From positions 372,001-436,000 of the forward strand of contig NZ_OCNE01000001.1 of assembly GCF_900230195.1 (NCBI RefSeq): 64,000 bases of DNA, written 5' to 3'. Positions 1 to 64,000 of the stretch are shown here, piece by piece. A model generated the notes under the pieces. It was given only the letters and a program-made list of their open reading frames with translations. It was not told the origin of the DNA and ran no database searches. The stretch's first letter is position 1; each line of letters opens with the position of its first letter. A program made the translations under genes and the position numbers. The stretch comes from Streptomyces zhaozhouensis. Lineage in GTDB: Bacteria > Actinomycetota > Actinomycetes > Streptomycetales > Streptomycetaceae.

Positions 1-178
1 CCGAGGTCTTGTCATACCGGAGGTCGAGGCCATGTTCGAGGCCGAGCTGGTCGACACGGCGGGCGAGCCCCGCGTGGGAGAAGCCCGCCTCGGCGATCAG
101 GGCGGCCAGCTGTCGGTTGGGGTTGCGCGGCGTGGCGGACTGCGGGGAGGCCGGGCCTCCGGGTCGTTCCGTAGACAT
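1..178 (-). CDS. N-terminal part of an HTH-type transcriptional regulator (runs off the left edge)
   Basis: An open frame starts with ATG at 178 on the minus strand and stays open to the window edge, giving 59 residues. After a Pro/Ser-rich leader, the segment [20 protein letters not shown] and the following DLRYDKTS match the N-terminal helix-turn-helix of a streptomycete regulator family of unclear target. It is divergent from lipB, and the 220-bp gap holds a perfect 15-bp palindrome that could be its operator. Only the DNA-binding start is visible, so effector domain and function cannot be judged. The family assignment comes from memory of streptomycete proteins with this motif. Confidence 0.6.
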
Positions 179-262
179 CGGCGATGCGGTCTCCTGCCTT
201 ACGGCTGTGCGGCTGGAACGGCGTGAATGTAACGGTCCCGCCAGGTCGCAACGCCGCGACAG

Positions 263-277
263 CGGATGATTCATCCG
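263..277. promoter_or_regulatory. Perfect 15-bp palindrome in a divergent promoter region
   Basis: CGGATGATTCATCCG has 7-bp perfect arms around one central T. It lies between the divergent regulator (start 178) and lipB (start 400), about 50 bp upstream of a possible lipB -10 box TAGAGT (324-329). It is a natural candidate operator for the neighbouring regulator; binding is inferred only from position and symmetry. Confidence 0.4.
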
Positions 278-399
278 TATGTGTGAGCCGGAGGCCACCC
301 CCCTCGTCGCTTTCCGCCGGGCTTAGAGTTGAGGTGAGACGCCAGTGCGTGTCACCAGAACGTGTGTGCCAAGCACGTGTACGGAAAGCGAGAGTTGCA

Positions 400-1185
400 G
401 TGGGCGAGCTGCGCTTTGTCCATCTGGGGTTCGGTGCCGAGGCGGTGGAGTACCACGCCGCCTGGCAGGAGCAGCGTCGGGTCCACACCGCTCGCTTCGC
501 CGACGAGATCCCCGACACCTGTCTGCTCCTGGAGCACCAGTCGGTCTACACGGCCGGACGGCGCACGGAGGAGAACGAGCGCCCCCTGGACGGCACTCCG
601 GTGATCGATGTCGACCGCGGCGGGAAGATCACCTGGCATGGTCCGGGGCAGCTGGTGGGCTACCCGATCATGAAGCTGCCGCGTCCGGTCGACGTGGTCG
701 CGCATGTGCGCCGGCTGGAGGACGTGCTGATCGCGGTGTGTGCCGAGTTCGGCCTGGAGACCACCAGGGTCGAGGGCCGCAGCGGGGTGTGGGTCCTGGG
801 CGACGAGGTTCCCGGGGCGCGGGCGGGCCTGGGCGGGCTGTCGTTGGACTTCGACCCCAGGCGGCACGACGAGGAGTTCGATCCCCGGCTCAACGGCCCC
901 GAGTACGCGCCGTCGAACGCCGGCCAGCGTCACGAGGACCGAAAACTGGCGCAGATCGGCATTCGGGTCGCCAAGGGCGTCACGATGCATGGCTTCTCGC
1001 TCAACTGTGATCCCGACAACACCTCGTTCGATCGGATCGTGCCGTGTGGCATCAGGGACGCCGGCGTGACCTCGCTCTCGCACGAGCTGGGGCGCCCGGT
1101 GACGGTCACCGACGTACTCCCCGTGGTCGAGAAGCACCTCACCGCGATGTGGTCCGCCGCCACCCCGCTACCTCGGGCCGTGTGA
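400..1185 (+). CDS. lipB: Octanoyl-[ACP]:protein N-octanoyltransferase (lipoate biosynthesis)
   Basis: LipB moves octanoate from acyl carrier protein to lipoyl domains, the first step of de novo lipoate synthesis in the cytoplasm. The 261-residue product has the signature [18 protein letters not shown] near residue 73, the [10 protein letters not shown] segment, and PCGI with the catalytic cysteine at Cys216. An actinobacterial insertion of about 35 residues precedes the RKLAQIGIR motif. The frame is open upstream, but GTG at 400 is chosen because it follows a purine-rich GGAAAGCGAGAG and gives the usual family N-terminus ([11 protein letters not shown]). lipA follows 72 bp downstream, so the two are probably co-expressed. 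Confidence 0.95.
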
Positions 1186-1257
1186 CCGGGATCACCCCCA
1201 CTTCCAGAGGCGTACGCTGGGGAACGCCAAAGAATCGAAAGCCGTAGGGAGCCGGAC

Positions 1258-2199
1258 GTGTCCGCTGTCGCACCAGACGGCCGCAAGATGTTGCGTCTTG
1301 AGGTCCGGAACAGCCAGACCCCGATCGAACGCAAGCCGGAGTGGATCAAGACCCGTGCCCGGATGGGCCCGGAGTACCAGGCGCTGCAGGGTCTGGTGAA
1401 GCGCGAGGGTCTGCACACGGTCTGCCAGGAGGCCGGCTGTCCCAACATCTTCGAGTGCTGGGAGGACCGCGAGGCCACGTTCCTCATCGGCGGCGAACAG
1501 TGCACCAGGCGCTGCGACTTCTGCCAGATCGACACCGGCAAGCCCGCGGAGCTGGACCGGGACGAGCCGCGCCGGGTGGCCGACTCGGTGCGCCAGATGG
1601 GTCTGAAGTACGCGACGATCACCGGCGTGGCCCGGGACGACCTGCCGGACGGCGGCGCGTGGCTGTACGCCGAGACCGTGCGGCAGATCCACGAGGCGAT
1701 GCCCGGCACGGGTGTCGAGCTGCTGATCCCCGACTTCAACGCCGTTCCCGAGCAGTTGGACGAGGTCTTCTCCTCGCGTCCCGAGGTGCTGGCGCACAAC
1801 GTGGAGACGGTGCCGAGGATCTTCAAGCGGATCCGGCCGGCGTTCACCTACGAGCGTTCGTTGCGGGTGCTCACGCTCTCCCGGGAGGCGGGGCTGGTCA
1901 CCAAGTCGAACCTGATCCTCGGCCTCGGCGAGACCCGCGAGGAGGTCAGCCAGGCACTGCGCGACCTGCACGAGGCCGGCTGCGAGCTGATCACCATCAC
2001 GCAGTACCTGCGGCCGACCCCCCGCCACCACCCGGTGGAGCGGTGGGTGAAGCCGGCGGAGTTCGTCGAACTGCAGCAGGAGGCCGAGGAGATCGGTTAC
2101 GCCGGGGTGATGTCCGGTCCGCTGGTCCGCTCCTCCTACCGCGCCGGCCGCCTCTACCGGCAGGCCGTCGAGCGGCGCGGCGCCCCGAAGGTGGCGTGA
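1258..2199 (+). CDS. lipA: Lipoyl synthase (radical SAM)
   Basis: LipA inserts two sulfurs into protein-bound octanoate using S-adenosylmethionine and two iron-sulfur clusters. Both cluster motifs are present: the auxiliary cluster ligands Cys56, Cys61 and Cys67 ([12 protein letters not shown]) and the radical-SAM CxxxCxxC at Cys82, Cys86 and Cys89 (CTRRCDFC). The 313-residue length is normal. The GTG start follows a TAGGGAG-like ribosome site. It lies directly downstream of lipB in the usual streptomycete order and supplies the second step of the same pathway. Confidence 0.97.
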
Positions 2200-2274
2200 C
2201 CGCAGCGGACTGTTGACGCGGGGGCCACGGGGTGGAAACACCGCGCGGGAACGATCTGAGGGGGAGCGTTGTCC

Positions 2275-2595
2275 ATGGCCGAGCCATGGGGGTTTCGCAG
2301 GGCGCCGGCAGGCGCGGATGACGGTGCCAGGCCGCGGGTGGCCGGGCGGTCGGGGAGGGACGCGGTGATGGGGTTGGTTCAGTTGGTGCACGGGGAGCGG
2401 CCGAGTGTCGGCCGCGCCCTGCGGGCCCTGGACGAGCGGTTGCTGGCCGGTGGGCGGCGTACCGCGTTGGAGAACGCCAGGTCCGCGGTGCGTGAGGACG
2501 AGGAGCGGGCCGCCGCGCACCGCGAGGCGGTGCGCGTCCTCCGCGCCGTGGGCGCGGGCGACCCGTCACCGGCGTTGCCCACCCCGGGGGCCTGA
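2275..2595 (+). CDS. Small conserved actinobacterial protein of unknown function
   Basis: A 106-residue Arg/Ala-rich protein sits between lipA and the DUF4191 gene, where streptomycetes carry a small conserved gene. No enzymatic motif is visible; the C-terminal half (VHGERPSVGRALRALDERLL onward) looks helical and charged. The start is uncertain. ATG 2275 follows GGGGAG by 8 nt, but GTG 2365 or ATG 2368 has an equally good GGAGG (2354-2358) and would give a protein of about 76 residues beginning MGLVQLVHGERP. Codon third positions are GC-rich over the whole frame. Confidence 0.6.
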   Translation: MAEPWGFRRAPAGADDGARPRVAGRSGRDAVMGLVQLVHGERPSVGRALRALDERLLAGGRRTALENARSAVREDEERAAAHREAVRVLRAVGAGDPSPALPTPGA

Positions 2596-2624
2596 CCCGG
2601 GCGAGCCGCCGGCCGGGGGCGCCG

Positions 2625-2630
2625 TACACT
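2625..2630 (+). promoter_or_regulatory. -10 box of a probable leaderless promoter
   Basis: TACACT is followed by exactly 7 nt and then the ATG of the DUF4191 gene at 2638, with no Shine-Dalgarno between them. In actinomycetes this spacing puts the transcription start at the A of the start codon. Confidence 0.5.
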
Positions 2631-2637
2631 GGCCCGC

Positions 2638-3351
2638 ATGGCGCGGAAGGAAAAGGAACAGGATTCCGAGAACCCAGGCCGATTGAAGCAGATCGGTCTG
2701 ACCTACAAGATGGCCAAGCGGGTCGATCGTTGGATCGGTCTGTGGCTGGCCCTGGTCTTTCTGGGTACGTTCGGGATCGTTCTCGGTATCGGCATTCTCT
2801 GGGGACACCCGGTCTATCTGGGCATCCTGGGCTTCCTGGTCGCGCTGCTGACCACCGCCATCGTCTTCGGCCGCAGGGCCGAGCGGGCGGCCTTCAGCCA
2901 GATGGAGGGCCAGCCGGGTGCCGCGGCCGCCGTGCTGGAGAACATGCGGCGGGGCATCGTCTTCACCCCGGCCATCGCGGTCAACCGCCAGCAGGACGTG
3001 GTCCATCGGGCGGTCGGCAAGTGCGGCGTGGTCCTGGTCGGCGAGGGCAACCCCAACCGGCTGAAGACCCTGATGGCCGCCGAGAAGCGCCGGATGAACC
3101 GGGTGGTCTCCGACGTGCCGGTGCACGACATGATCGTCGGCAAGGGTGAGGACCAGGTGGAGCTCAAGGAGCTGCGCCGTCGGATCACGAAGTATCCGAA
3201 GGTGCTGGCCGGCCCGCGCGTCACCGAGGTCAACGACCGGCTGCGCGCGATGGGCGATCTGATGAGCAACATGCCGATTCCGAAGGGCCCGATGCCCAAG
3301 GGCGGGATGCGGATGAAGGGCAACAACCAGGCTCCCCGCCGGGGCCGCTGA
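2638..3351 (+). CDS. DUF4191 family membrane protein
   Basis: A 237-residue protein with a basic, soluble N-terminus (MARKEKEQ), two adjacent hydrophobic segments at roughly residues 39-58 and 62-80, and a long basic cytoplasmic tail. This is the pattern of the actinobacterial DUF4191 family found next to lipA. No catalytic residues can be assigned and the function is unknown. The start is fixed by the TACACT-N7-ATG arrangement typical of leaderless transcripts. It converges with the RDD gene, and a 20-bp perfect hairpin separates the two. Confidence 0.85.
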   Translation: MARKEKEQDSENPGRLKQIGLTYKMAKRVDRWIGLWLALVFLGTFGIVLGIGILWGHPVYLGILGFLVALLTTAIVFGRRAERAAFSQMEGQPGAAAAVLENMRRGIVFTPAIAVNRQQDVVHRAVGKCGVVLVGEGNPNRLKTLMAAEKRRMNRVVSDVPVHDMIVGKGEDQVELKELRRRITKYPKVLAGPRVTEVNDRLRAMGDLMSNMPIPKGPMPKGGMRMKGNNQAPRRGR

Positions 3352-3460
3352 GCGGTTCGGGGGCGGGGCGTCGGCGCGGCCGGGGCCGGCTCGCGCGGCG
3401 GGCGCGGTGTCCGGGGTGGAAGCGTCGCGTGGACAGCGGCCCCGTGTGGAGTCACGAGAA

Positions 3461-3523
3461 CGGCGAGGGCCGTTGGGCGGGCGGTGAGCATCAGCGTCAC
3501 CAGCCGCCCAACGGCCCTCGCCG
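3461..3523. terminator. Bidirectional terminator with 20-bp perfect stem
   Basis: The arms 3461-3480 and 3504-3523 are perfectly complementary (CGGCGAGGGCCG... with CGGCCCTCGCCG). The 23-nt loop contains a second short pair GGTGA/TCACC. It lies between convergent genes ending at 3351 and 3672, and TCTT follows on the plus side. Confidence 0.85.
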
Positions 3524-3671
3524 TCTTCCGGTCTCGCCGTCTTCCCGTTTCCGCGACGCCGCACCGCTCGCCGTGCCCGCCCGCGCCGACCGGCGGGGAC
3601 GTCGGGACCGGGACCCGGGACCGGTGGGCCCCCGGCAGGCGCCCGAGGGCGGGGAGGACCGGGCAGGGGCT

Positions 3672-4193
3672 CTACGCCGTGCCCGCCGTGGCCGGTGGCT
3701 CCTGCTCCTCGGGCGCGGGCTGGCCCGTGAGGCGCACCTGTACGGCGGCGGCCGCGCGGTCGTGCAGGCCGCGGCCGTCGCGGTCCCAGATGAGGGCCGG
3801 GATCGCCAGCGCCAGCAGCAGGCAGCGGAGGGCCGAGCGCGGGAAGGAGAGGCGCTCGCCGGAGAGGTGCACCACCCGCAGCCCCAACAGGCGCTTCCCC
3901 GGGGTCATTCCGACGGTGCCGACGGTCATGAGGCTCATCAGGGTGAAGACCGCCAGCGTCCAGTTGTTGGCCGTGGCGAGGTTCCCCTGGGCGAGGAGAC
4001 CGTATGCGATCAACGCGCAGAGCAGCCAGTCCACGCAGATGGCCGCGAGCCTGCGCCCGACCGGCGCGATCGAGCCCGGACCCTCCCTGGGGAGACCCAG
4101 GCGTTCGCCCCGGTATCCGAAGTCGATTCCCATGCCCTCGGCCGCCGCGCGGGGGCCGGAGAGCCACGAACCAATTGCCTGCCGGTTGTCCAC
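3672..4193 (-). CDS. RDD family membrane protein
   Basis: A 173-residue protein with the RDD-type pattern: PVGRRLAAICVDWLL opens the first membrane segment, a second segment follows around residues 78-95, TPGKRLLGLRVV is the typical loop, and RDGRGLHDRAAAAVQV closes the domain. RDD proteins are small integral membrane proteins; some have been linked to sodium export, but no function can be given here. It is divergent from glnA across a 197-bp region with GlnR-like sites, an arrangement conserved in Streptomyces. The ATG at 4193 begins MDNRQAIGSW, consistent with relatives. Confidence 0.88.
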   Translation of the reverse strand: MDNRQAIGSWLSGPRAAAEGMGIDFGYRGERLGLPREGPGSIAPVGRRLAAICVDWLLCALIAYGLLAQGNLATANNWTLAVFTLMSLMTVGTVGMTPGKRLLGLRVVHLSGERLSFPRSALRCLLLALAIPALIWDRDGRGLHDRAAAAVQVRLTGQPAPEEQEPPATAGTA

Positions 4194-4254
4194 GCCTCCA
4201 CGGTAGCGCGGCCGGCCGGTCGGCGTGCCGCCGGCTATCCGGCGAGAAGTCCGG

Positions 4255-4292
4255 TTAACACTGGGGAAACAAGTGGGTCATGCCCGAGAAAT
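4255..4292 (+). promoter_or_regulatory. GlnR-type binding region upstream of glnA
   Basis: Four half-sites are spaced by exactly 6 nt: TTAAC (4255-4259), GAAAC (4266-4270), GTCAT (4277-4281) and GAAAT (4288-4292). They fit the Streptomyces GlnR pattern gTnAC-n6-GaAAC repeated twice. A possible -10 TAGGGT at 4303-4308 lies just downstream. GlnR activation of glnA under nitrogen limitation is established in Streptomyces; here it is inferred from the match. Confidence 0.8.
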
Positions 4293-4390
4293 GGCCTCTC
4301 CCTAGGGTCGGCCCTGGCAGGCCCGCGCGACGGGCCACTCCCGAGCCGCACATCCCCCGCCCTGCCGGGTCGGGGCTAGGAGGACATCGG

Positions 4391-5806
4391 ATGTTCCGAA
4401 ACGCCGACGAGATCAAGAAGTACATCGCCGACAACGACGTCAAGTTCATCGATGTCCGTTTCTGCGACCTGCCGGGCACCATGCAGCACGTCACCGTTCC
4501 GGCCGAGGCGTTCGACCCGGCGGAGCACCTGATGTTCGACGGGTCGTCGATCCGCGGCTTCCAGGCCATCCACGAGTCCGACATGGCTCTGGTCGCCGAC
4601 CTGACGACCGCGCGGGTCGACCCGTTCCGGCGGGACAAGACCATCAACATCAACTTCTTCATCCACGACCCGATCACGGGCGAGGCCTACAGCCGCGACC
4701 CGCGGAACGTGGCGAAGAAGGCCGAGTCCTACCTCGCGTCGTCCGGGATCGCGGACACCGCGTTCTTCGGTCCGGAGGCCGAGTTCTACGTCTTCGACGA
4801 CGTGCGTTTCGAGACCCGTTCCAACGCCGGTTACTACTACATCGACTCGGAGGCGGGCGCCTGGAACACCGGCGCCATCGAGGAGGGCGGCAACCGGGGC
4901 TACAAGGTCCGCTACAAGGGCGGCTACTTCCCCGCGCCGCCGGTGGACCACTTCGCCGACCTGCGGGCGGAGATCTCCCTGGAGCTGGCCGCCGCGGGCC
5001 TGGAGGTCGAGCGGCAGCACCACGAGGTGGGCACGGCCGGCCAGGCGGAGATCAACTACAAGTTCAACACGCTGTTGGCCGCCGCCGACGACCTGATGCT
5101 CTTCAAGTACATCGTGAAGAACGTCGCCTGGCGCAACGGGAAGACCGCGACGTTCATGCCGAAGCCGATCTTCGGCGACAACGGCTCGGGGATGCACGTC
5201 CACCAGTCGCTGTGGCAGGGCGGGGCGCCGCTCTTCTACGACGAGCAGGGCTACGCGGGTCTGTCGGACACGGCCCGCTACTACATCGGCGGTGTGCTCA
5301 AGCACGCGCCGTCGCTGCTGGCGTTCACCAACCCGACGGTCAACTCCTACCACCGTCTGGTGCCCGGCTTCGAGGCGCCGGTGAACCTGGTCTACTCGCA
5401 GCGGAACCGTTCCGCCGCGATGCGCATCCCGATCACCGGTTCCAACCCGAAGGCCAAGCGCGTCGAGTTCCGCGCGCCCGACCCTTCGTCGAACCCGTAT
5501 CTGGCGTTCTCCGCGCTGCTGCTCGCGGGGCTGGACGGCATCAAGAACAAGATCGAGCCGGCCGAGCCGATCGACAAGGACCTCTACGAGCTGGCGCCGG
5601 AGGAGCACGCCGGGGTGCCGCAGGTCCCGACCTCGCTGCCGGCCGTGCTGGAGGCGCTGGAGAGCGACAACGAGTACCTCCAGGCCGGCGGGGTGTTCAC
5701 CTCGGACCTGATCGAGACGTGGATCGACTTCAAGCGGGAGAAGGAGATCGCGCCGATGCAGCTGCGGCCGCACCCGCACGAGTTCGAGCTGTACTTCGAC
5801 GTGTGA
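4391..5806 (+). CDS. glnA: Glutamine synthetase type I (GSI)
   Basis: GlnA makes glutamine from glutamate, ammonia and ATP as a cytoplasmic dodecamer. The 471-residue protein has all family marks: [19 protein letters not shown], the metal/ATP region [18 protein letters not shown], and NRSAAMRIP. The adenylylation tyrosine is Tyr399 in [12 protein letters not shown], so it is a target of the GlnE encoded at 36-39 kb. ATG 4391 is chosen over an upstream in-frame ATG because CTAGGAGGA sits 7 nt before it and the product then starts with the family N-terminus [13 protein letters not shown] GlnR-like region lies upstream and a 16-bp hairpin terminator follows. Confidence 0.98.
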
Positions 5807-5830
5807 GCCCGCCGGGCCGGCACGCCGGAC

Positions 5831-5866
5831 GAGGGCCGTCACCCCGATCGCGGGGTGGCGGCCCTC
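5831..5866. terminator. Intrinsic bidirectional terminator after glnA
   Basis: A 16-bp stem (5831-5846 with 5851-5866, one G-U pair) closes a tetraloop ATCG. It lies between the convergent ends of glnA and the transglutaminase-like gene. Confidence 0.85.
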
Positions 5867-5885
5867 GCCGCGTGGGGCGCGGGGG

Positions 5886-6803
5886 TCAGCGGAGGGTCAC
5901 GCGCCGGGCGCCCAGGAACGGGGCGAGGGAGAGCACGGTCTCCGGGACGCGGAGCTCCGGCTCCGCGAGGTACAGCGCGCGGGCGGCGTCGAGGTCGACG
6001 TGCGGGTCGGTGAGCCGGGCGACGCGGTCGTAACGGGCCCGCAGGGTGTCGGTGAGGCCGGCGTCGTCGGTGGGGCCGTCGCCCCAGACGTCCCACAGCA
6101 GGGTCTCGGCGCCGTTGAGCATCGCCAGGTCGAGGCGGAGGGCGTCGCCGACGAACCACTCGCCGACGAGGGCGGTCTCGGGGGTGCGGACCCCGAAGGT
6201 GCTCGGGTCGGCGTCGCCGGCGCGGACGGCGCGCCAGGCGGCCCCGGCGGTGAGGAACCGGTCGCGGGGGACGTCCAACGGGTCGATGCCGGCGGGTGGT
6301 TCGGTGGCGACGTTGGCGTCGGCCAGCAGCCAGCCCCGGTGGGGGTCCCAGTACTCGGTGACGGCGTGGTCGGCGTGGAAGCCGTCGTCGGCGAAGTAGT
6401 CGGCGAAGCCGTAGCGCATCCGGGCGGGGATGCCGGCGTGGCGCAGGAACGAGCAGAGCAGCAGTGCGAAGTCGCGGCGGATGCCGATGAACCGGTCGTC
6501 GTGTGCGCGTTGTTCGGTCAGGGGTGCGCTGTCGCGGTCGAGGATCAGGTGCAGGATGTCGTCGAGGTAGCGGGTCTCGGCGTCGTGGTGGAGGCGTCGT
6601 TCGGGGATCTCGTAGCCCAGGTGGGTGCCTTCGAGTCGGTGGATCACCAGTCCCCTGGCGGCGCGGGCGAGTTGCGCGGGGTCGGCGGGCAGCCCCGCGT
6701 AGGCGCCGGCGTGTCGGCCCGGGTCGGTGAACGCGCTCTGCGTGGTGTGGAACGCGGCGGTTTCTGGGGCGAGGGGTGCGGCGTGGGGTGCTGGCTCGGG
6801 CAC
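5886..6803 (-). CDS. Transglutaminase-like superfamily protein
   Basis: A 305-residue soluble protein with a transglutaminase/protease-like core. The likely catalytic triad is Cys117 in FALLLCSFLRHAGIPAR, His143 or His146 in GFHADHAVTEYW, and Asp162 in LLADANV. The Cys-helix followed by HAGIPARMRYG is the classic core signature. No signal peptide is seen, so it should be cytoplasmic. The substrate is unknown; relatives include isopeptide-bond hydrolases rather than true cross-linking enzymes. It converges on glnA without functional linkage. Confidence 0.75.
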   Translation of the reverse strand: MPEPAPHAAPLAPETAAFHTTQSAFTDPGRHAGAYAGLPADPAQLARAARGLVIHRLEGTHLGYEIPERRLHHDAETRYLDDILHLILDRDSAPLTEQRAHDDRFIGIRRDFALLLCSFLRHAGIPARMRYGFADYFADDGFHADHAVTEYWDPHRGWLLADANVATEPPAGIDPLDVPRDRFLTAGAAWRAVRAGDADPSTFGVRTPETALVGEWFVGDALRLDLAMLNGAETLLWDVWGDGPTDDAGLTDTLRARYDRVARLTDPHVDLDAARALYLAEPELRVPETVLSLAPFLGARRVTLR

Positions 6804-7064
6804 GGGCGCTCCGGGTCTGGTCGTGCGTGGAGGTCACGGGTGGTGTGCGGACGGAGGGTGTGCGTCACCGGGCAGGCGCGCCGGCGCGACTAATCGCCCC
6901 TCAGTTCGATTAATGGCTCAGCGTGCCCGCTTCGGCGCGCCCCTGTCCAGCGGAATCCCGGAGGACGACTGGAGCTACCTGCCGGTTAGGCCCGTTTTGC
7001 GCCACTTGGCGTACGCCTCTACGTTCGAAGGGGCGGTCCTGACGGACGGCCGGAGGAGGCATCG

Positions 7065-7892
7065 ATGAGCTTTGTGAGGACCCGCGACGGAGCGCAGATC
7101 TACTACAAGGACTGGGGTGTCGGCCCGCCCGTGGTCTTCTCGCACGGCTGGCCGCTCCAGGCGGACGTCTGGGACGACCAGCTGAACCTGGTGGCGGAGA
7201 ACGGCTACCGCGGCATCGCCCACGACCGGCGGGGCCACGGCCGTTCCACCCAGACCTGGCACGGCAACAACATGGACACCTACGCCGACGACCTGGCCGA
7301 GGTGATCGAGGAGCTGGACCTCCGCGACGTCACGCTGGTCGGGCACTCCACCGGGGGTGGCGAGGTCACCCGCTACCTCGGTCGGCACGGCTCGGCCCGG
7401 GTCAGCCGGCTGGTGCTGCTGGGCGCGGTGCCTCCGTTGATGCTGAAGACGCCGGCGAACCCCGAGGGCACGCCGATCGACGTCTTCGACCAGATCCGGG
7501 AGGGCATCCGCAAGGAGCGTTCGCAGTTCTACCTGGACCTGACCGAGACGTTCTTCGGCGCCAACCGGCCGGACAACGAGGTCACGGACGGCAACAGGTA
7601 CGCGTTCTGGCTGATGGCCATGCAGCTCGGGGTGCGGGGCGCGCTGGACTGTGTGGCGGCGTTCTCCGAGACGGACTTCACGGAGGACCTGCGGCGCGTC
7701 GACGTGCCGACGCTGGTCGTCCACGGCGACGACGACCAGATCGTGCCGATCGACGCCTCGGCGCGGAAGTCGGCCGAGATCATCCCGGACGCGACGCTGC
7801 ACGTCTACGAGGGGGCGCCGCACGGGTTGGCGAGCGTGCCGGGGTTCAAGGAGAGGTTCCACGAGGACCTGCTGGTCTTTCTCAAGCACTGA
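7065..7892 (+). CDS. Alpha/beta hydrolase, non-heme haloperoxidase/esterase type
   Basis: A 275-residue alpha/beta-hydrolase with the nucleophile elbow GHSTGGGE (Ser95), the acid in [10 protein letters not shown] (about Asp225) and the histidine in GAPHGLAS (about His254). The oxyanion region [12 protein letters not shown] and the motif HDRRGHGRS are typical of cofactor-free bromo/chloroperoxidases and arylesterases (BPO-A2 group). It probably hydrolyses small esters; the physiological substrate is unknown. A strong GGAGGAGG precedes ATG 7065. It stands alone, with no operon partner. Confidence 0.9.
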
Positions 7893-8005
7893 AGTGGCGG
7901 TCGGCGGCCGGTAATTCCCGGCGGGCCGCCGGGGTCCGGTGGTACGGTGGCCGCGCTTGTGACGCCGGCCCGTTGAGGGCCCCGGGAGAAGGGGAGGTGA
8001 GGTTG

Positions 8006-8083
8006 ATGGCTGCGCAGACGACGCCTGCCCCGAGCAGCGCACCGATGTTCCCTCTTCTCCCCCGGGTCCCGGCCGCCGCCTGA
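8006..8083 (+). CDS. Candidate 25-codon leader peptide upstream of rsgA
   Basis: ATG at 8006 is preceded by the very purine-rich AAGGGGAGGTGAGG and opens a 25-codon frame (MAAQTTPAPSSAPMFPLLPR...) ending TGA at 8083, 55 bp before rsgA. The ribosome site is stronger than that of most annotated genes here. The peptide is Pro/Ala-rich with no further motif. It may be a translated leader or chance; conservation would decide. Confidence 0.35.
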   Translation: MAAQTTPAPSSAPMFPLLPRVPAAA

Positions 8084-8138
8084 CCGACGCTCGTCCGCCG
8101 TCGCGTGCGGGACCCTTACCCAAGGGTGCTCACCTGTC

Positions 8139-9371
8139 ATGAGTTCGCGTTTCTCTCCTTCCTCCGACGAGTCTTCCTGCTCCGGCGTCTCTCACCCCGC
8201 CGGCACTTCTCACCCCGCCGGCACCTCTCACTCCGCCAACGTCTCCCCCTCGGCCGATTCCCCTTCCGGCGTCGCCTCCCCCTCGGGGCCCTCGTTCCCG
8301 GCGCCGGGCCTCGACGGCCCGCCCGGCGCGGGCGTGTGGGCCGCCCTCGGCTGGGACGACGACTGGGCCGCCGCCTTCGAGGAGCACGCGCGGCGCGGGC
8401 TGTCGCCCGCGCGGGTGGTGCGCGTCGACCGGGGCCGTTGCGACCTGGTCGCCGAGGCCGGCCCGGTGCGCGTCGAGAGCGGCCCGCCCGGCGCCTGCAC
8501 GGGCGACTGGGCGGCGCTGCGGGCCGGAGCGGCCGGCGCCGAGCCGCGCCTGGAGGCGCTGCTCCCCCGCCGCACCGCGATCGTGCGGGCCTCCGCGTCC
8601 CGCGACTCCCAGGGCCAGGTGCTCGCCGCCAATGTCGACACGGTGGTGCTGGCCGTGCCGGCGGGCGGTTCCTGGGACGCCGGCCGGCTGGAGCGGCTGC
8701 TGGCGCTGGCCTGGGAGAGCGGGGCCCGGCCCGTGGTCGCGCTCACCAAGATCGACCGGTGCGCCGATCCGGGGGCGCTGCTGGAGGAGGCCGCCGCGCT
8801 GGCGCCGGGCGTCGACGTGGTGGCGACCAGCGCACTGCACGGCGAGGGTGTCGACACACTCACGGCGCTGCTGGGCGGCACCGTGGTGCTGCTGGGGACC
8901 TCGGGCGCAGGCAAGTCCACGCTGGGCAACGCCCTGTTGGGCGAGGAGGTGCTCGCCACCGGCGAGATCCGGGAGGTGGACGACAAGGGTCGGCACACCA
9001 CGGTGCGCCGGGAGTTGCTGCCGCTGCCGCACGGCGGGGTGTTGATCGACACGCCGGGGCTGCGCGGGGTGGGTCTGCACGACGCGGCCGACGGGCTCGG
9101 GCAGGTCTTCGCCGACATCGAGGAGTTGGCCGCGGAGTGCCGCTTCGGGGACTGCGCCCACCGGGTGGAGCCGGGCTGTGCGGTGCTGGCCGCCGTCGAG
9201 TCCGGCGCGTTGCCGGAGCGTCGACTGGCCAGCTATCGCAAGCTGTTGCGGGAGAACGCCTGGGCGGCGGCCAGGACCGACGCGCGGTTGCGGGCCGAGC
9301 AGACCAACCGCTGGAAGGTGATCAGCCGCACGCAGCGGGCGGCCTACCGCTTCCGCGACAAGCAGCGCTGA
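8139..9371 (+). CDS. rsgA: Ribosome small subunit-dependent GTPase RsgA (YjeQ family)
   Basis: RsgA is a circularly permuted GTPase that assists late 30S subunit maturation. The order G4 (ALTKID, a variant of NKxD), G5 (TSALHGEG), G1 (GTSGAGKS), G2 and G3 (DTPGLRG) is the permuted arrangement that defines the family, and the zinc-binding CRFGDC-AHRVEPGC segment follows. The product is 410 residues. Its first ~65 residues are Ser/Pro-rich and contain three SHPAGT-like repeats encoded by an 18-bp DNA repeat (8190-8243), not part of the conserved fold. ATG 8139 is the only clear start before GVWAALGWDD; its ribosome site is weak. Confidence 0.9.
   Translation: MSSRFSPSSDESSCSGVSHPAGTSHPAGTSHSANVSPSADSPSGVASPSGPSFPAPGLDGPPGAGVWAALGWDDDWAAAFEEHARRGLSPARVVRVDRGRCDLVAEAGPVRVESGPPGACTGDWAALRAGAAGAEPRLEALLPRRTAIVRASASRDSQGQVLAANVDTVVLAVPAGGSWDAGRLERLLALAWESGARPVVALTKIDRCADPGALLEEAAALAPGVDVVATSALHGEGVDTLTALLGGTVVLLGTSGAGKSTLGNALLGEEVLATGEIREVDDKGRHTTVRRELLPLPHGGVLIDTPGLRGVGLHDAADGLGQVFADIEELAAECRFGDCAHRVEPGCAVLAAVESGALPERRLASYRKLLRENAWAAARTDARLRAEQTNRWKVISRTQRAAYRFRDKQR
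8190..8243 (+). repeat. Three 18-bp tandem repeats inside rsgA
   Basis: Three consecutive 18-bp units (TCTCACCCCGCCGGCAC plus one base) encode SHPAGT, SHPAGT and the diverged SHSANV in the disordered N-terminus of RsgA. The unit length is a multiple of three, so copy-number change would keep the frame. Confidence 0.8.
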
Positions 9372-9513
9372 GGGGCTCCGGGTCCCGTTCCTCGGCCCGT
9401 GCGCTGACGCGCCGGTGGCGTTCGACCGTTTTCGTCAACTGTCGGGCGCCGCCTGGCGCGTTGCGACCGTTCCGTGACACGGGGCCTCTGGACCGGGGGG
9501 TTACGCGCACGCG

Positions 9514-9519
9514 TAATAT
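9514..9519 (+). promoter_or_regulatory. -10 box of a probable leaderless promoter
   Basis: TAATAT, strikingly AT-rich here, is followed by 7 nt and ATG 9527 with no Shine-Dalgarno. The arrangement predicts a transcript that begins at or next to the start codon. Confidence 0.6.
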
Positions 9520-9526
9520 TGATTAC

Positions 9527-10096
9527 ATGATTACAGACAAGGGGCGGCAGGAGTTGCACGGCTGGTTCGTCGGCCGACTGCCGGAGTCCTGGTTCACCGA
9601 GCTGGTGGAGGTGTCCGCCGACCGGGAGGAGATCACGGTCATCGGGCGGATACCGGAGCCGGACCTCCCCCCGGAGGCGTCGCTCACGGAGTACGAGGCG
9701 GCCTGCGAGGGGCGCATCACCGAGTTCCGTGAGCGCACCAGGGCGCAGCGGGTCGAGGTGGCGCGGGAGGCGCAGATCCGTTTTCGGCGGCAGCTCTCGT
9801 GGGGGGCGCGCTGCGGCCACAGCCAGGAGATGTTCACCCACATCTCCGCGCCGGTGATGACCCGGCTCAAGCAGCCCGAGCGACTGGTGCTCGACACCCT
9901 GATCGCCGGGGGTGTGGCGCGCAGCAGGAGCGACGCGCTGGCCTGGTGCGTGCGGCTGGTGGAACGGCACTCCGACGCGTGGCTGGCCGATCTGCGTGAG
10001 TCGTTGCACGAGGTGGAGCGGGTGCGCACCAAGGGGCCCGCGCCTTCCACGGCGGACGGGCTGGAGGGCAGCGCGCTGGAGAAGTCCGACAAGTAG
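9527..10096 (+). CDS. Conserved actinobacterial hypothetical protein
   Basis: A 189-residue soluble protein beginning MITDKGRQELHGWFVGRLPESW. A middle helical, charged segment (about residues 75-100) is followed by MTRLKQPERLVLDTLIAGGV and ARSRSDALAWCVRLVERH. The last segment resembles the helix pair of ribbon-helix-helix-like proteins, but no DNA-binding role can be claimed. Similar proteins occur widely in Streptomyces as hypotheticals. The long upstream open frame (from 8105) is a shadow of rsgA; the TAATAT-N7-ATG spacing fixes the start. Function unknown. Confidence 0.75.
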   Translation: MITDKGRQELHGWFVGRLPESWFTELVEVSADREEITVIGRIPEPDLPPEASLTEYEAACEGRITEFRERTRAQRVEVAREAQIRFRRQLSWGARCGHSQEMFTHISAPVMTRLKQPERLVLDTLIAGGVARSRSDALAWCVRLVERHSDAWLADLRESLHEVERVRTKGPAPSTADGLEGSALEKSDK

Positions 10097-10207
10097 CTGC
10101 CGGGGACGGGGAAGGCCGGAGGGGTGCGGCCGCGCGACCGGCGAGGAACCGGCCCGAGGGGGGCCGACAGCGGGCGGCGGGGGCGGGGCGGCACCGCCGT
10201 GACGCAT

Positions 10208-10223
10208 GTCAACGGGTGTTGAC
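10208..10223. promoter_or_regulatory. Palindrome upstream of a TetR gene
   Basis: GTCAAC and GTTGAC form perfect 6-bp arms around GGGT, 100 bp upstream of the TetR start. It could be an operator or an end-of-transcript hairpin for the gene ending at 10096; no U-tract follows, which favours an operator. Confidence 0.35.
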
Positions 10224-10260
10224 GGATGAGGGCAGGGGGACGACTGAGGCGAAGCGCATC

Positions 10261-10309
10261 ACTTTACGGGACATATCACCATACGCCTCCGCATGGTTTT
10301 AACTTTACG
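10261..10309 (+). promoter_or_regulatory. AT-rich TetR promoter region with direct repeat ACTTTACG
   Basis: ACTTTACG occurs at 10261-10268 and 10302-10309, 41 bp apart (about four helical turns), in an AT-rich island directly upstream of the regulator. TACCTT (10311-10316) lies 6 nt before ATG 10323 and may be a leaderless -10. Confidence 0.4.
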
Positions 10310-10322
10310 TTACCTTTCTCCC

Positions 10323-10934
10323 ATGCCACAACGACGGGTAGCCCGACGCCGTTTGACGGCAGCGGACTGGGCGGAGGCGGCGCTCGACGCGCTGCGGGAC
10401 GAGGGAAGCCTCAGTGCCATCGCCATCGAGCCCTTGGCCGCGCGGCTCGGCGCGACCAAGGGCAGTTTCTACTGGCACTTCGCCAACCGTGACGCCCTGG
10501 TCGACGCGGCGCTCGCCGGCTGGGAGGCACGTTCCACCGAGGAGCTGACCGAGGCCGTGGCCGCCGGCGAGGACGAGCCGGTCGTACGCGGGCGGGAGTT
10601 GTTGCGCACCATGACCGGCCTCGCCCATCGGGACCCGACGGAGCTGGCCCTGCTCGCCGAGGCGGGGCAGCCGCGCGTGGCGGCGGCGCTGGAGCGGGTG
10701 ATATCGCGCAGGCTGGACGCGCTCGCCGCGCTGCTGGAGACGGAGCTCGCGCTGCCGCGCGAGGAGGCCAGGAGCCGAGCGCTGCACGCGTACTGCGACC
10801 AGTTGGGCCGCGCCCAACTCGCCCGCGCCATACCGGCGGTGCTGCCGGAGGCGGCCGACGACGAGGAGACCGCGATCGACTCCGCCTGGCACGCGCTGCT
10901 GGGCGCGGCGGCGGGCGGGCCCGGGGGCGGATGA
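10323..10934 (+). CDS. TetR/AcrR family transcriptional regulator
   Basis: A 203-residue repressor-type protein. Residues ~8-57 form the TetR helix-turn-helix: LTAADWAEAALDALRDEG, then the recognition region IEPLAARLGATKGSFYWHFANRDALVDA. The all-helical C-terminus presumably binds a small ligand that cannot be predicted. An upstream in-frame ATG at 10293 exists, but MPQRRVARRR from 10323 is the usual type of N-terminus. No divergent or co-transcribed target gene is obvious, so it may control itself or a distant operon. Confidence 0.9.
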   Translation: MPQRRVARRRLTAADWAEAALDALRDEGSLSAIAIEPLAARLGATKGSFYWHFANRDALVDAALAGWEARSTEELTEAVAAGEDEPVVRGRELLRTMTGLAHRDPTELALLAEAGQPRVAAALERVISRRLDALAALLETELALPREEARSRALHAYCDQLGRAQLARAIPAVLPEAADDEETAIDSAWHALLGAAAGGPGGG

Positions 10935-11008
10935 GCCCCTCGGGCGCGCACGCGGGGGCTACGCGCCCAGGGCCAGGCAGGGCCGTTTCGCGCCGGCGTG
11001 TGCGGGGG

Positions 11009-11072
11009 CCGTTGGCGCCGCGCGGTTCCGCACACCCGAGCCGTTGGCGCCGCGCGGTTCCGCACGCCCGGG
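11009..11072. repeat. Perfectly adjacent 32-bp tandem repeat
   Basis: Two 32-bp units (11009-11040 and 11041-11072), both starting CCGTTGGCGCCGCGCGGTTC, differ at two positions. The first copy pairs with upstream GTGTGCGG (10998-11005) through CCGCACAC (11029-11036), so the block may also end the TetR transcript. The remaining sequence from 10935 to 11352 shows nothing else that I can recognise. Confidence 0.75.
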
Positions 11073-11352
11073 AGGGTGCGGGACAACGGGGGAAGGGCGG
11101 ACCGGTGGCGGTGTGGGTGGGCGCGAGCACGCCTTCGAGCGGGGCCCCTGATTTCCCCGGTTCGAAGCCTTTGCGAGGTTCCCGGTCCCAGGCCGCTCAC
11201 CGACCCGGATCCGACGAGTTCCCCGCCCTCGCGGCGGCAAACCACCGCTCCGACGGCCGGCCGCCCGGCGCCCGCGCGGGCGCCGGCGCGTCGTGTGGGG
11301 CGCGCGCCGGGCGGGTACCCGGGACGCTCCCCGACGTGGTGAGGAGGAAGCC

Positions 11353-11754
11353 ATGCAGCAGCGTGGGAGCGACCAGCACAGCCCGCGTCGCGACGACGAG
11401 ATGAAGCATGAGCTTCAGGGCATGTTGCGCGGCGAGCGGCCGTCGAGGGCCGAGGAGTGGCACGACCCGGAGCCGGCGGCCGACGACGATCCGCCGCTGG
11501 CCGGCGGCCCGGTGCGGCCGGGCACGGGAGGCGACCTCGGTGAGCAGGACGACGAGGCGTTCCGTTTCGAGCTGGCGCGCTATCTGCGGCGGACGGACTT
11601 TCCCGCGGAACGCCCCGGGGTGCTCGCGGCGCTGGACGAGAACCACGCGCCGGAGCCGTTGATCGAGACGGTCCGCGCCGAGCTGCCCGAGGAGCACGCC
11701 TACCGGAACGTGCAGGAGGTGGCGGTCGCCCTCGGCCACCATCCGCGCACCTGA
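11353..11754 (+). CDS. DUF2795 domain protein
   Basis: A 133-residue acidic protein. The N-terminal half is disordered (Asp/Glu/Arg/Pro-rich); the C-terminal half FRFELARYLRRTDFPAERPGVLAALDENHAP... matches the small helical DUF2795 domain found in actinobacteria. No enzymatic residues are visible and the role is unknown. ATG 11353 follows GAGGAGGAAG by about 2-6 nt. It converges with the oxidoreductase gene, with an 8-bp hairpin between the stop codons. Confidence 0.8.
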   Translation: MQQRGSDQHSPRRDDEMKHELQGMLRGERPSRAEEWHDPEPAADDDPPLAGGPVRPGTGGDLGEQDDEAFRFELARYLRRTDFPAERPGVLAALDENHAPEPLIETVRAELPEEHAYRNVQEVAVALGHHPRT

Positions 11755-11763
11755 CCGCCCCGG

Positions 11764-11799
11764 CGCCCCCGGGTCCGCCGCCGCGCGGGCGCGGGGGCG
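11764..11799. terminator. Hairpin between convergent genes
   Basis: CGCCCCCG (11764-11771) pairs with CGGGGGCG (11792-11799) between the DUF2795 stop (11754) and the oxidoreductase stop (11807). Confidence 0.5.
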
Positions 11800-11806
11800 T
11801 GCCGCG

Positions 11807-12697
11807 TCAGGCGTCGAGCGCGGCCTCCACCGCGGCGAGGATCTCGGTGACGCGGAGGCCGAACCGCACGTCGCAGGGGTGGGGGCGGCCGCCGTCGGCC
11901 GCCTCGACCAGGGCGTCGACGGCACGGCGGAACGGCCGGACGGGGCCGCCGTCGCCGCGTTCCGGCAGGTTGGAGACGCCGGCCGCGCCGCGCAGCTCGG
12001 CGGAGACCCCGGCGGCCTGTGCCGGCATGGACATGCTGACGGTGAGGGTGCTGGAGGCACCCGAGGCGTGGCGGAGCACGGCGTGGACCGTGTCCCCCGG
12101 GCCCCGCACGGCGCGGATCGCGTCGAGGTCGGCGACGTCGCCCAACGGCGGCAGCAGCACGGACAGCGCGTGCGGGCCGATGTCCCACAGCGCGCCGCGC
12201 TCGCGGCGCCAGGTCGAGTGCTGGTAAGGCGACTCGGAGCCGGCGAAGACCGGGGAGAACCATTCCGCGCTGCCGGTCAGCCAGTTGTCGGTGCCGCACT
12301 GGGCCTCGACCCAGGCCGCGGTCTCCGGCGCGAAGCGGAGCGTGCAGAAGACGACGGAGGCGCGGCGGTGCGCGGCGACGGCGTCGGCGATGGCGCGGGC
12401 GCCATCGACGGTGGTGGCGATCGGCTTCTCCAGCAGCAGGTGGCAGCCGGCCTCGGCGGCGCGCACCGCGAGCGGCGCCTGGACGTCGGGCGGCAGCGCG
12501 AAGGCCACCGCGTCGCAGTCGGCGAAGAGGGCGTCCGGGGTCGCGTAGGGGCGGGTGCCGAGCGTGTGCGCGAGTGCGGCTGCCGCCTCGGCTCTGCGTC
12601 CCCAGACGCCGGCCAGTCGCACCCCGGGGTGCTCCGCCAGGCCGGGGCCGTGGGTGTCGGCGGCCCAGGGGCCGGTGCCGAGCAGGCCGATCCTCAT
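11807..12697 (-). CDS. Gfo/Idh/MocA family NAD(P)-dependent oxidoreductase
   Basis: A 296-residue protein with an N-terminal Rossmann fold (MRIGLLGTGPWAADTHGPGL), the family motif EKPIATTV around residues 91-98 (EKP with the conserved lysine), and a C-terminal domain with GALWDIGPHALSVLLPPLG, where the histidine is the usual catalytic position. The family oxidises or reduces sugars, inositols and related polyols; the substrate is not deducible. ATG 12697 follows a GAGGAAGAGG ribosome site; the longer upstream frame has no family similarity. It is divergent from glnII. Confidence 0.9.
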   Translation of the reverse strand: MRIGLLGTGPWAADTHGPGLAEHPGVRLAGVWGRRAEAAAALAHTLGTRPYATPDALFADCDAVAFALPPDVQAPLAVRAAEAGCHLLLEKPIATTVDGARAIADAVAAHRRASVVFCTLRFAPETAAWVEAQCGTDNWLTGSAEWFSPVFAGSESPYQHSTWRRERGALWDIGPHALSVLLPPLGDVADLDAIRAVRGPGDTVHAVLRHASGASSTLTVSMSMPAQAAGVSAELRGAAGVSNLPERGDGGPVRPFRRAVDALVEAADGGRPHPCDVRFGLRVTEILAAVEAALDA

Positions 12698-12802
12698 CGT
12701 CGACGCCTCTTCCTCACTCAACCGTCTCGCCGTGCGCGGGCCCCACCCTAGCGATCTCCGTACCGGGCCGGTATCGGCGGCGGGTCGCTGATTCACAGCC
12801 GC

Positions 12803-12829
12803 TTAACAGCCGGGCAACGGAAGGGCAAT
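12803..12829 (+). promoter_or_regulatory. GlnR-type half-sites upstream of glnII
   Basis: TTAAC (12803-12807), GCAAC (12814-12818) and GCAAT (12825-12829) are each spaced by 6 nt, as in the Streptomyces GlnR consensus. The match is weaker than at glnA, and the fourth half-site is not recognisable. Confidence 0.55.
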
Positions 12830-12964
12830 CGCCGCTGGCGAGGGTGTGGCCAACGTTCCGCGACGGCGTACCGCGCCGCGCGCCGGCGCGTGCGCGCGGT
12901 GGCGCGCCGGTGAACGCGAGTCCGCGCGCACCCGCGATGCCCCGAGCGACGCCCCCGAGGAGTC

Positions 12965-13993
12965 ATGACCGTGAGCTACAAGGCCGAGTACATCTGGATC
13001 GACGGCACGGAGCCGACCGCCAAGCTGCGTTCCAAGACCAAGATCCTGGCGGACGGCGCCGAGCCCCCGGTCTGGGGCTTCGACGGTTCCAGCACCAACC
13101 AGGCGGAGGGCCACGCCTCCGACCGGGTGCTCCGCCCGGTCGCCAGCTTCCCGGACCCGATCAGGGGCGGCGAGAACCTGCTGGTGCTGTGCGAGGTCTT
13201 CGACACCGACGACGACACCCCGCACTCCTCCAACACCCGGGCCCTGCTGCGGCCGGTCGCGGAGCGGTTCGGCGGCCAGGAGCCGCTCTTCGGCATCGAG
13301 CAGGAGTACACCTTCTTCAAGGGCTCGCGCCCGCTGGGCTTCCCGGAGAACGGGTTCCCCGCGCCGCAGGGCGGCTACTACTGCGGCGTCGGCGCGGACG
13401 AGATCTACGGCCGCGAGATCGTCGAGGCGCACCTGGAGAACTGTCTGCGGGCGGGCCTGGGCATCTCCGGGATCAACGCCGAGGTGATGCCGGGGCAGTG
13501 GGAGTTCCAGGTGGGGCCGCTGTCCCCGTTGGAGGTGGCGGACCAGCTGTGGGTCGCACGTTGGCTGCTGTACCGGACCGCCGAGGACTTCGGGGTGTCG
13601 GCGACGCTCGACCCCAAGCCGGCCAAGGGCGACTGGAACGGCGCGGGGGCGCACACCAACTTCTCGACCCGCGCGATGCGCGAGGGCTATGACGCGATCA
13701 TCACGGCCTGCGACGCGCTGGGCGCGGAGGGCAAGCCGCTGCACCACGTGCGTAACTACGGCACCGGCGTCGAGGACCGGTTGACCGGGGCGCACGAGAC
13801 GGCGCCGTGGGACGAGTACAGCTACGGCGTCTCCGACCGCGGCGCCTCGGTGCGCATCCCCTGGCAGGTGGAGCGCGACAAGAAGGGCTACATCGAGGAC
13901 CGCCGCCCCAACGCCAACTGCGATCCCTACGTGGTGACCCGGCTGCTGGTGGAGACGTGCTGCGCGGAGTTGGAGCGCGCCGGTCTCGCCTGA
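12965..13993 (+). CDS. glnII: Glutamine synthetase type II (eukaryote-like GSII)
   Basis: A second assimilatory glutamine synthetase of the short eukaryotic type, 342 residues. Diagnostic segments are VWGFDGSSTNQAEGHASD, the active-site EQEYTFFKGSRPLGFP, NAEVMPGQWEFQVGP, GDWNGAGAHTNFST, and DRGASVRIPWQV. GSII lacks the adenylylation tyrosine of GSI, so GlnE does not modify it. It is heat-labile and shorter than GSI in known streptomycetes. The start MTVSYKAEYIWIDG is typical, with GAGGAG just before ATG 12965. GlnR-like half-sites lie about 140 bp upstream. Confidence 0.98.
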   Translation: MTVSYKAEYIWIDGTEPTAKLRSKTKILADGAEPPVWGFDGSSTNQAEGHASDRVLRPVASFPDPIRGGENLLVLCEVFDTDDDTPHSSNTRALLRPVAERFGGQEPLFGIEQEYTFFKGSRPLGFPENGFPAPQGGYYCGVGADEIYGREIVEAHLENCLRAGLGISGINAEVMPGQWEFQVGPLSPLEVADQLWVARWLLYRTAEDFGVSATLDPKPAKGDWNGAGAHTNFSTRAMREGYDAIITACDALGAEGKPLHHVRNYGTGVEDRLTGAHETAPWDEYSYGVSDRGASVRIPWQVERDKKGYIEDRRPNANCDPYVVTRLLVETCCAELERAGLA

Positions 13994-14184
13994 TCCCGTT
14001 TCCGGGACCCGCCGCCGCCGGCGGCCGACGCGGCACGCCCTCGCCGCCGCGGCCGCCGGCGGCGGCCTGGTGTACCCAGCACCACCGGGCGTTCGGGGTC
14101 TCCCCCCGTTACGCTCCCCCTTTCGGCAGGCGAGACTTGTGGCCACACGGGGCGAGCGAGCGAGAGGGAAGGGTCGACGAGGAC

Positions 14185-15483
14185 ATGAGACGGGAACAGG
14201 CACGGGGCGGCCTGTTGGCTGCGGCCCAGGGGCTGCTGCTGGCGTTGCTGTCGATCGGCGTGTCGCTGACGCTGTTCACCCTCTTCGTGGTGTCCCTGGC
14301 GCTGATCCCCCTCGGCCTGGGGCTGCTGGCCATCCCCTGGCTGGTGGTGGCGATCCGGGCGCACGCCAACCTGCGGCGCGCGTATGCCAGCCGCTGGTGC
14401 GGGATCGACATCCCGGTGGCCTACCGGCAGCTGCCGCACGATCCGCGCGGGGGGCTCGCCGGCCAGGTGGACCGCGCGATCCAGTTGCTGAAGGACTCGG
14501 CGACCTGGCGGGACGTGCTGTGGCTGCTGCCCGACGCGGTGGTGGGCTTCCTGCTGGCGGTGCTGCCGTTCGGGCTGCTGTCCTACGGGCTGTGGGGCAT
14601 CGTGCTGGCGTCCGGGGTCTGGATCCCGATCGTGCACGCGATCGGCACCTACTGGTGGGTGTTCGTGCCGGTGAGCGGCTTTCTGTCGTCGCTGGTCGCG
14701 GGGGCCTGCGGGCTGGCGTTCCTGCTGGGCGGGCTGCGGTACAACCCGCGCCTGGTCGAGGTGCACTTCCACTTCACGCGGGTGCTGATCGGGGCGCCGG
14801 AGAAGCAGCTGCTGGCGCAGCGGGTCGCCCGGCTCCAGGAGACGCGGCACGACGCGGTGGACGACTCGGCGGCCGAGCTGCGGCGCATCGAACGGGACCT
14901 GCACGACGGCGCGCAGGCCAGGCTGGTCGCGATGGGCATGTCGCTGGGCGCGGTCGAGGCGCTGATCGAGAAGGACCCGGACCAGGCGAAGCAGCTGCTG
15001 GCGCAGGCGCGGGCGAACTCGGCCGAGGCGTTGACGGAGCTGCGGGACCTGGTGCGCGGCATCCATCCGCCGGTGCTGGCGGAGCGCGGGCTGGGTGACG
15101 CGGCGCGGGCGTTGGCGCTGCGGATGCAGGTGCCGGTGGAGGTGGACGTGGAGCTGCCGGGCCGGCTGGAGGAGCCGGTGGAGGCGGCGGCGTACTTCGC
15201 GGTCAGCGAGGTGTTGACGAACGCGGCCAAGCACGCGGAGGCGGAACGCATCTGGCTGGACATCTACTACAACCGCAAGGACCGCAGCCTGCGCATCGCG
15301 ATCACCGACGACGGCAAGGGCGGCGCGTCGCTTGAGGGCGGCAGCGGGCTGCGCGGGCTGGAGCGGCGGCTGGGCGCGTTCGACGGGGTGCTGGCCGTGA
15401 GCAGCCCGGTGGGTGGCCCGACGCTGGTCACCATCGAGATTCCGTGCAACCTGACGCGGTTGGGGCAGGTCGGGGCGGAGTAG
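14185..15483 (+). CDS. NarL-type sensor histidine kinase with membrane sensor domain
   Basis: A 432-residue kinase. The N-terminal half has about four membrane segments in two pairs (residues ~10-60 and ~110-190) with an actinobacterial sensor domain. The phospho-acceptor is His240 in IERDLHDGAQARL (HisKA_3 type). The ATPase domain has the N-box SEVLTNAAKHAEAE, the G1 box ITDDGKGGA and the G2 box GSGLRGLERRLG. HisKA_3 kinases pair with NarL/LuxR response regulators, and such a regulator is encoded at 19321, two genes downstream on the same strand. The signal is unknown. ATG 14185 lacks an ideal ribosome site. Confidence 0.9.
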   Translation: MRREQARGGLLAAAQGLLLALLSIGVSLTLFTLFVVSLALIPLGLGLLAIPWLVVAIRAHANLRRAYASRWCGIDIPVAYRQLPHDPRGGLAGQVDRAIQLLKDSATWRDVLWLLPDAVVGFLLAVLPFGLLSYGLWGIVLASGVWIPIVHAIGTYWWVFVPVSGFLSSLVAGACGLAFLLGGLRYNPRLVEVHFHFTRVLIGAPEKQLLAQRVARLQETRHDAVDDSAAELRRIERDLHDGAQARLVAMGMSLGAVEALIEKDPDQAKQLLAQARANSAEALTELRDLVRGIHPPVLAERGLGDAARALALRMQVPVEVDVELPGRLEEPVEAAAYFAVSEVLTNAAKHAEAERIWLDIYYNRKDRSLRIAITDDGKGGASLEGGSGLRGLERRLGAFDGVLAVSSPVGGPTLVTIEIPCNLTRLGQVGAE

Positions 15484-15680
15484 CGCCGGCGGTCCGACGG
15501 GCCGGGCGGGCACGGGGAGGGCGGTTTTCCGCCGAATTCCCCGGCGCGCCCGGCCCGTTGGCGTCATGCGGCCGGGGCACGGGCCGCGGTGGAACGCCGC
15601 TGTCCGCGCGGCGCGGGCCGTTACGATCGTGGCGCCCGCCGTACGGGCGGGTGCGGCGGACGCTTCGAGGAGGCGGCGTG

Positions 15681-18005
15681 GTGGAGCAGCGGCCGGGCGG
15701 GGTGTTCGGTCCCGAGCCCCTGGGCGCGGAGGACCCGGCGTCCGTGGGCCCGTACCGGCTGCTGGGGCGGCTGGGCGCGGGCGGGATGGGCCGGGTCTAC
15801 CTGGGGCGTTCGGCCGGCGGCCGGATGGTGGCGCTGAAGGTGGTGCGCGGGGACCTGGCGTCGGAGCCGGAGTTCCGGCGGCGGTTCCGGGCCGAGGTGG
15901 AGGCCGCGCGGCGCGTCGGCGGGCTGTGGACGGCGCCGGTGTGGGACTGCGACACCGAGTCGGCCGTGCCGTGGGTGGCGACCGGCTATGTGGCGGGGCC
16001 GCCGCTGGGGAAGGTGGTGGAGCGGCTGCACGGGCCGCTGCCCGAGACGTCGGTGTGGGCGCTGGCGTTCGGCCTGGCGCTGGCGTTGCGGGACATCCAC
16101 GGCAGCGGGCTGGTGCACCGCGACCTGAAGCCGTCGAACGTGATGGTGACGCTGGAGGGGCCGAAGGTCATCGACTTCGGTATCGCCCGCGCGGTGGACG
16201 CCGGTCTCGGTGACGCCAGCGTGGTGACGCGGACCGGGGCGATGGTGGGATCTCCCGGCTACATGCCGCCCGAGCAGATCAGGAGCGAGCGGCTGACCGG
16301 AGCGGCGGACGTGTTCGCGTTGGGCGCGGTGCTGGCGTACGCGGCGACGGGCTGGCACGCGTTCAGTTGGGACGGCGCGCCGACGCACACGGTGCTCTAC
16401 CGGGTGATGCACGAGGAGCCGCGGCTGGGGCCGGAGGACGGGCCGTTGCGGGGCGAGTTGCGGGCGCTGGTGGGGCGCTGTCTGCGGCGGGACGCGGCCG
16501 AGCGGCCGGCGTTGGACGAGATCGAGGCGGTGGGGAGCGCGCGTTCCGGCGAGGGCTTCTGGCTGCCGGCGTCGTTGACGGCGCGGCTGGGGCAGGAGGC
16601 GGCGGCGCTGCTGGAGATCGACGCGCCGGTGGCCGAGGCCCCGGCGTCGCCGCCGGCGCCCCCGGCCCACCCGCCGACGCCGCCACCGCCGGGGGGCTCC
16701 GTGCCCGACGCCCCGACGGGGGCCCCGGCCGCGACCCCGCGCCGGGGGCGGCGTCGGGCGCTGCTGGCCGGCGCGGTCGCCGCGGCGGTGCTGGCGGTGG
16801 CCGTTCCGGTGACGCTGCTGGCCACGTCGGGGGACGACGCGGGCGGGGCGGGCGGCGCGGGCGACGGGGGCGACGCGGGTGACGGGTTCGTCGGGGGGAA
16901 CGGGGACGGCGAGGGGAACGGGGGCGGCGGGCAGAACGGGGGCGGCGGGGGCGCGGACGGTGAGGCGCCGCTGGCGGGCCTGTTGCCGGAACCGGTGCGG
17001 GAGGCCGGGGAGATCACGGTGTGGGTGGCCGAGAGCCACCGGCCGGTGCTCTTCTCGGACGACGGGCGGCCGGCCGGCTTCGAGGTGGAGCTGGCCGAGG
17101 AGATCGGCGCGCGGCTGGGGGTGACCGTCGTCTTCCGGCAGGCCGAGGACGACGAGGCGGCGGCCAGGTCCGCGGTGCGCGAGGGCGCCGACCTGCCCGG
17201 CCATCTCGCGATGTCCGCCTATGTCGACCGGCCGGGCAACCGCGAGCGGTTCGGCGTCGACTTCGTCAACCACTTCGCCGACGGCCCCGGCGTGCTGACC
17301 GACGAGCCGCGGCTGCTGTCGGGCGCGCCCGAGGAGTGGTGCGGGCTGACGCTGACCACCTGGGGCGACGAGAACAACCGCGACACGGTGCGCGACCTCA
17401 CCGCCGGCTGCGCGGAGGAGACGTCGCTGGTCACCCACTCGCGACTGGCCGACATGGCGGAGGCGGTCGAGGCCGGCGAGGCGGACGCCGCGGTGCTGCT
17501 GTACTCGCAGGCCGCCGCCTTCGCCCACGGCAACGCCGGGTACGGGCTGAGCACCGGCCTCGACCCGCGCCACCAGGGGTTCCGCGGTATCGCGGTCCCC
17601 GCGGGGCAGGACGTGCTGCGCGACGCGGTCGCCGCGGCGGTGGAACTGCTGGTCGAGGACGGCACCTATGCCAGCCTTCTCGACCACTGGGGCATCCCGG
17701 CCGTGGCGCTCGACGAGCCGTCGGTGAACGGCGGCGGGTGCCCGTTCTGCCGGACGTGCCACGGGTCCTGGCGACGGTCCTGGCGACGGGTCCTGGCGAC
17801 GGGTCCTGGCGGCGGGAGCGGCCGGGCCCGTGGCGGTCACCGGGGCGCGCGGGAGGCGGTGCGGGCCCCCGCGTCCGTCGGCCTCGCCGCGCGCGCGACA
17901 ACCGCCGTGTCCCCCGCGTTCGTCTCGCGATCATCGCGCGTGCATGACAACTGCCCTACGCTGACGCCGTGTCGCACGCCTCTCCCGGCGTGTGACGCGT
18001 CGTAA
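15681..18005 (+). CDS. Transmembrane Ser/Thr protein kinase fused to an extracellular solute-binding domain
   Basis: Residues ~20-285 form a Hanks-type kinase: GAGGMGRVYLG loop, VALKVV lysine, VHRDLKPSN with Asp148, DFGIARA and GSPGYMPPEQ. A Pro-rich linker leads to one membrane span (about 360-382), then a Gly/Asp-rich spacer and, from about residue 441, a family 3 solute-binding fold (EITVWVAESHRPVLFSDDGRPAGFEVELAEEIG...) like those that bind amino acids. The protein should sense a small solute outside and phosphorylate proteins inside. GTG 15681 is 7 nt after GGAGG; GTG 15678 is possible. The last ~85 residues are low-complexity and begin at a slippage-prone repeat, so the true C-terminus may be shorter. 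Confidence 0.85.
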   Translation: MEQRPGGVFGPEPLGAEDPASVGPYRLLGRLGAGGMGRVYLGRSAGGRMVALKVVRGDLASEPEFRRRFRAEVEAARRVGGLWTAPVWDCDTESAVPWVATGYVAGPPLGKVVERLHGPLPETSVWALAFGLALALRDIHGSGLVHRDLKPSNVMVTLEGPKVIDFGIARAVDAGLGDASVVTRTGAMVGSPGYMPPEQIRSERLTGAADVFALGAVLAYAATGWHAFSWDGAPTHTVLYRVMHEEPRLGPEDGPLRGELRALVGRCLRRDAAERPALDEIEAVGSARSGEGFWLPASLTARLGQEAAALLEIDAPVAEAPASPPAPPAHPPTPPPPGGSVPDAPTGAPAATPRRGRRRALLAGAVAAAVLAVAVPVTLLATSGDDAGGAGGAGDGGDAGDGFVGGNGDGEGNGGGGQNGGGGGADGEAPLAGLLPEPVREAGEITVWVAESHRPVLFSDDGRPAGFEVELAEEIGARLGVTVVFRQAEDDEAAARSAVREGADLPGHLAMSAYVDRPGNRERFGVDFVNHFADGPGVLTDEPRLLSGAPEEWCGLTLTTWGDENNRDTVRDLTAGCAEETSLVTHSRLADMAEAVEAGEADAAVLLYSQAAAFAHGNAGYGLSTGLDPRHQGFRGIAVPAGQDVLRDAVAAAVELLVEDGTYASLLDHWGIPAVALDEPSVNGGGCPFCRTCHGSWRRSWRRVLATGPGGGSGRARGGHRGAREAVRAPASVGLAARATTAVSPAFVSRSSRVHDNCPTLTPCRTPLPACDAS
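17762..17812. repeat. Tandem 12/13-bp repeats at the 3' end of the kinase gene
   Basis: Four units of CGGGTCCTGGCGA, one of them a base shorter, run from 17762 to 17812. The mixture of 12- and 13-bp units means slippage shifts the reading frame exactly where the kinase's conserved domain ends. Confidence 0.75.
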
Positions 18006-18035
18006 CTTCCCCTCCCCACAGTGAAGGTGGCGCGG

Positions 18036-19094
18036 ATGACCAGGTCCAGGGACCGGAAGAGGCACGGCAGGCGCGGGTTCGGCGGCGTGGTGGCCGTCGG
18101 TGGCGCCTGCGTGTGGGTGATGGCCGGCAGCGGGGTACACGCGGCCGAGCCGGACGAGGCGGGGTACGCGGCCAGCACCTCGGTGGGCGTGCACAACGCC
18201 TATCTCCAGAGCGCGTTCCCCTACCTCGCCGACGCCCTGGACTCCGGGGCCGGAATGCTCGAACTGGACGTCTGGACCAACTTCTTCGGCTCGGGGTGGC
18301 GGGTGGGGCACGACAGCCCGTTCACCAACCAGAACAACTGCGTGGGCGCCACCAGCCCGGACGGGCTGCGCTCCGGGGACCGGAACCAGGCGCTGGCGGC
18401 CTGCCTGACCGACCTGCGGACGTGGCACGACGCGAACCCGGGCCACCGGCCGATCCAGTTGAAGTTCGAGCTGAAGGACGGCTTCGCCGACAACCTGGGG
18501 CGCGGCCCGGCCGCGTTCGACGCGCTGGTGGACGAGGTCCTGGGCGACGCGGTGTACCGGCCGGGCGAACTGACGGGCGACCACGCCTCGTTGGACGAGG
18601 CGGTCGCCTCGGGCGGCTGGCCCGGCAGGGACGAGCTGGCGGGGAAGTTCCTGATACATCTGATCCCCGGGACCGTGGAGCAGGGGAACCCGTTCGACGA
18701 GCTGTGGACCGACGAGGAGTACGGCCGGCATCTGCGGGACCTGGCGGCCTCGGGCGAACTGGACCGGGCGGTCGCGTTCCCCGCGGTGCTGGGCGCCGAG
18801 GCCGGGGACCCGAGGGTGGGGCGTTACGAGGAGTCGCTGCGGCCCTGGTTCGTGGTCTTCGACGGGAGCGCCTCCACCTATCTGGAGTCGGTGGACACCG
18901 GCTGGTACAACGAGCGCGGCTATCTGCTGGTGATGACCGACGCGCACAACGTGGCCCCGCCGATATCGGCGACCGACCCGACCGAGGAGGAGGCGCTGGC
19001 GCGGGTGAACGAGCTGGCGGCCGGCGGGGCGACGGTGGCCAGCTCGGACTGGACCGGGTTGCCGTCGGTGCTCTCCACCGTCGTTCCGCACTGA
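18036..19094 (+). CDS. Secreted phosphoinositide phospholipase C-like protein (Ca2+-dependent type)
   Basis: A 352-residue exported protein. The signal peptide is basic (MTRSRDRKRHGRRG), then hydrophobic to about residue 34 with probable cleavage after VHA. The mature part matches the calcium-dependent phosphoinositide PLC family of bacteria: the first active-site segment VGVHNAYLQSAF, MLELDVWTNFFG, the second histidine in WRVGHDSPF, and PIQLKFELKDGF. It would cleave phosphoinositide-like head groups outside the cell. ATG 18036 follows GAAGGTGG; an in-frame GTG at 18021 is possible. It lies between a sensor kinase and a response regulator. Confidence 0.82.
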   Translation: MTRSRDRKRHGRRGFGGVVAVGGACVWVMAGSGVHAAEPDEAGYAASTSVGVHNAYLQSAFPYLADALDSGAGMLELDVWTNFFGSGWRVGHDSPFTNQNNCVGATSPDGLRSGDRNQALAACLTDLRTWHDANPGHRPIQLKFELKDGFADNLGRGPAAFDALVDEVLGDAVYRPGELTGDHASLDEAVASGGWPGRDELAGKFLIHLIPGTVEQGNPFDELWTDEEYGRHLRDLAASGELDRAVAFPAVLGAEAGDPRVGRYEESLRPWFVVFDGSASTYLESVDTGWYNERGYLLVMTDAHNVAPPISATDPTEEEALARVNELAAGGATVASSDWTGLPSVLSTVVPH

Positions 19095-19320
19095 GCCCGC
19101 CCCCTCCCGGCACCGTCCCGGCACCGCCCGGCTCCGTCGCCTCCCGGCCCTTGCGGGGCGCGGGCGGGGCCGGGACGGCATAGGCTAGGGGCGCCCCGGG
19201 CGCGGCGGAGCGTGACGCCCCGGGTCTGGCCCCGCCGACCGGGTCGGGGGAACGTTCAGCACAGGGGCGGTCCGAAGACGTCACAGGAGGTCTTCGAGAC
19301 GCCTGGAGACGGAGAGTTCC

Positions 19321-19968
19321 GTGCGGGTTGTCGTCGCCGAAGACCTGTTTCTGCTCAGGGACGGTCTGGTCCGTTTGCTGGAGGCCCATGGCTTCGAGCT
19401 GGCGGCCGCCGTGGACAACGGCCCCGAACTCACGCGGGCGCTCGCGGAGTTGAAGCCGGACGTGGCGGTGGTGGACGTGCGGCTGCCGCCGTCGTTCACG
19501 GACGAGGGGTTGCAGTGCGCGCTCCAGGCGCGCGCCGAGCAGCCGGGGCTGCCGGTGCTGGTGCTCTCCCAGCACGTGGAGCAGCTGTACGCGCGGGAGC
19601 TGCTGGCGGACGGGAACGGCGGCGTCGGCTATCTGCTGAAGGACCGGGTGTTCGACGCGGACCAGTTCATCGACGCCGTGCGGCGGGTGGCCAGCGGCGG
19701 CACGGCGATGGACCCGCAGGTGATCCAGCAGCTGCTGGCGCAGCGCAGCAGCCAGGGTTCGCCGCTGGAGAAGCTGACCCCGCGCGAGGTCGAGGTGATC
19801 GAGCTGATGGCGCAGGGGCGTTCCAACGCGGCGATCGCGGAGCGGCTGGTGGTGACCGAGCGGGCGGTGGCCAAGCACACCTCCAACATCTTCGCCAAGC
19901 TGGGGCTTCCGCCGTCCGACGACGACAACCGCCGGGTGCTGGCGGTCCTCGCCTATCTGGAACGCTGA
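19321..19968 (+). CDS. NarL/LuxR family response regulator
   Basis: A 215-residue two-domain regulator. The receiver has acidic residues Glu7 and Asp8, phospho-acceptor Asp52 in VAVVDVRLPP and lysine in GYLLKDRV. The LuxR helix-turn-helix follows from about residue 150: LTPREVEVIELMAQGRSNAAIAERL then AVAKHTSNIFAKLGL. It probably pairs with the HisKA_3 kinase at 14185. The GTG start follows GGAGAG. TAGGCT near 19187 could be a -10 box, giving a leader of roughly 130 nt. Confidence 0.92.
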   Translation: MRVVVAEDLFLLRDGLVRLLEAHGFELAAAVDNGPELTRALAELKPDVAVVDVRLPPSFTDEGLQCALQARAEQPGLPVLVLSQHVEQLYARELLADGNGGVGYLLKDRVFDADQFIDAVRRVASGGTAMDPQVIQQLLAQRSSQGSPLEKLTPREVEVIELMAQGRSNAAIAERLVVTERAVAKHTSNIFAKLGLPPSDDDNRRVLAVLAYLER

Positions 19969-20137
19969 CCGCCGGGCGGGCGGCCCCGGTCCCCGGCCCC
20001 GGCCCCGGCGAGACGCTGACCGTCGGAGGGGCGTGTGCGCCGGCGTGCGCCCGCCGTTCCGCGCGGGGCGCGAGGGGCGTGCGCCGGGGAAGCGCGGCGC
20101 TCCGTAACCGTCCGGGTCGGCGGCTCGTTCTGCGGTT

Positions 20138-22099
20138 GTGCCAACCAGTGACATCTCCCCCAGCGACACCCGGCGGCCCGCTCCCGCGCTGGCCATCGAC
20201 CAGGCCGAGGCGGCGCTGGTCGAGCACTACCCCCGGCTGGTCAGGCTCGGGTACCTGATCCTGCCCGCCTCCCTGGGGCGCCACCGTCGGGTGCTCGACG
20301 CGCACGCCCTCGCGCAACGCGCGTTGCCCCGCGGCCGCTCGGCGGAGGAGGCGCCGCCGGTGCTGCCGGCACAGCGCGGCGGTCCGGCCGCCCCTCCCCC
20401 GGTGACCGACGCGGGGTACGCGCTGCTGCGGCTGCGGGTGGTGCGCGCGGCGTTGGCGGCGCAGCGGCCGGCGCGGTGCGCGGGGCGCGAGCTGGAGTGG
20501 CTGCCGAGGCTGCCCCCGGCGCTGCCGCGGGTGTGGGGGCTGCGGCTCTTCCCCAAGGCGGGCGAGCCGGACGAGGTGGCGCTGGACCAGCGGCTGGGGG
20601 TGCTCTCGCCGGCGGCGCGCGCGGCGTACGCGCTGCGCAGGATCGACGGCCTGAGCCCGGCCGAGATCCGGCTGCTGCTGGCCGGTGCCGGCGAGCGGGA
20701 GCAGCGGATCGAGTCGGCGATGGCGGCGGCCGACTCGGTGGAGAGCGAGGCCCCGCTGATCGACCCGTGCGCGCTCCAGGCGCGCCCCACCGACCTGTTG
20801 CGCCGGCGGCGGCGCGGCCGGACGGCGCTGCTCGTCGCGGTCGCCTCGGCGGTCGTGGCGGGCGGTCTCGCGGTGTTGCCCGCCGGTTGGGGCGCGGACG
20901 GCGCCGCGGCCCCGCCGTACAGCGAGAACGCGGCGGCCCGCGCGGCGCTGGACCCGGCGGGGCTGCGCCAGGCGTCGGCCGACGCCTGGCGGCACGGCCC
21001 GCGCACCGACTTCTCGGTGTGGCCGGCGCGCGGTTCCGCGCTGGACGACACGGGCCTGCTGCGGCGTGCGTTGGCGGTGTGGGCCAGGCCGGGGGACGAC
21101 GTGCGGGTGTCGGCGACGCCGGGCACGCAGTCCGGGCCGCCGCCCGGCCCGGCGCAGTTGCTCTTCGCGGGCGAGGTCGGCGAGGTGTCGGTGGTGTTGC
21201 TGCACGACGGGCTGCGGCTGGTGCGGTACGCGGAGCCGACGGGGGCCAGGGACGGCGAGGTGGCGCTGGACCTGGCGCGGACCGACGGCGCGGGGCTCGC
21301 GGAGTCCTCGGCCGTGGTGCTGGCGCGCGGCGACGGCAACACGCGGTATCTGACGGCGCCCTGGGTGACGGAGGCCGCGGCGGCGGATCTGCTCCAGCCG
21401 CGGACGGCCGCCGCCGAGCTGCCGGTGGACGAGGAGGGGGTGACGGGCCCGGTGCACGCGGCGGCGGAGGACGACGCGTGCACGGAGGTGTCGGCGCTCC
21501 AGCTGACGGCGGAGGGCGCCGAGGGGCCGCTGCTGCTGGCGGACCTGGGCGAGTTGACGCCGGCGCGGCTGACGCACGGGGCCCCCGGGGTCGCGGGCGA
21601 GGGGGGTTCGTTGAGCACGACGCGGGAGGCGTGGGCGCCGTTGGCGTGCCATCTGCCGTCGATCGGCGGCGGCGGGGTGCGCGCGGTGAACGCGTGGGAG
21701 TTCGCCACGCAGGCGCTGCCGGGGGACGGCGGCACGGCCCGGTGGGTGTGCGGGCGGGCGGAGACCTGGCGCGGGACGGGTGCGCGGGCGTGGACGCACT
21801 TCCTCGACCCCTCGCGCGGGGAGGAGGAGCCGGCGGTGGTGACGGCGTCGGCGCAGGACACGGCGTCCTGCGGGGAGCGGCTTCCGGGCGTGGTGAGCGC
21901 GGTGTTGTGGCGCTCGCCGGAGGGCGGCTGGTATCTGCTGGCGGCCGGCAGCGAGGAGGTCGAGGGGATCGCGGCCGGGGGCGGGGTCACCGGCAGGGGC
22001 GAGGGGCGGACGTTGGCGCTGCCGGCCGAGGAGGGGGCGCAGGCGCGGCTGACGGGGACGTTGAAGGACGGGGGCGAGCTGGCGATGCTGGGCGACTGA
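20138..22099 (+). CDS. Single-pass membrane protein with sigma-factor-like N-terminus
   Basis: A 653-residue protein. Residues ~20-180 resemble a degenerate ECF sigma factor: QAEAALVEHYPRLVRLGYLILP is region-2-like, and DQRLGVLSPAARAAYALRRIDGLSPAEIRLLL is region-4-like. One membrane span follows at about 228-248 (GRTALLVAVASAVVAGGLAVL), then a large extracytoplasmic part rich in Ala/Gly/Glu with several cysteines. Whether the sigma-like part binds DNA is doubtful: it has long Arg/Pro-rich insertions. Such proteins occur in Streptomyces near this locus. GTG 20138 has no strong ribosome site. Function unknown. Confidence 0.7.
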   Translation: MPTSDISPSDTRRPAPALAIDQAEAALVEHYPRLVRLGYLILPASLGRHRRVLDAHALAQRALPRGRSAEEAPPVLPAQRGGPAAPPPVTDAGYALLRLRVVRAALAAQRPARCAGRELEWLPRLPPALPRVWGLRLFPKAGEPDEVALDQRLGVLSPAARAAYALRRIDGLSPAEIRLLLAGAGEREQRIESAMAAADSVESEAPLIDPCALQARPTDLLRRRRRGRTALLVAVASAVVAGGLAVLPAGWGADGAAAPPYSENAAARAALDPAGLRQASADAWRHGPRTDFSVWPARGSALDDTGLLRRALAVWARPGDDVRVSATPGTQSGPPPGPAQLLFAGEVGEVSVVLLHDGLRLVRYAEPTGARDGEVALDLARTDGAGLAESSAVVLARGDGNTRYLTAPWVTEAAAADLLQPRTAAAELPVDEEGVTGPVHAAAEDDACTEVSALQLTAEGAEGPLLLADLGELTPARLTHGAPGVAGEGGSLSTTREAWAPLACHLPSIGGGGVRAVNAWEFATQALPGDGGTARWVCGRAETWRGTGARAWTHFLDPSRGEEEPAVVTASAQDTASCGERLPGVVSAVLWRSPEGGWYLLAAGSEEVEGIAAGGGVTGRGEGRTLALPAEEGAQARLTGTLKDGGELAMLGD

Positions 22100-22128
22100 G
22101 GCGGGGAGGTCCGGGCGCCGGACCGCTT

Positions 22129-22154
22129 CGCAAGCTCTTTCGCAAGCACTTGCG
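22129..22154. promoter_or_regulatory. CGCAAG repeats with perfect palindrome, LacI-type operator candidate
   Basis: CGCAAG at 22129-22134 is repeated at 22141-22146, where it forms the palindrome CGCAAG-CA-CTTGCG (22141-22154). CTTGC/GCAAG half-sites are typical of LacI-family operators at streptomycete sugar genes. It lies about 390 bp upstream of the GH2 gene. Confidence 0.4.
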
Positions 22155-22262
22155 GGCTGCTACGTTGCCCGCGTAGCCCCGACCGGGCGGAGGGCCGTCA
22201 CGGCCTCACGCGCCCGCCCGGCCGGGGCCTTCCGCTGCCTCGGAACGCCGCGGACACGGGGG

Positions 22263-22321
22263 GTTGACGAGGCATCACGGTCGGCCATGCGCTCAACTAC
22301 CAACGGATTCAAACGCGTTGG
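22263..22321 (+). promoter_or_regulatory. Possible GH2 gene promoter with dyad CCAACG-N10-CGTTGG
   Basis: TTGACG (22263-22268) may be a -35 box. CCAACG (22300-22305) and CGTTGG (22316-22321) form a 22-bp dyad. The rest of 22100-22544 shows no gene; short open frames there have no coding character. Confidence 0.35.
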
Positions 22322-22544
22322 CTAGGCAGGGACGCGATCCTCCGTTACCTTCTGGGGCGTTTCCCCGGTCCTGTCCGGCTCTCGTCCCGCACTCCTCCGG
22401 CACGGGACCCGGGGAAGCGCTAGCGATTCTGTGTGACTCTGTTGCCGCTGTGCGCAGGAGTCGAGCACGGGCAGGCCCTCGGGAGACCCCCGACGCCCGG
22501 GCTCGGCCGCTCCCCCCGTCCGCATCCCACACAGGAGTTCACCC

Positions 22545-25346
22545 ATGCCCCTGTCTGTGACCAGAGCCGCCAGGCGGCTGGCGGGAGCGCTGCTCGCGCT
22601 TCTGCTGCCCGTCTCGTCGGCGGTCGCGCTGGCGCCCTCGGCGTCCGGCGCGCCCGCCTGGGAGCCGAAGGAGCCCCCGCTCACCACCCCGTGGACCGAC
22701 CAGGTCGGCCCGGACAACGCGCTGCCGGAGTACCCGCGCCCGCAGCTGACCCGTCCCGACTGGCTGAACCTCAACGGCGTCTGGGAGTTCACCGGGGCCG
22801 AGGACCTCGACTCCCCGCCCGTCGGCGAGACGCTGGAGGAGGCGGTGCTGGTCCCCTACCCGATCGAGTCGGCGCTCTCCGGCATCCAGCGCCACGAGGA
22901 CACCATGTTCTACCGGCGCGCCTTCACCGTCCCCGAGGAGTGGGCGGGCGACCGGGTCAAGCTGAACTTCGGGGCCGTCACCTGGGAGGCCAGGGTCTGG
23001 GTCAACGGCACCGAGGTCGGCCGCCACACCGGTGGCTTCGACCCGTTCTCGTTCGACGTCACCGACGCGCTGGTGCCGGGCGGGAACGAGATCGTGGTGG
23101 GCGCCCACTCCCCCGTGGACGCCGGCGACTTCCCCATCGGCAAGCAGCGCCTGGAGCCGGACGGCATCTTCTACACCGCCAACTCCGGCATCTGGCAGAC
23201 GGTCTGGCTGGAGCCGGTGCGGGCCGCGCACATCACCCACCTCGACACCACGCCCGACGTGCCCGGCGGCGCGCTGGACCTGGTGGTGCGGGCCGAGGGC
23301 GCCGAGGGACACGGGGTGCGGGCCGAGGTGCTCGACGGAGGGACCGTCGTCGGCAGCGCCACCGGCGAGGTGGGCGGCACGCTGTCGGTGCCGGTGCCCG
23401 ACGCGCGGCTCTGGTCGCCGGACGACCCGTTCCTCTACGACCTGCGGGTCACGCTCACCGGGCCCGCCGGGACGGCGACCGGCGACAGCGTCGGCGGCTA
23501 CTTCGGGATGCGCTCGCTGGGCATGGCCGAGGTCGGCGGGGTGATGCGGCCGCTGCTGAACGGGGAGTTCGTCTTCCAGCTGGGGACCCTCGACCAGGGC
23601 TACTGGCCGGACGGGCTGTACACGGCACCCACCGACGCGGCGCTGGCCTGGGACCTGGAGCAGCAGAAGGAGCTGGGCTTCAACATGGTCCGCAAGCACA
23701 TCAAGGTGGAGCCGGCGCGCTGGTTCTACCACGCGGACCGGCTGGGGCTGATGGTCTGGCAGGACATGCCCTCGCCGGACACCGTCGACGAACCGAGCGC
23801 CGAGGGCAAGGCCCACTACGAGGCCGAGCTGACGCGGATGATCGAGAACCTCCGGGGCATCACCTCGATCGTCCAGTGGGTGCCGTTCAACGAGGGCTGG
23901 GGCGAGTACGACGCGGGCCGGATCGTGGACCACGTGCGGGAGCTGGACGACACCCGGCCGATCAACCACAACTCGGGCTCCAACTGCTGCCTGTCCGACC
24001 CCGATCCGGGCAACGGCGACGTGATCGACGACCACGCGTACCAGATGTCCGGCGGCACCAGGCCACCGGACGCCGAGCGGATCGCGGTACTCGGCGAGTA
24101 CGGGGGCCTCGGCCGGGCCGTCGAGGGCCACGAGTGGGAGCCGGGCGCCGGCTTCGCCTACGGCGAGCTGTACCCGGACGAGGCGTCGTTGACCACCCGC
24201 TACGCCACCATCACCGAGGAGGTCGCGCGGTTCGTCCACACCAGGGGCCTCTCCGGTTCGGTCTACACCGAGCCCTACGACCTGGAGAACGAGGTCAACG
24301 GCCTGTGGACGTATGACCGGCAGGTGCTGAAGGTCGACGCCGAGCGGGTGCGCGAGGTCAACGCCGGCGTGCTGGCGCAGGCCGCCGGCACCGAGGTGCG
24401 CACCGGCGAGCCGGTCTCGCTGCGGGTCACCACGGACGGCCACACCGACCGCTTCCTGCGCCACGCGGACGGCGCGGCCCGCACCGACGCGATCGACGAG
24501 GACTCCCCGGACGGGGACCGGCGGGACGCGGTCCTCCTCAGCCGCCCCGGGCTCGCCGACGACGCCTGCGTCTCGTTCGAGGCGAGCAACCGGCCGGGGC
24601 ACTACCTGCGCCACGACGGGGAAGGCCGGGTGCTGCTGGGCGCGGAGAGCGAGGGCGAGGCGGCGGCGGACGCCACGTTCTGCGCCACCGCCGGGCTCGG
24701 GGGCGGCGGCAGCTCGCTGGAGTCCCTCGACACGCCCGGCTCGTTCCTGCGCCACTTCGCGGAGGGCGTCCACCTGGCGCGGGAGGGCGGCGACCGGCCG
24801 TGGGACACCCCCGAGTCGTTCGCCGCCGACGCCACCTGGGCCGTCACCATCCCGCTGTGGCGCAGCGGCGCCGAGCTGCCCGTGGGCGAACGGATCTCGC
24901 TCGGCGTCACCACGGACGGCTACACCGACCGGGTGCTGCGGCACCGGGAGTCGCTGGCCAGGACCGACGTGATCGACGGCGGCAGCGGAACGCCCGACCG
25001 CGAGGACGCCACCTTCGTGGTGCGCCGCGGCCTGGCCGACTCCTCCTGCTACTCGTTGGAGGCGGCGAACGAGCCCGGCAGCTATCTGCGCCACTCCTCG
25101 TTCCGGGTGCGCCTGGACGCCGACGACGGCAGCGAGCTCTTCGACCGTGACGCCACCTTCTGCGCCCAGCCGGGCGCGGGGGGCGACGGCGTGCGGCTCG
25201 CCTCGGTCAACGAACTCGACGCCAACGTCAGGCACTTCGCCGAGGAGGTGTGGGTCGCGGTCAACGGCGGTCCGCACGCCTACGACCGGCCCGAGTCCTA
25301 CGCGGCCGACGTGAGCTGGCGGGTGCTGCCGGCGCTCGCCCCGTAG
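22545..25346 (+). CDS. Secreted glycoside hydrolase family 2 enzyme with two C-terminal AbfB domains
   Basis: A 933-residue exported enzyme. The signal peptide ends near residue 36 (SASGA-PAW). GH2 sugar-binding, immunoglobulin-like and TIM-barrel domains span about 60-610. The acid/base is probably Glu450 in PFNEGWGE and the nucleophile Glu518 in VLGEYGGLG. Two repeats, from about residue 625 (SLRVTTDGHTDRFLRH) and 785 (SLGVTTDGYTDRVLRH), are AbfB/CBM42-type arabinofuranose-binding domains. That suggests a substrate with arabinose side chains (arabinoxylan, arabinogalactan); the bond cleaved (beta-galactoside, beta-glucuronide or alpha-arabinoside) is not settled. ATG 22545 follows CACACAGGAG. 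Confidence 0.9.
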   Translation: MPLSVTRAARRLAGALLALLLPVSSAVALAPSASGAPAWEPKEPPLTTPWTDQVGPDNALPEYPRPQLTRPDWLNLNGVWEFTGAEDLDSPPVGETLEEAVLVPYPIESALSGIQRHEDTMFYRRAFTVPEEWAGDRVKLNFGAVTWEARVWVNGTEVGRHTGGFDPFSFDVTDALVPGGNEIVVGAHSPVDAGDFPIGKQRLEPDGIFYTANSGIWQTVWLEPVRAAHITHLDTTPDVPGGALDLVVRAEGAEGHGVRAEVLDGGTVVGSATGEVGGTLSVPVPDARLWSPDDPFLYDLRVTLTGPAGTATGDSVGGYFGMRSLGMAEVGGVMRPLLNGEFVFQLGTLDQGYWPDGLYTAPTDAALAWDLEQQKELGFNMVRKHIKVEPARWFYHADRLGLMVWQDMPSPDTVDEPSAEGKAHYEAELTRMIENLRGITSIVQWVPFNEGWGEYDAGRIVDHVRELDDTRPINHNSGSNCCLSDPDPGNGDVIDDHAYQMSGGTRPPDAERIAVLGEYGGLGRAVEGHEWEPGAGFAYGELYPDEASLTTRYATITEEVARFVHTRGLSGSVYTEPYDLENEVNGLWTYDRQVLKVDAERVREVNAGVLAQAAGTEVRTGEPVSLRVTTDGHTDRFLRHADGAARTDAIDEDSPDGDRRDAVLLSRPGLADDACVSFEASNRPGHYLRHDGEGRVLLGAESEGEAAADATFCATAGLGGGGSSLESLDTPGSFLRHFAEGVHLAREGGDRPWDTPESFAADATWAVTIPLWRSGAELPVGERISLGVTTDGYTDRVLRHRESLARTDVIDGGSGTPDREDATFVVRRGLADSSCYSLEAANEPGSYLRHSSFRVRLDADDGSELFDRDATFCAQPGAGGDGVRLASVNELDANVRHFAEEVWVAVNGGPHAYDRPESYAADVSWRVLPALAP

Positions 25347-25379
25347 GAGCCGGTGCCCCGCGCCGGGCGGCGCCGTCGG

Positions 25380-26972
25380 TCAGCCGACGGTGCCGTCCGG
25401 GCGGCGGCGCAGGGCGCGGCCCGGGAGGGCGCCGGTGGGGCGGCCGTCGTCGATCACCGGGACGCCGCCGACCAGGACGAACGGGATACCGCTCGGCGGC
25501 AGCCTGGGCTCGTCGAAGGTGGCGTTGTCGGCGACCGTCTCCGGGTCGAAGAGCACCAGGTCGGCGCGGTAGCCGGCGCGCACCAGGCCCCGGTCGGCCA
25601 GCCCCAGCCGCCGCGCGGGGGTGCCGGCCAGGTGCGCCACGCACTCGGCCAGCCCCAGCACGCCCAACTCCCGCACATAGCGCCCCAGATAGCGCGGGAA
25701 GGTGCCGTGGCCGCGCGGGTGCGGCCGGGCCGTCGCCAGCAGCCCGTCGCTGCCGCCGGTGTGCGCCGGGTGGCGCATCAGCGCGCGGACGTTCTCCTCG
25801 TCGCCGACCAGTTGCAGGATCGCGGTGGAGAGCGCGTCGCCGAGCAGCAGCCCGACGCACACCTCGAACGGCTCCCGCCCGTCCCGCGCGGCCAGTTCCG
25901 CGACCGTGGCGCCGAGCGCGGCGCGGTCCCGGGAGCCGGCGATCCGGATCGTCTCCCACTCCACGGGCACCCCGTGGCAGCCGTCGGAGCCGGCCACCTC
26001 CAGGTCGTGGCGGACCCGGGCCAGGGCCGCCGGGTCGCGCAGCCGCGCGAGCGTCGCGGCCGGGCCGCCTTCGGCCGCCCAGCTCGGCAGCAGCGCGGCC
26101 AGCGTCGTGGAGCCCGGCAGATAGGGGTAGCTGTCCAGTGTCAGGTCGACGCCGTCCCGCTCGGCCGCCGCCAGCAGCGCCAGCAGCTCGCCCGCGCGCC
26201 CCCGGTTGACGGAGAAGTTGAGGGTGGCGTGCGCCAGGTGCAGCGGGCAGCCCGCGCGGCGCGCCACCTCGACCATCTCGGCGTAGGCGTCCAGCGCGCC
26301 GGCGCCGTAGGAGCGGTGGTGCGGGGCGAAGAACCCGCCGTGCTCCGCCACCACCCGGCAGAGCGCGACCAGCTCGTCCGTCGGGGCGTACATCCCAGGC
26401 GGGTAGGTCAGCCCCGCCGACAGGCCCACGGCGCCCTGCCGCAAACCCTCGGCGACCAGGGCGCGTTGGGCGTCCAGCTCGGCCTCGTCCGCCGGCCTGG
26501 CCGCCCAGCCCATGGCCATCATCCGCACGGAGCCGTGCGGCACGAGATAGCAGGCGTTGACCGCGACGCCCCGGTCCAGCCGGTCCAGGTAGCCGGCCAC
26601 GTCGCGCCAGTCGAAGTCGAGTCCCGGCGGGTCGCCGTTCCAGCCGGCGATGGCCTGCCGCACCTGCGGCAGCGTGGTGTCGTCGACCGGCGCGTACGAC
26701 AGGCCGTCCTGGCCCAGCACCTCGCAGGTGACTCCCTGCGCGACCTTGGCGGTGTGCGCCGGCTCGGTCAGCAGGCTCAGGTCCGAGTGCGCGTGCATGT
26801 CGACGAAACCGGGGGCGAGCGCCAACCCGTCGGCGTCCAGCACCCGCCGGCCGGTCAGCCCGGCGCCGCCGACCGCCGCGATCCGGCCGCCGTCCACCGC
26901 GACGTCGGCGCGCTCCGGGGGCCGGCCGCTGCCGTCCACCACCAGCGCGCCCCTGATCAGCAGCTCGGCCAT
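25380..26972 (-). CDS. N-acyl-D-amino-acid deacylase (D-aminoacylase), amidohydrolase family
   Basis: A 530-residue metal-dependent amidohydrolase. The zinc motif VDMHAHSD lies near residue 65, the core has GVSCE/Q-like VAQGVTCEVLGQDGLSYAP and FFAPHHRSYG, and the C-terminus returns to the small beta-sandwich (RADLVLFDPETVADNATF). This is the D-aminoacylase/N-acyl-D-glutamate deacylase group, which frees D-amino acids from N-acylated forms. ATG 26972 (MAELLIRGALVVDG) is chosen; the longer frame upstream overlaps the divergent RidA gene. The divergent RidA-family partner suggests an amino-acid salvage unit sharing a 94-bp promoter region. Confidence 0.9.
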   Translation of the reverse strand: MAELLIRGALVVDGSGRPPERADVAVDGGRIAAVGGAGLTGRRVLDADGLALAPGFVDMHAHSDLSLLTEPAHTAKVAQGVTCEVLGQDGLSYAPVDDTTLPQVRQAIAGWNGDPPGLDFDWRDVAGYLDRLDRGVAVNACYLVPHGSVRMMAMGWAARPADEAELDAQRALVAEGLRQGAVGLSAGLTYPPGMYAPTDELVALCRVVAEHGGFFAPHHRSYGAGALDAYAEMVEVARRAGCPLHLAHATLNFSVNRGRAGELLALLAAAERDGVDLTLDSYPYLPGSTTLAALLPSWAAEGGPAATLARLRDPAALARVRHDLEVAGSDGCHGVPVEWETIRIAGSRDRAALGATVAELAARDGREPFEVCVGLLLGDALSTAILQLVGDEENVRALMRHPAHTGGSDGLLATARPHPRGHGTFPRYLGRYVRELGVLGLAECVAHLAGTPARRLGLADRGLVRAGYRADLVLFDPETVADNATFDEPRLPPSGIPFVLVGGVPVIDDGRPTGALPGRALRRRPDGTVG

Positions 26973-27066
26973 CGTCCGCTCCGTCCCTCGCGCCGCCCGC
27001 CGTTCCGCCGACGGGTCCGCGTGGTCTACCCTGCCGCCGGCACCCACCCCGGCGAAAGGCGGCCCG

Positions 27067-27501
27067 ATGTCCGAGATCCCCGCGCGGAACCCCGAGCCCG
27101 GCACGGCGAAGACGGCGGTGCGCACCGAGGCCGCGCCGGCGCCGGCGTGGAACTTCTCGCAGGGGCTGCGCAAGGGCCCGCTGCTCCAGGTCTCGGGGCA
27201 GGGGCCGCAGGACCCGGCGACCGGCGTCTATGTGCACGCGGGCGACGTCCGCGCCCAGACCGCCCGCACGCTGGAGAACGTGCGGGCGGTCCTGACGGCG
27301 GGCGGCGCGGGCGTGGAGGACGTGCTGATGTTCCGCGTCTACCTCACCCGGCGGGAGGACTTCGCCGCGATGAACGAGGCGTACGGCGCGTTCGTCCGCG
27401 AGCACTGCCCCAGCGGGGTGCTGCCCTGCCGCACCACCGTCTTCGTCGAGCTGCCGCACCCGGAGATGCTGGTGGAGATCGACGCGCTGGCCGCCGTCTG
27501 A
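27067..27501 (+). CDS. RidA/YjgF family enamine/imine deaminase
   Basis: A 144-residue RidA-type protein. LLQVSGQGPQDPATG, TARTLENVRAVLTAGGAGVEDVLMFRVYL and GVLPCRTTVFVELPHPEMLVEIDALA follow the family order; the arginine that binds the substrate carboxylate in RidA corresponds to CRTTV. RidA proteins hydrolyse reactive 2-aminoacrylate-type imines, which fits a partner of the divergent D-amino-acid deacylase. ATG 27067 follows CGAAAGG. It converges with the second MalR-like gene. Confidence 0.92.
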   Translation: MSEIPARNPEPGTAKTAVRTEAAPAPAWNFSQGLRKGPLLQVSGQGPQDPATGVYVHAGDVRAQTARTLENVRAVLTAGGAGVEDVLMFRVYLTRREDFAAMNEAYGAFVREHCPSGVLPCRTTVFVELPHPEMLVEIDALAAV

Positions 27502-27523
27502 GCCGGCGGGCGGTGCCGGGTCG

Positions 27524-28558
27524 TCAGCCCGGCGCCGCCGCGGTCGAGCCGCGCACCACCAGCTCGGGCTGGAAGACGAACTCGGTGTGCTGCACCGGGT
27601 TTCCGTTGATCTCCTCCAGCAGCGCGTGGACGGCGGCGCTGGCCATGGCGGTGACGGGCTGGCGCACCGTGGTCAGCGGCGGGTCGGTGAACGCGATCAG
27701 CTGCGAGTCGTCGAAGCCGATCACCGACACGTCGCCCGGCACGGTCAGCCCGCGCTGCCGCACCGCGCGGACCGCGCCCAGCGCCATCATGTCGCTGCCG
27801 CAGACCAGCCCCGTGCAGCCGGCGTCCAGCAGCGAGGCGGTGGCGGCCTGCCCGCCCTCCACGCTGAAGAGGGTGTGGCGCACCACGCCCTCCACCGGCC
27901 GCGCGCCGTCCTCGGCGAGCGCGGCCTCGAACCCGCTGACCTTGCGCCGCACCGGGACGAACCGGTCCGGGCCGACGGCCAGACCGATCCTGCGGTGTCC
28001 CAGCTGGCGCAGGTGCGCCACCGCCATCCGGCTGGCCGCCGCGTCGTCGGGCGAGACGAAGGCCGCGCCGATCCGCTCGTTGAAGCCGTTGATCAGCACG
28101 AACGGCACGCCCCTGCCCGCCAGCCTGGTGTAGCGGGCGGGGTCGGCCGAGGTGTCGGCGTGCAGCCCGGACATGAAGACGATGCCGGTGACGCCGCGCT
28201 CGACCAGCTGCTCGACCAGCTCGTCCTCGGTGGCGCCGCCCGGCGTCTGGGTGCACAGCACCGGCGTGTAGCCGTAGCCGGCCAGCGCCTGCTCGATCAC
28301 CTGCGCGAAGGCGGGGAAGATCGGGTTGGTCAGCTCCGGTATGACCAACCCGACCAGCCCGGCGCTGCGTTGCCGCAGCCGCACCGGACGCTCGTAGCCG
28401 AGGATGTCCAGCGCGGCCAGCACCCGCTGCCTGGTGGCCGCCGCCACGCCGGACTTGCCGTTGAGCACCCGACTGACGGTGGCCTCGCTGACCCGTGCCT
28501 GCTGCGCGATGTCGGCCAGCCTGGCCGGCTGGGGAAGGGCTCCTCCCGGCTGGCTCAC
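27524..28558 (-). CDS. LacI family regulator, second MalR-like paralogue
   Basis: A 344-residue LacI regulator. The helix-turn-helix is ARLADIAQQARVSEATVSRV with hinge LNGKSGVAAATRQRVL; the effector domain has NPIFPAFAQVIEQAL, FMSGLHADTSAD, SVIGFDDSQLIAFTDPPLTTVRQP. It is closely similar along its whole length to the MalR at 33845. GTG 28558 overlaps the TGA of the alpha-glucosidase (GTGA), so it is translationally coupled as the last gene of the mal operon. It should respond to maltose-type sugars; having a regulator inside the operon allows feedback. The large frame extending to 30145 is a shadow of the glucosidase. Confidence 0.92.
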   Translation of the reverse strand: MSQPGGALPQPARLADIAQQARVSEATVSRVLNGKSGVAAATRQRVLAALDILGYERPVRLRQRSAGLVGLVIPELTNPIFPAFAQVIEQALAGYGYTPVLCTQTPGGATEDELVEQLVERGVTGIVFMSGLHADTSADPARYTRLAGRGVPFVLINGFNERIGAAFVSPDDAAASRMAVAHLRQLGHRRIGLAVGPDRFVPVRRKVSGFEAALAEDGARPVEGVVRHTLFSVEGGQAATASLLDAGCTGLVCGSDMMALGAVRAVRQRGLTVPGDVSVIGFDDSQLIAFTDPPLTTVRQPVTAMASAAVHALLEEINGNPVQHTEFVFQPELVVRGSTAAAPG

Positions 28559-30240
28559 TCCCGCCACCAGGCGGTGGTGTCCGCCGGCAGCGGCCCGTCC
28601 GCCCGGCAGGGCCCGCTCGCGAGCAGCAGCCGCGCGCCGGCGCACGCCTCGGGCAACGCGACCGGCGCGTCGGTGGTGTTGGCCACCACCAGCACCGCGC
28701 GGCCCTCGGCGTCGACGCGGCGGAACGCCAGCACGCCCTCGCCGGCCGGCAGCCACTCCACGCCGTCGCCCGCGCCCAGCGCCGGCTGCTCCCGACGCAC
28801 CGCGAGCGCCGCACGGTACAGCTCCAGCGTGGAGTCGGGGTCGCCGCTCTGCGCGGCCACGGACAGCTCGCCCCAGCCGGCCGGCTGCGGCAGCCAGCCG
28901 GCCGCGCCGCCGAAGCCGAACGACTCCCCGTCCCTGGTCCACGGCAGCGGCACCCGGCAGCCGTCGCGCAGCCCGTCCTGTCCTTCCTGCCCGTCGCCGC
29001 CGCTGCCGCGCCGGAAGAACGCCGGGTCCTGGCGCACCTCGTCCGGCAGGTCGGTGACCTCCGGCAGGCCCAGCTCCTCGCCCTGGTAGACGTAGGCGGA
29101 GCCCGGCAGGCCCAGCATCAGCAGCGTCGCCGCCCGCGCCCGCGCCAGCCCGCCGCCGAGCCGGGTGCGGTGGCGGACCACGTCGTGGTTGGACAGGACC
29201 CAGGTCGTCGGCGCGCCGACCGGGCGCATCGAGTCCAGCGAGGAGTCGATGACCCGCCGCAGCTCGGCGGCGTTCCACGGGGTGTTGAGGTAGTGGAAGT
29301 TGAACGCCTGGTGCAGCTCGTCGGGACGCACGTACAGCGCGGTCCTGCTCTCGTGCGGCGTCCACGCCTCGGCCACGCCGATCCGGTGGCCCGGGTACTC
29401 GTCGAGGATCTGGCGCCAGGCACGGTAGATCTCGTGGACCCCGTCCTGGTCGAAGAAGGGCAGCACCTGGGTGCCGAGCATCCGCAGCTGGCCGGCGTGG
29501 CCCATGTCGGGCAGCCCGGCGGCCTTCACCAGGCCGTGGGCCACGTCGATGCGGAAGCCGTCCACCCCCATGTCGAGCCAGAACCGCAGCACGGAGCGGA
29601 ACTCGTCCCGCACGGCCTGGTTCTCCCAGTTGAAGTCGGGTTGCTCGGGCGCGAAGAGGTGCAGATACCACTCGCCGTCCGGCTCTGGCAGCCGGGTCCA
29701 GGCGGGGCCGCCGAAGATGGACTCCCAGTCGTTGGGGGGGAGTTCGCCGTCCGTGCCGCGCCCGGGGCGGAAGTGGTAGCGGTCCCGCAGCGGCGATCCC
29801 GGGCCCTCGCGCAGCGCGCGGCGGAACCACTCGTGGCGGTCGGACGAGTGGTTGGGCACCAGGTCGACGATGATCCGCAGGCCCAGGTCGTGGGCGTCGC
29901 GGATCAGCGCGTCGGCGTCGTGCAGGTCGCCGAACATCGGGTCGATCGCCCGGTAGTCGGCGACGTCGTAGCCGGCGTCTGCCTGGGGCGAGGCGTAGAA
30001 CGGGCTCAGCCAGACGGCGTCGACGCCGAGCTGCGCCAGATACGGCAGCCGGGCCCGGATGCCGGCCAGGTCGCCCATGCCGTCGCCGTTTCCGTCGGCG
30101 AAGGAGCGCGGGTACACCTGGTAGATCACCGCGTCCCGCCACCACTCCGGCGGGCGGGGGGCCGCCGAGGGCGCGGCTTCGGGGCGGGGGGCGCCGGCTT
30201 CGCTGGTCGGCCGGGTGCGGTCAGCGAGGTGCTGGGTCAT
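28555..30240 (-). CDS. GH13 alpha-glucosidase (maltodextrin-degrading, cytoplasmic)
   Basis: A 561-residue GH13 enzyme without signal peptide. Conserved regions are DLVPNHSSD (region I), GFRIDVAHG with the Asp nucleophile (region II), VAEAWTP with the Glu acid/base (region III) and VLSNHDVVRHRTR (region IV). MGDLAGIRARLPYLAQLGVDAVWLSPFY is typical of oligo-1,6-/alpha-1,4-glucosidases. It should release glucose from maltose and maltodextrins imported by MalEFG, 63 bp upstream in the same operon; this matches the alpha-glucosidase gene of streptomycete mal loci. The regulator gene overlaps its stop codon. Confidence 0.94.
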   Translation of the reverse strand: MTQHLADRTRPTSEAGAPRPEAAPSAAPRPPEWWRDAVIYQVYPRSFADGNGDGMGDLAGIRARLPYLAQLGVDAVWLSPFYASPQADAGYDVADYRAIDPMFGDLHDADALIRDAHDLGLRIIVDLVPNHSSDRHEWFRRALREGPGSPLRDRYHFRPGRGTDGELPPNDWESIFGGPAWTRLPEPDGEWYLHLFAPEQPDFNWENQAVRDEFRSVLRFWLDMGVDGFRIDVAHGLVKAAGLPDMGHAGQLRMLGTQVLPFFDQDGVHEIYRAWRQILDEYPGHRIGVAEAWTPHESRTALYVRPDELHQAFNFHYLNTPWNAAELRRVIDSSLDSMRPVGAPTTWVLSNHDVVRHRTRLGGGLARARAATLLMLGLPGSAYVYQGEELGLPEVTDLPDEVRQDPAFFRRGSGGDGQEGQDGLRDGCRVPLPWTRDGESFGFGGAAGWLPQPAGWGELSVAAQSGDPDSTLELYRAALAVRREQPALGAGDGVEWLPAGEGVLAFRRVDAEGRAVLVVANTTDAPVALPEACAGARLLLASGPCRADGPLPADTTAWWRE

Positions 30241-30303
30241 GACATCCCTGGTTTTCGGGCGGGAGGGGCGGCGTGGGGGGTGGGGCGTGTGGGTCCCGTT
30301 GCT

Positions 30304-31227
30304 TCAGGACTTGGTGGCGCCGGCGGTCAGTCCGGACTGGAGATGTCGCTGGGCGTAGCCGAAGACCAGCGTCGCCGGCACGGCGATCAGCACGGCGGCG
30401 GCGGTCATCAGGTGCCAGTCCTGGGTGTGCTGGTTGACGAAGGTCTGGAGGCCGCCGGCGAGGGTGAGGTTGTCCTCGCCGGTCATGAAGGCGGTCGCGT
30501 AGGCCACCTCGGCCCAGGCCGTGACGAAGGTGTAGAAGCCGGTGACGGCCAGCCCCGGCTTGGCGAGCGGCATGATGAGCCGCCAGAAGGTGCCGAACGG
30601 GTTGAGCCCGTCGACCCGCCCCGACTCGTCGATGGAGACGGGGATGGTGTCGAAGAAGCCCTTCATCATCCAGGCGCAGAACGGCACCGCGATGGTGAGA
30701 TAGGTGACGATCAGCGCGACCGGCTGGTTGAGCAGGCCGTAGCGCGACATCAGGTTGTACAGCGGCACGATCAGCACCGCCATGGGGAACATCTGGGTGA
30801 TCAGCAGCGTCCACATCAGCGGGCGCATCCCGGGGAACCGGAAGCGGCTGAGGGCGTAGCCGGTCGTCGAGGAGATCAGCACCCCGATCACGGTGGTGAC
30901 CAGCACGATCAGCACGGAGTTCCCGAACCAGGTCAGGAACGCGGTGTCGTTGACGACGTGGTCGTAGTTGTCGAGCGTGAAGTCGGCGACCAGCGAGAGC
31001 GAGAAGGTCTCGCTCTTCGGCTTGAACGAGGTCACCAGCAGCCACAGCGGCGGGAAGAGCGCGATGAACGCGGCCGCGAGCAGCGTGAGATGGAGGCCGA
31101 AGGAGGCCAGCGGTCCGCGCTCGCCGCGCCGCCGCACCCGCCGGCGGGGGGTCGGCGCGCCGGGGCGCGCGGGGCCGGGGACCGGCAGCGGCTCGGTCCC
31201 GTCGACGCGGGTGGTATCGGTCGCCAT
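30304..31227 (-). CDS. malG: Maltose/maltodextrin ABC transporter permease MalG
   Basis: A 307-residue inner-membrane permease with six predicted spans and the EAA-type loop ESGRVDGLNPFGTFWRLIMPLAKPG that contacts the ATPase. The N-terminal 40 residues are Pro/Arg-rich and cytoplasmic. ATG 31227 lies 2 nt after the malF stop (an in-frame GTG at 31233 would overlap it), so expression is coupled. With MalF it forms the channel for maltodextrins. No ATPase gene is nearby; streptomycetes use the shared ATPase MsiK. Confidence 0.94.
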   Translation of the reverse strand: MATDTTRVDGTEPLPVPGPARPGAPTPRRRVRRRGERGPLASFGLHLTLLAAAFIALFPPLWLLVTSFKPKSETFSLSLVADFTLDNYDHVVNDTAFLTWFGNSVLIVLVTTVIGVLISSTTGYALSRFRFPGMRPLMWTLLITQMFPMAVLIVPLYNLMSRYGLLNQPVALIVTYLTIAVPFCAWMMKGFFDTIPVSIDESGRVDGLNPFGTFWRLIMPLAKPGLAVTGFYTFVTAWAEVAYATAFMTGEDNLTLAGGLQTFVNQHTQDWHLMTAAAVLIAVPATLVFGYAQRHLQSGLTAGATKS

Positions 31228-31229
31228 GG

Positions 31230-32264
31230 TCACCACACCTCTCCCTGTCGGCGCAGCGCCCTGCGGTAGGCGATGGCGAACAGCACGAGCAGCAGCAGGA
31301 TCAGCACGCCCCAGGTCGCCGAGCCGGCGAAGTCGCGGGGGCTGTTGACGAAGGCCAGCCGGAACGCCTCGGTGACCAGGATGTCGGTGGAGCCGGCCGG
31401 GCCTCCCCTGGTCAGCAGGAAGATCACCGGGAACATGTTGAACGTCCAGATGGTGGAGAGCAGCACCACCGTCATGCTGACCGAACGCACCCCGGGCAGC
31501 GTGATGTTGACGAAGCGCTGCCACGCGTTGGCGCCGTCCATCTCGGCCGCCTCGTACTGCTCGGCGGGGATGGACTGGAGCGCGCCCAGCATGGCGATCA
31601 GCATGAACGGGACGCCCAGCCAGACGTTGACCGCGATCACGGAGATCTTGGCCCAGGTCGGGTCGGAGAGCCAGGCGATCCCCTCGACGCCGCCGGAGTC
31701 GAGGACGCCGTTGAGGATGCCGTTGCGCTCGTTGAAGAGCATCCGCCAGGCGAAGATCGACACGAAGGCCGGGATGGCCCACGGCAGGATCAGCGCCATC
31801 CGGTAGAGGGTGCGGCCCCGGAAGACGCGGTTGAGCATGTTGGCCAGGCCGAGGCCGACGAGGAAGGTGATGCCGACGCAGGCCACCGTCCACAGCACGG
31901 TCCAGCCGAGCCGGTCCCAGAAGACGTCGTCGGTGAGGACGTCGGTGTAGTTCTCCAGGCCGACGAAGTCGTAGGTGGCCTCGATGGTGTTGACGCCGAT
32001 GGTGCGCTCGACGTTGGCCTCGTCGGCGTCGGTCAGCGACAGGTAGACGCCGCGGACCAGGGGGTAGCCGATGATCACGGTGATGACCGCGACCACGGGC
32101 GTGATCATCGCCCAGGCGTACCAGTAGGCGGCGAGCCGCTGCCGCAGGGAGCGGCCGGTGCGGCGGGGCCCCGGCCTCCCGGCCCCGGCGTCGGCCGGGG
32201 TCGGGGGCGCGGTGGCGGTCCCGCCGCCGGGGGTGGTGTCGATGGGGTGAGCCGCGTCAGCCAT
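31230..32264 (-). CDS. malF: Maltose/maltodextrin ABC transporter permease MalF
   Basis: A 344-residue permease with a Pro/Gly-rich cytoplasmic N-terminus, six predicted spans and the coupling loop EAAEMDGANAWQRFVNITLPGV. YDFVGLENYTDVLTDDVFWDRLGWT is the usual MalF-type outer segment. ATG 32264 is preferred because GGAGG (32274-32278) is 9 nt upstream; GTG 32300 overlapping the malE stop is an alternative adding 12 residues. It is second in the malEFG-glucosidase-regulator operon. Confidence 0.94.
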   Translation of the reverse strand: MADAAHPIDTTPGGGTATAPPTPADAGAGRPGPRRTGRSLRQRLAAYWYAWAMITPVVAVITVIIGYPLVRGVYLSLTDADEANVERTIGVNTIEATYDFVGLENYTDVLTDDVFWDRLGWTVLWTVACVGITFLVGLGLANMLNRVFRGRTLYRMALILPWAIPAFVSIFAWRMLFNERNGILNGVLDSGGVEGIAWLSDPTWAKISVIAVNVWLGVPFMLIAMLGALQSIPAEQYEAAEMDGANAWQRFVNITLPGVRSVSMTVVLLSTIWTFNMFPVIFLLTRGGPAGSTDILVTEAFRLAFVNSPRDFAGSATWGVLILLLLVLFAIAYRRALRRQGEVW

Positions 32265-32296
32265 GTCTCGTGCCCTCCGTCCCGTGGGGCCCGTGC

Positions 32297-33550
32297 TCAC
32301 TGCCAGTCTTCGAGCAGGTCACGGTAGGCGTCGCCGGTGTCCCGCGCGGCCTGCTCCGGGGAGGCGGAGCCGGTGAGCATGGCCTCGATGGAGGTGCGCA
32401 GCGGGTCGAAGAGCGACTGCGCCTGCGGGATCCAGGGGCGCTCGTGGGCGACATCCACGGCGGGCTTGAAGAACTGCACCATCTCGTTGCCCTCGACCGC
32501 CGGCTCCGCGTAGACGGACTCGCGGGTGGGCAGGAGGCTGAGCTCCTCGGTGATGCGCGCCTGGGTCTCGGCCGAGCTCATGTACTTGACGAACTCGAAG
32601 GAGGCGTCGGCGTCGGGGGTGCCGGCGTAGACGCCGTAGTTCCAGCCGCCGAGCGGGGAGCCCTGCTGGGCGCCGCCGCCGGGGACGGGGGCCACGCCCA
32701 GGTCGTCGCCGAGGGCGTTCCGCGCGTCGGCGATGGCCCAGGGGCCGTTGATCATCATGGCGAGGGAGCCGTCGGCGAAGCCCGACATCATGTTCTCCCA
32801 GCCGTCGCTGGTGTCGGTGATCGCGACACCGGACTCGACCAGGTCGTTCATCTGCTCGAAGGCGGCCACGCCGGCCTCGTCGTCGATGGTGACCCGCTGG
32901 TCCCCGGCGTCCACCAGGTCGCCGCCCTCGCCGTAGAGGAAGGGCAGGAACCAGTACGGGTCGTCGCCGCGCACGTAGAGCGGGGTGGCGCCGGTCTCCT
33001 CCAAGGCGTCGGCGTCCTCGCGGATCTGGTCGAGGGTCTCGGGCACCTCGACGCCGGCCTCCTCCAGCAGCGCCTTGTTGTAGAAGAGCGCGAGGGTGTC
33101 GGTGACCTGGGGAACGGCGTAGGTCTGGCCGTCGTACTGGGTGCTCGCCCAGGGCTCGGCGAGGAAGTCCTCCTGGTCCTCCAGGGCGGCGGTGTCGTCC
33201 AGCGGGTAGAGGTAGCCGAGGCTCGCGAAGTCCGCGACCCAGGCCACCTCGGTGCGCATCACGTCGGGGGCCTCGTTGGCGCCGGCGGCGTTCTTGAAGC
33301 GGTTCTGCGCGTCGTCGAAGCCGACGTTGACGTAGTCGACGGTGACGCCCGGGTGCAGGTCCTCGAACTCCTTGGCGACGGCCTCGAAGACCGCGGCCTC
33401 GGTCTCGTTGGAGGTGTCCCAGTAGGTGACGGTGCCGGACAGCTCGCCGTCCGCTCCCCCGCCGCCGTCCCCGCCGTCGTCCCCGCCGCAAGCTGTTGCC
33501 GCAACAGCCAGTGCTGCCAGCACGGCCGTGGTCCCTATGCTGCGCCGCAT
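32297..33550 (-). CDS. malE: Maltose/maltodextrin-binding lipoprotein MalE
   Basis: A 417-residue extracytoplasmic solute-binding lipoprotein. The signal peptide MRRSIGTTAVLAALAVAATAC ends at a lipobox cysteine (Cys21), followed by a Gly/Asp linker and the family 1 binding fold (GTVTYWDTSNETEAAVFEAV, MMINGPWAIADA). ATG 33550 follows AAGGAG; the longer upstream frame has no signal sequence. It is the first gene of the mal operon, divergent from malR, with two dyads in the intergenic region that probably bind MalR. Confidence 0.95.
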   Translation of the reverse strand: MRRSIGTTAVLAALAVAATACGGDDGGDGGGGADGELSGTVTYWDTSNETEAAVFEAVAKEFEDLHPGVTVDYVNVGFDDAQNRFKNAAGANEAPDVMRTEVAWVADFASLGYLYPLDDTAALEDQEDFLAEPWASTQYDGQTYAVPQVTDTLALFYNKALLEEAGVEVPETLDQIREDADALEETGATPLYVRGDDPYWFLPFLYGEGGDLVDAGDQRVTIDDEAGVAAFEQMNDLVESGVAITDTSDGWENMMSGFADGSLAMMINGPWAIADARNALGDDLGVAPVPGGGAQQGSPLGGWNYGVYAGTPDADASFEFVKYMSSAETQARITEELSLLPTRESVYAEPAVEGNEMVQFFKPAVDVAHERPWIPQAQSLFDPLRTSIEAMLTGSASPEQAARDTGDAYRDLLEDWQ

Positions 33551-33647
33551 GTGAACTCCTTCAACCGTTCGCCCGATATGGGGCGGTATGACCACCCTAT
33601 GCGCCGCGCCACTGCGGCGCCGGGCCGAGCAGGAACGTAACAGTGGC

Positions 33648-33691
33648 GCAAGACTTTGGAAAGACCTTGCCGCAACTTTCTGCAAAAGTGC
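33648..33691. promoter_or_regulatory. Two adjacent dyads, probable MalR operators
   Basis: GCAAGACTTT (33648-33657) and AAAGACCTTGC (33660-33670) form an imperfect dyad; directly after it GCAACTTT (33672-33679) and AAAAGTGC (33684-33691) form another. GCAAG/CTTGC and CTTTnCA-type half-sites are the known style of MalR targets at malE promoters in Streptomyces. The site lies 98 bp upstream of malE. Confidence 0.65.
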
Positions 33692-33844
33692 GCTGGACAG
33701 GTCTTTTCCCACCACGGAGCGCACACGCGACCGCCGGGCGGCGGAGAGCGCTCCCGCAACGCCCCGCCGTTTTCCGGCCGGAACGGCGGGGGTCGCCGGG
33801 GCGCGAGTAGGCGCTGTCAGCGGCGGGGGGTAGGGTCGCGAACT

Positions 33845-34867
33845 GTGACCGCGCGGCTAGCCGACATCGCAGCCCAGGCGGGGGTCAGTGAGGCGACCGT
33901 CAGCCGGGTGTTGAACGGCAAGCCGGGCGTCGCCTCGGCCACCCGCGAGTCCGTCCTTGCCGCTCTCGACCTGCTCGGGTACGAACGCCCCGCCCGGCTG
34001 GCCAAGCGCAGCGCGGGCCTCGTCGGGCTGATCACCCCCGAGCTGGAGAACCCGATCTTCCCCGCCTTCGCGCAGGTCATCTGCCAGGCGCTCACCCGTC
34101 AGGGGTACACCCCGGTGCTGGCCACCCAGACCCCGGGAGGCTCCACCGAGGACGAGCTGACGGGGATGCTGGTGGAGCGCGGGGTCTCCGGGATCATCTT
34201 CGTCTCCGGACTGCACGCCGACACCTCGGCCGACATGGAGCGCTACGACCGGCTCCGCGCCAGCGGCGTCCCCTTCGTGCTGATCAACGGCTACGCGCCG
34301 AGCGTGCGCGCCCCCTTCGTCTCGCCGGACGACCGGGCGGCGATGCGGCTCGCGGTGACGCATCTGGCCTCGCTCGGCCACCGGGAGATCGGCTTGGCGC
34401 TGGGGCCGACCAGGTTCGTCCCGGTCCAGCGGAAGATGACCGGCTTCGTCGAGGGGATGACCGCCGAGCTGGGCATCGCCGCCGGGCGGGCCGAGGAGCT
34501 GATCGAGCACTCGCTCTTCACCCTGGAGGGCGGGCAGGCGGCGGCCTCCGCCCTGCTGGACCGGGGCTGCACGGCGGTCATCTGCGCCAGCGACATGATG
34601 GCGCTCGGCGCGATCCGCGCGGCCCGCCAGCGCGGCCTGGCCGTCCCGGCGGACTGCTCGGTGATCGGCTTCGACGACTCGCCGCTGATCGCCTTCACCG
34701 ACCCGCCGTTGACCACCATCCGCCAGCCGGTGCCGGCGATGGGACAGGCCGCCGTGCGGGCGCTGCTGGAGGAGCTGGGCGGCACGCCGGCGCCGCCGAG
34801 CGAGTTCGTCTTCCTGCCGGAGCTGGTGGTGCGCGGCTCCACGGCCGCCGCCCCCGCGCGCGGCTGA
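33845..34867 (+). CDS. malR: Maltose operon repressor MalR (LacI family)
   Basis: A 340-residue LacI repressor: helix-turn-helix ARLADIAAQAGVSEATVSRV, hinge LNGKPGVASATRESVL, then a periplasmic-binding-like core ending DDSPLIAFTDPPLTTIRQPV. It sits divergent from malE, the usual position of MalR, and should repress malE until a maltose-type inducer appears. GTG 33845 gives the family N-terminus; TAGGGT at 33831-33836, 8 nt upstream, could be a leaderless -10 box, though GGGGGGTAGGG also resembles a ribosome site. A close paralogue ends the operon at 27.5 kb. Confidence 0.93.
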   Translation: MTARLADIAAQAGVSEATVSRVLNGKPGVASATRESVLAALDLLGYERPARLAKRSAGLVGLITPELENPIFPAFAQVICQALTRQGYTPVLATQTPGGSTEDELTGMLVERGVSGIIFVSGLHADTSADMERYDRLRASGVPFVLINGYAPSVRAPFVSPDDRAAMRLAVTHLASLGHREIGLALGPTRFVPVQRKMTGFVEGMTAELGIAAGRAEELIEHSLFTLEGGQAAASALLDRGCTAVICASDMMALGAIRAARQRGLAVPADCSVIGFDDSPLIAFTDPPLTTIRQPVPAMGQAAVRALLEELGGTPAPPSEFVFLPELVVRGSTAAAPARG

Positions 34868-35021
34868 GCGCCCCGCGCGCGCCCCTTCCCACCAGCCCCT
34901 CCGGGTTCTCCCGGGGTGCCCCTCGGGGGCGCCATCCCCCGAACGACGGAGGCGCACCGGGCCGAAGACCAGACCGGAGGATGATCGGGCGGACGCCAGC
35001 GCTCTGGCAGACTAGTCGCCC

Positions 35022-36056
35022 ATGGGGGCAACCAGCGTCAGTCCGAGTGAGGAACGAGTGGAAGCGGCCGTGTCCGTGACCGACCGACAAGACACCACCG
35101 CGCCGGCCCCCCACAGACCCTTCGCCCGCCTGCGTCTCCCGAGCCGTCCGAAGCTCTGGTTCGAGCTGCTGCTGATCGCCGTCAGCTACGCGGTCTACTC
35201 CGCGATCCGCAACGCCGCGCCCGCCCGTGTGGAGGACGCGCAGCGGCACGCCCGCTGGATCTGGGACCTCCAGGACAAGATGGGCCTGGCCTTCGAGCGC
35301 TCGGTCAACCACGGCGTCGAGGGCGTGACCTGGCTGGTCGTGTCGATGAACTACTACTACGCGACGCTGCACTTCGTGGTCACCATCGGCGTGCTGGTCT
35401 GGCTCTTCCGCAGCCACCCCGGGCGGTACGGGCCGACGCGGCTGGTGCTCTTCGTCACCACCGGCGTCGCCCTCGTCGGCTACTACTTCTTCCCGCTGGC
35501 GCCGCCGAGGCTGATGGAGGGCATGGACTTCATCGACACGGCCCGCGTCCACCACACCTGGGGTTCGCTGTCCACCGAGGACAGCGCGATGGCCTCGGTC
35601 TCCAACCAGTACGCGGCCATGCCCTCGATGCACATCGGCTGGTCCCTGTGGTGCGGGCTGACGATAGCCGTGCTGGCCAAGCCGCTGTGGGCCAAGATCC
35701 TCGGCGCCCTCTACCCGGCGGTCACGCTGCTGGTGATCGTGGCCACCGCCAACCACTTCTGGCTGGACGCGGTCGGCGGGATGATCTGCCTCGCCGTGGG
35801 CTTCCTGGTCGCCCACCTCTGGTACGGCAGGGTCTGCTACCGGCTGCCCCGCGAGGTGGCGGGCCCCTCGAGCCCGTCGACGGCGACGGCCGTCCGGCTC
35901 GGCAAGGCGGAGCCGGCCGGCTCCGCGCCCGCCACCGCGCCGCCCCCCACCTCGGCGACGGCGGTCTCCGGCGGCACGTCCACGGCCTCCACCGCGTCCA
36001 CGTCCTCGAAGGGCCCCCCGGCCGACGCCGGGCCGCCCCCGGGTCAGCCCTCGTAG
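35022..36056 (+). CDS. PAP2-superfamily integral membrane protein (inositol phosphorylceramide synthase-like)
   Basis: A 344-residue protein with about six membrane spans. The phosphatase signature is split across the membrane: SNQYAAMPSMHIGWSLW holds the serine and first histidine, and ATANHFWLDAVGG holds the second histidine and aspartate. The first motif (KxxxxxxRP) is weak, as in the PAP2_3/inositol-phosphoceramide-synthase-like group. It likely transfers or removes a lipid head-group phosphate; the substrate is unknown. The Ala/Ser/Pro-rich C-terminal tail (about 60 residues) is disordered. Its stop overlaps the glnE stop by 13 bp tail to tail. Confidence 0.85.
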   Translation: MGATSVSPSEERVEAAVSVTDRQDTTAPAPHRPFARLRLPSRPKLWFELLLIAVSYAVYSAIRNAAPARVEDAQRHARWIWDLQDKMGLAFERSVNHGVEGVTWLVVSMNYYYATLHFVVTIGVLVWLFRSHPGRYGPTRLVLFVTTGVALVGYYFFPLAPPRLMEGMDFIDTARVHHTWGSLSTEDSAMASVSNQYAAMPSMHIGWSLWCGLTIAVLAKPLWAKILGALYPAVTLLVIVATANHFWLDAVGGMICLAVGFLVAHLWYGRVCYRLPREVAGPSSPSTATAVRLGKAEPAGSAPATAPPPTSATAVSGGTSTASTASTSSKGPPADAGPPPGQPS

Positions 36057-39031
36057 AAGACCCGCTCCACCACGCCGCGCGCCCGCCGGGTCACGCGTCG
36101 GTAGTCGTCCAGCATCATGCCGGCGGTGCCCGGTTCGTACCCCAGGTAACGCGCCACGGCCGCCGTCTCCCGGGTGTCGGTGGGGAAGCTGTCCAACGGC
36201 CGGCCGCGCACCAGCATCACCGCGTTCCGCACCCGGGAGGCCAGCACCCACGCCTCGTCGAGCACCGCCGCGTCCTCCTCGGTCAGCAGCCCGGCCGCCG
36301 CCGCCGCCGCCAGCGCCGGGCGGGTGCCGGTGGTGCGCAGCGCGGGAAGCTCGGCGCCGTGGCGCAACTGGAGGAGCTGGACGGTCCACTCGATGTCGGA
36401 CAGGCCGCCCCGGCCCAGCTTGGTGTGGGTGGTCGGGTCGGCGCCGCGCGGCAGCCGCTCGGCCTCCATCCGCGCCTTCAGCTTGCGGATCTCCAGCACC
36501 GACCGTTCCGGCAGCCCCTCGGCCGGGTAGCGCAGCGGGTCGATCAGCTCGACGAAGCGCCGCCCCACCTCCTCGTCCCCGGCGACCGGCTCGGCGCGCA
36601 GCAGCGCCTGGCTCTCCCACACCAACGACCAGCGGCGGTAGTACGCCGCGTAGCTGGCGAGCGAACGGACCAGCGGCCCGTTGCGCCCCTCGGGCCGCAG
36701 GTCGGTGTCGACCGGCAGCGGCGGGTCGACACTGGGCAGTTGGAGCAGCCGGATCATCTCGTTGGCCCACGCCCTGGCCTGGTCAGCCGCGGCCGACTCG
36801 TCAGCGCCCGGCAGCGGCTCGTGGACCAGCACCACGTCCGCGTCCGAGCCGTAGCTCAGCTCCCGCCCGCCGAAGCGCCCCATCGCGATGACCGCGAGCC
36901 GGGTCAGCGGCTCCCCGCCCCTGGCCGCGCGGGCGGCCTCCAGCGCGCCGACGAGGGTGGCCGCGTTGATGTCGGTGAGCGCGCTGCCGACCAGGTCCAG
37001 GGCCGCCCCCTGGTCGGTGGTGGCGTCCGGGCTGTCCTCGGGGGCGTAGGCGCCGATGATGTCGGCGGCCGCCGTGCGGAACAGCTCACGCCGGCGCACG
37101 CCCCGCGCCGCCGTCGCCGCGGCCTCCGGGCCGCCGGCGCGGCCGACGGCGGCGCGCGTCTCCTGGGTGAGGGCGGCCCGGCCGCGCGGGCGCAGCCCGG
37201 CGGGGTCCCCGAGCAGCGCCACCGCCTCGGGGGCGCGCAGCAGCAGGTCGGGGGCGAGCCGGCCGGCGGACAGCACCCGGGCCAGGTTCTCGGCGGCGGC
37301 GCCCTCGTCGCGCAGCAGCCGCAGATACCAGGGGGTGGTGCCCAGCGCGTCGGAGACCTTGCGGAAGCCGAGCAGCCCCGCGTCCGGGTCGGCCGAGTCG
37401 GCGAACCTGTCCAACAGCACGGGCAGCAGCGTGCGTTGGATCGCCGCCTTGCGGCTGACGCCCGAGGCCAGCGCGGTCAGATGGCGCAGCGCGGCGGCCG
37501 GGTCGGTGTAGCCAAGCGCCTCCAGGCGCTCCTTCGCCGCGCCCTCGCCCAGCCTGACCTGGCCCGCCTCCAGCCGGGCGACCGCGTCCAGCAGCGGCCG
37601 GTAGAAGAGCTTCTCGTGCAGCCGGCGCACCCCCGAGGTGTGGCGGCGCCAGGCCGCGGTCAGCTCGCGGACCGGGTCGACGGTGAAGCCGAGCGAGCGG
37701 CCGAGCCGGCGCAGCTCGGACTCCTCGGTCGGCATCAGATGGGTGCGGCGCAGCCGGTGGAGCTGTATGCGGTGCTCGACGGTGCGCAGAAAGCGGTAGG
37801 AGCGGTCCAGCTCGGCGGCGTCGGCGCGGCCGACGTACCCGCCGTCGGCGAGCGCGGCCAGCGCGTCGAGGGTCGGCGCGCGCCGCAGCTCGGGGTCCGT
37901 CCTGCCGTGCACCAGCTGGAGCAGCTGGACGGCGAACTCGACGTCCCGCAGCCCCCCGGGGCCGAGCTTCAGCTCGCGGTCCAGCTGCGCGGCGGGGACG
38001 GAACGTTCGACGCGGCGGCGCATCCGCTGCACGTCGGGCACGAAGTTCTCCCGTTCGGCGGCGCGCCACACCAGGGGCGCGACGGCCGCCCGGTACTCCT
38101 CGCCGAGGGGGACGTCGCCGGCGATGGGCCTGGCCTTGAGCAGCGCCTGGAACTCCCAGGTCTTGGCCCAGCGCTGGTAGTAGGCGAGATGGCTGCTGAG
38201 GGTGCGGACCAGCGGGCCGTTGCGGCCCTCGGGGCGGAGGTTGGCGTCGACGGGCCAGATGGTGCCCTCGGCGGTGCGCTCGGAGCAGATCCGCATCATG
38301 GCGGCGGCCAGCCGGGTCGCGGCGCGCAGCGCCGTCTCCTCGGGGACGCCCTCGACCGGCTCCGCGACGAAGATGACGTCGACGTCGGAGACGTAGTTCA
38401 GCTCCTGCCCCCCGCACTTGCCCATGCCGACGACGGCCAGCCGGCACCGGGCCGCGTCGTCGGGCGCGCCGGCCTCGGCGATCCGCAGGGCGGCGCGGAG
38501 CGTGGCGGTGGCGAGGTCGGCGAGTTCGGCCGCGGTCTGGGCGAGGTCGCTGCTGCCGGTGAGGTCGCGGGCGGCGATGGTGAGCAGCGCCCGGTGGTAG
38601 TGGACGCGCAGCGCGTCCCGGTCGTGGGCGTCGGCGAGCGCGGCCGTGAACTCCTCGGTACCGGGGTGGAGGTCGCTGGTGTCGAACGCGACGAGCGCCT
38701 GCCAGGTCGCGGGGTGGCGGACCAGCTCGTCGGCGAGGCCCTCGGAGGCGCCGAGCACGGCCAGCAGCCGGTCGCGCAGCGGCTTGGCGGCCAGCAGGGT
38801 GTCCAGCAGCCTGGCCCGTTCGGACTCCGGCTGCGCCTCGACGAGCCGGCCGAGGGCGCGCAGCGCCTGGTCCGGGTCGGCGACCGCGCCGAGCGCGTCC
38901 AGCAGGGTCGGCTGCTGCGCGACGGGGCGCAGCGCCGGGGTGTCCAGCAGCGCGCCGGCGGCGGACGGGTCGGTGAACCCCCTGCGCAGCAACTGTCCGA
39001 AACGGCTGTCCCGTCGCCCTCCCACCGGCAC
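36044..39031 (-). CDS. glnE: Bifunctional glutamine synthetase adenylyltransferase/adenylyl-removing enzyme
   Basis: GlnE adenylylates GSI at its conserved tyrosine (Tyr399 of the glnA product here) and removes it again. The 995-residue protein has two homologous nucleotidyltransferase halves: the first has VVGMGKCGGQELNYVSDVDV (about residue 200) with PVDANLRPEGRNGPLVRTL, the second has IAMGRFGGRELSYGSDADV (about residue 715) with PVDTDLRPEGRNGPLVRSL. Helical domains follow each half. GTG 39031 follows GAGAGGGGA by 9 nt and gives the usual N-terminus; the open frame to 40564 is a shadow. In streptomycetes GlnE lies near glnA2, as here. Confidence 0.96.
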   Translation of the reverse strand: MPVGGRRDSRFGQLLRRGFTDPSAAGALLDTPALRPVAQQPTLLDALGAVADPDQALRALGRLVEAQPESERARLLDTLLAAKPLRDRLLAVLGASEGLADELVRHPATWQALVAFDTSDLHPGTEEFTAALADAHDRDALRVHYHRALLTIAARDLTGSSDLAQTAAELADLATATLRAALRIAEAGAPDDAARCRLAVVGMGKCGGQELNYVSDVDVIFVAEPVEGVPEETALRAATRLAAAMMRICSERTAEGTIWPVDANLRPEGRNGPLVRTLSSHLAYYQRWAKTWEFQALLKARPIAGDVPLGEEYRAAVAPLVWRAAERENFVPDVQRMRRRVERSVPAAQLDRELKLGPGGLRDVEFAVQLLQLVHGRTDPELRRAPTLDALAALADGGYVGRADAAELDRSYRFLRTVEHRIQLHRLRRTHLMPTEESELRRLGRSLGFTVDPVRELTAAWRRHTSGVRRLHEKLFYRPLLDAVARLEAGQVRLGEGAAKERLEALGYTDPAAALRHLTALASGVSRKAAIQRTLLPVLLDRFADSADPDAGLLGFRKVSDALGTTPWYLRLLRDEGAAAENLARVLSAGRLAPDLLLRAPEAVALLGDPAGLRPRGRAALTQETRAAVGRAGGPEAAATAARGVRRRELFRTAAADIIGAYAPEDSPDATTDQGAALDLVGSALTDINAATLVGALEAARAARGGEPLTRLAVIAMGRFGGRELSYGSDADVVLVHEPLPGADESAAADQARAWANEMIRLLQLPSVDPPLPVDTDLRPEGRNGPLVRSLASYAAYYRRWSLVWESQALLRAEPVAGDEEVGRRFVELIDPLRYPAEGLPERSVLEIRKLKARMEAERLPRGADPTTHTKLGRGGLSDIEWTVQLLQLRHGAELPALRTTGTRPALAAAAAAGLLTEEDAAVLDEAWVLASRVRNAVMLVRGRPLDSFPTDTRETAAVARYLGYEPGTAGMMLDDYRRVTRRARGVVERVFYEG

Positions 39032-39138
39032 CGTGGTCGTCCCCTCTCGGTCCCTGACCTGGCGACCGGCCGCCGCTTCTCCGGACGCGGCCGGTCCTGT
39101 AGGGGTAGAGCGTAACCATGCCCCGGCAGGCGGGGCGC

Positions 39139-40530
39139 TCAGACGCCGCGTGCCCCGGAGGGGGTCACGTTGTGGTTGAAGCGGAACATGTTGTCCGGGT
39201 CGAACCGCCGCTTCAGCGCGGCCAGCCGGGGAACGTCGGCCGGGTCGTGGACGGCGGGGGCGGCGGCGACCGCGAGCGGGCCGGTGAGGAAGTTGACGTA
39301 GGAGCGGCCGGTCGACCAGGGGACCATGCGCTTCATCAGGGCGTCCGCGTAGGAGCCGGTGGACTCGGGCGGCGAGATGATCATCAGGCTGAAGACGGCG
39401 TCCCGGTTCCCCACCGCGCTGGGCGCCTCCGGGGAGCGGCCCGCGGCGCCGCCGAGGTGGCGGAGCTCCAGCATGTAGGCGGGGCACTGGGAGACCTCGG
39501 GCCCCACCAGGGTGAGCACCTGGTCGACGGCGGCGGCGTCGAGGCCGCGCAGCATCACGGAGTGGGCGTGGTGGTCCAGCGGCTCGACGGGGTCGTCGTG
39601 GACCCGGGCGATCTCCAGGTACGGGCGTTCGGTGACGGTGTCCAGCAGCGGGGCGGTGACGGCGCGCAGCGGGGCGAGCAGTGCCTCGCCCTCGGCGACG
39701 GGGCCGGTGTGCGCGACCCGCAGGTGCAGCACGTGGGCGCCGCGCAGCGGTTCGGGGAACGGGGGCGTGTCGGGGAAGCGCACCAGCGCCAGCGAGGTGG
39801 TCATGGTCTCGGGCAGGGTGGCCGTCCACTCCCTCCAGGTGTGGGTGACCTCCGCCGCCGCCCATCCGGGGAAGAAGATCCCGCCGCCGTAGAACCGGTC
39901 GACCGGCACGAGGCCGAACTCCATCTCGGTGACCACGCCCAGGTTGTCCTTGCTGCCGCGCAGCCCCCAGTAGAGGTCGGGCTCGCCGCGCGGGCAGACC
40001 CGCCGCAGGTCGCCGTCGGCGGTGACCACCTCCAGCCGGGTGACCAGGTCGGCGGCGTAGCCGAACCGTCTGGCCAGCGGCCCGAGGCCGCCGCCGAGGG
40101 TGTAGCCGACGACGCCGACCTGCGGGGAGGAACCGTTGAGCGGGGCGAGGCCGTGTGCCCAGGCGGCCCTGATCACCTGCTCCCACCGCACGCCGGCGCC
40201 GACCGTCGCGGTGCGGCGCTCGGGGTCGACGGTGACCCGGGTCATCCGGTGGGTGCTGACCAGCAGCCCGCCGTCGGCGGGGCGGGTGATGCCGTGCCCC
40301 GTCGCGCGGACGGCGACCGGCAGGCCCCGTTCGGCGGCGTGGGCGACGGCGGTGCGCACGTCGTCCCGGTCCGCGGCGGCGACGGTCAGCTCCGGCTCGT
40401 GCCGGGCGACCCCGTTGAACGGGGCGGGCGGGGCGGCCGGTTCCGCGGCGGCGCCGCGCGCGTCGCCGGGGTCGAAGACGGCGCCGCGCAGATGCCGGGC
40501 GAGCTGCCGGGCGAGCGGGTGGGCGGGCAC
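39139..40530 (-). CDS. FAD-linked oxidase of the berberine-bridge-enzyme type
   Basis: A 463-residue flavoprotein with an FAD-binding PCMH-type domain (VAVRATGHGITRPADGGLLVST, then SSPQVGVVGYTLGGGLGPLARRFG) and the short C-terminal BBE motif (RSYVNFLTG... RLAALKRRFDPDNMFRFNHNV). The histidine in RATGHG is the likely 8-alpha attachment site for FAD; the second, cysteine attachment seen in bicovalent members is absent. The substrate is unknown (sugars, alkaloids or polyketides in relatives). GTG 40530 follows GAGAGGA by 7 nt; an in-frame ATG at 40566 is possible. It lies between glnE and glnA2 on the same strand without obvious functional link. Confidence 0.88.
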   Translation of the reverse strand: MPAHPLARQLARHLRGAVFDPGDARGAAAEPAAPPAPFNGVARHEPELTVAAADRDDVRTAVAHAAERGLPVAVRATGHGITRPADGGLLVSTHRMTRVTVDPERRTATVGAGVRWEQVIRAAWAHGLAPLNGSSPQVGVVGYTLGGGLGPLARRFGYAADLVTRLEVVTADGDLRRVCPRGEPDLYWGLRGSKDNLGVVTEMEFGLVPVDRFYGGGIFFPGWAAAEVTHTWREWTATLPETMTTSLALVRFPDTPPFPEPLRGAHVLHLRVAHTGPVAEGEALLAPLRAVTAPLLDTVTERPYLEIARVHDDPVEPLDHHAHSVMLRGLDAAAVDQVLTLVGPEVSQCPAYMLELRHLGGAAGRSPEAPSAVGNRDAVFSLMIISPPESTGSYADALMKRMVPWSTGRSYVNFLTGPLAVAAAPAVHDPADVPRLAALKRRFDPDNMFRFNHNVTPSGARGV

Positions 40531-40685
40531 GTGGGGGTCCTCTCGGAGGTGCGCTGGGGAGCACACAGTCTTGAGGTCCGAGAGCCCTTCTTACATCCCT
40601 CGTATGAGGGGCACCGGATCACCCGGGAGCGCACGACGCTCCGCGCGCGCCCCCCTTCACCACCATCCGCCCGGAGAGCGACCCT

Positions 40686-42047
40686 TTAGAGAACGGGCAG
40701 GTTCTTGCGCAACTCGAAGGCGGTCACCTCGGAGCGGTACTCCTCCCACTCCTGACGCTTGTTGCGGAGAAAGAAATCAAAGACGTGTTCGCCGAGGGTC
40801 TCCGCGACCAGTTCGCTGCGCTGCATCAGCTGAATGGCTTCCCCCAGGTTCTGCGGCAGCGGCTCGATGCCCAGCGCGCTGCGCTCCCGGTCGGTCAGCG
40901 CCCACACGTCGTCCTCGGCGCCCGGGGGCAGTTCGTACCCCTCCTCGACCCCCTTGAGCCCGGCGGCCAGCAGCACCGCGTACGCGAGATAGGGGTTGGC
41001 GCCGGAGTCCAGCGAGCGGACCTCGACCCGGGTGGAGACGGTCTTGCCCGGCTTGTACATCGGGACCCGGATCAGCGCCGAGCGGTTGTTGTGTCCCCAG
41101 CAGATGTACGAGGGCGCCTCTCCCCCGGCGCCGGCGGGCCGCTCGGCGCCGCCCCAGATGCGCTTGTAGGAGTTGACCCACTGGTTGGTGATGGCCGAGA
41201 TCTCGCCGGCGTGCCGCAGCAGCCCGGCGATGAACGAGCGGCCGACCTTGGAGAGCTGGTACTCGGCGCCGGTCTCGTGGAAGGCGTTGCGGTCCCCCTC
41301 GAAGAGCGAGAGGTGGGTGTGCATCCCCGAGCCCGGGTACTCGGAGAACGGCTTGGGCATGAAGGTGGCCTGCACGCCCTGCTCCAGCGCGACCTGCTTC
41401 ATCACCAGCCGGAACGTCATGATGTTGTCCGCCGTGGAGAGCGCGTCCGCGTACCGCAGGTCGATCTCCTGCTGGCCGGGGGCGCCCTCGTGGTGGGAGA
41501 ACTCGACGGAGATCCCCATCGACTCCAGCATGGTGATGGCCTGGCGGCGGAAGTCCATGCCCACGTTCTGCGGGGTGTGGTCGAAGTAGCCGGAGGAGTC
41601 GGCGGGCGTGGGGCGGCTGCCGTCGACGGGCTTCTCGTTGAGCAGGAAGAACTCGATCTCGGGGTGGGTGTAGAAGGTGAAGCCGAGGTCGGAGCTCTTG
41701 GCCAGGGCCCGCTTGAGCACGTAGCGGGGGTCGGCGTACGAGGGGGAGCCGTCCGGCATCAGGATGTCGCAGAACATCCGCGCGGTGCCGGGGGACTCGG
41801 CCCGCCAGGGCAGGATCTGGAAGGTGCCGGGCGAGGGCTTGGCGATCATGTCCGACTCGTGCACCCGGGCGAAGCCCTCGATGGCCGAGCCGTCGAAGCC
41901 GATGCCCTCCTCGAACGCCTGCTCAAGCTCGGCGGGGGCGACGGCGACGGACTTCAGGAAGCCCAACACGTCGGTGAACCACAGCCGCACGAACCGGATG
42001 TCCCGCTCCTCCAGCGTCCGGAGCACGAACTCCTGCTGCTTCTCCAT
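40686..42047 (-). CDS. glnA2: GSI-like gamma-glutamylpolyamine synthetase GlnA2
   Basis: A 453-residue GSI paralogue with the full GS fold (FDGSAIEGFARVHESDM, HPEIEFFLL, PGSGMHTHLSL, NNRSALIRVPMY). At the position of the GSI adenylylation tyrosine it reads EDDVWALTDRE, so Tyr is replaced by Trp and GlnE should not modify it. Its equivalent in Streptomyces coelicolor, also close to glnE, glutamylates polyamines rather than making glutamine; that function is inferred by orthology. ATG 42047 (MEKQQEFVLRTLEERD) is preferred; GTG 42053, 5 nt after GAGG, would add two residues. Confidence 0.92.
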   Translation of the reverse strand: MEKQQEFVLRTLEERDIRFVRLWFTDVLGFLKSVAVAPAELEQAFEEGIGFDGSAIEGFARVHESDMIAKPSPGTFQILPWRAESPGTARMFCDILMPDGSPSYADPRYVLKRALAKSSDLGFTFYTHPEIEFFLLNEKPVDGSRPTPADSSGYFDHTPQNVGMDFRRQAITMLESMGISVEFSHHEGAPGQQEIDLRYADALSTADNIMTFRLVMKQVALEQGVQATFMPKPFSEYPGSGMHTHLSLFEGDRNAFHETGAEYQLSKVGRSFIAGLLRHAGEISAITNQWVNSYKRIWGGAERPAGAGGEAPSYICWGHNNRSALIRVPMYKPGKTVSTRVEVRSLDSGANPYLAYAVLLAAGLKGVEEGYELPPGAEDDVWALTDRERSALGIEPLPQNLGEAIQLMQRSELVAETLGEHVFDFFLRNKRQEWEEYRSEVTAFELRKNLPVL

Positions 42048-42211
42048 CTCCACCCAATCCTCGCTGGTCAGACGGCTCTGGTCCCCGGCCGCTCGGCGAC
42101 GCGACTCCCGAGCATCCCATCACAGGATTTCGGACGCGTTGCCGTTCGGCGACCGGACGCCCCCGGAGTCGTTGGCTCCATTGTGGGGCACCGGGCGCGG
42201 CCGGGAGGCGG

Positions 42212-42361
42212 TCAGTCGTTGGCCATGGCTTCACGGAACGCCAGCAGCGCGCCGGAATCGGCGAACCCGCAGGTCACCGGGAGCTCTGGCCCGCCGGAGC
42301 CGAGGCGAAACCGGCGGTGGGCCCCTCGTTCGGGGGAGCTTTCCGCAAGTGCCTGCGGCAC
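42212..42361 (-). CDS. Possible 49-residue hypothetical protein
   Basis: A short frame starts at GTG 42361, 10 nt after AGAGGG, and ends at 42212 with ...LPVTCGFADSGALLAFREAMAND. Codon third positions are about 79% G/C, between real genes and background here. It lies in the 570-bp gap between glnA2 and the conservon, divergent from the latter. No family is recognised. The rest of the gap holds only a CCGAC-rich simple stretch (about 42485-42535). Confidence 0.35.
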   Translation of the reverse strand: MPQALAESSPERGAHRRFRLGSGGPELPVTCGFADSGALLAFREAMAND

Positions 42362-42619
42362 CCGCCGGCGGCCCTCTACTCTCCTGTGTCACATAGCGAG
42401 TTGTCGCGGCTACACCCAGTCGCGGCCGCTCATGTCAGGGGCATGGGCCACCGTCCCGTGCCGACCCGCCGTCAGGACCGCAGCAGACCACCGGACCGAC
42501 CAGACCGGCCCGACCAGGGACCGACCGACCGCCCAAGACCCCGCCGTCCACAGTCGTCAACGCGTCGGACACCCGTCCGTCACACGCCCCCCGTCCGCCG
42601 CAAGCCAGTGAGGAAGCCC

Positions 42620-44044
42620 ATGGTGCACGTCGGTTCATTAGAGCGAACCAGCCGACCGGTCCTGCCGAGCGGACGGTGGTTCGTTCCGCCCGCCCTGGTG
42701 GCGCTCGGCGCGCTGGGGGCCGTGTTCCTGGTGCCCGCCGACGCCCGCCTCGCCGTGGTCTGGTGCGGCGGCCTGGCCACGCTCGCCGTGCTGCTGACGG
42801 CGGGCGAGACGGCGCGGCGCGGGCGGGTCGTCCGGCTGCTGCGCGAGCGCGTCCACCGCCAGGTCGCGGACGCCGACCTGATGGCCTACGACCTGCTGCC
42901 CGTCGCCCTCGACCGGATGAAGAACGGCGACCTGGAGGACGACGTCATCCCCTCGCTCCCCGAGGAGACCGCCTCCGACCCCCAACTCGTCGCCGCCTTC
43001 GAGGGCATGGCCTTCGGCATCCTCGACGTGCTGCGCGAGAAGGAGTTGCAGCGCGACTCGGCGAAGCGCGCGATCGTCAACATCGCGCACCGCATCCAGT
43101 CCGAGATCCACCGCCTCCAGGACGACATCGCCAAGATGCAGTTCCGGCACGGCACCCCCGAGGTGCTGAGCGACCTGATGCACCTGGAGCACCGCATCAA
43201 CGTCACCGGCCGCTTCGCCACCAGCCTCGCCGTGGTCGGCGGCGGCGCCCCGGTGCGGCGCTGGGCCAGGCCCATCTCGCTGCACGACGTGATGCGCGCC
43301 GGCTCGGGCCCGATCAACGAGTACCTGCGGGTCGAGCAGCACCGGGTCATCGAGACGGCGGTGGTCGGCCACGCCGTCGAGCCGCTGATCATGATCATGG
43401 GCGAGCTGCTGGACAACGCGACCCGCTACTCCCCGCCCAGCAGCACCGTGGTGATGAACACCGAGGAGGTCGCCTCCGGCGTCGAGGTCTCCATCGAGGA
43501 CAAGGGCGCCGGGCTGACGGAGGAGTCGCGGAGGCGCGCGGAGTTCCTGCTGCAGCAGGGTGTGGACGGCCTCGACCTGGAGGACCTGGGCGAGACGGCC
43601 AGGATCGGGCTGCGGGTGGCGGGCATCCTCGCCAGCCACCACGGCGTCAAGATCTCGCTGCGCCCCTCCACCTGCGAGGGCGTGCGGGCCGTCGTCTTCC
43701 TCCCCGACGACCTGCTGACGGCCGTGCCGCCGCCCAAGTACCCGGTGCCGGCGATCCGCCCCACGCCGCAGTGGCACCTGCCGATCGGCGAGCTGGACGA
43801 GGAGACACCCGCGTACGAGCGCAACGCCAACGGCCTGCCGCAGCGCCGCAGGCGGCGTACGGCCGCCGGGGCGCAACCGCCGGCGCCCCGCGCCGCGGCC
43901 GAGCCGGCGGCCGCGCGGCGGGCGGTGCCCGAGCGCCGCGAGTCGGGCCTGTGGGTGGACGCCTTCTTCGCCGGGATCAGGTCGGAGCCCGAGGAGCCGC
44001 CGCCCGGCGGGGGATCCGGCGAGGCCAGGCGCCCAGGCCCCTGA
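42620..44044 (+). CDS. cvnA: Conservon sensor-type histidine kinase-like protein (CvnA)
   Basis: First gene of a five-gene conservon. The 474-residue protein has two short membrane segments (about 15-55), a helical region, a nitrate-sensor-like domain and a HATPase_c domain: GELLDNATRYSPP (N-box), IEDKGAGL (G1), GLRVAGILASHHG (G2). No classical H-box histidine is obvious, as is usual for CvnA proteins. The C-terminal ~110 residues are disordered. CvnA is thought to gather the other Cvn proteins at the membrane in a G-protein-like complex. ATG 42620 has GAGGA 5 nt upstream; GTG 42608 is an alternative. Confidence 0.92.
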   Translation: MVHVGSLERTSRPVLPSGRWFVPPALVALGALGAVFLVPADARLAVVWCGGLATLAVLLTAGETARRGRVVRLLRERVHRQVADADLMAYDLLPVALDRMKNGDLEDDVIPSLPEETASDPQLVAAFEGMAFGILDVLREKELQRDSAKRAIVNIAHRIQSEIHRLQDDIAKMQFRHGTPEVLSDLMHLEHRINVTGRFATSLAVVGGGAPVRRWARPISLHDVMRAGSGPINEYLRVEQHRVIETAVVGHAVEPLIMIMGELLDNATRYSPPSSTVVMNTEEVASGVEVSIEDKGAGLTEESRRRAEFLLQQGVDGLDLEDLGETARIGLRVAGILASHHGVKISLRPSTCEGVRAVVFLPDDLLTAVPPPKYPVPAIRPTPQWHLPIGELDEETPAYERNANGLPQRRRRRTAAGAQPPAPRAAAEPAAARRAVPERRESGLWVDAFFAGIRSEPEEPPPGGGSGEARRPGP

Positions 44045-44129
44045 GCGGGCCGCGCGCGCCCCGCGCGACCCACCCCGCGAGCCCCCGCACAGACCCCTCG
44101 GACAAACTCGGAAACAAGGTGAGAAGCAC

Positions 44130-44543
44130 GTGACACAGCGTCGGTTCAAGGACATGGACTGGATGCTCAGGGACCTGGCCGCCTCCGTCCCGTGTATCCG
44201 GCACATCGTGGTGCTGTCGGCTGACGGGCTGTGCATGGCACAGCACGGCGACGAGCGGGACAGCGGCGACCGGTTGGCGGCGGCCGCCTCCGGCATCAAG
44301 AGCCTGGCCCAGTCCATCGCGTCAGAGCTCCCGGGCGACGAGGGCGACGTGAAGATGGTGCTGCTGGAGCTGACCGGCGGGTTCTTCTACCTGATGTCGG
44401 CCGGCGAGCGCTCCTATCTCGCGGTGACCGCGGACGCCGAGGTGGACCCGGGGCTGATCAGCCAGCGGATGCGGGACCTGGTGCTGCGCATCGGCGAGCA
44501 TCTGTCCACCGGTTCCCGGACGCCGGAACGGGCCGTGCCGTGA
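44130..44543 (+). CDS. cvnB: Conservon roadblock/LC7 domain protein (CvnB)
   Basis: A 137-residue roadblock/LC7 protein: DLAASVPCIRHIVVLSADGLCMA, LAAAASGIKSLAQSIASEL, GGFFYLMSAG and LAVTADAEVDPGLISQRM follow the family layout. In conservons it interacts with the GTPase CvnD and acts as a GAP-like or scaffold partner. GTG 44130 starts 85 bp after cvnA; its TGA is overlapped by the GTG of cvnC. Confidence 0.93.
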   Translation: MTQRRFKDMDWMLRDLAASVPCIRHIVVLSADGLCMAQHGDERDSGDRLAAAASGIKSLAQSIASELPGDEGDVKMVLLELTGGFFYLMSAGERSYLAVTADAEVDPGLISQRMRDLVLRIGEHLSTGSRTPERAVP

Positions 44544-44935
44544 CCGTGCCCGAGGAGGCCGAGGACGAGCCGGCGCGCCGGAAGCCGGACGACGACCAGC
44601 CCGTTCCGCTCTATGTGGTCACCGGGGGCCGCAGCGAGTCGGCCGACGCGATGGCGCTCGACCTGGTCACGCTGGTGGTGGCCAGGGCCGACCCGCACTC
44701 CGGACAGTCCCCCGAGCACACCGCGCTGCTGCGGATGTGCCGCTACCCGATCTCGGTCGCGGAGATCTCGGCCTATCTCGGGCTCCCGTTCAGCGCGGCG
44801 ACCGTGCTGCTCACGGACCTGCTGGACAGCTCCCAGGTGGAGGTCAGGCAGACCAGGGTGGAGCAGCGTCAGGCCGCCGCCGATCCCGATCTCGACACTC
44901 TGAGGGCACTGATCGATGGCCTACAACGACTCTGA
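44540..44935 (+). CDS. cvnC: Conservon DUF742 protein (CvnC)
   Basis: A 131-residue DUF742 protein with the winged-helix-like core PLYVVTGGRSES..., MALDLVTLVV and CRYPISVAEISAYLGLPFSAATVLLTDLLDSSQVEV, ending LDTLRALIDGLQRL as usual for CvnC. GTG 44540 overlaps the cvnB stop by 4 nt and the gene overlaps cvnD by 20 nt, so translation is coupled. Its molecular role in the conservon complex is not known. Confidence 0.93.
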   Translation: MTVPEEAEDEPARRKPDDDQPVPLYVVTGGRSESADAMALDLVTLVVARADPHSGQSPEHTALLRMCRYPISVAEISAYLGLPFSAATVLLTDLLDSSQVEVRQTRVEQRQAAADPDLDTLRALIDGLQRL

Positions 44936-45599
44936 CACCGCCGGGCGGCACGCCGCGTACGCCGGGGGTCCCCGCGAGGAGGACCTGCTGCCCAGCTCGG
45001 CCGAGCAGTCCGTCAAGGTGGTGGTGGTCGGCGGGTTCGGGGTGGGTAAGACCACGATGGTCGGCTCGGTCAGCGAGATCCGGCCGTTGACCACCGAGGA
45101 GACCATGACCCAGGCCGGCGCGGGCGTCGACGACCTGGCGGGCGTCGAGCGCAAGACCGAGACGACCGTGGCGATGGACTTCGGCCGGATCACCCTCGAC
45201 GAACGGCTGGTGCTCTATCTCTTCGGCACCCCGGGCCAGCAGCGGTTCTGGTTCCTGTGGAACGGCGTGATCGAGGGCGCGCTGGGCGCCGTGGTGCTGG
45301 TGGACACCCGCCGGCTGGAGGACAGCTTCCAGGCGATGGACCGGCTGGAGGAGTGCGGGGTCCCGTTCGTGGTGGCGGTCAACACCTTCCCCGACGCCCC
45401 GCTGCACCCCGTGCCCGAGCTGCGGGCCGCCCTCGACCTGCCGGCCAGGGTGCCGGTGGTCACCTGCGACGCGCGGGGCTTCGACTCCAGCCGCGAGGTG
45501 CTGCTGACCCTGCTGCGCCACCTGTACGCCCGAGCGACCGAGGGCGATCCGCCCTCCCCGGCCGTCACCGCATCCCCGTCCCCCTCGGAGGCACCGTGA
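44916..45599 (+). CDS. cvnD: Conservon small GTPase (CvnD)
   Basis: A 227-residue Ras-like GTPase: P-loop GGFGVGKTTMVGSVSEI, switch region with MTQAGAGVDDLAGVERKTETTVAMDFGRI, FGTPGQQRFWFLW in place of DxxG, and VNTFPD in place of NKxD. The acidic Ser/Pro-rich C-terminus is disordered. CvnD proteins bind GTP and partner CvnB. ATG 44916 lies inside cvnC; the stop is overlapped by GTG of the P450 gene. Confidence 0.94.
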   Translation: MAYNDSDTAGRHAAYAGGPREEDLLPSSAEQSVKVVVVGGFGVGKTTMVGSVSEIRPLTTEETMTQAGAGVDDLAGVERKTETTVAMDFGRITLDERLVLYLFGTPGQQRFWFLWNGVIEGALGAVVLVDTRRLEDSFQAMDRLEECGVPFVVAVNTFPDAPLHPVPELRAALDLPARVPVVTCDARGFDSSREVLLTLLRHLYARATEGDPPSPAVTASPSPSEAP

Positions 45600-47083
45600 C
45601 CACCCCATCCGAACCCTCCCACGCGCTCGGCTCGTTGGGCGCGGCACCGCCCGGCTGCCCGGCGCACGCCGCCGGCGGCCCCGACGGGGTGCAGCGGCTC
45701 TACGGCCCCGGCGCCTCCGCCGACCCGATGGGCCTCTACGAGCGGCTGCGCAACGAGCACGGCGCGGTGGCCCCGGTGCTGCTGGAGGGCGACGTGCCCG
45801 CCTGGCTGGTGCTCGGGTACAACGAGATCCTCCAGGTGACCCGGAACCCGCGGCGCTTCCGCAGGGACGGCCGCGCCTGGTCGCCCTGGCAGCGCGGCGA
45901 GATCGGCACCGACTCCCCCATCGCTCCCGTGCTGCGCTGGGGCCCGGACTGCACCCACCAGGACGGCGGCACCCACCAGCGGCTGCGCGGCGCGGTCAAC
46001 GAGTCGCTGGAGCGCTTCGACCGGCGCGGCCTGCGGCGCTACGTGCAGCTCTACGGGCACCAGCTGATCGACCGGTTCGCCGCCGAGGGGCGCGCGGAGA
46101 TCCTGGCGCAGTACGCGCAGCAGTTGCCGATGCTGGTGCTGACCGTGGTGCTGGGGCTGCCGGAGGAGGAGGGGCCCCGGCTGGTGGAGGCGAGCCGGCA
46201 ACTGCTGATCGGCACGGAGAAGGCGGTCTCGGCCGACCGCTACATCCAGCAGGCGCTGACCGACCTGGTGGCCACCAAGCACGCGACGCCGGGGCACGAC
46301 CTGGCGTCCTGGCTGATCGCGCACCCGGCTGAGCTGACGGACGAGGAGGTGCTGCACCATCTGCGGCTGGTGCTGGTCGCGGCGAACGAGACGACGACCA
46401 ACCTGATCGTCAACACGCTCCGGGTGGTCTTCACCCACCCGCGCTTCCGCGGCTCCCTGCACGGCGGCCGGATGACGCTGCCGGCGGCGGTGGAGCAGGT
46501 GCTGTGGGACGAGCCGCCGATCTCCGTCTGCCCGGGCGGGTTCGCCAGCGACGACGTGGAGTTGGGCGGACAGAACATCCGCAAGGGGGACATCTTACTT
46601 CTGGGGCTGGCGGCGGCCAACGCCGATCCGGCGATCCGGCCGGCGCCCGGCGCGCCGATGCACGGCAACCGCTCCCATCTGTCGTTCACCAGTGGCCCGC
46701 ACGAGTGCCCGGGCCAGGACATCGGCCGGGCGATCACGGTGACCGGGATCGAGGTGCTGCTCTCCCGGCTGCCCGACCTGCGGTTGACGTTGGAGCCTGA
46801 CGAGCTGGACTGGTCGGCGTCGACATGGTCGCGCCATCTGGTGGCGCTGCCCGTCGAGTTCACGCCGCGGACGCGGACCGAGCGGGTCTCGCTGGTGCCG
46901 CCGGCGCCCGGCCGCAGGTCGGCGCGGGGGCGCCCGCGTCCGGCGCCGCGGGTCGGCGCGGACGCGGAGGAGAGCGCTACGGCGGAGCGGTCCTCGTTCT
47001 GGTCGACACTGCGGCGACGGTGGAGCCGGGCGGAGGACCCGACGGACGGCGTGGAGCGGACGGGCGGGCGCCGGAGCCGCTGA
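45596..47083 (+). CDS. cvnE: Conservon cytochrome P450, CYP157-like, lacking the EXXR motif
   Basis: A 495-residue P450. The heme loop is FTSGPHECPGQDIGR with Cys371; the I-helix reads LVLVAANETTTNL. The K-helix has EQVLW (300-304) where normal P450s have EXXR, the feature that defines the CYP157 family of streptomycetes (EQSLW in the original description). The C-terminal ~65 residues after the P450 fold are Arg/Pro-rich. GTG 45596 overlaps the cvnD stop by 4 nt, completing a translationally coupled conservon. Substrate unknown; it could act on the product of the convergent terpene cyclase. Its 3' end overlaps that gene by 107 bp. Confidence 0.93.
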   Translation: MTTPSEPSHALGSLGAAPPGCPAHAAGGPDGVQRLYGPGASADPMGLYERLRNEHGAVAPVLLEGDVPAWLVLGYNEILQVTRNPRRFRRDGRAWSPWQRGEIGTDSPIAPVLRWGPDCTHQDGGTHQRLRGAVNESLERFDRRGLRRYVQLYGHQLIDRFAAEGRAEILAQYAQQLPMLVLTVVLGLPEEEGPRLVEASRQLLIGTEKAVSADRYIQQALTDLVATKHATPGHDLASWLIAHPAELTDEEVLHHLRLVLVAANETTTNLIVNTLRVVFTHPRFRGSLHGGRMTLPAAVEQVLWDEPPISVCPGGFASDDVELGGQNIRKGDILLLGLAAANADPAIRPAPGAPMHGNRSHLSFTSGPHECPGQDIGRAITVTGIEVLLSRLPDLRLTLEPDELDWSASTWSRHLVALPVEFTPRTRTERVSLVPPAPGRRSARGRPRPAPRVGADAEESATAERSSFWSTLRRRWSRAEDPTDGVERTGGRRSR

Positions 47084-48098
47084 GCGGGCCGGACTGGCGC
47101 CCCGGGGTGGTGAGGTCGCCCACCACGTCCCGGCCCCCGGCGCCCCCGGCGTACCGGGCGGAGGTCACGGCCCAGCGCTGGTTGCCCGCCATCCAGCAGC
47201 GCAGCCCGGCGACATAGCGCTCGGTGGCCTCCCGGCCGGCCGCGTCGAGGGAGAGCCGCTCGGCGAGCGCCGGCAGCCGGGCGGCGACCCGCTGGAAGAG
47301 CTCGACGCGCCCGCGCACCAGCTCCACCACCTGGCGGACGGCGGACTCGCGCGAACAGCCCTGGGCGCGGCGGCGGATGAGCACCAGGTTGTGCGGGTCG
47401 CCCTGGTCCTCCTCGCGCTCCAGGGAGTGCACGTCGTTGCAGAGGAAGATGACGTCACCGGCGCAGCGCGTGAGGATCTGGGTCTCGGCGCTCCAGTAGG
47501 CGCGGGCGGGCACCTCGAAGTGCCCGGCGCGTTCGATCAGGTCGAAGCAGGGGCCGGTGCCGACGGCCTCGCGGCGCAGCGCGAGATAGGAGTGCTCGTC
47601 GAGGGGCGCGGGCGAGAGGCGGTTGTGCGCCTCGCGCACGTAGGAGCGGAAGAAGCGGGTGAGGTTCCGGGCGGCGCGCTCCCGCCAGGCCGGTGACATG
47701 CCGTCGACCGCGCGCCGCCACATGTCGGCGTAGGCGCGGGTCAGCGGGAGGTCGAGCGTCGGGGGCGCGCCGGGCGGGCGGTAGGTGACGGCGGCCAGCG
47801 CCGTGGTCAGCCGGGCGACGCTTCCCGGGCGGCGGCCCAACTCGCCGTCGAACTGGTCGTCCAGCGGGAAGCCGAGCCCGACGGCGTCGGTGACCAGATC
47901 CAGGTCCTTGCCGACGGCTTCCGGATAGGCGTAGGCCGCCAGGTCGGTGAGGCGCCAGTCGGCGTACGCCCCGAGCGCGGGGCCCTCGGCGACCAGCTCG
48001 TGGGCGCGCACCCAGTCGAGATGGTGTGCCCGCGCACGCCCCGCGGAGGGGCTGGTCCGGCTCTCGAACGGCAGGAAGAACCGCACGTTCTGAGGCAT
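46977..48098 (-). CDS. Class I terpene cyclase (sesquiterpene synthase-like)
   Basis: A 373-residue bacterial class I terpene synthase. The metal motif is PLDDQFD (Asp80, Asp81, Asp84), the NSE triad is NDVHSLERE (Asn221, Ser225, Glu229), and the C-terminal RY pair is Arg315-Tyr316. MPQNVRFFLPFESRTSP is the common N-terminus, and ATG 48098 follows GGGAGG. It should cyclise farnesyl diphosphate; the product cannot be told from sequence. The last ~55 residues after the RY pair are Pro/Ser/Gly-rich and lie mostly antisense to the P450 tail, so they may be an unselected extension. It is convergent with the conservon P450. Confidence 0.9.
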   Translation of the reverse strand: MPQNVRFFLPFESRTSPSAGRARAHHLDWVRAHELVAEGPALGAYADWRLTDLAAYAYPEAVGKDLDLVTDAVGLGFPLDDQFDGELGRRPGSVARLTTALAAVTYRPPGAPPTLDLPLTRAYADMWRRAVDGMSPAWRERAARNLTRFFRSYVREAHNRLSPAPLDEHSYLALRREAVGTGPCFDLIERAGHFEVPARAYWSAETQILTRCAGDVIFLCNDVHSLEREEDQGDPHNLVLIRRRAQGCSRESAVRQVVELVRGRVELFQRVAARLPALAERLSLDAAGREATERYVAGLRCWMAGNQRWAVTSARYAGGAGGRDVVGDLTTPGRQSGPLSGSGARPSAPRRPSGPPPGSTVAAVSTRTRTAPP

Positions 48099-48301
48099 GG
48101 GCCGCCTCCCGTCTGCTCCGTTGGTCGCCGCGCCTACCAAGCTCTGCCCTGCCTGTCGGGGCGGCAATCGGCCATGCTGGGGCGCGCTGGCCGGATCGAG
48201 GCGCCCGCGCGGCCATCACCACTGGTGACACAGGAACCACGGGCAGCCACAACGGCCGGAACGCGACGGGTCGCCCCCACCCATCGCGTCAGTTGGACGA
48301 T

Positions 48302-48307
48302 TACACT
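48302..48307 (+). promoter_or_regulatory. -10 box of a probable leaderless nadE promoter
   Basis: TACACT is followed by exactly 7 nt (CGCGACC) and ATG 48315; no ribosome site is present. Same spacing as at 2625, 9514 and 56727. Confidence 0.5.
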
Positions 48308-48314
48308 CGCGACC

Positions 48315-50069
48315 ATGCCTCAGCTACGACTCGCCCTGAACCAGGTCGACGCGACCGTCGGCGACCTGACCGGCAACGCGGAAGCGGTGCTGCGCTGGAC
48401 CCGGCACAGCGTGGAGCGCGGCGCCCATCTGGTGGCGTTCCCCGAGATGATGCTCACCGGCTACCCGGTGGAGGACCTGGCGCTGCGCGCCTCGTTCGCC
48501 GGCGCCAGCCGCGACGCGCTGGGCGCGCTGGCCGAGCGGCTGGCGGCGGAGGGCCTCGGCGAGGTGCCGGTGGTCGTCGGCTACCTGGACCGCACCGACC
48601 AGGCGCGGGCGCACCTCGGCCGCCCGGCGGGCGCGCCGCGGAACGCCGCGGCGGTGCTGCACGGCGGCCGGGTGGCGCTGACCTTCGCCAAGCACCATCT
48701 GCCGAACTACGGGGTGTTCGACGAGTACCGGTACTTCGTGCCGGGCGACACGCTGCCCGTGGTGCGGGTGCGCGGTGTGGACGTGGCGCTGGCGATCTGC
48801 GAGGACCTGTGGCAGGACGGCGGGCGGGTCCCGGCGGCCAGGGCGGCGGGCGCGGGGTTGCTGCTGGCGATCAACGCCTCGCCGTACGAGGTGGCCAAGG
48901 ACGACACCCGGCTGGAGCTGGTCCGCAGGCGGGCGGGCGAGGCGGGGTGCGCGCTGGCGTATCTGGCGATGGTCGGCGGCCAGGACGAGCTGGTCTTCGA
49001 CGGGGACTCGCTGGTGGTGGACCGGGACGGCACGGTGCTGGCGCGGGGGCCGCAGTTCGAGGAGGAGTGCCTGCTGCTGGACGTCGAGCTGCCGGCCGCC
49101 GCCGCCGAGCCGCCGGGCGGCACGGTCGACGACGGGCTGAGGGTCGACCGTCTGACGCTGTCGGCGGAACCGTCGGCCCCGTACGCGCCGGAGTTCACCG
49201 GCGGCGAGGCGCGGCGGCTGGACGACGCGGAGGAGATGTACGGGGCCCTGGTCACCGGGGTGCGGGCGTACACGGAGAAGAACGGTTTCCGCTCGGTGCT
49301 GCTCGGGCTCTCCGGCGGCATCGACTCGGCGCTCTGCGCGGCGATCGCCTGTGACGCGCTGGGTCCGGAGCGGGTCTTCGGGGTGGCGATGCCCTCGCGT
49401 TACTCCTCGGAGCACTCGGTGGAGGACGCCAGGGAGTTGGCGCGCAGGACCGGTCTCGACCTGCGGACGATCCCGATCGGCGGGATGTTCGACGCCTACC
49501 AGGAGCAGGTGGGGCTGACCGGGCTGGCCGAGGAGAACCTCCAGTCCCGGCTGCGTGGCACGCTGCTGATGGCGCTCTCCAACCAGGAGGGCCACATCGT
49601 GCTGGCTCCCGGCAACAAGAGCGAGCTGGCGGTCGGTTACTCCACGCTCTACGGCGACTCGGTCGGCGCCTACGGGCCGATCAAGGACCTGTACAAGACG
49701 GGCGTCTACCGGCTGGCGCGCTGGCGGAACGAGGCGGCGGCGGCCCGCGGCGAGACCCCGCCGATCCCGGAGAACTCGATCGCCAAGCCGCCGAGCGCCG
49801 AACTGCGCCCGGGGCAGGTGGACACGGACTCGCTGCCCGACTACGACACGCTGGACGCGGTGCTGGAGCGGTATGTGGACCGGGACCAGGGCTGGTCGGC
49901 GATCGTGGCGGAGGGCTTCGCCCCCGAGCTGGTGACCGAGGTGCTGCGGCTGGTGGACCGGGCGGAGTACAAGCGGCGGCAGTATCCGCCGGGGACCAAG
50001 ATCTCGCCGAAGGGTTTCGGAAAGGACCGCAGGCTGCCCATCACCAGCGGGTGGCGCGAGGGGAGTTGA
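48315..50069 (+). CDS. nadE: Glutamine-dependent NAD+ synthetase
   Basis: A 584-residue two-domain enzyme that amidates nicotinate adenine dinucleotide to NAD+, using ammonia from glutamine. The N-terminal nitrilase-type glutaminase has the triad Glu44 (FPEMMLTGYP), Lys126 (FAKHHLPNYG) and Cys162 (AICEDLWQ). The C-terminal synthetase has the PP-loop LLGLSGGIDSALC near residue 333, followed by PGNKSELAVGYSTLYGD and PPSAELRPGQVDTDSLP. The longer open frame upstream is discarded because MPQLRLALNQVD is the normal start. Confidence 0.96.
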   Translation: MPQLRLALNQVDATVGDLTGNAEAVLRWTRHSVERGAHLVAFPEMMLTGYPVEDLALRASFAGASRDALGALAERLAAEGLGEVPVVVGYLDRTDQARAHLGRPAGAPRNAAAVLHGGRVALTFAKHHLPNYGVFDEYRYFVPGDTLPVVRVRGVDVALAICEDLWQDGGRVPAARAAGAGLLLAINASPYEVAKDDTRLELVRRRAGEAGCALAYLAMVGGQDELVFDGDSLVVDRDGTVLARGPQFEEECLLLDVELPAAAAEPPGGTVDDGLRVDRLTLSAEPSAPYAPEFTGGEARRLDDAEEMYGALVTGVRAYTEKNGFRSVLLGLSGGIDSALCAAIACDALGPERVFGVAMPSRYSSEHSVEDARELARRTGLDLRTIPIGGMFDAYQEQVGLTGLAEENLQSRLRGTLLMALSNQEGHIVLAPGNKSELAVGYSTLYGDSVGAYGPIKDLYKTGVYRLARWRNEAAAARGETPPIPENSIAKPPSAELRPGQVDTDSLPDYDTLDAVLERYVDRDQGWSAIVAEGFAPELVTEVLRLVDRAEYKRRQYPPGTKISPKGFGKDRRLPITSGWREGS

Positions 50070-50170
50070 CCGCTTCGGCGACGTTCTCGACTACGGCCTC
50101 GACGCCCGCCCGCGACCGCCCGGACGCCCGCCCGGTGACCGTTCGGGCGGCGCCGATGCCCGTTCCTCCC

Positions 50171-50226
50171 TTGGTCTAGACATGTACATGCCGTGACCGT
50201 ACGCTCTCTCCCGCAGAGGTGAGAGC
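50171..50226 (+). promoter_or_regulatory. DasR-like half-conserved site and dyad upstream of a secreted protease
   Basis: GGTCTAGAC (50173-50181) is the core of the DasR-responsive element (AGTGGTCTAGACCACT) but its outer bases match poorly. GCTCTC (50203-50208) and GAGAGC (50221-50226) form a dyad downstream. The region precedes the protease start by about 100 bp. Regulation by DasR is only a possibility. Confidence 0.3.
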
Positions 50227-50286
50227 GCTCCCGCCCTTTGCTGTTCCACCCCCTCACAGGTAGAGCATCAAAGGAGTACCCCACAC

Positions 50287-51447
50287 ATGAGACGTAACTC
50301 CGGCATCCGTCTTGGCATGTCCGCGTTGCTGGTCGCGGGCACCCTCGCCGGCACGGCCGCGGCCAGTGCCTCGGCCTCGTCCTCTTCCTCCTCGGAACCC
50401 GTCGCCTCCGAGGCCCTGCTCACCGCCCTCCAGAGCGACTTCGGCCTCACCGAGGCCGAGGCCGTCGAGCGGCTCGCCGCCGAGGAGGCGGCCATCGCGA
50501 CCGAGCCGGACGCCCGGCAGGCTGCCGGCTCCACCTTCGGCGGCAGCTGGTTCGACCCGGCCAGCGGCGACCTGGTCGTCGCGGTCACCGACGACACCCG
50601 GGTCTCCCGGGTCGAGGCGACGGGCGCCGAGACCACCCTGGTCGAGCACGGCCAGGCCGCGCTCGACGCCACCCTCGCCTCCGTCGACGCGCTGGCCGAC
50701 GAGGTGGGCGCGCCCGCCGGCGTCGCGAGCTGGCGGGTCGACCCGCGCGTCAACAGCGTGGTCATCGACCTCGTCGAGGGCCAGGAGTCCTCCGCCGGGG
50801 TGGCGGAGTTCGTCGCCGCCGCCGAGGAGGCCGGTCCCGTCACGGTCGGCAGCATCCCCGAGGCCCCGTCCACCTTCGCCGCCGGCACCGTGGGCGGCGA
50901 CCCGTACTACACCGGCAACGTGCGCTGTTCCATCGGCTTCTCGGTGCACGGCGGCTTCGTCACCGCGGGCCACTGCGGGCCGCAGGGCCAGGCCGTCTCC
51001 GGCTGGGACCGCACCCACATCGGCACCTTCCAGGGCTCCTCGTTCCCCGGCAACGACTACGCCTGGGTGAGCGTCGGCAGCGGCTGGTGGACCGAGCCCG
51101 TCGTGCTCGGCTGGGGCGCCACCTCCGACCAGCTGGTGCGCGGCTCGAACGAGGCCCCGATCGGCGCCTCCATCTGCCGCTCCGGCTCCACCACCGGCTG
51201 GCACTGCGGCTCGGTGATGGCCAAGAACGAGACGGTCAACTACAGCGACGGCACCCAGGTGCGCCAGATGACCAAGACCAGCGTCTGCGCCGAGGGCGGC
51301 GACTCCGGCGGCTCCTACATCAGCGGTGACCAGGCCCAGGGCGTCACCTCCGGCGGCTGGGGCAACTGCTCCAGCGGCGGCGAGACCTGGTACCAGCCGC
51401 TCAACGAGATCCTCAACGCCTACGGGCTCACCCTGCACACCGCCTGA
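50287..51447 (+). CDS. Secreted streptogrisin-type serine protease (S1 family) with pro-region
   Basis: A 386-residue preproprotein. The signal peptide spans about residues 1-30; the pro-region (about 40-195) has the alpha-lytic-protease prodomain pattern, including FGGSWFDPASGDLVVAVTDD and SWRVDPRVNSVVID. The mature chymotrypsin-like enzyme has His229 (FVTAGHCG), Asp257 (PGNDYAWV) and Ser340 (GGDSGGSY), with three cysteine pairs likely. The pro-region acts as folding chaperone and is cut off outside the cell. ATG 50287 has AAAGGAG 9 nt upstream. Likely a nutrient-scavenging extracellular protease. Confidence 0.96.
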   Translation: MRRNSGIRLGMSALLVAGTLAGTAAASASASSSSSSEPVASEALLTALQSDFGLTEAEAVERLAAEEAAIATEPDARQAAGSTFGGSWFDPASGDLVVAVTDDTRVSRVEATGAETTLVEHGQAALDATLASVDALADEVGAPAGVASWRVDPRVNSVVIDLVEGQESSAGVAEFVAAAEEAGPVTVGSIPEAPSTFAAGTVGGDPYYTGNVRCSIGFSVHGGFVTAGHCGPQGQAVSGWDRTHIGTFQGSSFPGNDYAWVSVGSGWWTEPVVLGWGATSDQLVRGSNEAPIGASICRSGSTTGWHCGSVMAKNETVNYSDGTQVRQMTKTSVCAEGGDSGGSYISGDQAQGVTSGGWGNCSSGGETWYQPLNEILNAYGLTLHTA

Positions 51448-51459
51448 CGCGCGGACGGC

Positions 51460-51487
51460 GGCCCGGCCACGCGACGACGGCCGGGCC
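51460..51487. terminator. Hairpin between protease and pspAB genes
   Basis: GGCCCGGCC (51460-51468) pairs perfectly with GGCCGGGCC (51479-51487) over a 10-nt loop, between stops at 51447 and 51496 of convergent genes. Confidence 0.7.
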
Positions 51488-51495
51488 CCTCCCGC

Positions 51496-52089
51496 TCACA
51501 ACCCGGGCGCGCCCCAGACCGGGAACCAGCGGCCGAGCTCCTCCTCCACCCGCAGATCGTCGGCGAGCAGGGCGCGCACCCGCAGCTCCAGCCCGTTGTC
51601 CCGGCGCTCCTTCGCGCCGGGCAGCGGCGCGAACGGGTAGAAGGTGCCGCGCTTGTAGAGGTAGACCAGCGCCAGCGAACGGCCCTCGGCGTCCCGGAAC
51701 CCGACCAGCGAGCACAGCAGTTGGGGACCGAAGCCGCCGTCCCGCAGCAGCGTGTTGACCGCGTGCAGGTCGTTGACCAGCGCGGTCAGCTCCGCCGCGG
51801 GATGGCGGGCGAGCAGCCAGCTGTAGCCGTAGTCGTCCCGGGAGAACTCCACCGGATGGCCGCCCCCGCCGCCCGGGTCGAGGTCGGCGTCGAGCAGCTC
51901 GTGCACCTCGTCCCGCAGCCGGGCGAACGCGCCGCCCTCCACGCTGGCGAAGCAGACCGAGCCCGCGCCCGTCGGCGTGAACCCGCCGCCCGCCGCCAGG
52001 GTGACGGCCGCCGAGGGAACCGCGAAGAGCTGGTCCAGATCCGGCTTGACCGGTTTACGGCGCCCCAGGATCGCGTCGAGAAAGCCCAC
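51496..52089 (-). CDS. pspAB: PspA-associated protein PspAB
   Basis: A 197-residue soluble protein with the typical start GFLDAILGRRKPVKPDLDQLFAVPSAAVTL and end GRWFPVWGAPGL of the actinobacterial PspAB family, named for occurring with PspA-type stress proteins and HtpX. No catalytic residues are recognised. GTG 52089 lies 60 bp downstream of the htpX stop in the same operon, which suggests a shared role in membrane-stress quality control. Confidence 0.85.
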   Translation of the reverse strand: MGFLDAILGRRKPVKPDLDQLFAVPSAAVTLAAGGGFTPTGAGSVCFASVEGGAFARLRDEVHELLDADLDPGGGGGHPVEFSRDDYGYSWLLARHPAAELTALVNDLHAVNTLLRDGGFGPQLLCSLVGFRDAEGRSLALVYLYKRGTFYPFAPLPGAKERRDNGLELRVRALLADDLRVEEELGRWFPVWGAPGL

Positions 52090-52149
52090 CGAATGTCTCC
52101 CGTTCCTCTCACACCCGCTCCGTCACGTTTCCCCCGACGCCCGGCGGCG

Positions 52150-53043
52150 TCAGGGCTGGCCCAGCTCCCGGGAGAGCCTGCCGAGCCGGTCCAGCCGCTG
52201 CTCCAGCGTCGGATGCGAGGAGAAGAGCCGGCTGAGCCCGTCCCCGGAGAGCGCCGGGGCGAAGTAGAACGCGTTGAACGGCTCCGCCTGCCGCAGGTCC
52301 CTGGTGGGGATGCGCCCCATCTGTCCTGAGACCTTGGTGAGCGCCGAGGCCAACGCGGAGGGCCGGCCGGTCAGCAGCGCCCCGGTGCGGTCGGCGGACA
52401 GCTCGCGATAGCGCGAGAGCACCCGGGTGAGCAGGAAGCTGATCACGTAGACCACGGCGCTGACCAGCGGGATCAGCAACAGCAGCGCGTTGTTGTTCCG
52501 GCCGCCCCGGCTCAGGCCGGTCCACAGGGCGATCCGGGTGATCAGCCCGGCCAGCACCCCGAGAAACGCGGCCACCGTCATCACCGCCACGTCCCGGTGC
52601 GCCACGTGCGACAGCTCGTGCGCCAGCACGCCCTCCAGCTCGTCGCGCTCCAGCCGGCGCAGCAGCCCGGTGGTGGCGCAGACCATGGCCTTCTTCTGGC
52701 TGCGCCCGGTGGCGAACGCGTTGGGCACGTCGGTGTCGGCGATGGCCACCTTCGGCTTGGGCATGTCGGCCAGCGCGCACAGCCGGTCCACGGCCCCGTG
52801 CAGCTCGGGTGCCTGCTCCGGGGTGACCTCGCGCGCGCCCATGCTGTACGCGGCGATGCGGTCGCTGAACCAGAACTGCGCGAACAGGAACCCGCCGGCC
52901 ACGAGCACGATGAACGGCCAGGCGTTGCCGAAGGCGGCGATCAGCACGCCGACGAAGACCACGTAGAGCAGCCCGATGAGAAACATGGTGAGCCCCATGC
53001 GTCGGGTCAGCCCGCGGTCGGGGGCGTACCGGGTGCGTGCCAT
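52150..53043 (-). CDS. htpX: Zinc-dependent membrane protease HtpX (M48)
   Basis: A 297-residue M48B metalloprotease. The zinc motif is LAHELSHVAHRD with the third ligand in YRELSADRTGA. Hydrophobic spans lie at about 18-38 and 40-58 and again around 160-200. It degrades misfolded membrane proteins with the active site facing the cytoplasm. ATG 53043 (MARTRYAPDRGLTRR) is the usual start; the long frame upstream lacks support. It is co-oriented with pspAB. Confidence 0.95.
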   Translation of the reverse strand: MARTRYAPDRGLTRRMGLTMFLIGLLYVVFVGVLIAAFGNAWPFIVLVAGGFLFAQFWFSDRIAAYSMGAREVTPEQAPELHGAVDRLCALADMPKPKVAIADTDVPNAFATGRSQKKAMVCATTGLLRRLERDELEGVLAHELSHVAHRDVAVMTVAAFLGVLAGLITRIALWTGLSRGGRNNNALLLLIPLVSAVVYVISFLLTRVLSRYRELSADRTGALLTGRPSALASALTKVSGQMGRIPTRDLRQAEPFNAFYFAPALSGDGLSRLFSSHPTLEQRLDRLGRLSRELGQP

Positions 53044-53179
53044 GCGGGACCCTCCAGGCGTCGGGATCTCTCTCAAAAGTAAATCAATCGGAGAAAGAAC
53101 GACGAAAAGAAGGCGAGGACGGGCGAAAGCGATCACCCGCCCCGCGACAGCGCCCGGGGCGTCCGCCTCGCGGTCCGCC

Positions 53180-54208
53180 CTAGAAGTCCACCCGGGCCGC
53201 GACCGGCAGATGATCACTTCCGGTCGCGGAGAGTGTCCAGGAGGACACCGGTTCCAGGGTGCGGACCAGGATCTGGTCGATTCTGGCCATCGGGAACCCC
53301 GCCGGCCAGCTGAAGCCGAACCCCGCCCCCGCCGCGCCCTGGGTGGAGCGCAGCTGCGAGGTCAGCGGCGCCAGCGCCCGGTCGTTCATGGTGCCGTTGA
53401 GGTCGCCCAGCAGCACCGCGTGGTCCACCGACTCGGCGGCGATCGCCTCCCCCAGCAGCTCGGCCGACCTGTCCCGCTGCTCGGCGGTGAAGCCGGCCCT
53501 GAACTGCACCCGCACGGACGGCAGGTGCGCCACATAGACGGCGACGGGACCGCGCTCCGCCTGGACCGTGCCGCGCAGCGCCCGCGTCCAGCCCATCCCG
53601 GTGTCGACCGGCGCGACATCCTCCATCGGGTAGCGGCTCCACAGCCCGACGGTGCCCTCGACCGCGTGGTGCGGGTACGCCTCGGCCAGCTCCGCCTCGT
53701 AGAGCTCCCGCTCGGACCCCGGCACCTCCTGGAGCGCCACGACGTCCGCGCCGCTCTCGGCGATCTGCCGGGCGGTGCCGGCGTGGTCGCCGTTGTCCGC
53801 GTCCACGTTGTGGCTGACCACCATCAGCTCGCCGCCGGAACCCGTCTTGTCCAGCAGCAGCCCGCCGAAGAGGTTGGTCCACACCAGCACCGGCACCAGC
53901 AGGGCGACCAGCGCGGTCACCGAGCGGCGCAGCACCGCGCAGAGGGCCAGCACCGGGAAGAGCAGCGCGCACCAGGGGAGGAAGGTCTCCAGCAGGCTGC
54001 CCACGTTCCCTATGCGGTTGGGCATCCGCGCGTGCAGGCTGACCAGCAGAGCCAGCGCCAGCGCGAACCCCGCGGGCCACAGCCCGCGCCGCCAGCGACC
54101 GACCCGGTCGCTCCAGCGCGGCCTGGGGGCACCCGACGCGTCGGGGCCGCCCTCCGGACCGCCCTCCGGCGCCCCCTCCCGAGCGTCCGGGGTGTCCAGC
54201 TGTGCCAT
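53180..54208 (-). CDS. Membrane-anchored endonuclease/exonuclease/phosphatase family protein
   Basis: A 342-residue protein. The N-terminal 35 residues are Gly/Pro/Asp-rich with an EGAPEGGPEGGP repeat; three hydrophobic segments follow (about 43-60, 70-92, 95-112), then an extracytoplasmic EEP domain: MVVSHNVDADN, VVALQEV, LLGDLNGTMND, and SDHLPVAARVDF at the end. The DNA-hydrolase-like metal and His positions are intact. Relatives include phosphodiesterases and sphingomyelinase-like enzymes; the substrate is unknown. It is divergent from panB across a repeat-rich 240-bp region. Confidence 0.85.
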   Translation of the reverse strand: MAQLDTPDAREGAPEGGPEGGPDASGAPRPRWSDRVGRWRRGLWPAGFALALALLVSLHARMPNRIGNVGSLLETFLPWCALLFPVLALCAVLRRSVTALVALLVPVLVWTNLFGGLLLDKTGSGGELMVVSHNVDADNGDHAGTARQIAESGADVVALQEVPGSERELYEAELAEAYPHHAVEGTVGLWSRYPMEDVAPVDTGMGWTRALRGTVQAERGPVAVYVAHLPSVRVQFRAGFTAEQRDRSAELLGEAIAAESVDHAVLLGDLNGTMNDRALAPLTSQLRSTQGAAGAGFGFSWPAGFPMARIDQILVRTLEPVSSWTLSATGSDHLPVAARVDF

Positions 54209-54260
54209 TCGCGCCCTCGCTGACCGATCGTGCCGTTGTCCGGGCTCTCGCGCACCCAAT

Positions 54261-54287
54261 ACTCCGCGTACTCCGCATACTCCGCGC
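54261..54287. repeat. Three 9-bp tandem repeats upstream of panB
   Basis: ACTCCGCGT, ACTCCGCAT and ACTCCGCGC are consecutive units in the gap between divergent genes starting at 54208 and 54450. Confidence 0.7.
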
Positions 54288-54323
54288 GGGACCTCGACGG
54301 GGAGGACGGTCGGGGTGTGGCGC

Positions 54324-54352
54324 GGGGTTCCCGTTATATCACCGGGATCCCC
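54324..54352. promoter_or_regulatory. Inverted repeat with AT-rich loop upstream of panB
   Basis: GGGGTTCCCG (54324-54333) and CGGGATCCCC (54343-54352) pair with one mismatch around TTATATCAC. Position in a divergent promoter region favours an operator; a terminator is unlikely because no gene ends here. Confidence 0.45.
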
Positions 54353-54449
54353 GCACCCCACTTCCCGCCCGCGTCGGTCGGTGGGATGCTGGAAGAAGTC
54401 CGGGGACGCCGTTGAGGCGCTTCGAGATCACGAGAACAGGAGCAGCGTG

Positions 54450-55328
54450 ATGACGCAGCACACTCCTGCCCAGGCGCCGGCGACTTCCGAGCGCACAGGG
54501 CTCTACGGCGGCAAGAGCAACCGCCGGATCACGGTGAGGGACATCGCGGCGGCCAAGCGGCGTGGCGAGCGGTGGCCGATGCTCACCGCCTACGACGCGA
54601 TGACCGCGTCCGTCTTCGACGAGGCCGGCATCCCCGTGATGCTGGTGGGCGACTCGATGGGGAACACGGCGCTCGGCTACGACTCCACGGTGCCGGTCAC
54701 CCTGGAGCAGATGACCATGCTGTCCGCGGCCGTGGTGCGGGGCACCAGCCGGGCGCTGATCGTGGGCGACCTGCCGTTCGGCTCGTTCCAGGAGGGTCCG
54801 GGCCAGGCGTTGCGCAGCGCCACGCACCTGGTCAAGGAGGCCGGGGTCGGCGCGGTGAAGCTGGAGGGCGGCGAGCGTTCCGCCGACCAGATCAGGCTGC
54901 TGGTCGAGTCCGGCATCCCGGTGATGGCGCACGTGGGTCTGACCCCGCAGTCGGTGCACGCGTACGGCGGCCACCCGGTGCAGGGCAGGGGCGAGGAGGC
55001 GGCGGCGCAGTTGCTGCGGGACGCCAAGGCCGTGCAGGACGCGGGCGCCTTCGCCGTGGTGCTCGAACTGGTGACGGCCGAGCTGGCGGCCGAGGTGACC
55101 CGCAGCCTCTACATCCCGACGGTGGGGATCGGCTCGGGCCCCGAGTGCGACGCGCAGGTGCTGGTCTGGACGGACATGGCCGGCATGACCGAGTGGCCGG
55201 GCGGCCGACTGCCGCGCTTCGTCAAGCAGTACGGGCAGCTGCGGACGGCGCTGGGCGACGCGGCCAGGGCCTTCGCGGACGACGTGGTGGGCGGCGCCTA
55301 CCCGGCCGAGGAGCACAGCTTCCACTGA
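54450..55328 (+). CDS. panB: 3-methyl-2-oxobutanoate hydroxymethyltransferase
   Basis: PanB adds a hydroxymethyl group from methylenetetrahydrofolate to alpha-ketoisovalerate, the first committed step of pantothenate synthesis. The 292-residue protein has MLTAYDAMTASVFDEAGIPVMLVGDSMGN (metal-binding Asp), VKLEGG, MAHVGLTPQSVHAYGG and IPTVGIGSGPECDAQVLVWTDM. A 30-residue N-terminal extension is typical of streptomycetes. ATG 54450 has AGGAG about 8 nt upstream. Confidence 0.96.
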   Translation: MTQHTPAQAPATSERTGLYGGKSNRRITVRDIAAAKRRGERWPMLTAYDAMTASVFDEAGIPVMLVGDSMGNTALGYDSTVPVTLEQMTMLSAAVVRGTSRALIVGDLPFGSFQEGPGQALRSATHLVKEAGVGAVKLEGGERSADQIRLLVESGIPVMAHVGLTPQSVHAYGGHPVQGRGEEAAAQLLRDAKAVQDAGAFAVVLELVTAELAAEVTRSLYIPTVGIGSGPECDAQVLVWTDMAGMTEWPGGRLPRFVKQYGQLRTALGDAARAFADDVVGGAYPAEEHSFH

Positions 55329-55405
55329 GGCGGTCCCCCGGGTTCCCCGGGACGGCCAGGGCCCTGGGCGGTCGGGTGGGCTGTCGACTCCCGGCCGCCG
55401 GCCCG

Positions 55406-55594
55406 CTAGGACTTCGCCTTGCGGGAGTAGTACCAGGCCATGTTCGAGGAGAGACCGGCGAGCAGCACCCAGATGATGCCGAACCAGTTGCCCTGGACGA
55501 ACGAGAGCACGGCCGCGACCACGGTCAGCAGGCAGAGCGCCAGGGCGTAGAGGCTGAGTCGGCGCGCGTGGGTGGGTGAGGTCGTGGCTGCCAT
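55406..55594 (-). CDS. Small two-span membrane protein
   Basis: A 62-residue protein with two hydrophobic helices (about 13-32 and 35-54) and a basic C-terminus (YYSRKAKS). Nothing catalytic is visible. It follows npdG by 82 bp on the same strand, so may be co-transcribed with it. Hydrophobic pattern and codon use support a real gene; function unknown. Confidence 0.75.
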   Translation of the reverse strand: MAATTSPTHARRLSLYALALCLLTVVAAVLSFVQGNWFGIIWVLLAGLSSNMAWYYSRKAKS

Positions 55595-55676
55595 CGGTCG
55601 GCCTTCCGGAAGCGCTGGTGAACGGCGGTCGCGCGCCGGTCGGAAACGGGCGCGACCGCCATTGTCCCCCGGCGGC

Positions 55677-56378
55677 TCAGATGTCGGTCAGCCGGATGCC
55701 CGCGTGGGCGCGGTAGCGGCGGTTGACGGAGATCAGGTTGGCGACCAGCGCCTCGACCTGGTGGGCGTTGCGCAGCCGGCCGGCGAAGACGCCGCGCATC
55801 CCGGGGATGAGCTGGGCGATGGCCTGGACCGTGGCGCAGTCCTCGCGGGACTCGCCGAGCACCATCACGTCGGTGTCGATCCGTTCGAGCTCCGGGTCCT
55901 TCAGCAGGACGGCCGAGAGATGGTGGAAGGCGGCGGTGACGCGGGAGTCGGGCAGGAGCGCCTGGGCCTGCTCCGCGGCGCTGCCCTCCTCGGGGACGAT
56001 GGCGTAGGCGCCGCGCTTGTCGAAGCCGAGCGGGTTGACGCAGTCCACGACGAGCTTGCCGGCGAGTTCGGCGGTGAGCGAGGAGAGGGTGCGGGCGTGC
56101 CCCTCCCAGGGGACGGCCACGATCACCACGTCGCTCCGGCGGGCGCACTCGGCGTTGTCGGCGCCCTCGACGCCGTGGCCGATCTCCTCGGCGACGGCGG
56201 CGGCGCGGTCGGCGGCGCGGGAGCCGACGACGACCCGCTGGCCGGCGCGGGCCAGCCGGTAGGCGAGGCCGCGGCCCTGGTCGCCGGTGCCGCCGAGCAC
56301 GCCGATCACCAGGTCGGAGACGTCGGGCAGCTCCCAGGGGTCGGGGCGCTGGGGTGAGGTGGCGTCATGTGTGGTCAT
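55677..56378 (-). CDS. npdG: NADPH-dependent F420 reductase
   Basis: A 233-residue F420:NADP+ oxidoreductase that passes hydride between NADPH and the deazaflavin F420. The Rossmann start IGVLGGTGDQGRGLAYRLARAGQRVVVGSR, then VIVAVPWEGH, LVVDCVNPLGF, and VTAAFHHLSAVLL are diagnostic. F420 cofactors are used in actinomycete secondary metabolism and redox stress. The start at 56378 (MTTHDATSP) agrees with relatives. Confidence 0.93.
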   Translation of the reverse strand: MTTHDATSPQRPDPWELPDVSDLVIGVLGGTGDQGRGLAYRLARAGQRVVVGSRAADRAAAVAEEIGHGVEGADNAECARRSDVVIVAVPWEGHARTLSSLTAELAGKLVVDCVNPLGFDKRGAYAIVPEEGSAAEQAQALLPDSRVTAAFHHLSAVLLKDPELERIDTDVMVLGESREDCATVQAIAQLIPGMRGVFAGRLRNAHQVEALVANLISVNRRYRAHAGIRLTDI

Positions 56379-56447
56379 GGGCCCGATCCTGCCACCGGAA
56401 GCGGCGGTTTCCGGGCGGTTGTCGCGTTGTTCACGGCGGGCTGACGG

Positions 56448-56705
56448 TCACCAGGGGCCGGGGTCGTCGCCCTCGGGACGGCCCCTGCGGTCGGGGTCGT
56501 CGTTCCACCGGGGATCCTCGCGCCAGCGCTCGTCCCGGTCGCGGGCGGTCTCCAGCGCCTGGGCGGCCTCCTCGCGGGTGGCGTAGGGGCCCATCCGGTC
56601 CTTTCCCGGGCACTGGAGGCCCTGTTCGACCGTCTGGTGCCGCAGGCAGTAGTACCACCGGTCGTCGTCCGCCGTGGTGTCGGCCTTGCGCTTGAAGAGA
56701 GCCAT
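56448..56705 (-). CDS. Small hypothetical protein with a CxxxxxxxxxxC pair
   Basis: An 85-residue charged protein: MALFKRKADTTADDDRWYYCLRHQTVEQGLQCPGKDRMGPYATREEAAQALE, then an Arg/Asp-rich tail. Two cysteines (about residues 20 and 32) could bind a metal, and YATREEAAQALE resembles short SPOR-like or DUF motifs, but I cannot name the family. ATG 56705 follows AAGGAA. It is divergent from map with only 34 bp between starts. Similar short proteins occur next to map in Streptomyces. Confidence 0.75.
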   Translation of the reverse strand: MALFKRKADTTADDDRWYYCLRHQTVEQGLQCPGKDRMGPYATREEAAQALETARDRDERWREDPRWNDDPDRRGRPEGDDPGPW

Positions 56706-56726
56706 GTTCCTTATCCTGCCCGCCCG

Positions 56727-56732
56727 TAGACT
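56727..56732 (+). promoter_or_regulatory. -10 box of a probable leaderless map promoter
   Basis: TAGACT, a consensus-quality actinomycete -10 hexamer, is followed by 7 nt (CTGACGC) and ATG 56740 without a ribosome site. Confidence 0.6.
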
Positions 56733-56739
56733 CTGACGC

Positions 56740-57606
56740 ATGTCTGGCCAGTCACTTCTTCAGCCCGGCAGGGTCTCGCCTCGGCGTTCCGTGCCCTCCG
56801 CCATCGTCCGGCCCGCGTATGTGGGGCAGCCGGCGCCCGCCCGTTACGAGGGACCCGACGCGCAGGACGCGGAGACGGTCGAGCGGATGCGCGTCGCGGG
56901 CCGGATCGCGGCCCAGGCGCTGGCCGAGACCGCGCGGCACATCGAACCGGGCGTCACCACCGACGCGTTGGACGCGGTGGCGCACGCGTTCCTCTGCGAC
57001 CACGGCGCCTACCCGTCGACGCTGGGGTACCGGGGCTTCCCGAAGTCGCTGTGCACGTCGGTGAACGAGGTGATCTGCCACGGCATCCCGGACTCGACGG
57101 TGCTGCGGGAGGGCGACATCGTCAACCTGGACATCACCGCGTTCGTCGGCGGGGTGCACGGCGACACCAACGCGACGTACCTGGTGGGCGGCCCGGAGTC
57201 GGTGGACGAGGAGTCGCGGCTGCTGGTGGAGCGGACCAGGGAGGCGCTGGACCGGGCGATCCGGGCGGTGCGGCCCGGTCGACGGCTGAACGTGATCGGG
57301 CGGGTGATCGAGTCCTACGCGAAGCGTTTCGGTTATGGCGTGGTGCGGGACTTCACCGGTCATGGTGTGCACACGGCGTTTCACTCCGGGCTGATCGTGC
57401 CGCACTACGACGACCCGGGCGCCGACACGGTGCTGGTGCCGGGGATGACGTTCACGATCGAGCCGATGCTCAATCTGGGCACCCACGAATGGGAGATGTG
57501 GGACGACGAGTGGACGGTCGTGACCAGGGACGGACGGCGTTCCGCGCAGTTCGAGCACACGCTGGTGGTGACCGAGGGCGGCGCCGAGGTGTTGACGCTG
57601 CCCTGA
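56740..57606 (+). CDS. map: Type I methionine aminopeptidase
   Basis: Map removes the initiator methionine from nascent proteins. The 288-residue protein has all metal ligands: the two aspartates in [20 protein letters not shown], histidine in [10 protein letters not shown], and glutamates in [10 protein letters not shown] and [10 protein letters not shown] ~45-residue N-terminal extension with Pro-rich stretch ([13 protein letters not shown]) is typical of the actinobacterial MapA/MapC group. The start codon is fixed by TAGACT-N7-ATG. Two small hairpins follow the stop. Confidence 0.96.
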
Positions 57607-57615
57607 GCGGGAAAG

Positions 57616-57654
57616 GCGTCGCGGGCCGACGCGGTGTTACCGACAAGCTGTCGG
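57616..57654 (+). terminator. Two short hairpins after map
   Basis: GCGTCG/CGACGC (57616-57621 with 57627-57632) and CCGACA/TGTCGG (57640-57645 with 57649-57654) follow the map stop; no U-tract. Confidence 0.5.
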
Positions 57655-57664
57655 GAACTCCTTG

Positions 57665-57682
57665 ACTTAGGTAAGCCTAAGT
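57665..57682. promoter_or_regulatory. Iron box (DmdR/IdeR-type operator) of heme oxygenase
   Basis: ACTTAGGTAAGCCTAAGT is a perfect 7-bp inverted repeat around TAAG, matching the TTAGGTTAGSCTAACCTAA-type iron box of actinobacterial DtxR-family repressors. It overlaps a probable -35 (TTGACT, 57662-57667); a -10-like CAGTAT lies at 57686-57691. Repression under iron sufficiency is inferred. Confidence 0.85.
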
Positions 57683-57742
57683 AGCCAGTATGGCGGGGCG
57701 CGGCGGGCTGTCGCGCCCCGCCCCAGGCTCTGGAGGTCACGC

Positions 57743-58405
57743 GTGACCGTGCTCGACGCCACCCCCGCCCCGTTCTCCGCCCTGATCCGCCGGGCCTCGC
57801 ACGCCCAGCACGAGGCGGCGCACGACTCCTCGTTCATGGACGACCTGCTGGGAGGCCGGCTCGGGGTCGGGAGCTTCCGCCGCTACACCGAGCAACTGTG
57901 GTTCGTCTACCGGGCGTTGGAGCGGCCGGCCGGCGCGCTGGCCGAGGACCCGGTGGCCGGGCCCTTCGTGCGGCCCGAGCTGTTCCGCGTCCCCTCGCTG
58001 GAGCGCGATCTGGACCATCTGCACGGGGGCGCGGACTGGCGCGCCGCGGTGGCGCCGCTGCCGGCCACCGGGCGGTACACGGAGCGGATCGCCGAGGTCG
58101 CCGAGGGCTGGCCGGGCGGCTATGTCGCGCACCACTACACCCGCTACCTGGGCGACCTCTCCGGCGGCCAGGTGGTGCGGAACGTCGCCGAGAAGACCTG
58201 GGGTCTGGCGCGGCGCGGCGACGGGGTGCGGTTCTACGTCTTCGACGCGGTCCCCAACCCGGCCGCCTTCAAGCGCGAGTACCGGGCGGCGCTGGACGCG
58301 ATCGCCGTGGACCACGCGGAGCGGGAGCGGATCGTCGAGGAGTGCCGCCTGGCCTTCGAGCTGAACATCACGCTGCTGCGCGAGCTGGCGGCCGGCGAGG
58401 AGTGA
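57743..58405 (+). CDS. hmuO: Biliverdin-producing heme oxygenase
   Basis: A 220-residue heme oxygenase of the HmuO/HO-1 type that opens heme to biliverdin, CO and iron. The proximal ligand is His23 in ASHAQHEAAH; YVAHHYTRYLGDLSGGQVV is the distal-helix signature with the GDLSGGQ glycines. GTG 57743 is used; GGAG (57731-57734) is 8 nt upstream. It stands alone under an iron box, so it likely serves iron recovery from heme. Confidence 0.95.
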   Translation: MTVLDATPAPFSALIRRASHAQHEAAHDSSFMDDLLGGRLGVGSFRRYTEQLWFVYRALERPAGALAEDPVAGPFVRPELFRVPSLERDLDHLHGGADWRAAVAPLPATGRYTERIAEVAEGWPGGYVAHHYTRYLGDLSGGQVVRNVAEKTWGLARRGDGVRFYVFDAVPNPAAFKREYRAALDAIAVDHAERERIVEECRLAFELNITLLRELAAGEE

Positions 58406-58467
58406 GCCGGGCCGGCCGGCGCGGGTCCCGGGGGGCGATCGACGGCCGCCCCTTCGGGACCTTTCCG

Positions 58468-58500
58468 GTGAATATTTCCGATTAACGCGTTTTTAGCTTG
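58468..58500 (+). promoter_or_regulatory. AT-rich promoter region of the second sugar ABC operon
   Basis: GTGAATATTTCCGATTAACG followed by CGTTTTTAGC is an AT-rich island in GC-rich DNA about 65-100 bp upstream of the solute-binding gene. No clear operator palindrome is seen. Confidence 0.4.
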
Positions 58501-58564
58501 GTCTGCGCTGACGGAAACGGGACTCTGAGGCCCTTGGAACGCGGGTCTTCTCAAGGAGCACGTC

Positions 58565-59881
58565 CTGAGTACGTCGATCAGCAGCAGCGCAAGGGCGTTC
58601 TGGGCCGTGTCCGCTCTGCTGGCCACCGCCGCCTGCGGATCGGCCGGTGCCGACGCGGCATCGGTCGACCCCGAGCGGGTGGGCCCGGCCAGCGGTGACA
58701 TCACCTGGTACGCCATCAACTTCGGCCCCGAGGGTTTCCCCGAGCAGTTGGTCGCGGCCTTCGAGAAGGCCCACCCCGAGATCAACGTGGACTTCCAGCC
58801 GGCCCCCAACAACACCGACACCATGCGGGCCACCCTGACCACGGAGATCACCGGCGGCTCCAGCGCCGTCGACGTCTACAACGGCGACCTGGTCTGGCCC
58901 GCGCAGTTCGGCGACGCGCAGCTGGCGATGCCGCTGGACGAACATCTCCCCGACGACTTCTGGGACCGCTACCCCGACGAGCGCTCCCGGCTCACCGAGT
59001 ACGACGGCAACCATCTGGCGGCGCCGCTCTACGTCGACTCCGGCTTCCTCTACTACCGCAAGGACCTGCTGGAGAAGCACGGTCTGGAGAAGCCGAGGAC
59101 CTGGCAGGAGCTGGCCGAGTCGGCCGAGCGGCTCCAGGACGAGGGCGAGGTCGACTTCGGCTACGTCGGGCAGTGGGCCAACTACGAGGGCCTGACCGTC
59201 AACTGGACCGAGCTGTCGGCCGCGGCCGGCGGCCGGAGCGTCTCCGAGGACGGCTCGAAGGCGGCCATCGACTCGCCGGAGAACCGCGCGGTGCTGGACT
59301 TCATGCGACAGATGCTGGACAGCGGCGTGGTGCCGTCGGCCACCACCAGCTTCCAGGAGCAGCAGTCGCTCCAGACCTTCGTCGACGGCGAGGCCGCCTT
59401 CCACCGCAACTGGTCCCACGGCTGGGGCATGGCCAACGACCCGCTCGCCTCGCAGGTCGTCGACAAGGTGGGCGTGATGCCGATGCCCGGCTTCGAGGGC
59501 GGCGAGGAGAAGGGCCGCTCGGCCGCCGGCGGCTGGAACCTGATGGTCAACCCGCACAGCGAGCGGATCGGCGCGGCGCTGGTCTTCATCGACTGGATGA
59601 CCGGCCCGGAGGCCCAGCGGCTGATGGCCGAGAACTCGGTGCTGCCGGCCAACGAGGACGTGCTCAACGACGAGGGGCTCCAGAAGGAGAACCCGGTCCT
59701 GGAGGTCGCCGCCGACCTCGACCTGGTCGCCCGCCCGGCCCAGACGCCTCGTTACCCGCAGATCAGCCACGGCATCTACACCAACATCAACGGCTCCCTG
59801 GCCGGCTCGTCCCCGACCGCGAACGCGCTGCGGGCGGCGGAGGACGACATCCGACGCGCACTGGAGGACCGAGCCCTATGA
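58565..59881 (+). CDS. Sugar ABC transporter solute-binding lipoprotein (probable CTG start)
   Basis: A 438-residue family 1 solute-binding lipoprotein of the trehalose/maltose type (ITWYAINFGPEGFPEQLVAAF, SAVDVYNGDLVWPAQFGDA, AAFHRNWSHGWGMA). Translation from CTG 58565 gives MSTSISSSARAFWAVSALLATAAC, a complete lipoprotein signal with Arg10, hydrophobic core and lipobox cysteine, and AAGGAG lies 6 nt upstream. The alternative GTG 58607 has no ribosome site and leaves only nine residues before the cysteine. It is first of a three-gene operon with overlapping permease genes. Sugar unknown; trehalose-like is a guess from similarity. Confidence 0.9.
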   Translation: MSTSISSSARAFWAVSALLATAACGSAGADAASVDPERVGPASGDITWYAINFGPEGFPEQLVAAFEKAHPEINVDFQPAPNNTDTMRATLTTEITGGSSAVDVYNGDLVWPAQFGDAQLAMPLDEHLPDDFWDRYPDERSRLTEYDGNHLAAPLYVDSGFLYYRKDLLEKHGLEKPRTWQELAESAERLQDEGEVDFGYVGQWANYEGLTVNWTELSAAAGGRSVSEDGSKAAIDSPENRAVLDFMRQMLDSGVVPSATTSFQEQQSLQTFVDGEAAFHRNWSHGWGMANDPLASQVVDKVGVMPMPGFEGGEEKGRSAAGGWNLMVNPHSERIGAALVFIDWMTGPEAQRLMAENSVLPANEDVLNDEGLQKENPVLEVAADLDLVARPAQTPRYPQISHGIYTNINGSLAGSSPTANALRAAEDDIRRALEDRAL

Positions 59882-60846
59882 GCGGTGGCAGAGCGCGGAC
59901 GGAGTCCCCCAGGACCGAACCCCGGCGGGCGTTGCCCCAGGAGTCGGGGCGCTCGGAGCTGGACCGGAAGTTCGCGCGGCTGGGCTGGCTCTTCACCGTG
60001 CCGGCGATGCTGGTGGTGCTCGCCGTCACCCTCTTCCCCATCGCCTTCTCCGTCGCGATGAGCCTGAGCCACGTCACGGTCTCCGCCGACGGCTTCCAGC
60101 TGTCCGGCTTCACCGGCGAGCACTACAAGCTGCTGCTCCAGTCGGACCGCTGGCGCCACGCGGTGGTCTTCACCGTGCTCTACACCATCGGCACCGTCGT
60201 CGCCGAGCTGGTCCTCGGCACCCTGATCGCGCTGGTGCTGGAGCAGCTCTCCGGCGGGCGCGGCTGGATGATGGCGCTGCTGCTGCTTCCCTGGGCCATG
60301 ATCACGGTGGTCTCGGCGCAGCTGTGGGCCTACATGTACAACGGCGTCTACGGCGTGCTGACCGCGATGACCGAGGGGCTGACGGGCACGCCGTTCCAGT
60401 TCCTCGGCACCCCGCTGCCCGCGGTGCTCTCGATGGCGGCGGCGGACGTCTGGAAGACCACGCCGTTCGTGGCGATCATCGTGCTGGCCGGGCTGATGAT
60501 GCTGCCCAGCGACGTGGTGGAGGCCGCGCGCGTGGACGGCGCCGGCGCCTGGACCGCGTTCTGGAAGGTGCGACTGCCGCTGCTGCGGCCCGCGTTGGTG
60601 ATCGCGGTGCTCTTCCGGGTCCTCCAGGCGTTCGGCATCTTCGACCTGCCCTTCGTGCTCACCGGCGGCGGTCCGGGCGACGCGACGGAGTCGCTGGCGC
60701 TGCTGGGCTGGCACGTGATGTTCACCAACCTGGACTTCGGCCCGGGAGCCGCCGTGGCGGCCAGCACCGCGGCGCTCGTGCTGGTGGGCTGTCTGATCTT
60801 CCTGCGGGCCTTCAAGGCGCGGGTGGGCGACGAGGAGACGCAGTGA
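59878..60846 (+). CDS. Sugar ABC transporter permease (MalF-like)
   Basis: A 322-residue permease with basic cytoplasmic N-terminus, six predicted membrane spans starting at about residue 37 and the coupling loop DVVEAARVDGAGAWTAFWKVRLPLLRPAL. ATG 59878 overlaps the stop of the binding-protein gene (ATGA), so translation is coupled. It pairs with the next permease and needs an ATPase encoded elsewhere. Confidence 0.93.
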   Translation: MSGGRARTESPRTEPRRALPQESGRSELDRKFARLGWLFTVPAMLVVLAVTLFPIAFSVAMSLSHVTVSADGFQLSGFTGEHYKLLLQSDRWRHAVVFTVLYTIGTVVAELVLGTLIALVLEQLSGGRGWMMALLLLPWAMITVVSAQLWAYMYNGVYGVLTAMTEGLTGTPFQFLGTPLPAVLSMAAADVWKTTPFVAIIVLAGLMMLPSDVVEAARVDGAGAWTAFWKVRLPLLRPALVIAVLFRVLQAFGIFDLPFVLTGGGPGDATESLALLGWHVMFTNLDFGPGAAVAASTAALVLVGCLIFLRAFKARVGDEETQ

Positions 60847-61682
60847 ATGTTCGACCCCGTGTGGGCTTCCACTTCCGCTGGGCGCACCTGTGGGCGCTGC
60901 TGGTCGCGCTGTTCGTGGCCGCGCCGCTGTACTGGATGGCCGTCAGCTCCCTCAAGCCGCTGGAGGAGGTGGGCGCCAACCCGCCGACGGCGTGGCCGGA
61001 GACGCTGACCTTCGAGAACTACCGGCAGGCGTTCACCGACAACAACTTCGGCCGCTACCTGCTGAACTCCGCCGCCGTCTCGCTGCTCGCCACCGGCCTC
61101 GTGCTGGCGCTGAGCGCGTTCGCCGGCTACGCGCTGGCGCGGCTGCCGCTGCGCGGCAAGTCGCCGATCATGGTGGCGCTGCTGATGATCTCGCTCTTCC
61201 CGACGATCGCGCTGGCCGCGCCGCTCTTCCTGCTGATGCGGGAGGTCGGCTGGCTCAACAGCTACCAGGGCCTGATCCTGGTCTACACGGCGCTCAACAT
61301 CCCGTTCGCGATCTGGATCCTGCGGAACTTCTTCCTCCAGATCCCCAAGGAGATGGAGGAGGTCGCCTGGGTGGACGGCGCCTCCCCCGTGCGGACCGTG
61401 CTGCGGGTGATCCTGCCGCAGGCGCTGCCCGGGATGTTCACGGCCGCGATCTTCACGTTCACCGCCTGCTGGACCGAGTTCCTGATCGGCCTCACGCTCA
61501 ACACGGCCGACGACTACCGGACGATGCCGGTCGGCGTGGCGCTCTTCGGCTCCACCTTCACCGTTCCCTACGGCACGATCTTCGCTGCCGCGACGGTCTC
61601 GGTGCTGCCCATCGCGCTGCTGGTGCTGGTCTTCCGCCGGGCCGTGGTCTCGGGCCTGACCTCGGGCGCCGTCAAGGGGTGA
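60843..61682 (+). CDS. Sugar ABC transporter permease (MalG-like)
   Basis: A 279-residue permease with six predicted spans and the EAA loop EEVAWVDGASPVRTVLRVILPQALPG. GTG 60843 overlaps the previous stop by 4 nt. Typical of carbohydrate uptake (CUT1) systems, where one MalF-like and one MalG-like subunit form the channel. No ATP-binding gene follows; a shared MsiK-type ATPase is the likely partner. Confidence 0.93.
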   Translation: MNVRPRVGFHFRWAHLWALLVALFVAAPLYWMAVSSLKPLEEVGANPPTAWPETLTFENYRQAFTDNNFGRYLLNSAAVSLLATGLVLALSAFAGYALARLPLRGKSPIMVALLMISLFPTIALAAPLFLLMREVGWLNSYQGLILVYTALNIPFAIWILRNFFLQIPKEMEEVAWVDGASPVRTVLRVILPQALPGMFTAAIFTFTACWTEFLIGLTLNTADDYRTMPVGVALFGSTFTVPYGTIFAAATVSVLPIALLVLVFRRAVVSGLTSGAVKG

Positions 61683-61767
61683 CGGGCGTGGGGCCGCCGG
61701 GCCGGAAACCCCGGTGCACGGCGCGGGACCGCTCGGATAGCGTGGCCGTTGTTCGAAGGGGGAGATC

Positions 61768-62499
61768 GTGGCGAAGCTCAATCAGATCATCGCCGTCGAG
61801 AAGGGCGCCAAGAGCAGGACGGCTCAGGACGTCGCGGCGGCCCATCGCGAGGTGCAGAAGCCCGCGTCGCTGGCCGGCATATCGCGCACCTACCAGCCGA
61901 AGGACGAGGAGGGCGAGCAACTGCCGCCCGAGTCGACCCGCGTTCAGGTCAAGGCCGAGACCGTGCTCAGAGAGATGGCGGCCTCGCTGACCCGGCTCTT
62001 CGACGTCACCGCGACCAAGGACTGGGCGAACTGCACGGCCCGCGCGGACGTCGTGGTCGACGGCCGGACCATCGTGCCGGACGTGCCGGTCAGCTACCTG
62101 CTCTTCCTGGAGAAGCAGCTGACCGAGGTGCACGCGTTCGTCAGGAAGCTGCCGGTGCTGGACGCCGCGGAGACCTGGTCGCTCGACCCGTCGACCGACT
62201 GGTGGAAGACCGAGCCGGTCCGCACCATCCGCACCCGCAAGGTCCCGCGCAACCACGTCAAGGCCGAGGCCACCGAGAAGCACCCGGCGCAGGTCGAGGT
62301 GTACTACGAGGATGTGCCGATCGGTTACTGGTCCACGGTGAAGTTCTCCGGCAGCCTCTCGGCCCGCCGGCTGAACGAGCTGCTGGAGCGCGTGGAGAAG
62401 CTGCAGAACGCGGTGAAGTTCGCCCGTGAGGAGGCCAACTCGACGGAGGTCGACGACCGTCGCGTCGGGGACGCGGTCTTCGGCTACCTCCTCGGCTGA
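61768..62499 (+). CDS. Conserved hypothetical protein (DUF7873-like)
   Basis: A 243-residue soluble protein, highly charged and helical. Conserved-looking segments are MAKLNQIIAVEKGAKSRTAQ, ISRTYQPKDEEGEQLPPEST, LTRLFDVTATKDWANCTARA, VPVSYLLFLEKQLTEVHAFV and VEVYYEDVPIGYWSTVKFSG. I recall close relatives across Streptomyces and other bacteria under a DUF label, probably DUF7873; no function is known. GTG 61768 follows AAGGGGGAG. It ends 13 bp before a terminator-like hairpin and is immediately upstream of the permuted tRNA-like RNA. Confidence 0.75.
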   Translation: MAKLNQIIAVEKGAKSRTAQDVAAAHREVQKPASLAGISRTYQPKDEEGEQLPPESTRVQVKAETVLREMAASLTRLFDVTATKDWANCTARADVVVDGRTIVPDVPVSYLLFLEKQLTEVHAFVRKLPVLDAAETWSLDPSTDWWKTEPVRTIRTRKVPRNHVKAEATEKHPAQVEVYYEDVPIGYWSTVKFSGSLSARRLNELLERVEKLQNAVKFAREEANSTEVDDRRVGDAVFGYLLG

Positions 62500-62512
62500 A
62501 CGCCCCAAGGAC

Positions 62513-62540
62513 ACCTCCGCGGTGGGGACACGGCGGAGGT
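62513..62540 (+). terminator. Hairpin after the conserved hypothetical gene
   Basis: ACCTCCGC (62513-62520) pairs with GCGGAGGT (62533-62540), 13 bp after the stop codon. It separates this gene from the downstream RNA locus. Confidence 0.55.
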
Positions 62541-62683
62541 CGACGCGCCCCGGACTGAGACCCCGGGAGCGCGTGAGCACAAGCTGAAACTGAACGTTCA
62601 GACTGACGGAGGCGGCTGTCAACCGCTGTGAAGCTCAGACTCTCGCTCAAGATTCAGCATCGCCGCCGATCGCCGGAGCGACC

Positions 62684-62805
62684 GGGGACGGACACGCCGT
62701 CGCATGCGAGTTCGACTCTCGCCTGCACCTCTCCGTGGTGCGGTAGTTCAAAGGTAGAACACGACGGCATGACCCTGATCCGTCCCCTCTTCAACGGCTC
62801 GGGCG
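62684..62805 (+). ncRNA. Circularly permuted tRNA-like RNA (3' half upstream of 5' half)
   Basis: The upstream half has the T-arm GCGAG-TTCGACT-CTCGC (62706-62722), then the 3' acceptor strand CTGCACC (62723-62729) and T62730. After a 6-nt spacer comes the 5' acceptor strand GGTGCGG (62737-62743), TA, and the D-arm GTTC-AAAGGTA-GAAC (62746-62760). The acceptor strands pair over 7 bp (one G-U). GCCGTCG (62696-62702) pairs with CGACGGC (62762-62768) as anticodon stem, extended by GGGGACGG (62684-62691) with CCGTCCCC (62780-62787). A farther helix, CGCCGGAGC (62671-62679) with GCTCGGGCG (62797-62805), has one mismatch. U8, A14, G18G19 and TTCGA are intact. No normal anticodon loop or U33 is visible, so decoding is doubtful. 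The D-arm and T73 resemble glycine tRNA. Confidence 0.75.
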
Positions 62806-62827
62806 TGCGTATCAGGCGGTACCCCAG

Positions 62828-62859
62828 GGACCCGGGAGAGGGCAAAACTCCCGGGTCCC
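62828..62859 (+). terminator. Strong intrinsic terminator after the tRNA-like RNA
   Basis: GGGACCCGGGAG (62828-62839) pairs perfectly with CTCCCGGGTCCC (62848-62859), followed by GTCTTCGTCT. It ends a transcript with no protein gene immediately upstream, supporting an RNA gene here. Confidence 0.85.
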
Positions 62860-62986
62860 GTCTTCGTCTCCGCCTACAGCCCTTCGTGCGCGAAGGCGCC
62901 TTCCCCGACACGGTGCGGGCCGGGCGTCACGGCTGAGGCGTCGAAACCCGTGGCCAACGCCTCCGCCGGTGGCCGAAACTGGGGGG

Positions 62987-63466
62987 ATGACGAGCACGTT
63001 GCGGATCATCGCGGGGGACGCCACCGAGCCGCAGGCGAAGGGGGCGAAGATCATCGCTCATGTCTGCAACGACCGGGGTGGCTGGGGCAAGGGCTTCGTG
63101 CTGGCGCTGTCGCGGCGGTGGCCGGAGCCGGAGCGTGACTACCGGCTCTGGTACCGGGGGCGGGCGGGGAACGACTTCGGGCTGGGCGCGGTGCGGCTGG
63201 TCCGGGTGCGGCCGGATCTCCAGGTGGCGAACATGATCGGTCAGCACGGGACGAAGACCGGCAGCAACGGGCCGCCGATCCGTTACGAGGCGGTCGAACG
63301 CTGTCTGACCGCCGTCGCCGAGCGGGCGCTGGCCGAGGAGGCGTCCGTGCACATGCCCCGGATCGGCTGCGGCCTGGCCGGCGGGAAGTGGGAGCGGATC
63401 GAGCCGATCATCCGGCGGACGCTGTGCGCGAGGTCGGTGCCCACCACCGTCTACGACCGGCCGTGA
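62987..63466 (+). CDS. Macro domain protein (ADP-ribose-binding/hydrolase type)
   Basis: A 159-residue stand-alone macro domain: LRIIAGDATEPQAKGAKIIAHVCNDRGGWGKGFVLALSRRW holds the ADP-ribose-binding loop and catalytic-loop glycines, GQHGTKTGSNGPPIRYEAV follows, and MPRIGCGLAGGKWERIEPII is the second ligand loop. Such proteins bind or hydrolyse ADP-ribose, ADP-ribose-1''-phosphate or ADP-ribosylated targets. ATG 62987 directly follows GGGGGG; the upstream in-frame GTG 62969 is possible. It lies just after the RNA locus and before a Ser/Thr kinase; no functional link is shown. Confidence 0.88.
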   Translation: MTSTLRIIAGDATEPQAKGAKIIAHVCNDRGGWGKGFVLALSRRWPEPERDYRLWYRGRAGNDFGLGAVRLVRVRPDLQVANMIGQHGTKTGSNGPPIRYEAVERCLTAVAERALAEEASVHMPRIGCGLAGGKWERIEPIIRRTLCARSVPTTVYDRP

Positions 63467-63606
63467 GGACGTGCGCGAGGCGTCCTCCGGGCGCCCTTCT
63501 CGTAGCGGGGTCGTAGCGGGGCGGCACGGGTCTCACCGGCGGCGTCACCGGGATCCGCCCGTGCGCGCGCCGAGACGGCCGTCTTCGCGGGGGCGCGGGC
63601 GCCTCG

Positions 63607-63612
63607 TATGCT
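63607..63612 (+). promoter_or_regulatory. Possible leaderless -10 box of a Ser/Thr kinase gene
   Basis: TATGCT lies 6 nt before GTG 63619 and no ribosome site is present. Confidence 0.35.
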
Positions 63613-63618
63613 GACCCC

Positions 63619-64000
63619 GTGGAGCGGGGGAAGCTGATCGCGGACCGTTACGAGCTGACCGGCCGTCTCGGCCGGGGCGGCATGGGCGAGGTGTGGGCCG
63701 CGCGGGATCGCGTGCTCCGCCGTGAGGTCGCGCTCAAGCTGCTGGATCTCGACGGGATCGACCACGCCGACCTGCGCCAGCGGTTCGACCGTGAGGCGGT
63801 CGCCGCCGCCCAGATCGTCCACCCCCACGTCGCCGCCCTGTACGACCGGGGCGTCCACGACGACGTGCTGTTCCTGGTCATGGAGAAGGTGGAGGGCCAG
63901 ACGCTCGCGGCGCGTCTCCAGGCTGCCAGCCCCTTCCCCCTGACGCGTGCCGTGGCCGTCGCCGTCGGCGTCTGCGCCGCGCTGGAGGCCGCCCACCGGG
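63619..64000 (+). CDS. Ser/Thr protein kinase, N-terminal part (runs off the right edge)
   Basis: An open frame from GTG 63619 to the window end encodes 127 residues of a Hanks-type kinase: ADRYELTGRLGRGGMGEVWAARD (nucleotide loop), EVALKLL (catalytic lysine), REAVAAAQIVHPHVAALYDRGV, and VMEKVEGQTLAARL. The catalytic loop and any membrane or sensor domains lie beyond the edge. Its phosphorylation targets are unknown. Confidence 0.93.
   Translation, partial: MERGKLIADRYELTGRLGRGGMGEVWAARDRVLRREVALKLLDLDGIDHADLRQRFDREAVAAAQIVHPHVAALYDRGVHDDVLFLVMEKVEGQTLAARLQAASPFPLTRAVAVAVGVCAALEAAHR

What the first reader, a model, noticed from the sequence alone, without database searches (positions are those of the whole stretch)
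62671..62859. A circularly permuted tRNA-like RNA gene with an extended long-range helix and its own terminator
Seen directly: T-arm plus 3' acceptor strand lie upstream of 5' acceptor strand plus D-arm, only 7 nt apart. All long-range helices close: acceptor 7 bp, anticodon stem 7 bp (62696-62702 with 62762-62768) and a further 8 bp (62684-62691 with 62780-62787). The invariant U8, A14, G18G19 and TTCGA are present. Known: permuted tRNA genes occur in some algae and archaea, and permuted two-piece tmRNA in alphaproteobacteria and cyanobacteria. Inference: cleavage in the 7-nt spacer by RNase P and 3' processing would give a two-piece, chargeable tRNA-like RNA. It may not decode, since no U33/anticodon loop is formed. 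I know of no described function.
Basis: partly seen in the sequence, partly recalled or inferred. Interest (0 to 1): 0.93.

Follow-up and report, generated by a model that had tools for sequence, protein, structure and literature searches.

The report
Inside-out tRNA mimic beside DUF7873
Beside a gene of unknown function (DUF7873), this bacterial genome carries a structured RNA built on an inside-out copy of a transfer RNA, and the same gene-RNA pair recurs in Streptomyces and in many phages; the two likely form an RNA-protein particle, which would be a new relative of the Y RNA particles.

Summary
The permuted tRNA-like RNA (62671-62805) is the 3' half of a structured RNA that starts near 62581, just downstream of a DUF7873 gene (61768-62499). 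A covariance model trained only on viral relatives scores 59.7 bits or more in exactly the 31 of 61 genus genomes that have DUF7873. The pair recurs in phages, often with two permuted tRNA-likes in tandem. Many viral copies have CCA exactly at tRNA positions 74-76 and U before the acceptor 5' strand, which suggests RNase P-type processing. The tRNA-like core resembles that of Ro60-linked Y RNAs (Rfam YrlA), but the stem motif of Ro60-linked Streptomyces Y RNAs is absent, and 10 of the 31 genomes, this one included, lack a TROVE (Ro60) match. Best reading: a Y RNA-like scaffold whose protein partner is DUF7873. Binding, processing and cellular role are predicted, not shown; no expression data were available. 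I rate it a new variant of a known kind.

The parts
61768..62499 (+). DUF7873 (PF25283) gene, 243 aa, GTG start; predicted protein partner of the RNA
   Evidence: Pfam 395.6 bits, cut-off 27, profile 1-242 of 244
62581..62606 (+). 5' scaffold strand, AAGCTGAAACTGA type; in the window GCTGAA 62583-62588 can pair with TTCAGC 62653-62658
   Evidence: conserved block in A4; minimum-energy fold
62611..62627 (+). plain hairpin (62611-62615/62623-62627) where relatives carry the first permuted tRNA-like element
   Evidence: folds and comparison with loci that have both elements
62635..62658 (+). conserved linker, 3' scaffold strand of the upstream domain
   Evidence: A4 columns around TTATCGCTC
62671..62678 (+). 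helix H3, 5' strand (pairs with 62798-62805, 7 of 8)
   Evidence: sequence; H3 covaries in relatives
62696..62702 (+). anticodon-stem equivalent, 3' strand
   Evidence: sequence; mismatched-partner control
62706..62722 (+). T-arm with loop TTCGACT
62723..62729 (+). acceptor stem, 3' strand
62730..62736 (+). spacer TCTCCGT: position 73 T, C74, and T at -1 of the acceptor 5' strand
62737..62743 (+). acceptor stem, 5' strand
62744..62760 (+). TA linker and D-arm
62762..62768 (+). anticodon-stem equivalent, 5' strand
   Evidence: sequence
62769..62778 (+). internal-loop strand with the ACTGA-type motif (here CCTGA)
   Evidence: A5 consensus
62779..62787 (+). helix H2, 3' strand
62789..62796 (+). 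conserved CTTAAACG motif (here CTTCAACG)
62798..62805 (+). helix H3, 3' strand
   Evidence: sequence
62827..62859 (+). 3' hairpin, 12 bp; relatives often carry a loop NYGGATAYG here, the window does not

Best explanation
A DUF7873 gene and the conserved RNA beside it, built on a permuted tRNA-like module, are predicted to form a ribonucleoprotein that works like the Ro60-Y RNA particles, with DUF7873 likely taking the place of Ro60. Shown here: the RNA structure, its covariation, its tight linkage to DUF7873 in bacteria and phages, and a tRNA-like core shared with Ro60-linked Y RNAs but with different flanks. Inferred: DUF7873 binds the non-tRNA scaffold (helices H2/H3 with the AUCGA/CUUAAACG loop, and the 3' hairpin loop GGAUAYG where present); the tRNA-like module is bound or processed by tRNA enzymes (RNase P at the -1/+1 site, CCA-adding enzyme at C74); and the particle steers RNA decay, or shields or mimics tRNA, which would suit the tRNA gene arrays of several phages that carry it.
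For: Linkage: R1 hits of 59.7 bits or more in exactly the 31 of 61 genus genomes with DUF7873; RNA found beside the gene in 6 of 6 DUF7873 genomes of a phylum sample of 296; R1 hits in 91 of 99 viral loci, 61 of 69 without the 30 training loci. No other neighbour family occurs in more than 11 of 133 viral and phage loci. RNA can lie upstream of the gene (L244) or on the other strand (L126), so it probably acts in trans. Structure: H2/H3 covariation 0.818 against 0.247 shuffled and at most 0.202 slid. Y RNA likeness: full-length YrlA match, 35.8 bits; the same model R1 has hits 0.9-1.4 kb from TROVE in at least 33 of 39 TROVE genomes (counted by eye), 12 of 18 such hits in nine loci read again covering only the tRNA-like core. 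Processing: CCA placement, U at -1, C74.
Against: No binding, transcript or processing data. DUF7873 has no recognisable RNA-binding fold and is not basic overall (pI 6.5). YrlA matches score far below Rfam's gathering score, and tRNA gene pairs score 36-39 with YrlA, as high as these RNAs. Six of 18 TROVE-linked hits were called full length. In Streptomyces copies U at -1 is not frequent (30 of 128) and CCA rare (20 of 128). Eight of 99 viral loci and the Microcoleus phage locus showed no RNA beside the gene.
Confidence: 0.55

Rival explanations
1. The RNA is a decoy: its tRNA-like modules occupy tRNA-cutting or tRNA-modifying enzymes of the host or of competing phages, and DUF7873 only stabilises it.
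For: Several phage copies sit inside tRNA gene arrays; a paper on the Salmonella operon proposes such a role for YrlA's tRNA-like domain (PMC7790460, passage).
Against: No anticodon loop is formed for anticodon nucleases to cut; Streptomyces chromosomes keep the pair outside tRNA arrays; about 30 of 80 Streptomyces loci lost one tRNA module but kept the scaffold.
Confidence: 0.17
2. The RNA is a cis-acting 3' UTR structure that controls the DUF7873 message, for example its stability.
For: It usually starts within about 200 nt of the stop codon on the same strand.
Against: In L244 it lies upstream of the gene and in L126 on the opposite strand, both still adjacent; tRNA mimicry with CCA is not needed for a UTR.
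Confidence: 0.1
3. It is an ordinary Y RNA that works with Ro60 and PNPase; DUF7873 is a bystander.
For: Shared tRNA-like core; YrlA match.
Against: No TROVE match in this genome or in 10 of 31 DUF7873 genomes; Ro60-linked stem motif in 0 of 211 loci.
Confidence: 0.06
4. It matures into a two-piece, charged tRNA-like RNA that enters translation, like a split tmRNA.
For: CCA at positions 74-76, U at -1, C74; permuted order as in two-piece tmRNA (recalled).
Against: No anticodon loop; U3-A70, not the G3-U70 of tmRNA (sequence; tmRNA rule recalled); no tmRNA match in the stretch.
Confidence: 0.06
5. DUF7873 and the RNA are a toxin-antitoxin pair of the protein-RNA type, the RNA holding the protein in check.
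For: Portable protein gene plus adjacent RNA, patchy distribution (31 of 61 genus genomes).
Against: No PADLOC match at E up to 1; no nuclease fold found; ToxI-like short tandem repeats (recalled) not seen.
Confidence: 0.05
6. The locus is a relic of two ordinary tandem tRNA genes.
For: Neighbouring tRNA genes imitate the core.
Against: Covariation of H2/H3, conserved flanks, linkage to one gene.
Confidence: 0.01

Closest known systems
Bacterial Y RNA, YrlA type (Rfam RF02553), with Ro60/Rsr
   Same: Order T-arm, acceptor 3' strand, acceptor 5' strand, D-arm on a long stem; gene next to that of a protein; tandem copies also beside TROVE genes in Streptomyces.
   Different: Partner gene is DUF7873, not TROVE; TROVE-linked stem motif absent; stem with H2/H3 and AUCGA/CUUAAACG; RNA mostly downstream of the gene; score below Rfam's gathering score.
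Circularly permuted tRNA genes (algae, archaea)
   Same: 3' half encoded before the 5' half.
   Different: The anticodon stem runs on into H2, so no anticodon loop and no ends there to ligate; conserved scaffold.
Two-piece (permuted) tmRNA
   Same: Acceptor strands in permuted order with a short spacer.
   Different: No tmRNA match in the stretch; U3-A70; no tag reading frame identified.
GOLLD and ROOL RNAs
   Same: Noncoding RNAs tied to phages or tRNA arrays (GOLLD in tRNA arrays: passage of PMC9569102; ROOL recalled).
   Different: No match to either in the window or in the ten phage and plasmid loci scanned; shorter, with permuted tRNA-likes.

Membership tests
Bacterial Y RNA, YrlA (RF02553) | permuted tRNA-like domain on a stem | tested here: met
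   full-length match 1-114, 35.8 bits; structure
Bacterial Y RNA, YrlA (RF02553) | Rfam gathering score 69 | tested here: not met
   35.8 bits; but TROVE-linked Streptomyces Y RNAs also stay below (30.1-46.9) and tRNA gene pairs reach 36.4-39, so the score is not discriminating
Bacterial Y RNA, YrlA (RF02553) | Ro60 (TROVE) gene in the genome | tested here: not met
   0 matches in G000, 100% complete; 10 of 31 DUF7873 genomes without
Bacterial Y RNA, YrlA (RF02553) | stem motif of TROVE-linked Streptomyces Y RNAs | tested here: not met
   GGTGCG-N0-2-A(G/A)GCAG in 0 of 211 DUF7873 loci; GGTGCG-N0-2-AGGCAG, AGGCAA or AGACAA in 8 of 9 TROVE loci
Bacterial Y RNA, YrlA (RF02553) | binds Ro60 | not testable with these tools
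   needs biochemistry
Permuted tRNA gene | anticodon loop formed after ligation of the ends | tested here: not met
   the stem continues into covarying H2
Ordinary tRNA | recognised by ARAGORN | tested here: not met
   0 genes in the window
tmRNA | Rfam tmRNA match and G3-U70 | tested here: not met
   no tmRNA row at E up to 10; U3-A70 in the window
Type III toxin-antitoxin | endoribonuclease toxin with RNA antitoxin | tested here: inconclusive
   no PADLOC match; fold unknown
DUF7873 (PF25283) | Pfam profile above cut-off | tested here: met
   395.6 bits, cut-off 27

The most novel reading that the evidence does not exclude
DUF7873 and its RNA are a new class of mobile ribonucleoprotein: a scaffold RNA that displays one or two inside-out, RNase P-cut, CCA-ended (possibly charged) tRNA mimics, carried by phages, several of them inside tRNA arrays, and by Streptomyces, to capture or evade the enzymes that act on tRNA.
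Probability: 0.3. Interest if true: 0.95.

Novelty: new variant of a known kind. Interest (0 to 1): 0.85.

Why it matters
It gives a widespread protein family of unknown function (6969 relatives in one search) a concrete molecular partner, and it would add a second, Ro60-independent protein family to the tRNA-mimicking RNAs so far tied to Ro60. If the processing signals mean what they seem to, bacteria and phages make two-piece tRNA mimics outside tmRNA. Tests are direct: bind, map ends, delete. The phage copies among tRNA genes make a role in the contest over tRNA testable.

Tried and rejected
Relic of tandem tRNA genes: rejected. Neighbouring tRNA-Lys genes imitate the core in two genomes (55-57 bits), but those matches cover only positions 17-116 of 135.

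Known Rfam family at gathering score: none in the window. The RNA itself has no blastn match in phage records and an exact pattern none in viral contigs; viral relatives appeared only through the protein. PHROGs, NCBIfam, PADLOC and PDB sequences gave nothing useful for DUF7873. Fold searches gave no clear relative; the best Z (9.2, 3kdq) comes with rmsd 8.2 and that protein's function is unknown; an unlisted fold is not excluded. Conserved extra neighbour genes were sought and not found. A peptide reading of the six-base period in the scaffold strands (alternating K/R and L codons) was seen by eye and not pursued.

Selections. One search scanned 209 of 213 loci (4 had under 350 nt downstream); they are not dereplicated and some contigs appear twice. 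The descriptor demands pairing in T-stem and acceptor, so counts for those helices are biased; H2, H3 and the anticodon-stem equivalent were not part of it. One search used 311 of 313 elements (2 lacked full flanks), then 71 and 79 after dereplication. A4 holds 57 of 58 listed loci (I left out L155, where an ordinary tRNA lies between gene and RNA). A5 holds 30 of 34 listed (L158, L166, L183, L210, divergent ones, left out), so R1 favours typical copies. Only 30 of 55 tRNA genes of this genome were fetched and 29 parsed.

Papers. DUF7873 and PF25283 occur in none of the papers searched (its 13 papers hold only 'circularly permuted tRNA'). Other searches. The primary Y RNA papers (Chen 2014, Sim and Wolin 2018, Wang 2018, Sim 2020) are not held, so I cannot exclude that their surveys include some of these RNAs. 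Seen as passages only: PMC8394870, PMC7790460, PMC10085705, PMC7824862, PMC9569102, PMC8190616, PMC12282133. RNase P's liking for U at -1 and for the CCA end is recalled.

Full report
The sequence. ARAGORN finds no tRNA and Rfam nothing at gathering score in the window. With a lax threshold on 62480-62980, Rfam's YrlA (bacterial Y RNA-like, RF02553) matches 62685-62789 along its whole length at 35.8 bits, E 3.1e-6; its gathering score is 69. It is the only match at E <= 0.001 in the whole genome, but sub-threshold hits also occur in 7 of 14 control genomes, and tRNA gene pairs reach 36-39 bits, so this alone is a lead, not proof.

The partner gene. The gene ending at 62499 is DUF7873. A DNA search in 61 genus genomes finds relatives of the RNA in 21; all 25 loci then in hand carry DUF7873. 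Several contigs of the genus sample have the lengths of named Streptomyces contigs, so the genus is taken to be Streptomyces. A profile search finds DUF7873 in 31 of the 61. A covariance model, R1, built from 30 viral copies and no Streptomyces copy, scores the window at 87.5 bits, E 6e-21, and 59.7 bits or more in exactly those 31 genomes (compared by eye). The next tier starts at 53.6 bits. In a phylum-wide sample of 296, six genomes have DUF7873; R1 finds five at E <= 1e-10 and the sixth at 50.5 bits beside its gene. Two others hit at 55-57 bits; both are pairs of neighbouring tRNA-Lys genes.

Phages. A protein-level search finds DUF7873 in 73 phage records: Vibrio 29, Gordonia 12, Rhizobium 12, Klebsiella 7, Serratia 6, Arthrobacter 3, Pseudanabaena 2, Rhodococcus 1, Microcoleus 1. 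I read 12 of these loci. In most of them a stretch without annotated protein genes follows the gene, in several inside a tRNA gene array. R1 has a hit beside the gene in 11 of 12: from 93.2 bits in Arthrobacter phage Mimi down to 27.1 (E 1.5e-4) in Vibrio phage D520; the Microcoleus phage shows none beside the gene. Two elements in tandem are seen in seven of the 12 (Mimi, Phendrix, NiceHouse, Ziko, Keelan, Pam2, FBKp24). Over all loci, 192 of 209 have at least one element by the descriptor and 120 at least two, against 2 of 1045 shuffles. R1 finds the RNA in 91 of 99 viral loci at E <= 1e-6, or 61 of 69 without the training loci (counted by eye).

Structure. H2 and H3 were not used to select the sequences. 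Tested alone, 84.9% of their cells are paired against 53.5% (sd 1.3) with partners shuffled and 33-43% slid; the covariation score is 0.818 against 0.247 shuffled and at most 0.202 slid. The anticodon-stem equivalent (6 bp) scores 9.65 for true and 4.63 (sd 0.29) for mismatched partners in second elements, 9.02 and 4.67 (0.34) in first ones. Conserved unpaired motifs are AUCGA/CUUAAACG between H3 and H2 and a linker around UUAUCGCUC. Many copies end in a 10-13 bp hairpin of changing sequence with the loop NYGGAUAYG: 57 of 149 loci, 3 in a control stretch.

The window's copy. It keeps the second element with H2 and H3 and has a plain hairpin where the first element should be. Of 80 Streptomyces loci, 32 show one element by the descriptor; of these, two have a first element with a long loop, one lacks anchors, and 29 have no T-loop there and mostly a plain hairpin. 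So the first module is dispensable while the scaffold stays.

Processing signals. Right after the acceptor 3' strand, CCA stands exactly at tRNA positions 74-76 in 35 of 71 first and 31 of 79 second elements (dereplicated), and at most twice at any other offset. U precedes the acceptor 5' strand in 37 of 71 and 56 of 79, while U makes up 21% and 27% of the rest of the loops. This is mainly a viral trait: in Streptomyces elements (not dereplicated) U at -1 is seen in 30 of 128 and CCA in 20 of 128, but C74 in 127 of 128. The window has U at -1 and C74. This genome's own tRNA genes behave alike: CCA in 3 of 29 parsed, C74 in all 29. That is what cleavage by RNase P and CCA addition would leave, but cleavage is not shown.

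Relation to Y RNAs. TROVE (Ro60) matches exist in 39 of 61 genus genomes; the listed ones cover about 60-75 of 442 model positions, so not all need be classical Ro60. Ten of 31 DUF7873 genomes have none, this one included. In nine such loci read again, 12 of 18 hits cover only the tRNA-like core and six, of 33-50 bits, the whole model. Eight of nine carry GGTGCG-N0-2-AGGCAG or a close variant; none of 211 DUF7873 loci carries GGTGCG-N0-2-A(G/A)GCAG. So both kinds of RNA share the tRNA mimic and differ in the part that, in Y RNAs, holds Ro60. A review says that YrlA's basal stem binds the Ro60 homologue and its tRNA-like domain binds PNPase (PMC8394870, passage).

The protein. AlphaFold gives a confident model (pLDDT 93.8, pTM 0.69) without a clear relative. 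Invariant residues in 56 sequences include N88, W137, K158, H172, Q175, R220 and N224; that any of them contact RNA is a guess. The protein is not basic overall (pI 6.5).

Mechanism. The best reading is a Y RNA-like particle in which DUF7873 takes Ro60's place. Shown: linkage, structure, covariation, shared core, changed flanks. Inferred: binding, processing and role. The RNA can lie upstream of the gene (L244) or on the opposite strand (L126), which speaks for action in trans. I rate it a new variant of a known kind: the tRNA-mimic module is known from YrlA, while I found this scaffold and partner neither in Rfam at gathering score nor in the papers searched.

Noticed in passing
L144 (Gordonia phage Phendrix, MN096369.1) 1072-1600: A tmRNA match (Rfam RF00023, 89 bits, E 3.5e-33) in a stretch of the phage tRNA array where the record annotates nothing.
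   Followed up: no
L151 (Klebsiella phage vB_KpM_FBKp24) 4018-4097: Annotated as a suppressor tRNA (tRNA-Sup-TTA), but it overlaps the linker, T-arm and acceptor strand of the second permuted element, so it is probably a misreading of this RNA.
   Followed up: partly
L291-L295: Tandem Y RNA-like elements beside TROVE genes in the genus; Rfam's YrlA finds them only at 30.1-46.9 bits, below its gathering score of 69.
   Followed up: partly
3' of the second element in many loci, e.g. L143 about 4128-4160: A hairpin with a stem of changing sequence and a conserved 9-nt loop NYGGATAYG in 57 of 149 loci, 3 in a control stretch; it may be a protein-binding site rather than a terminator.
   Followed up: partly
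window 62969-63466: A gene with a weak DarG-like match (28.6 bits, cut-off 250) next to the RNA; of 80 Streptomyces loci only S. sedi L032 shares it there.
   Followed up: no
5' scaffold strand, window 62581-62606, and relatives in A4: A six-base period runs through the scaffold strands of many relatives and would read as alternating K/R and L codons; helix geometry or a coding origin are both open.
   Followed up: no
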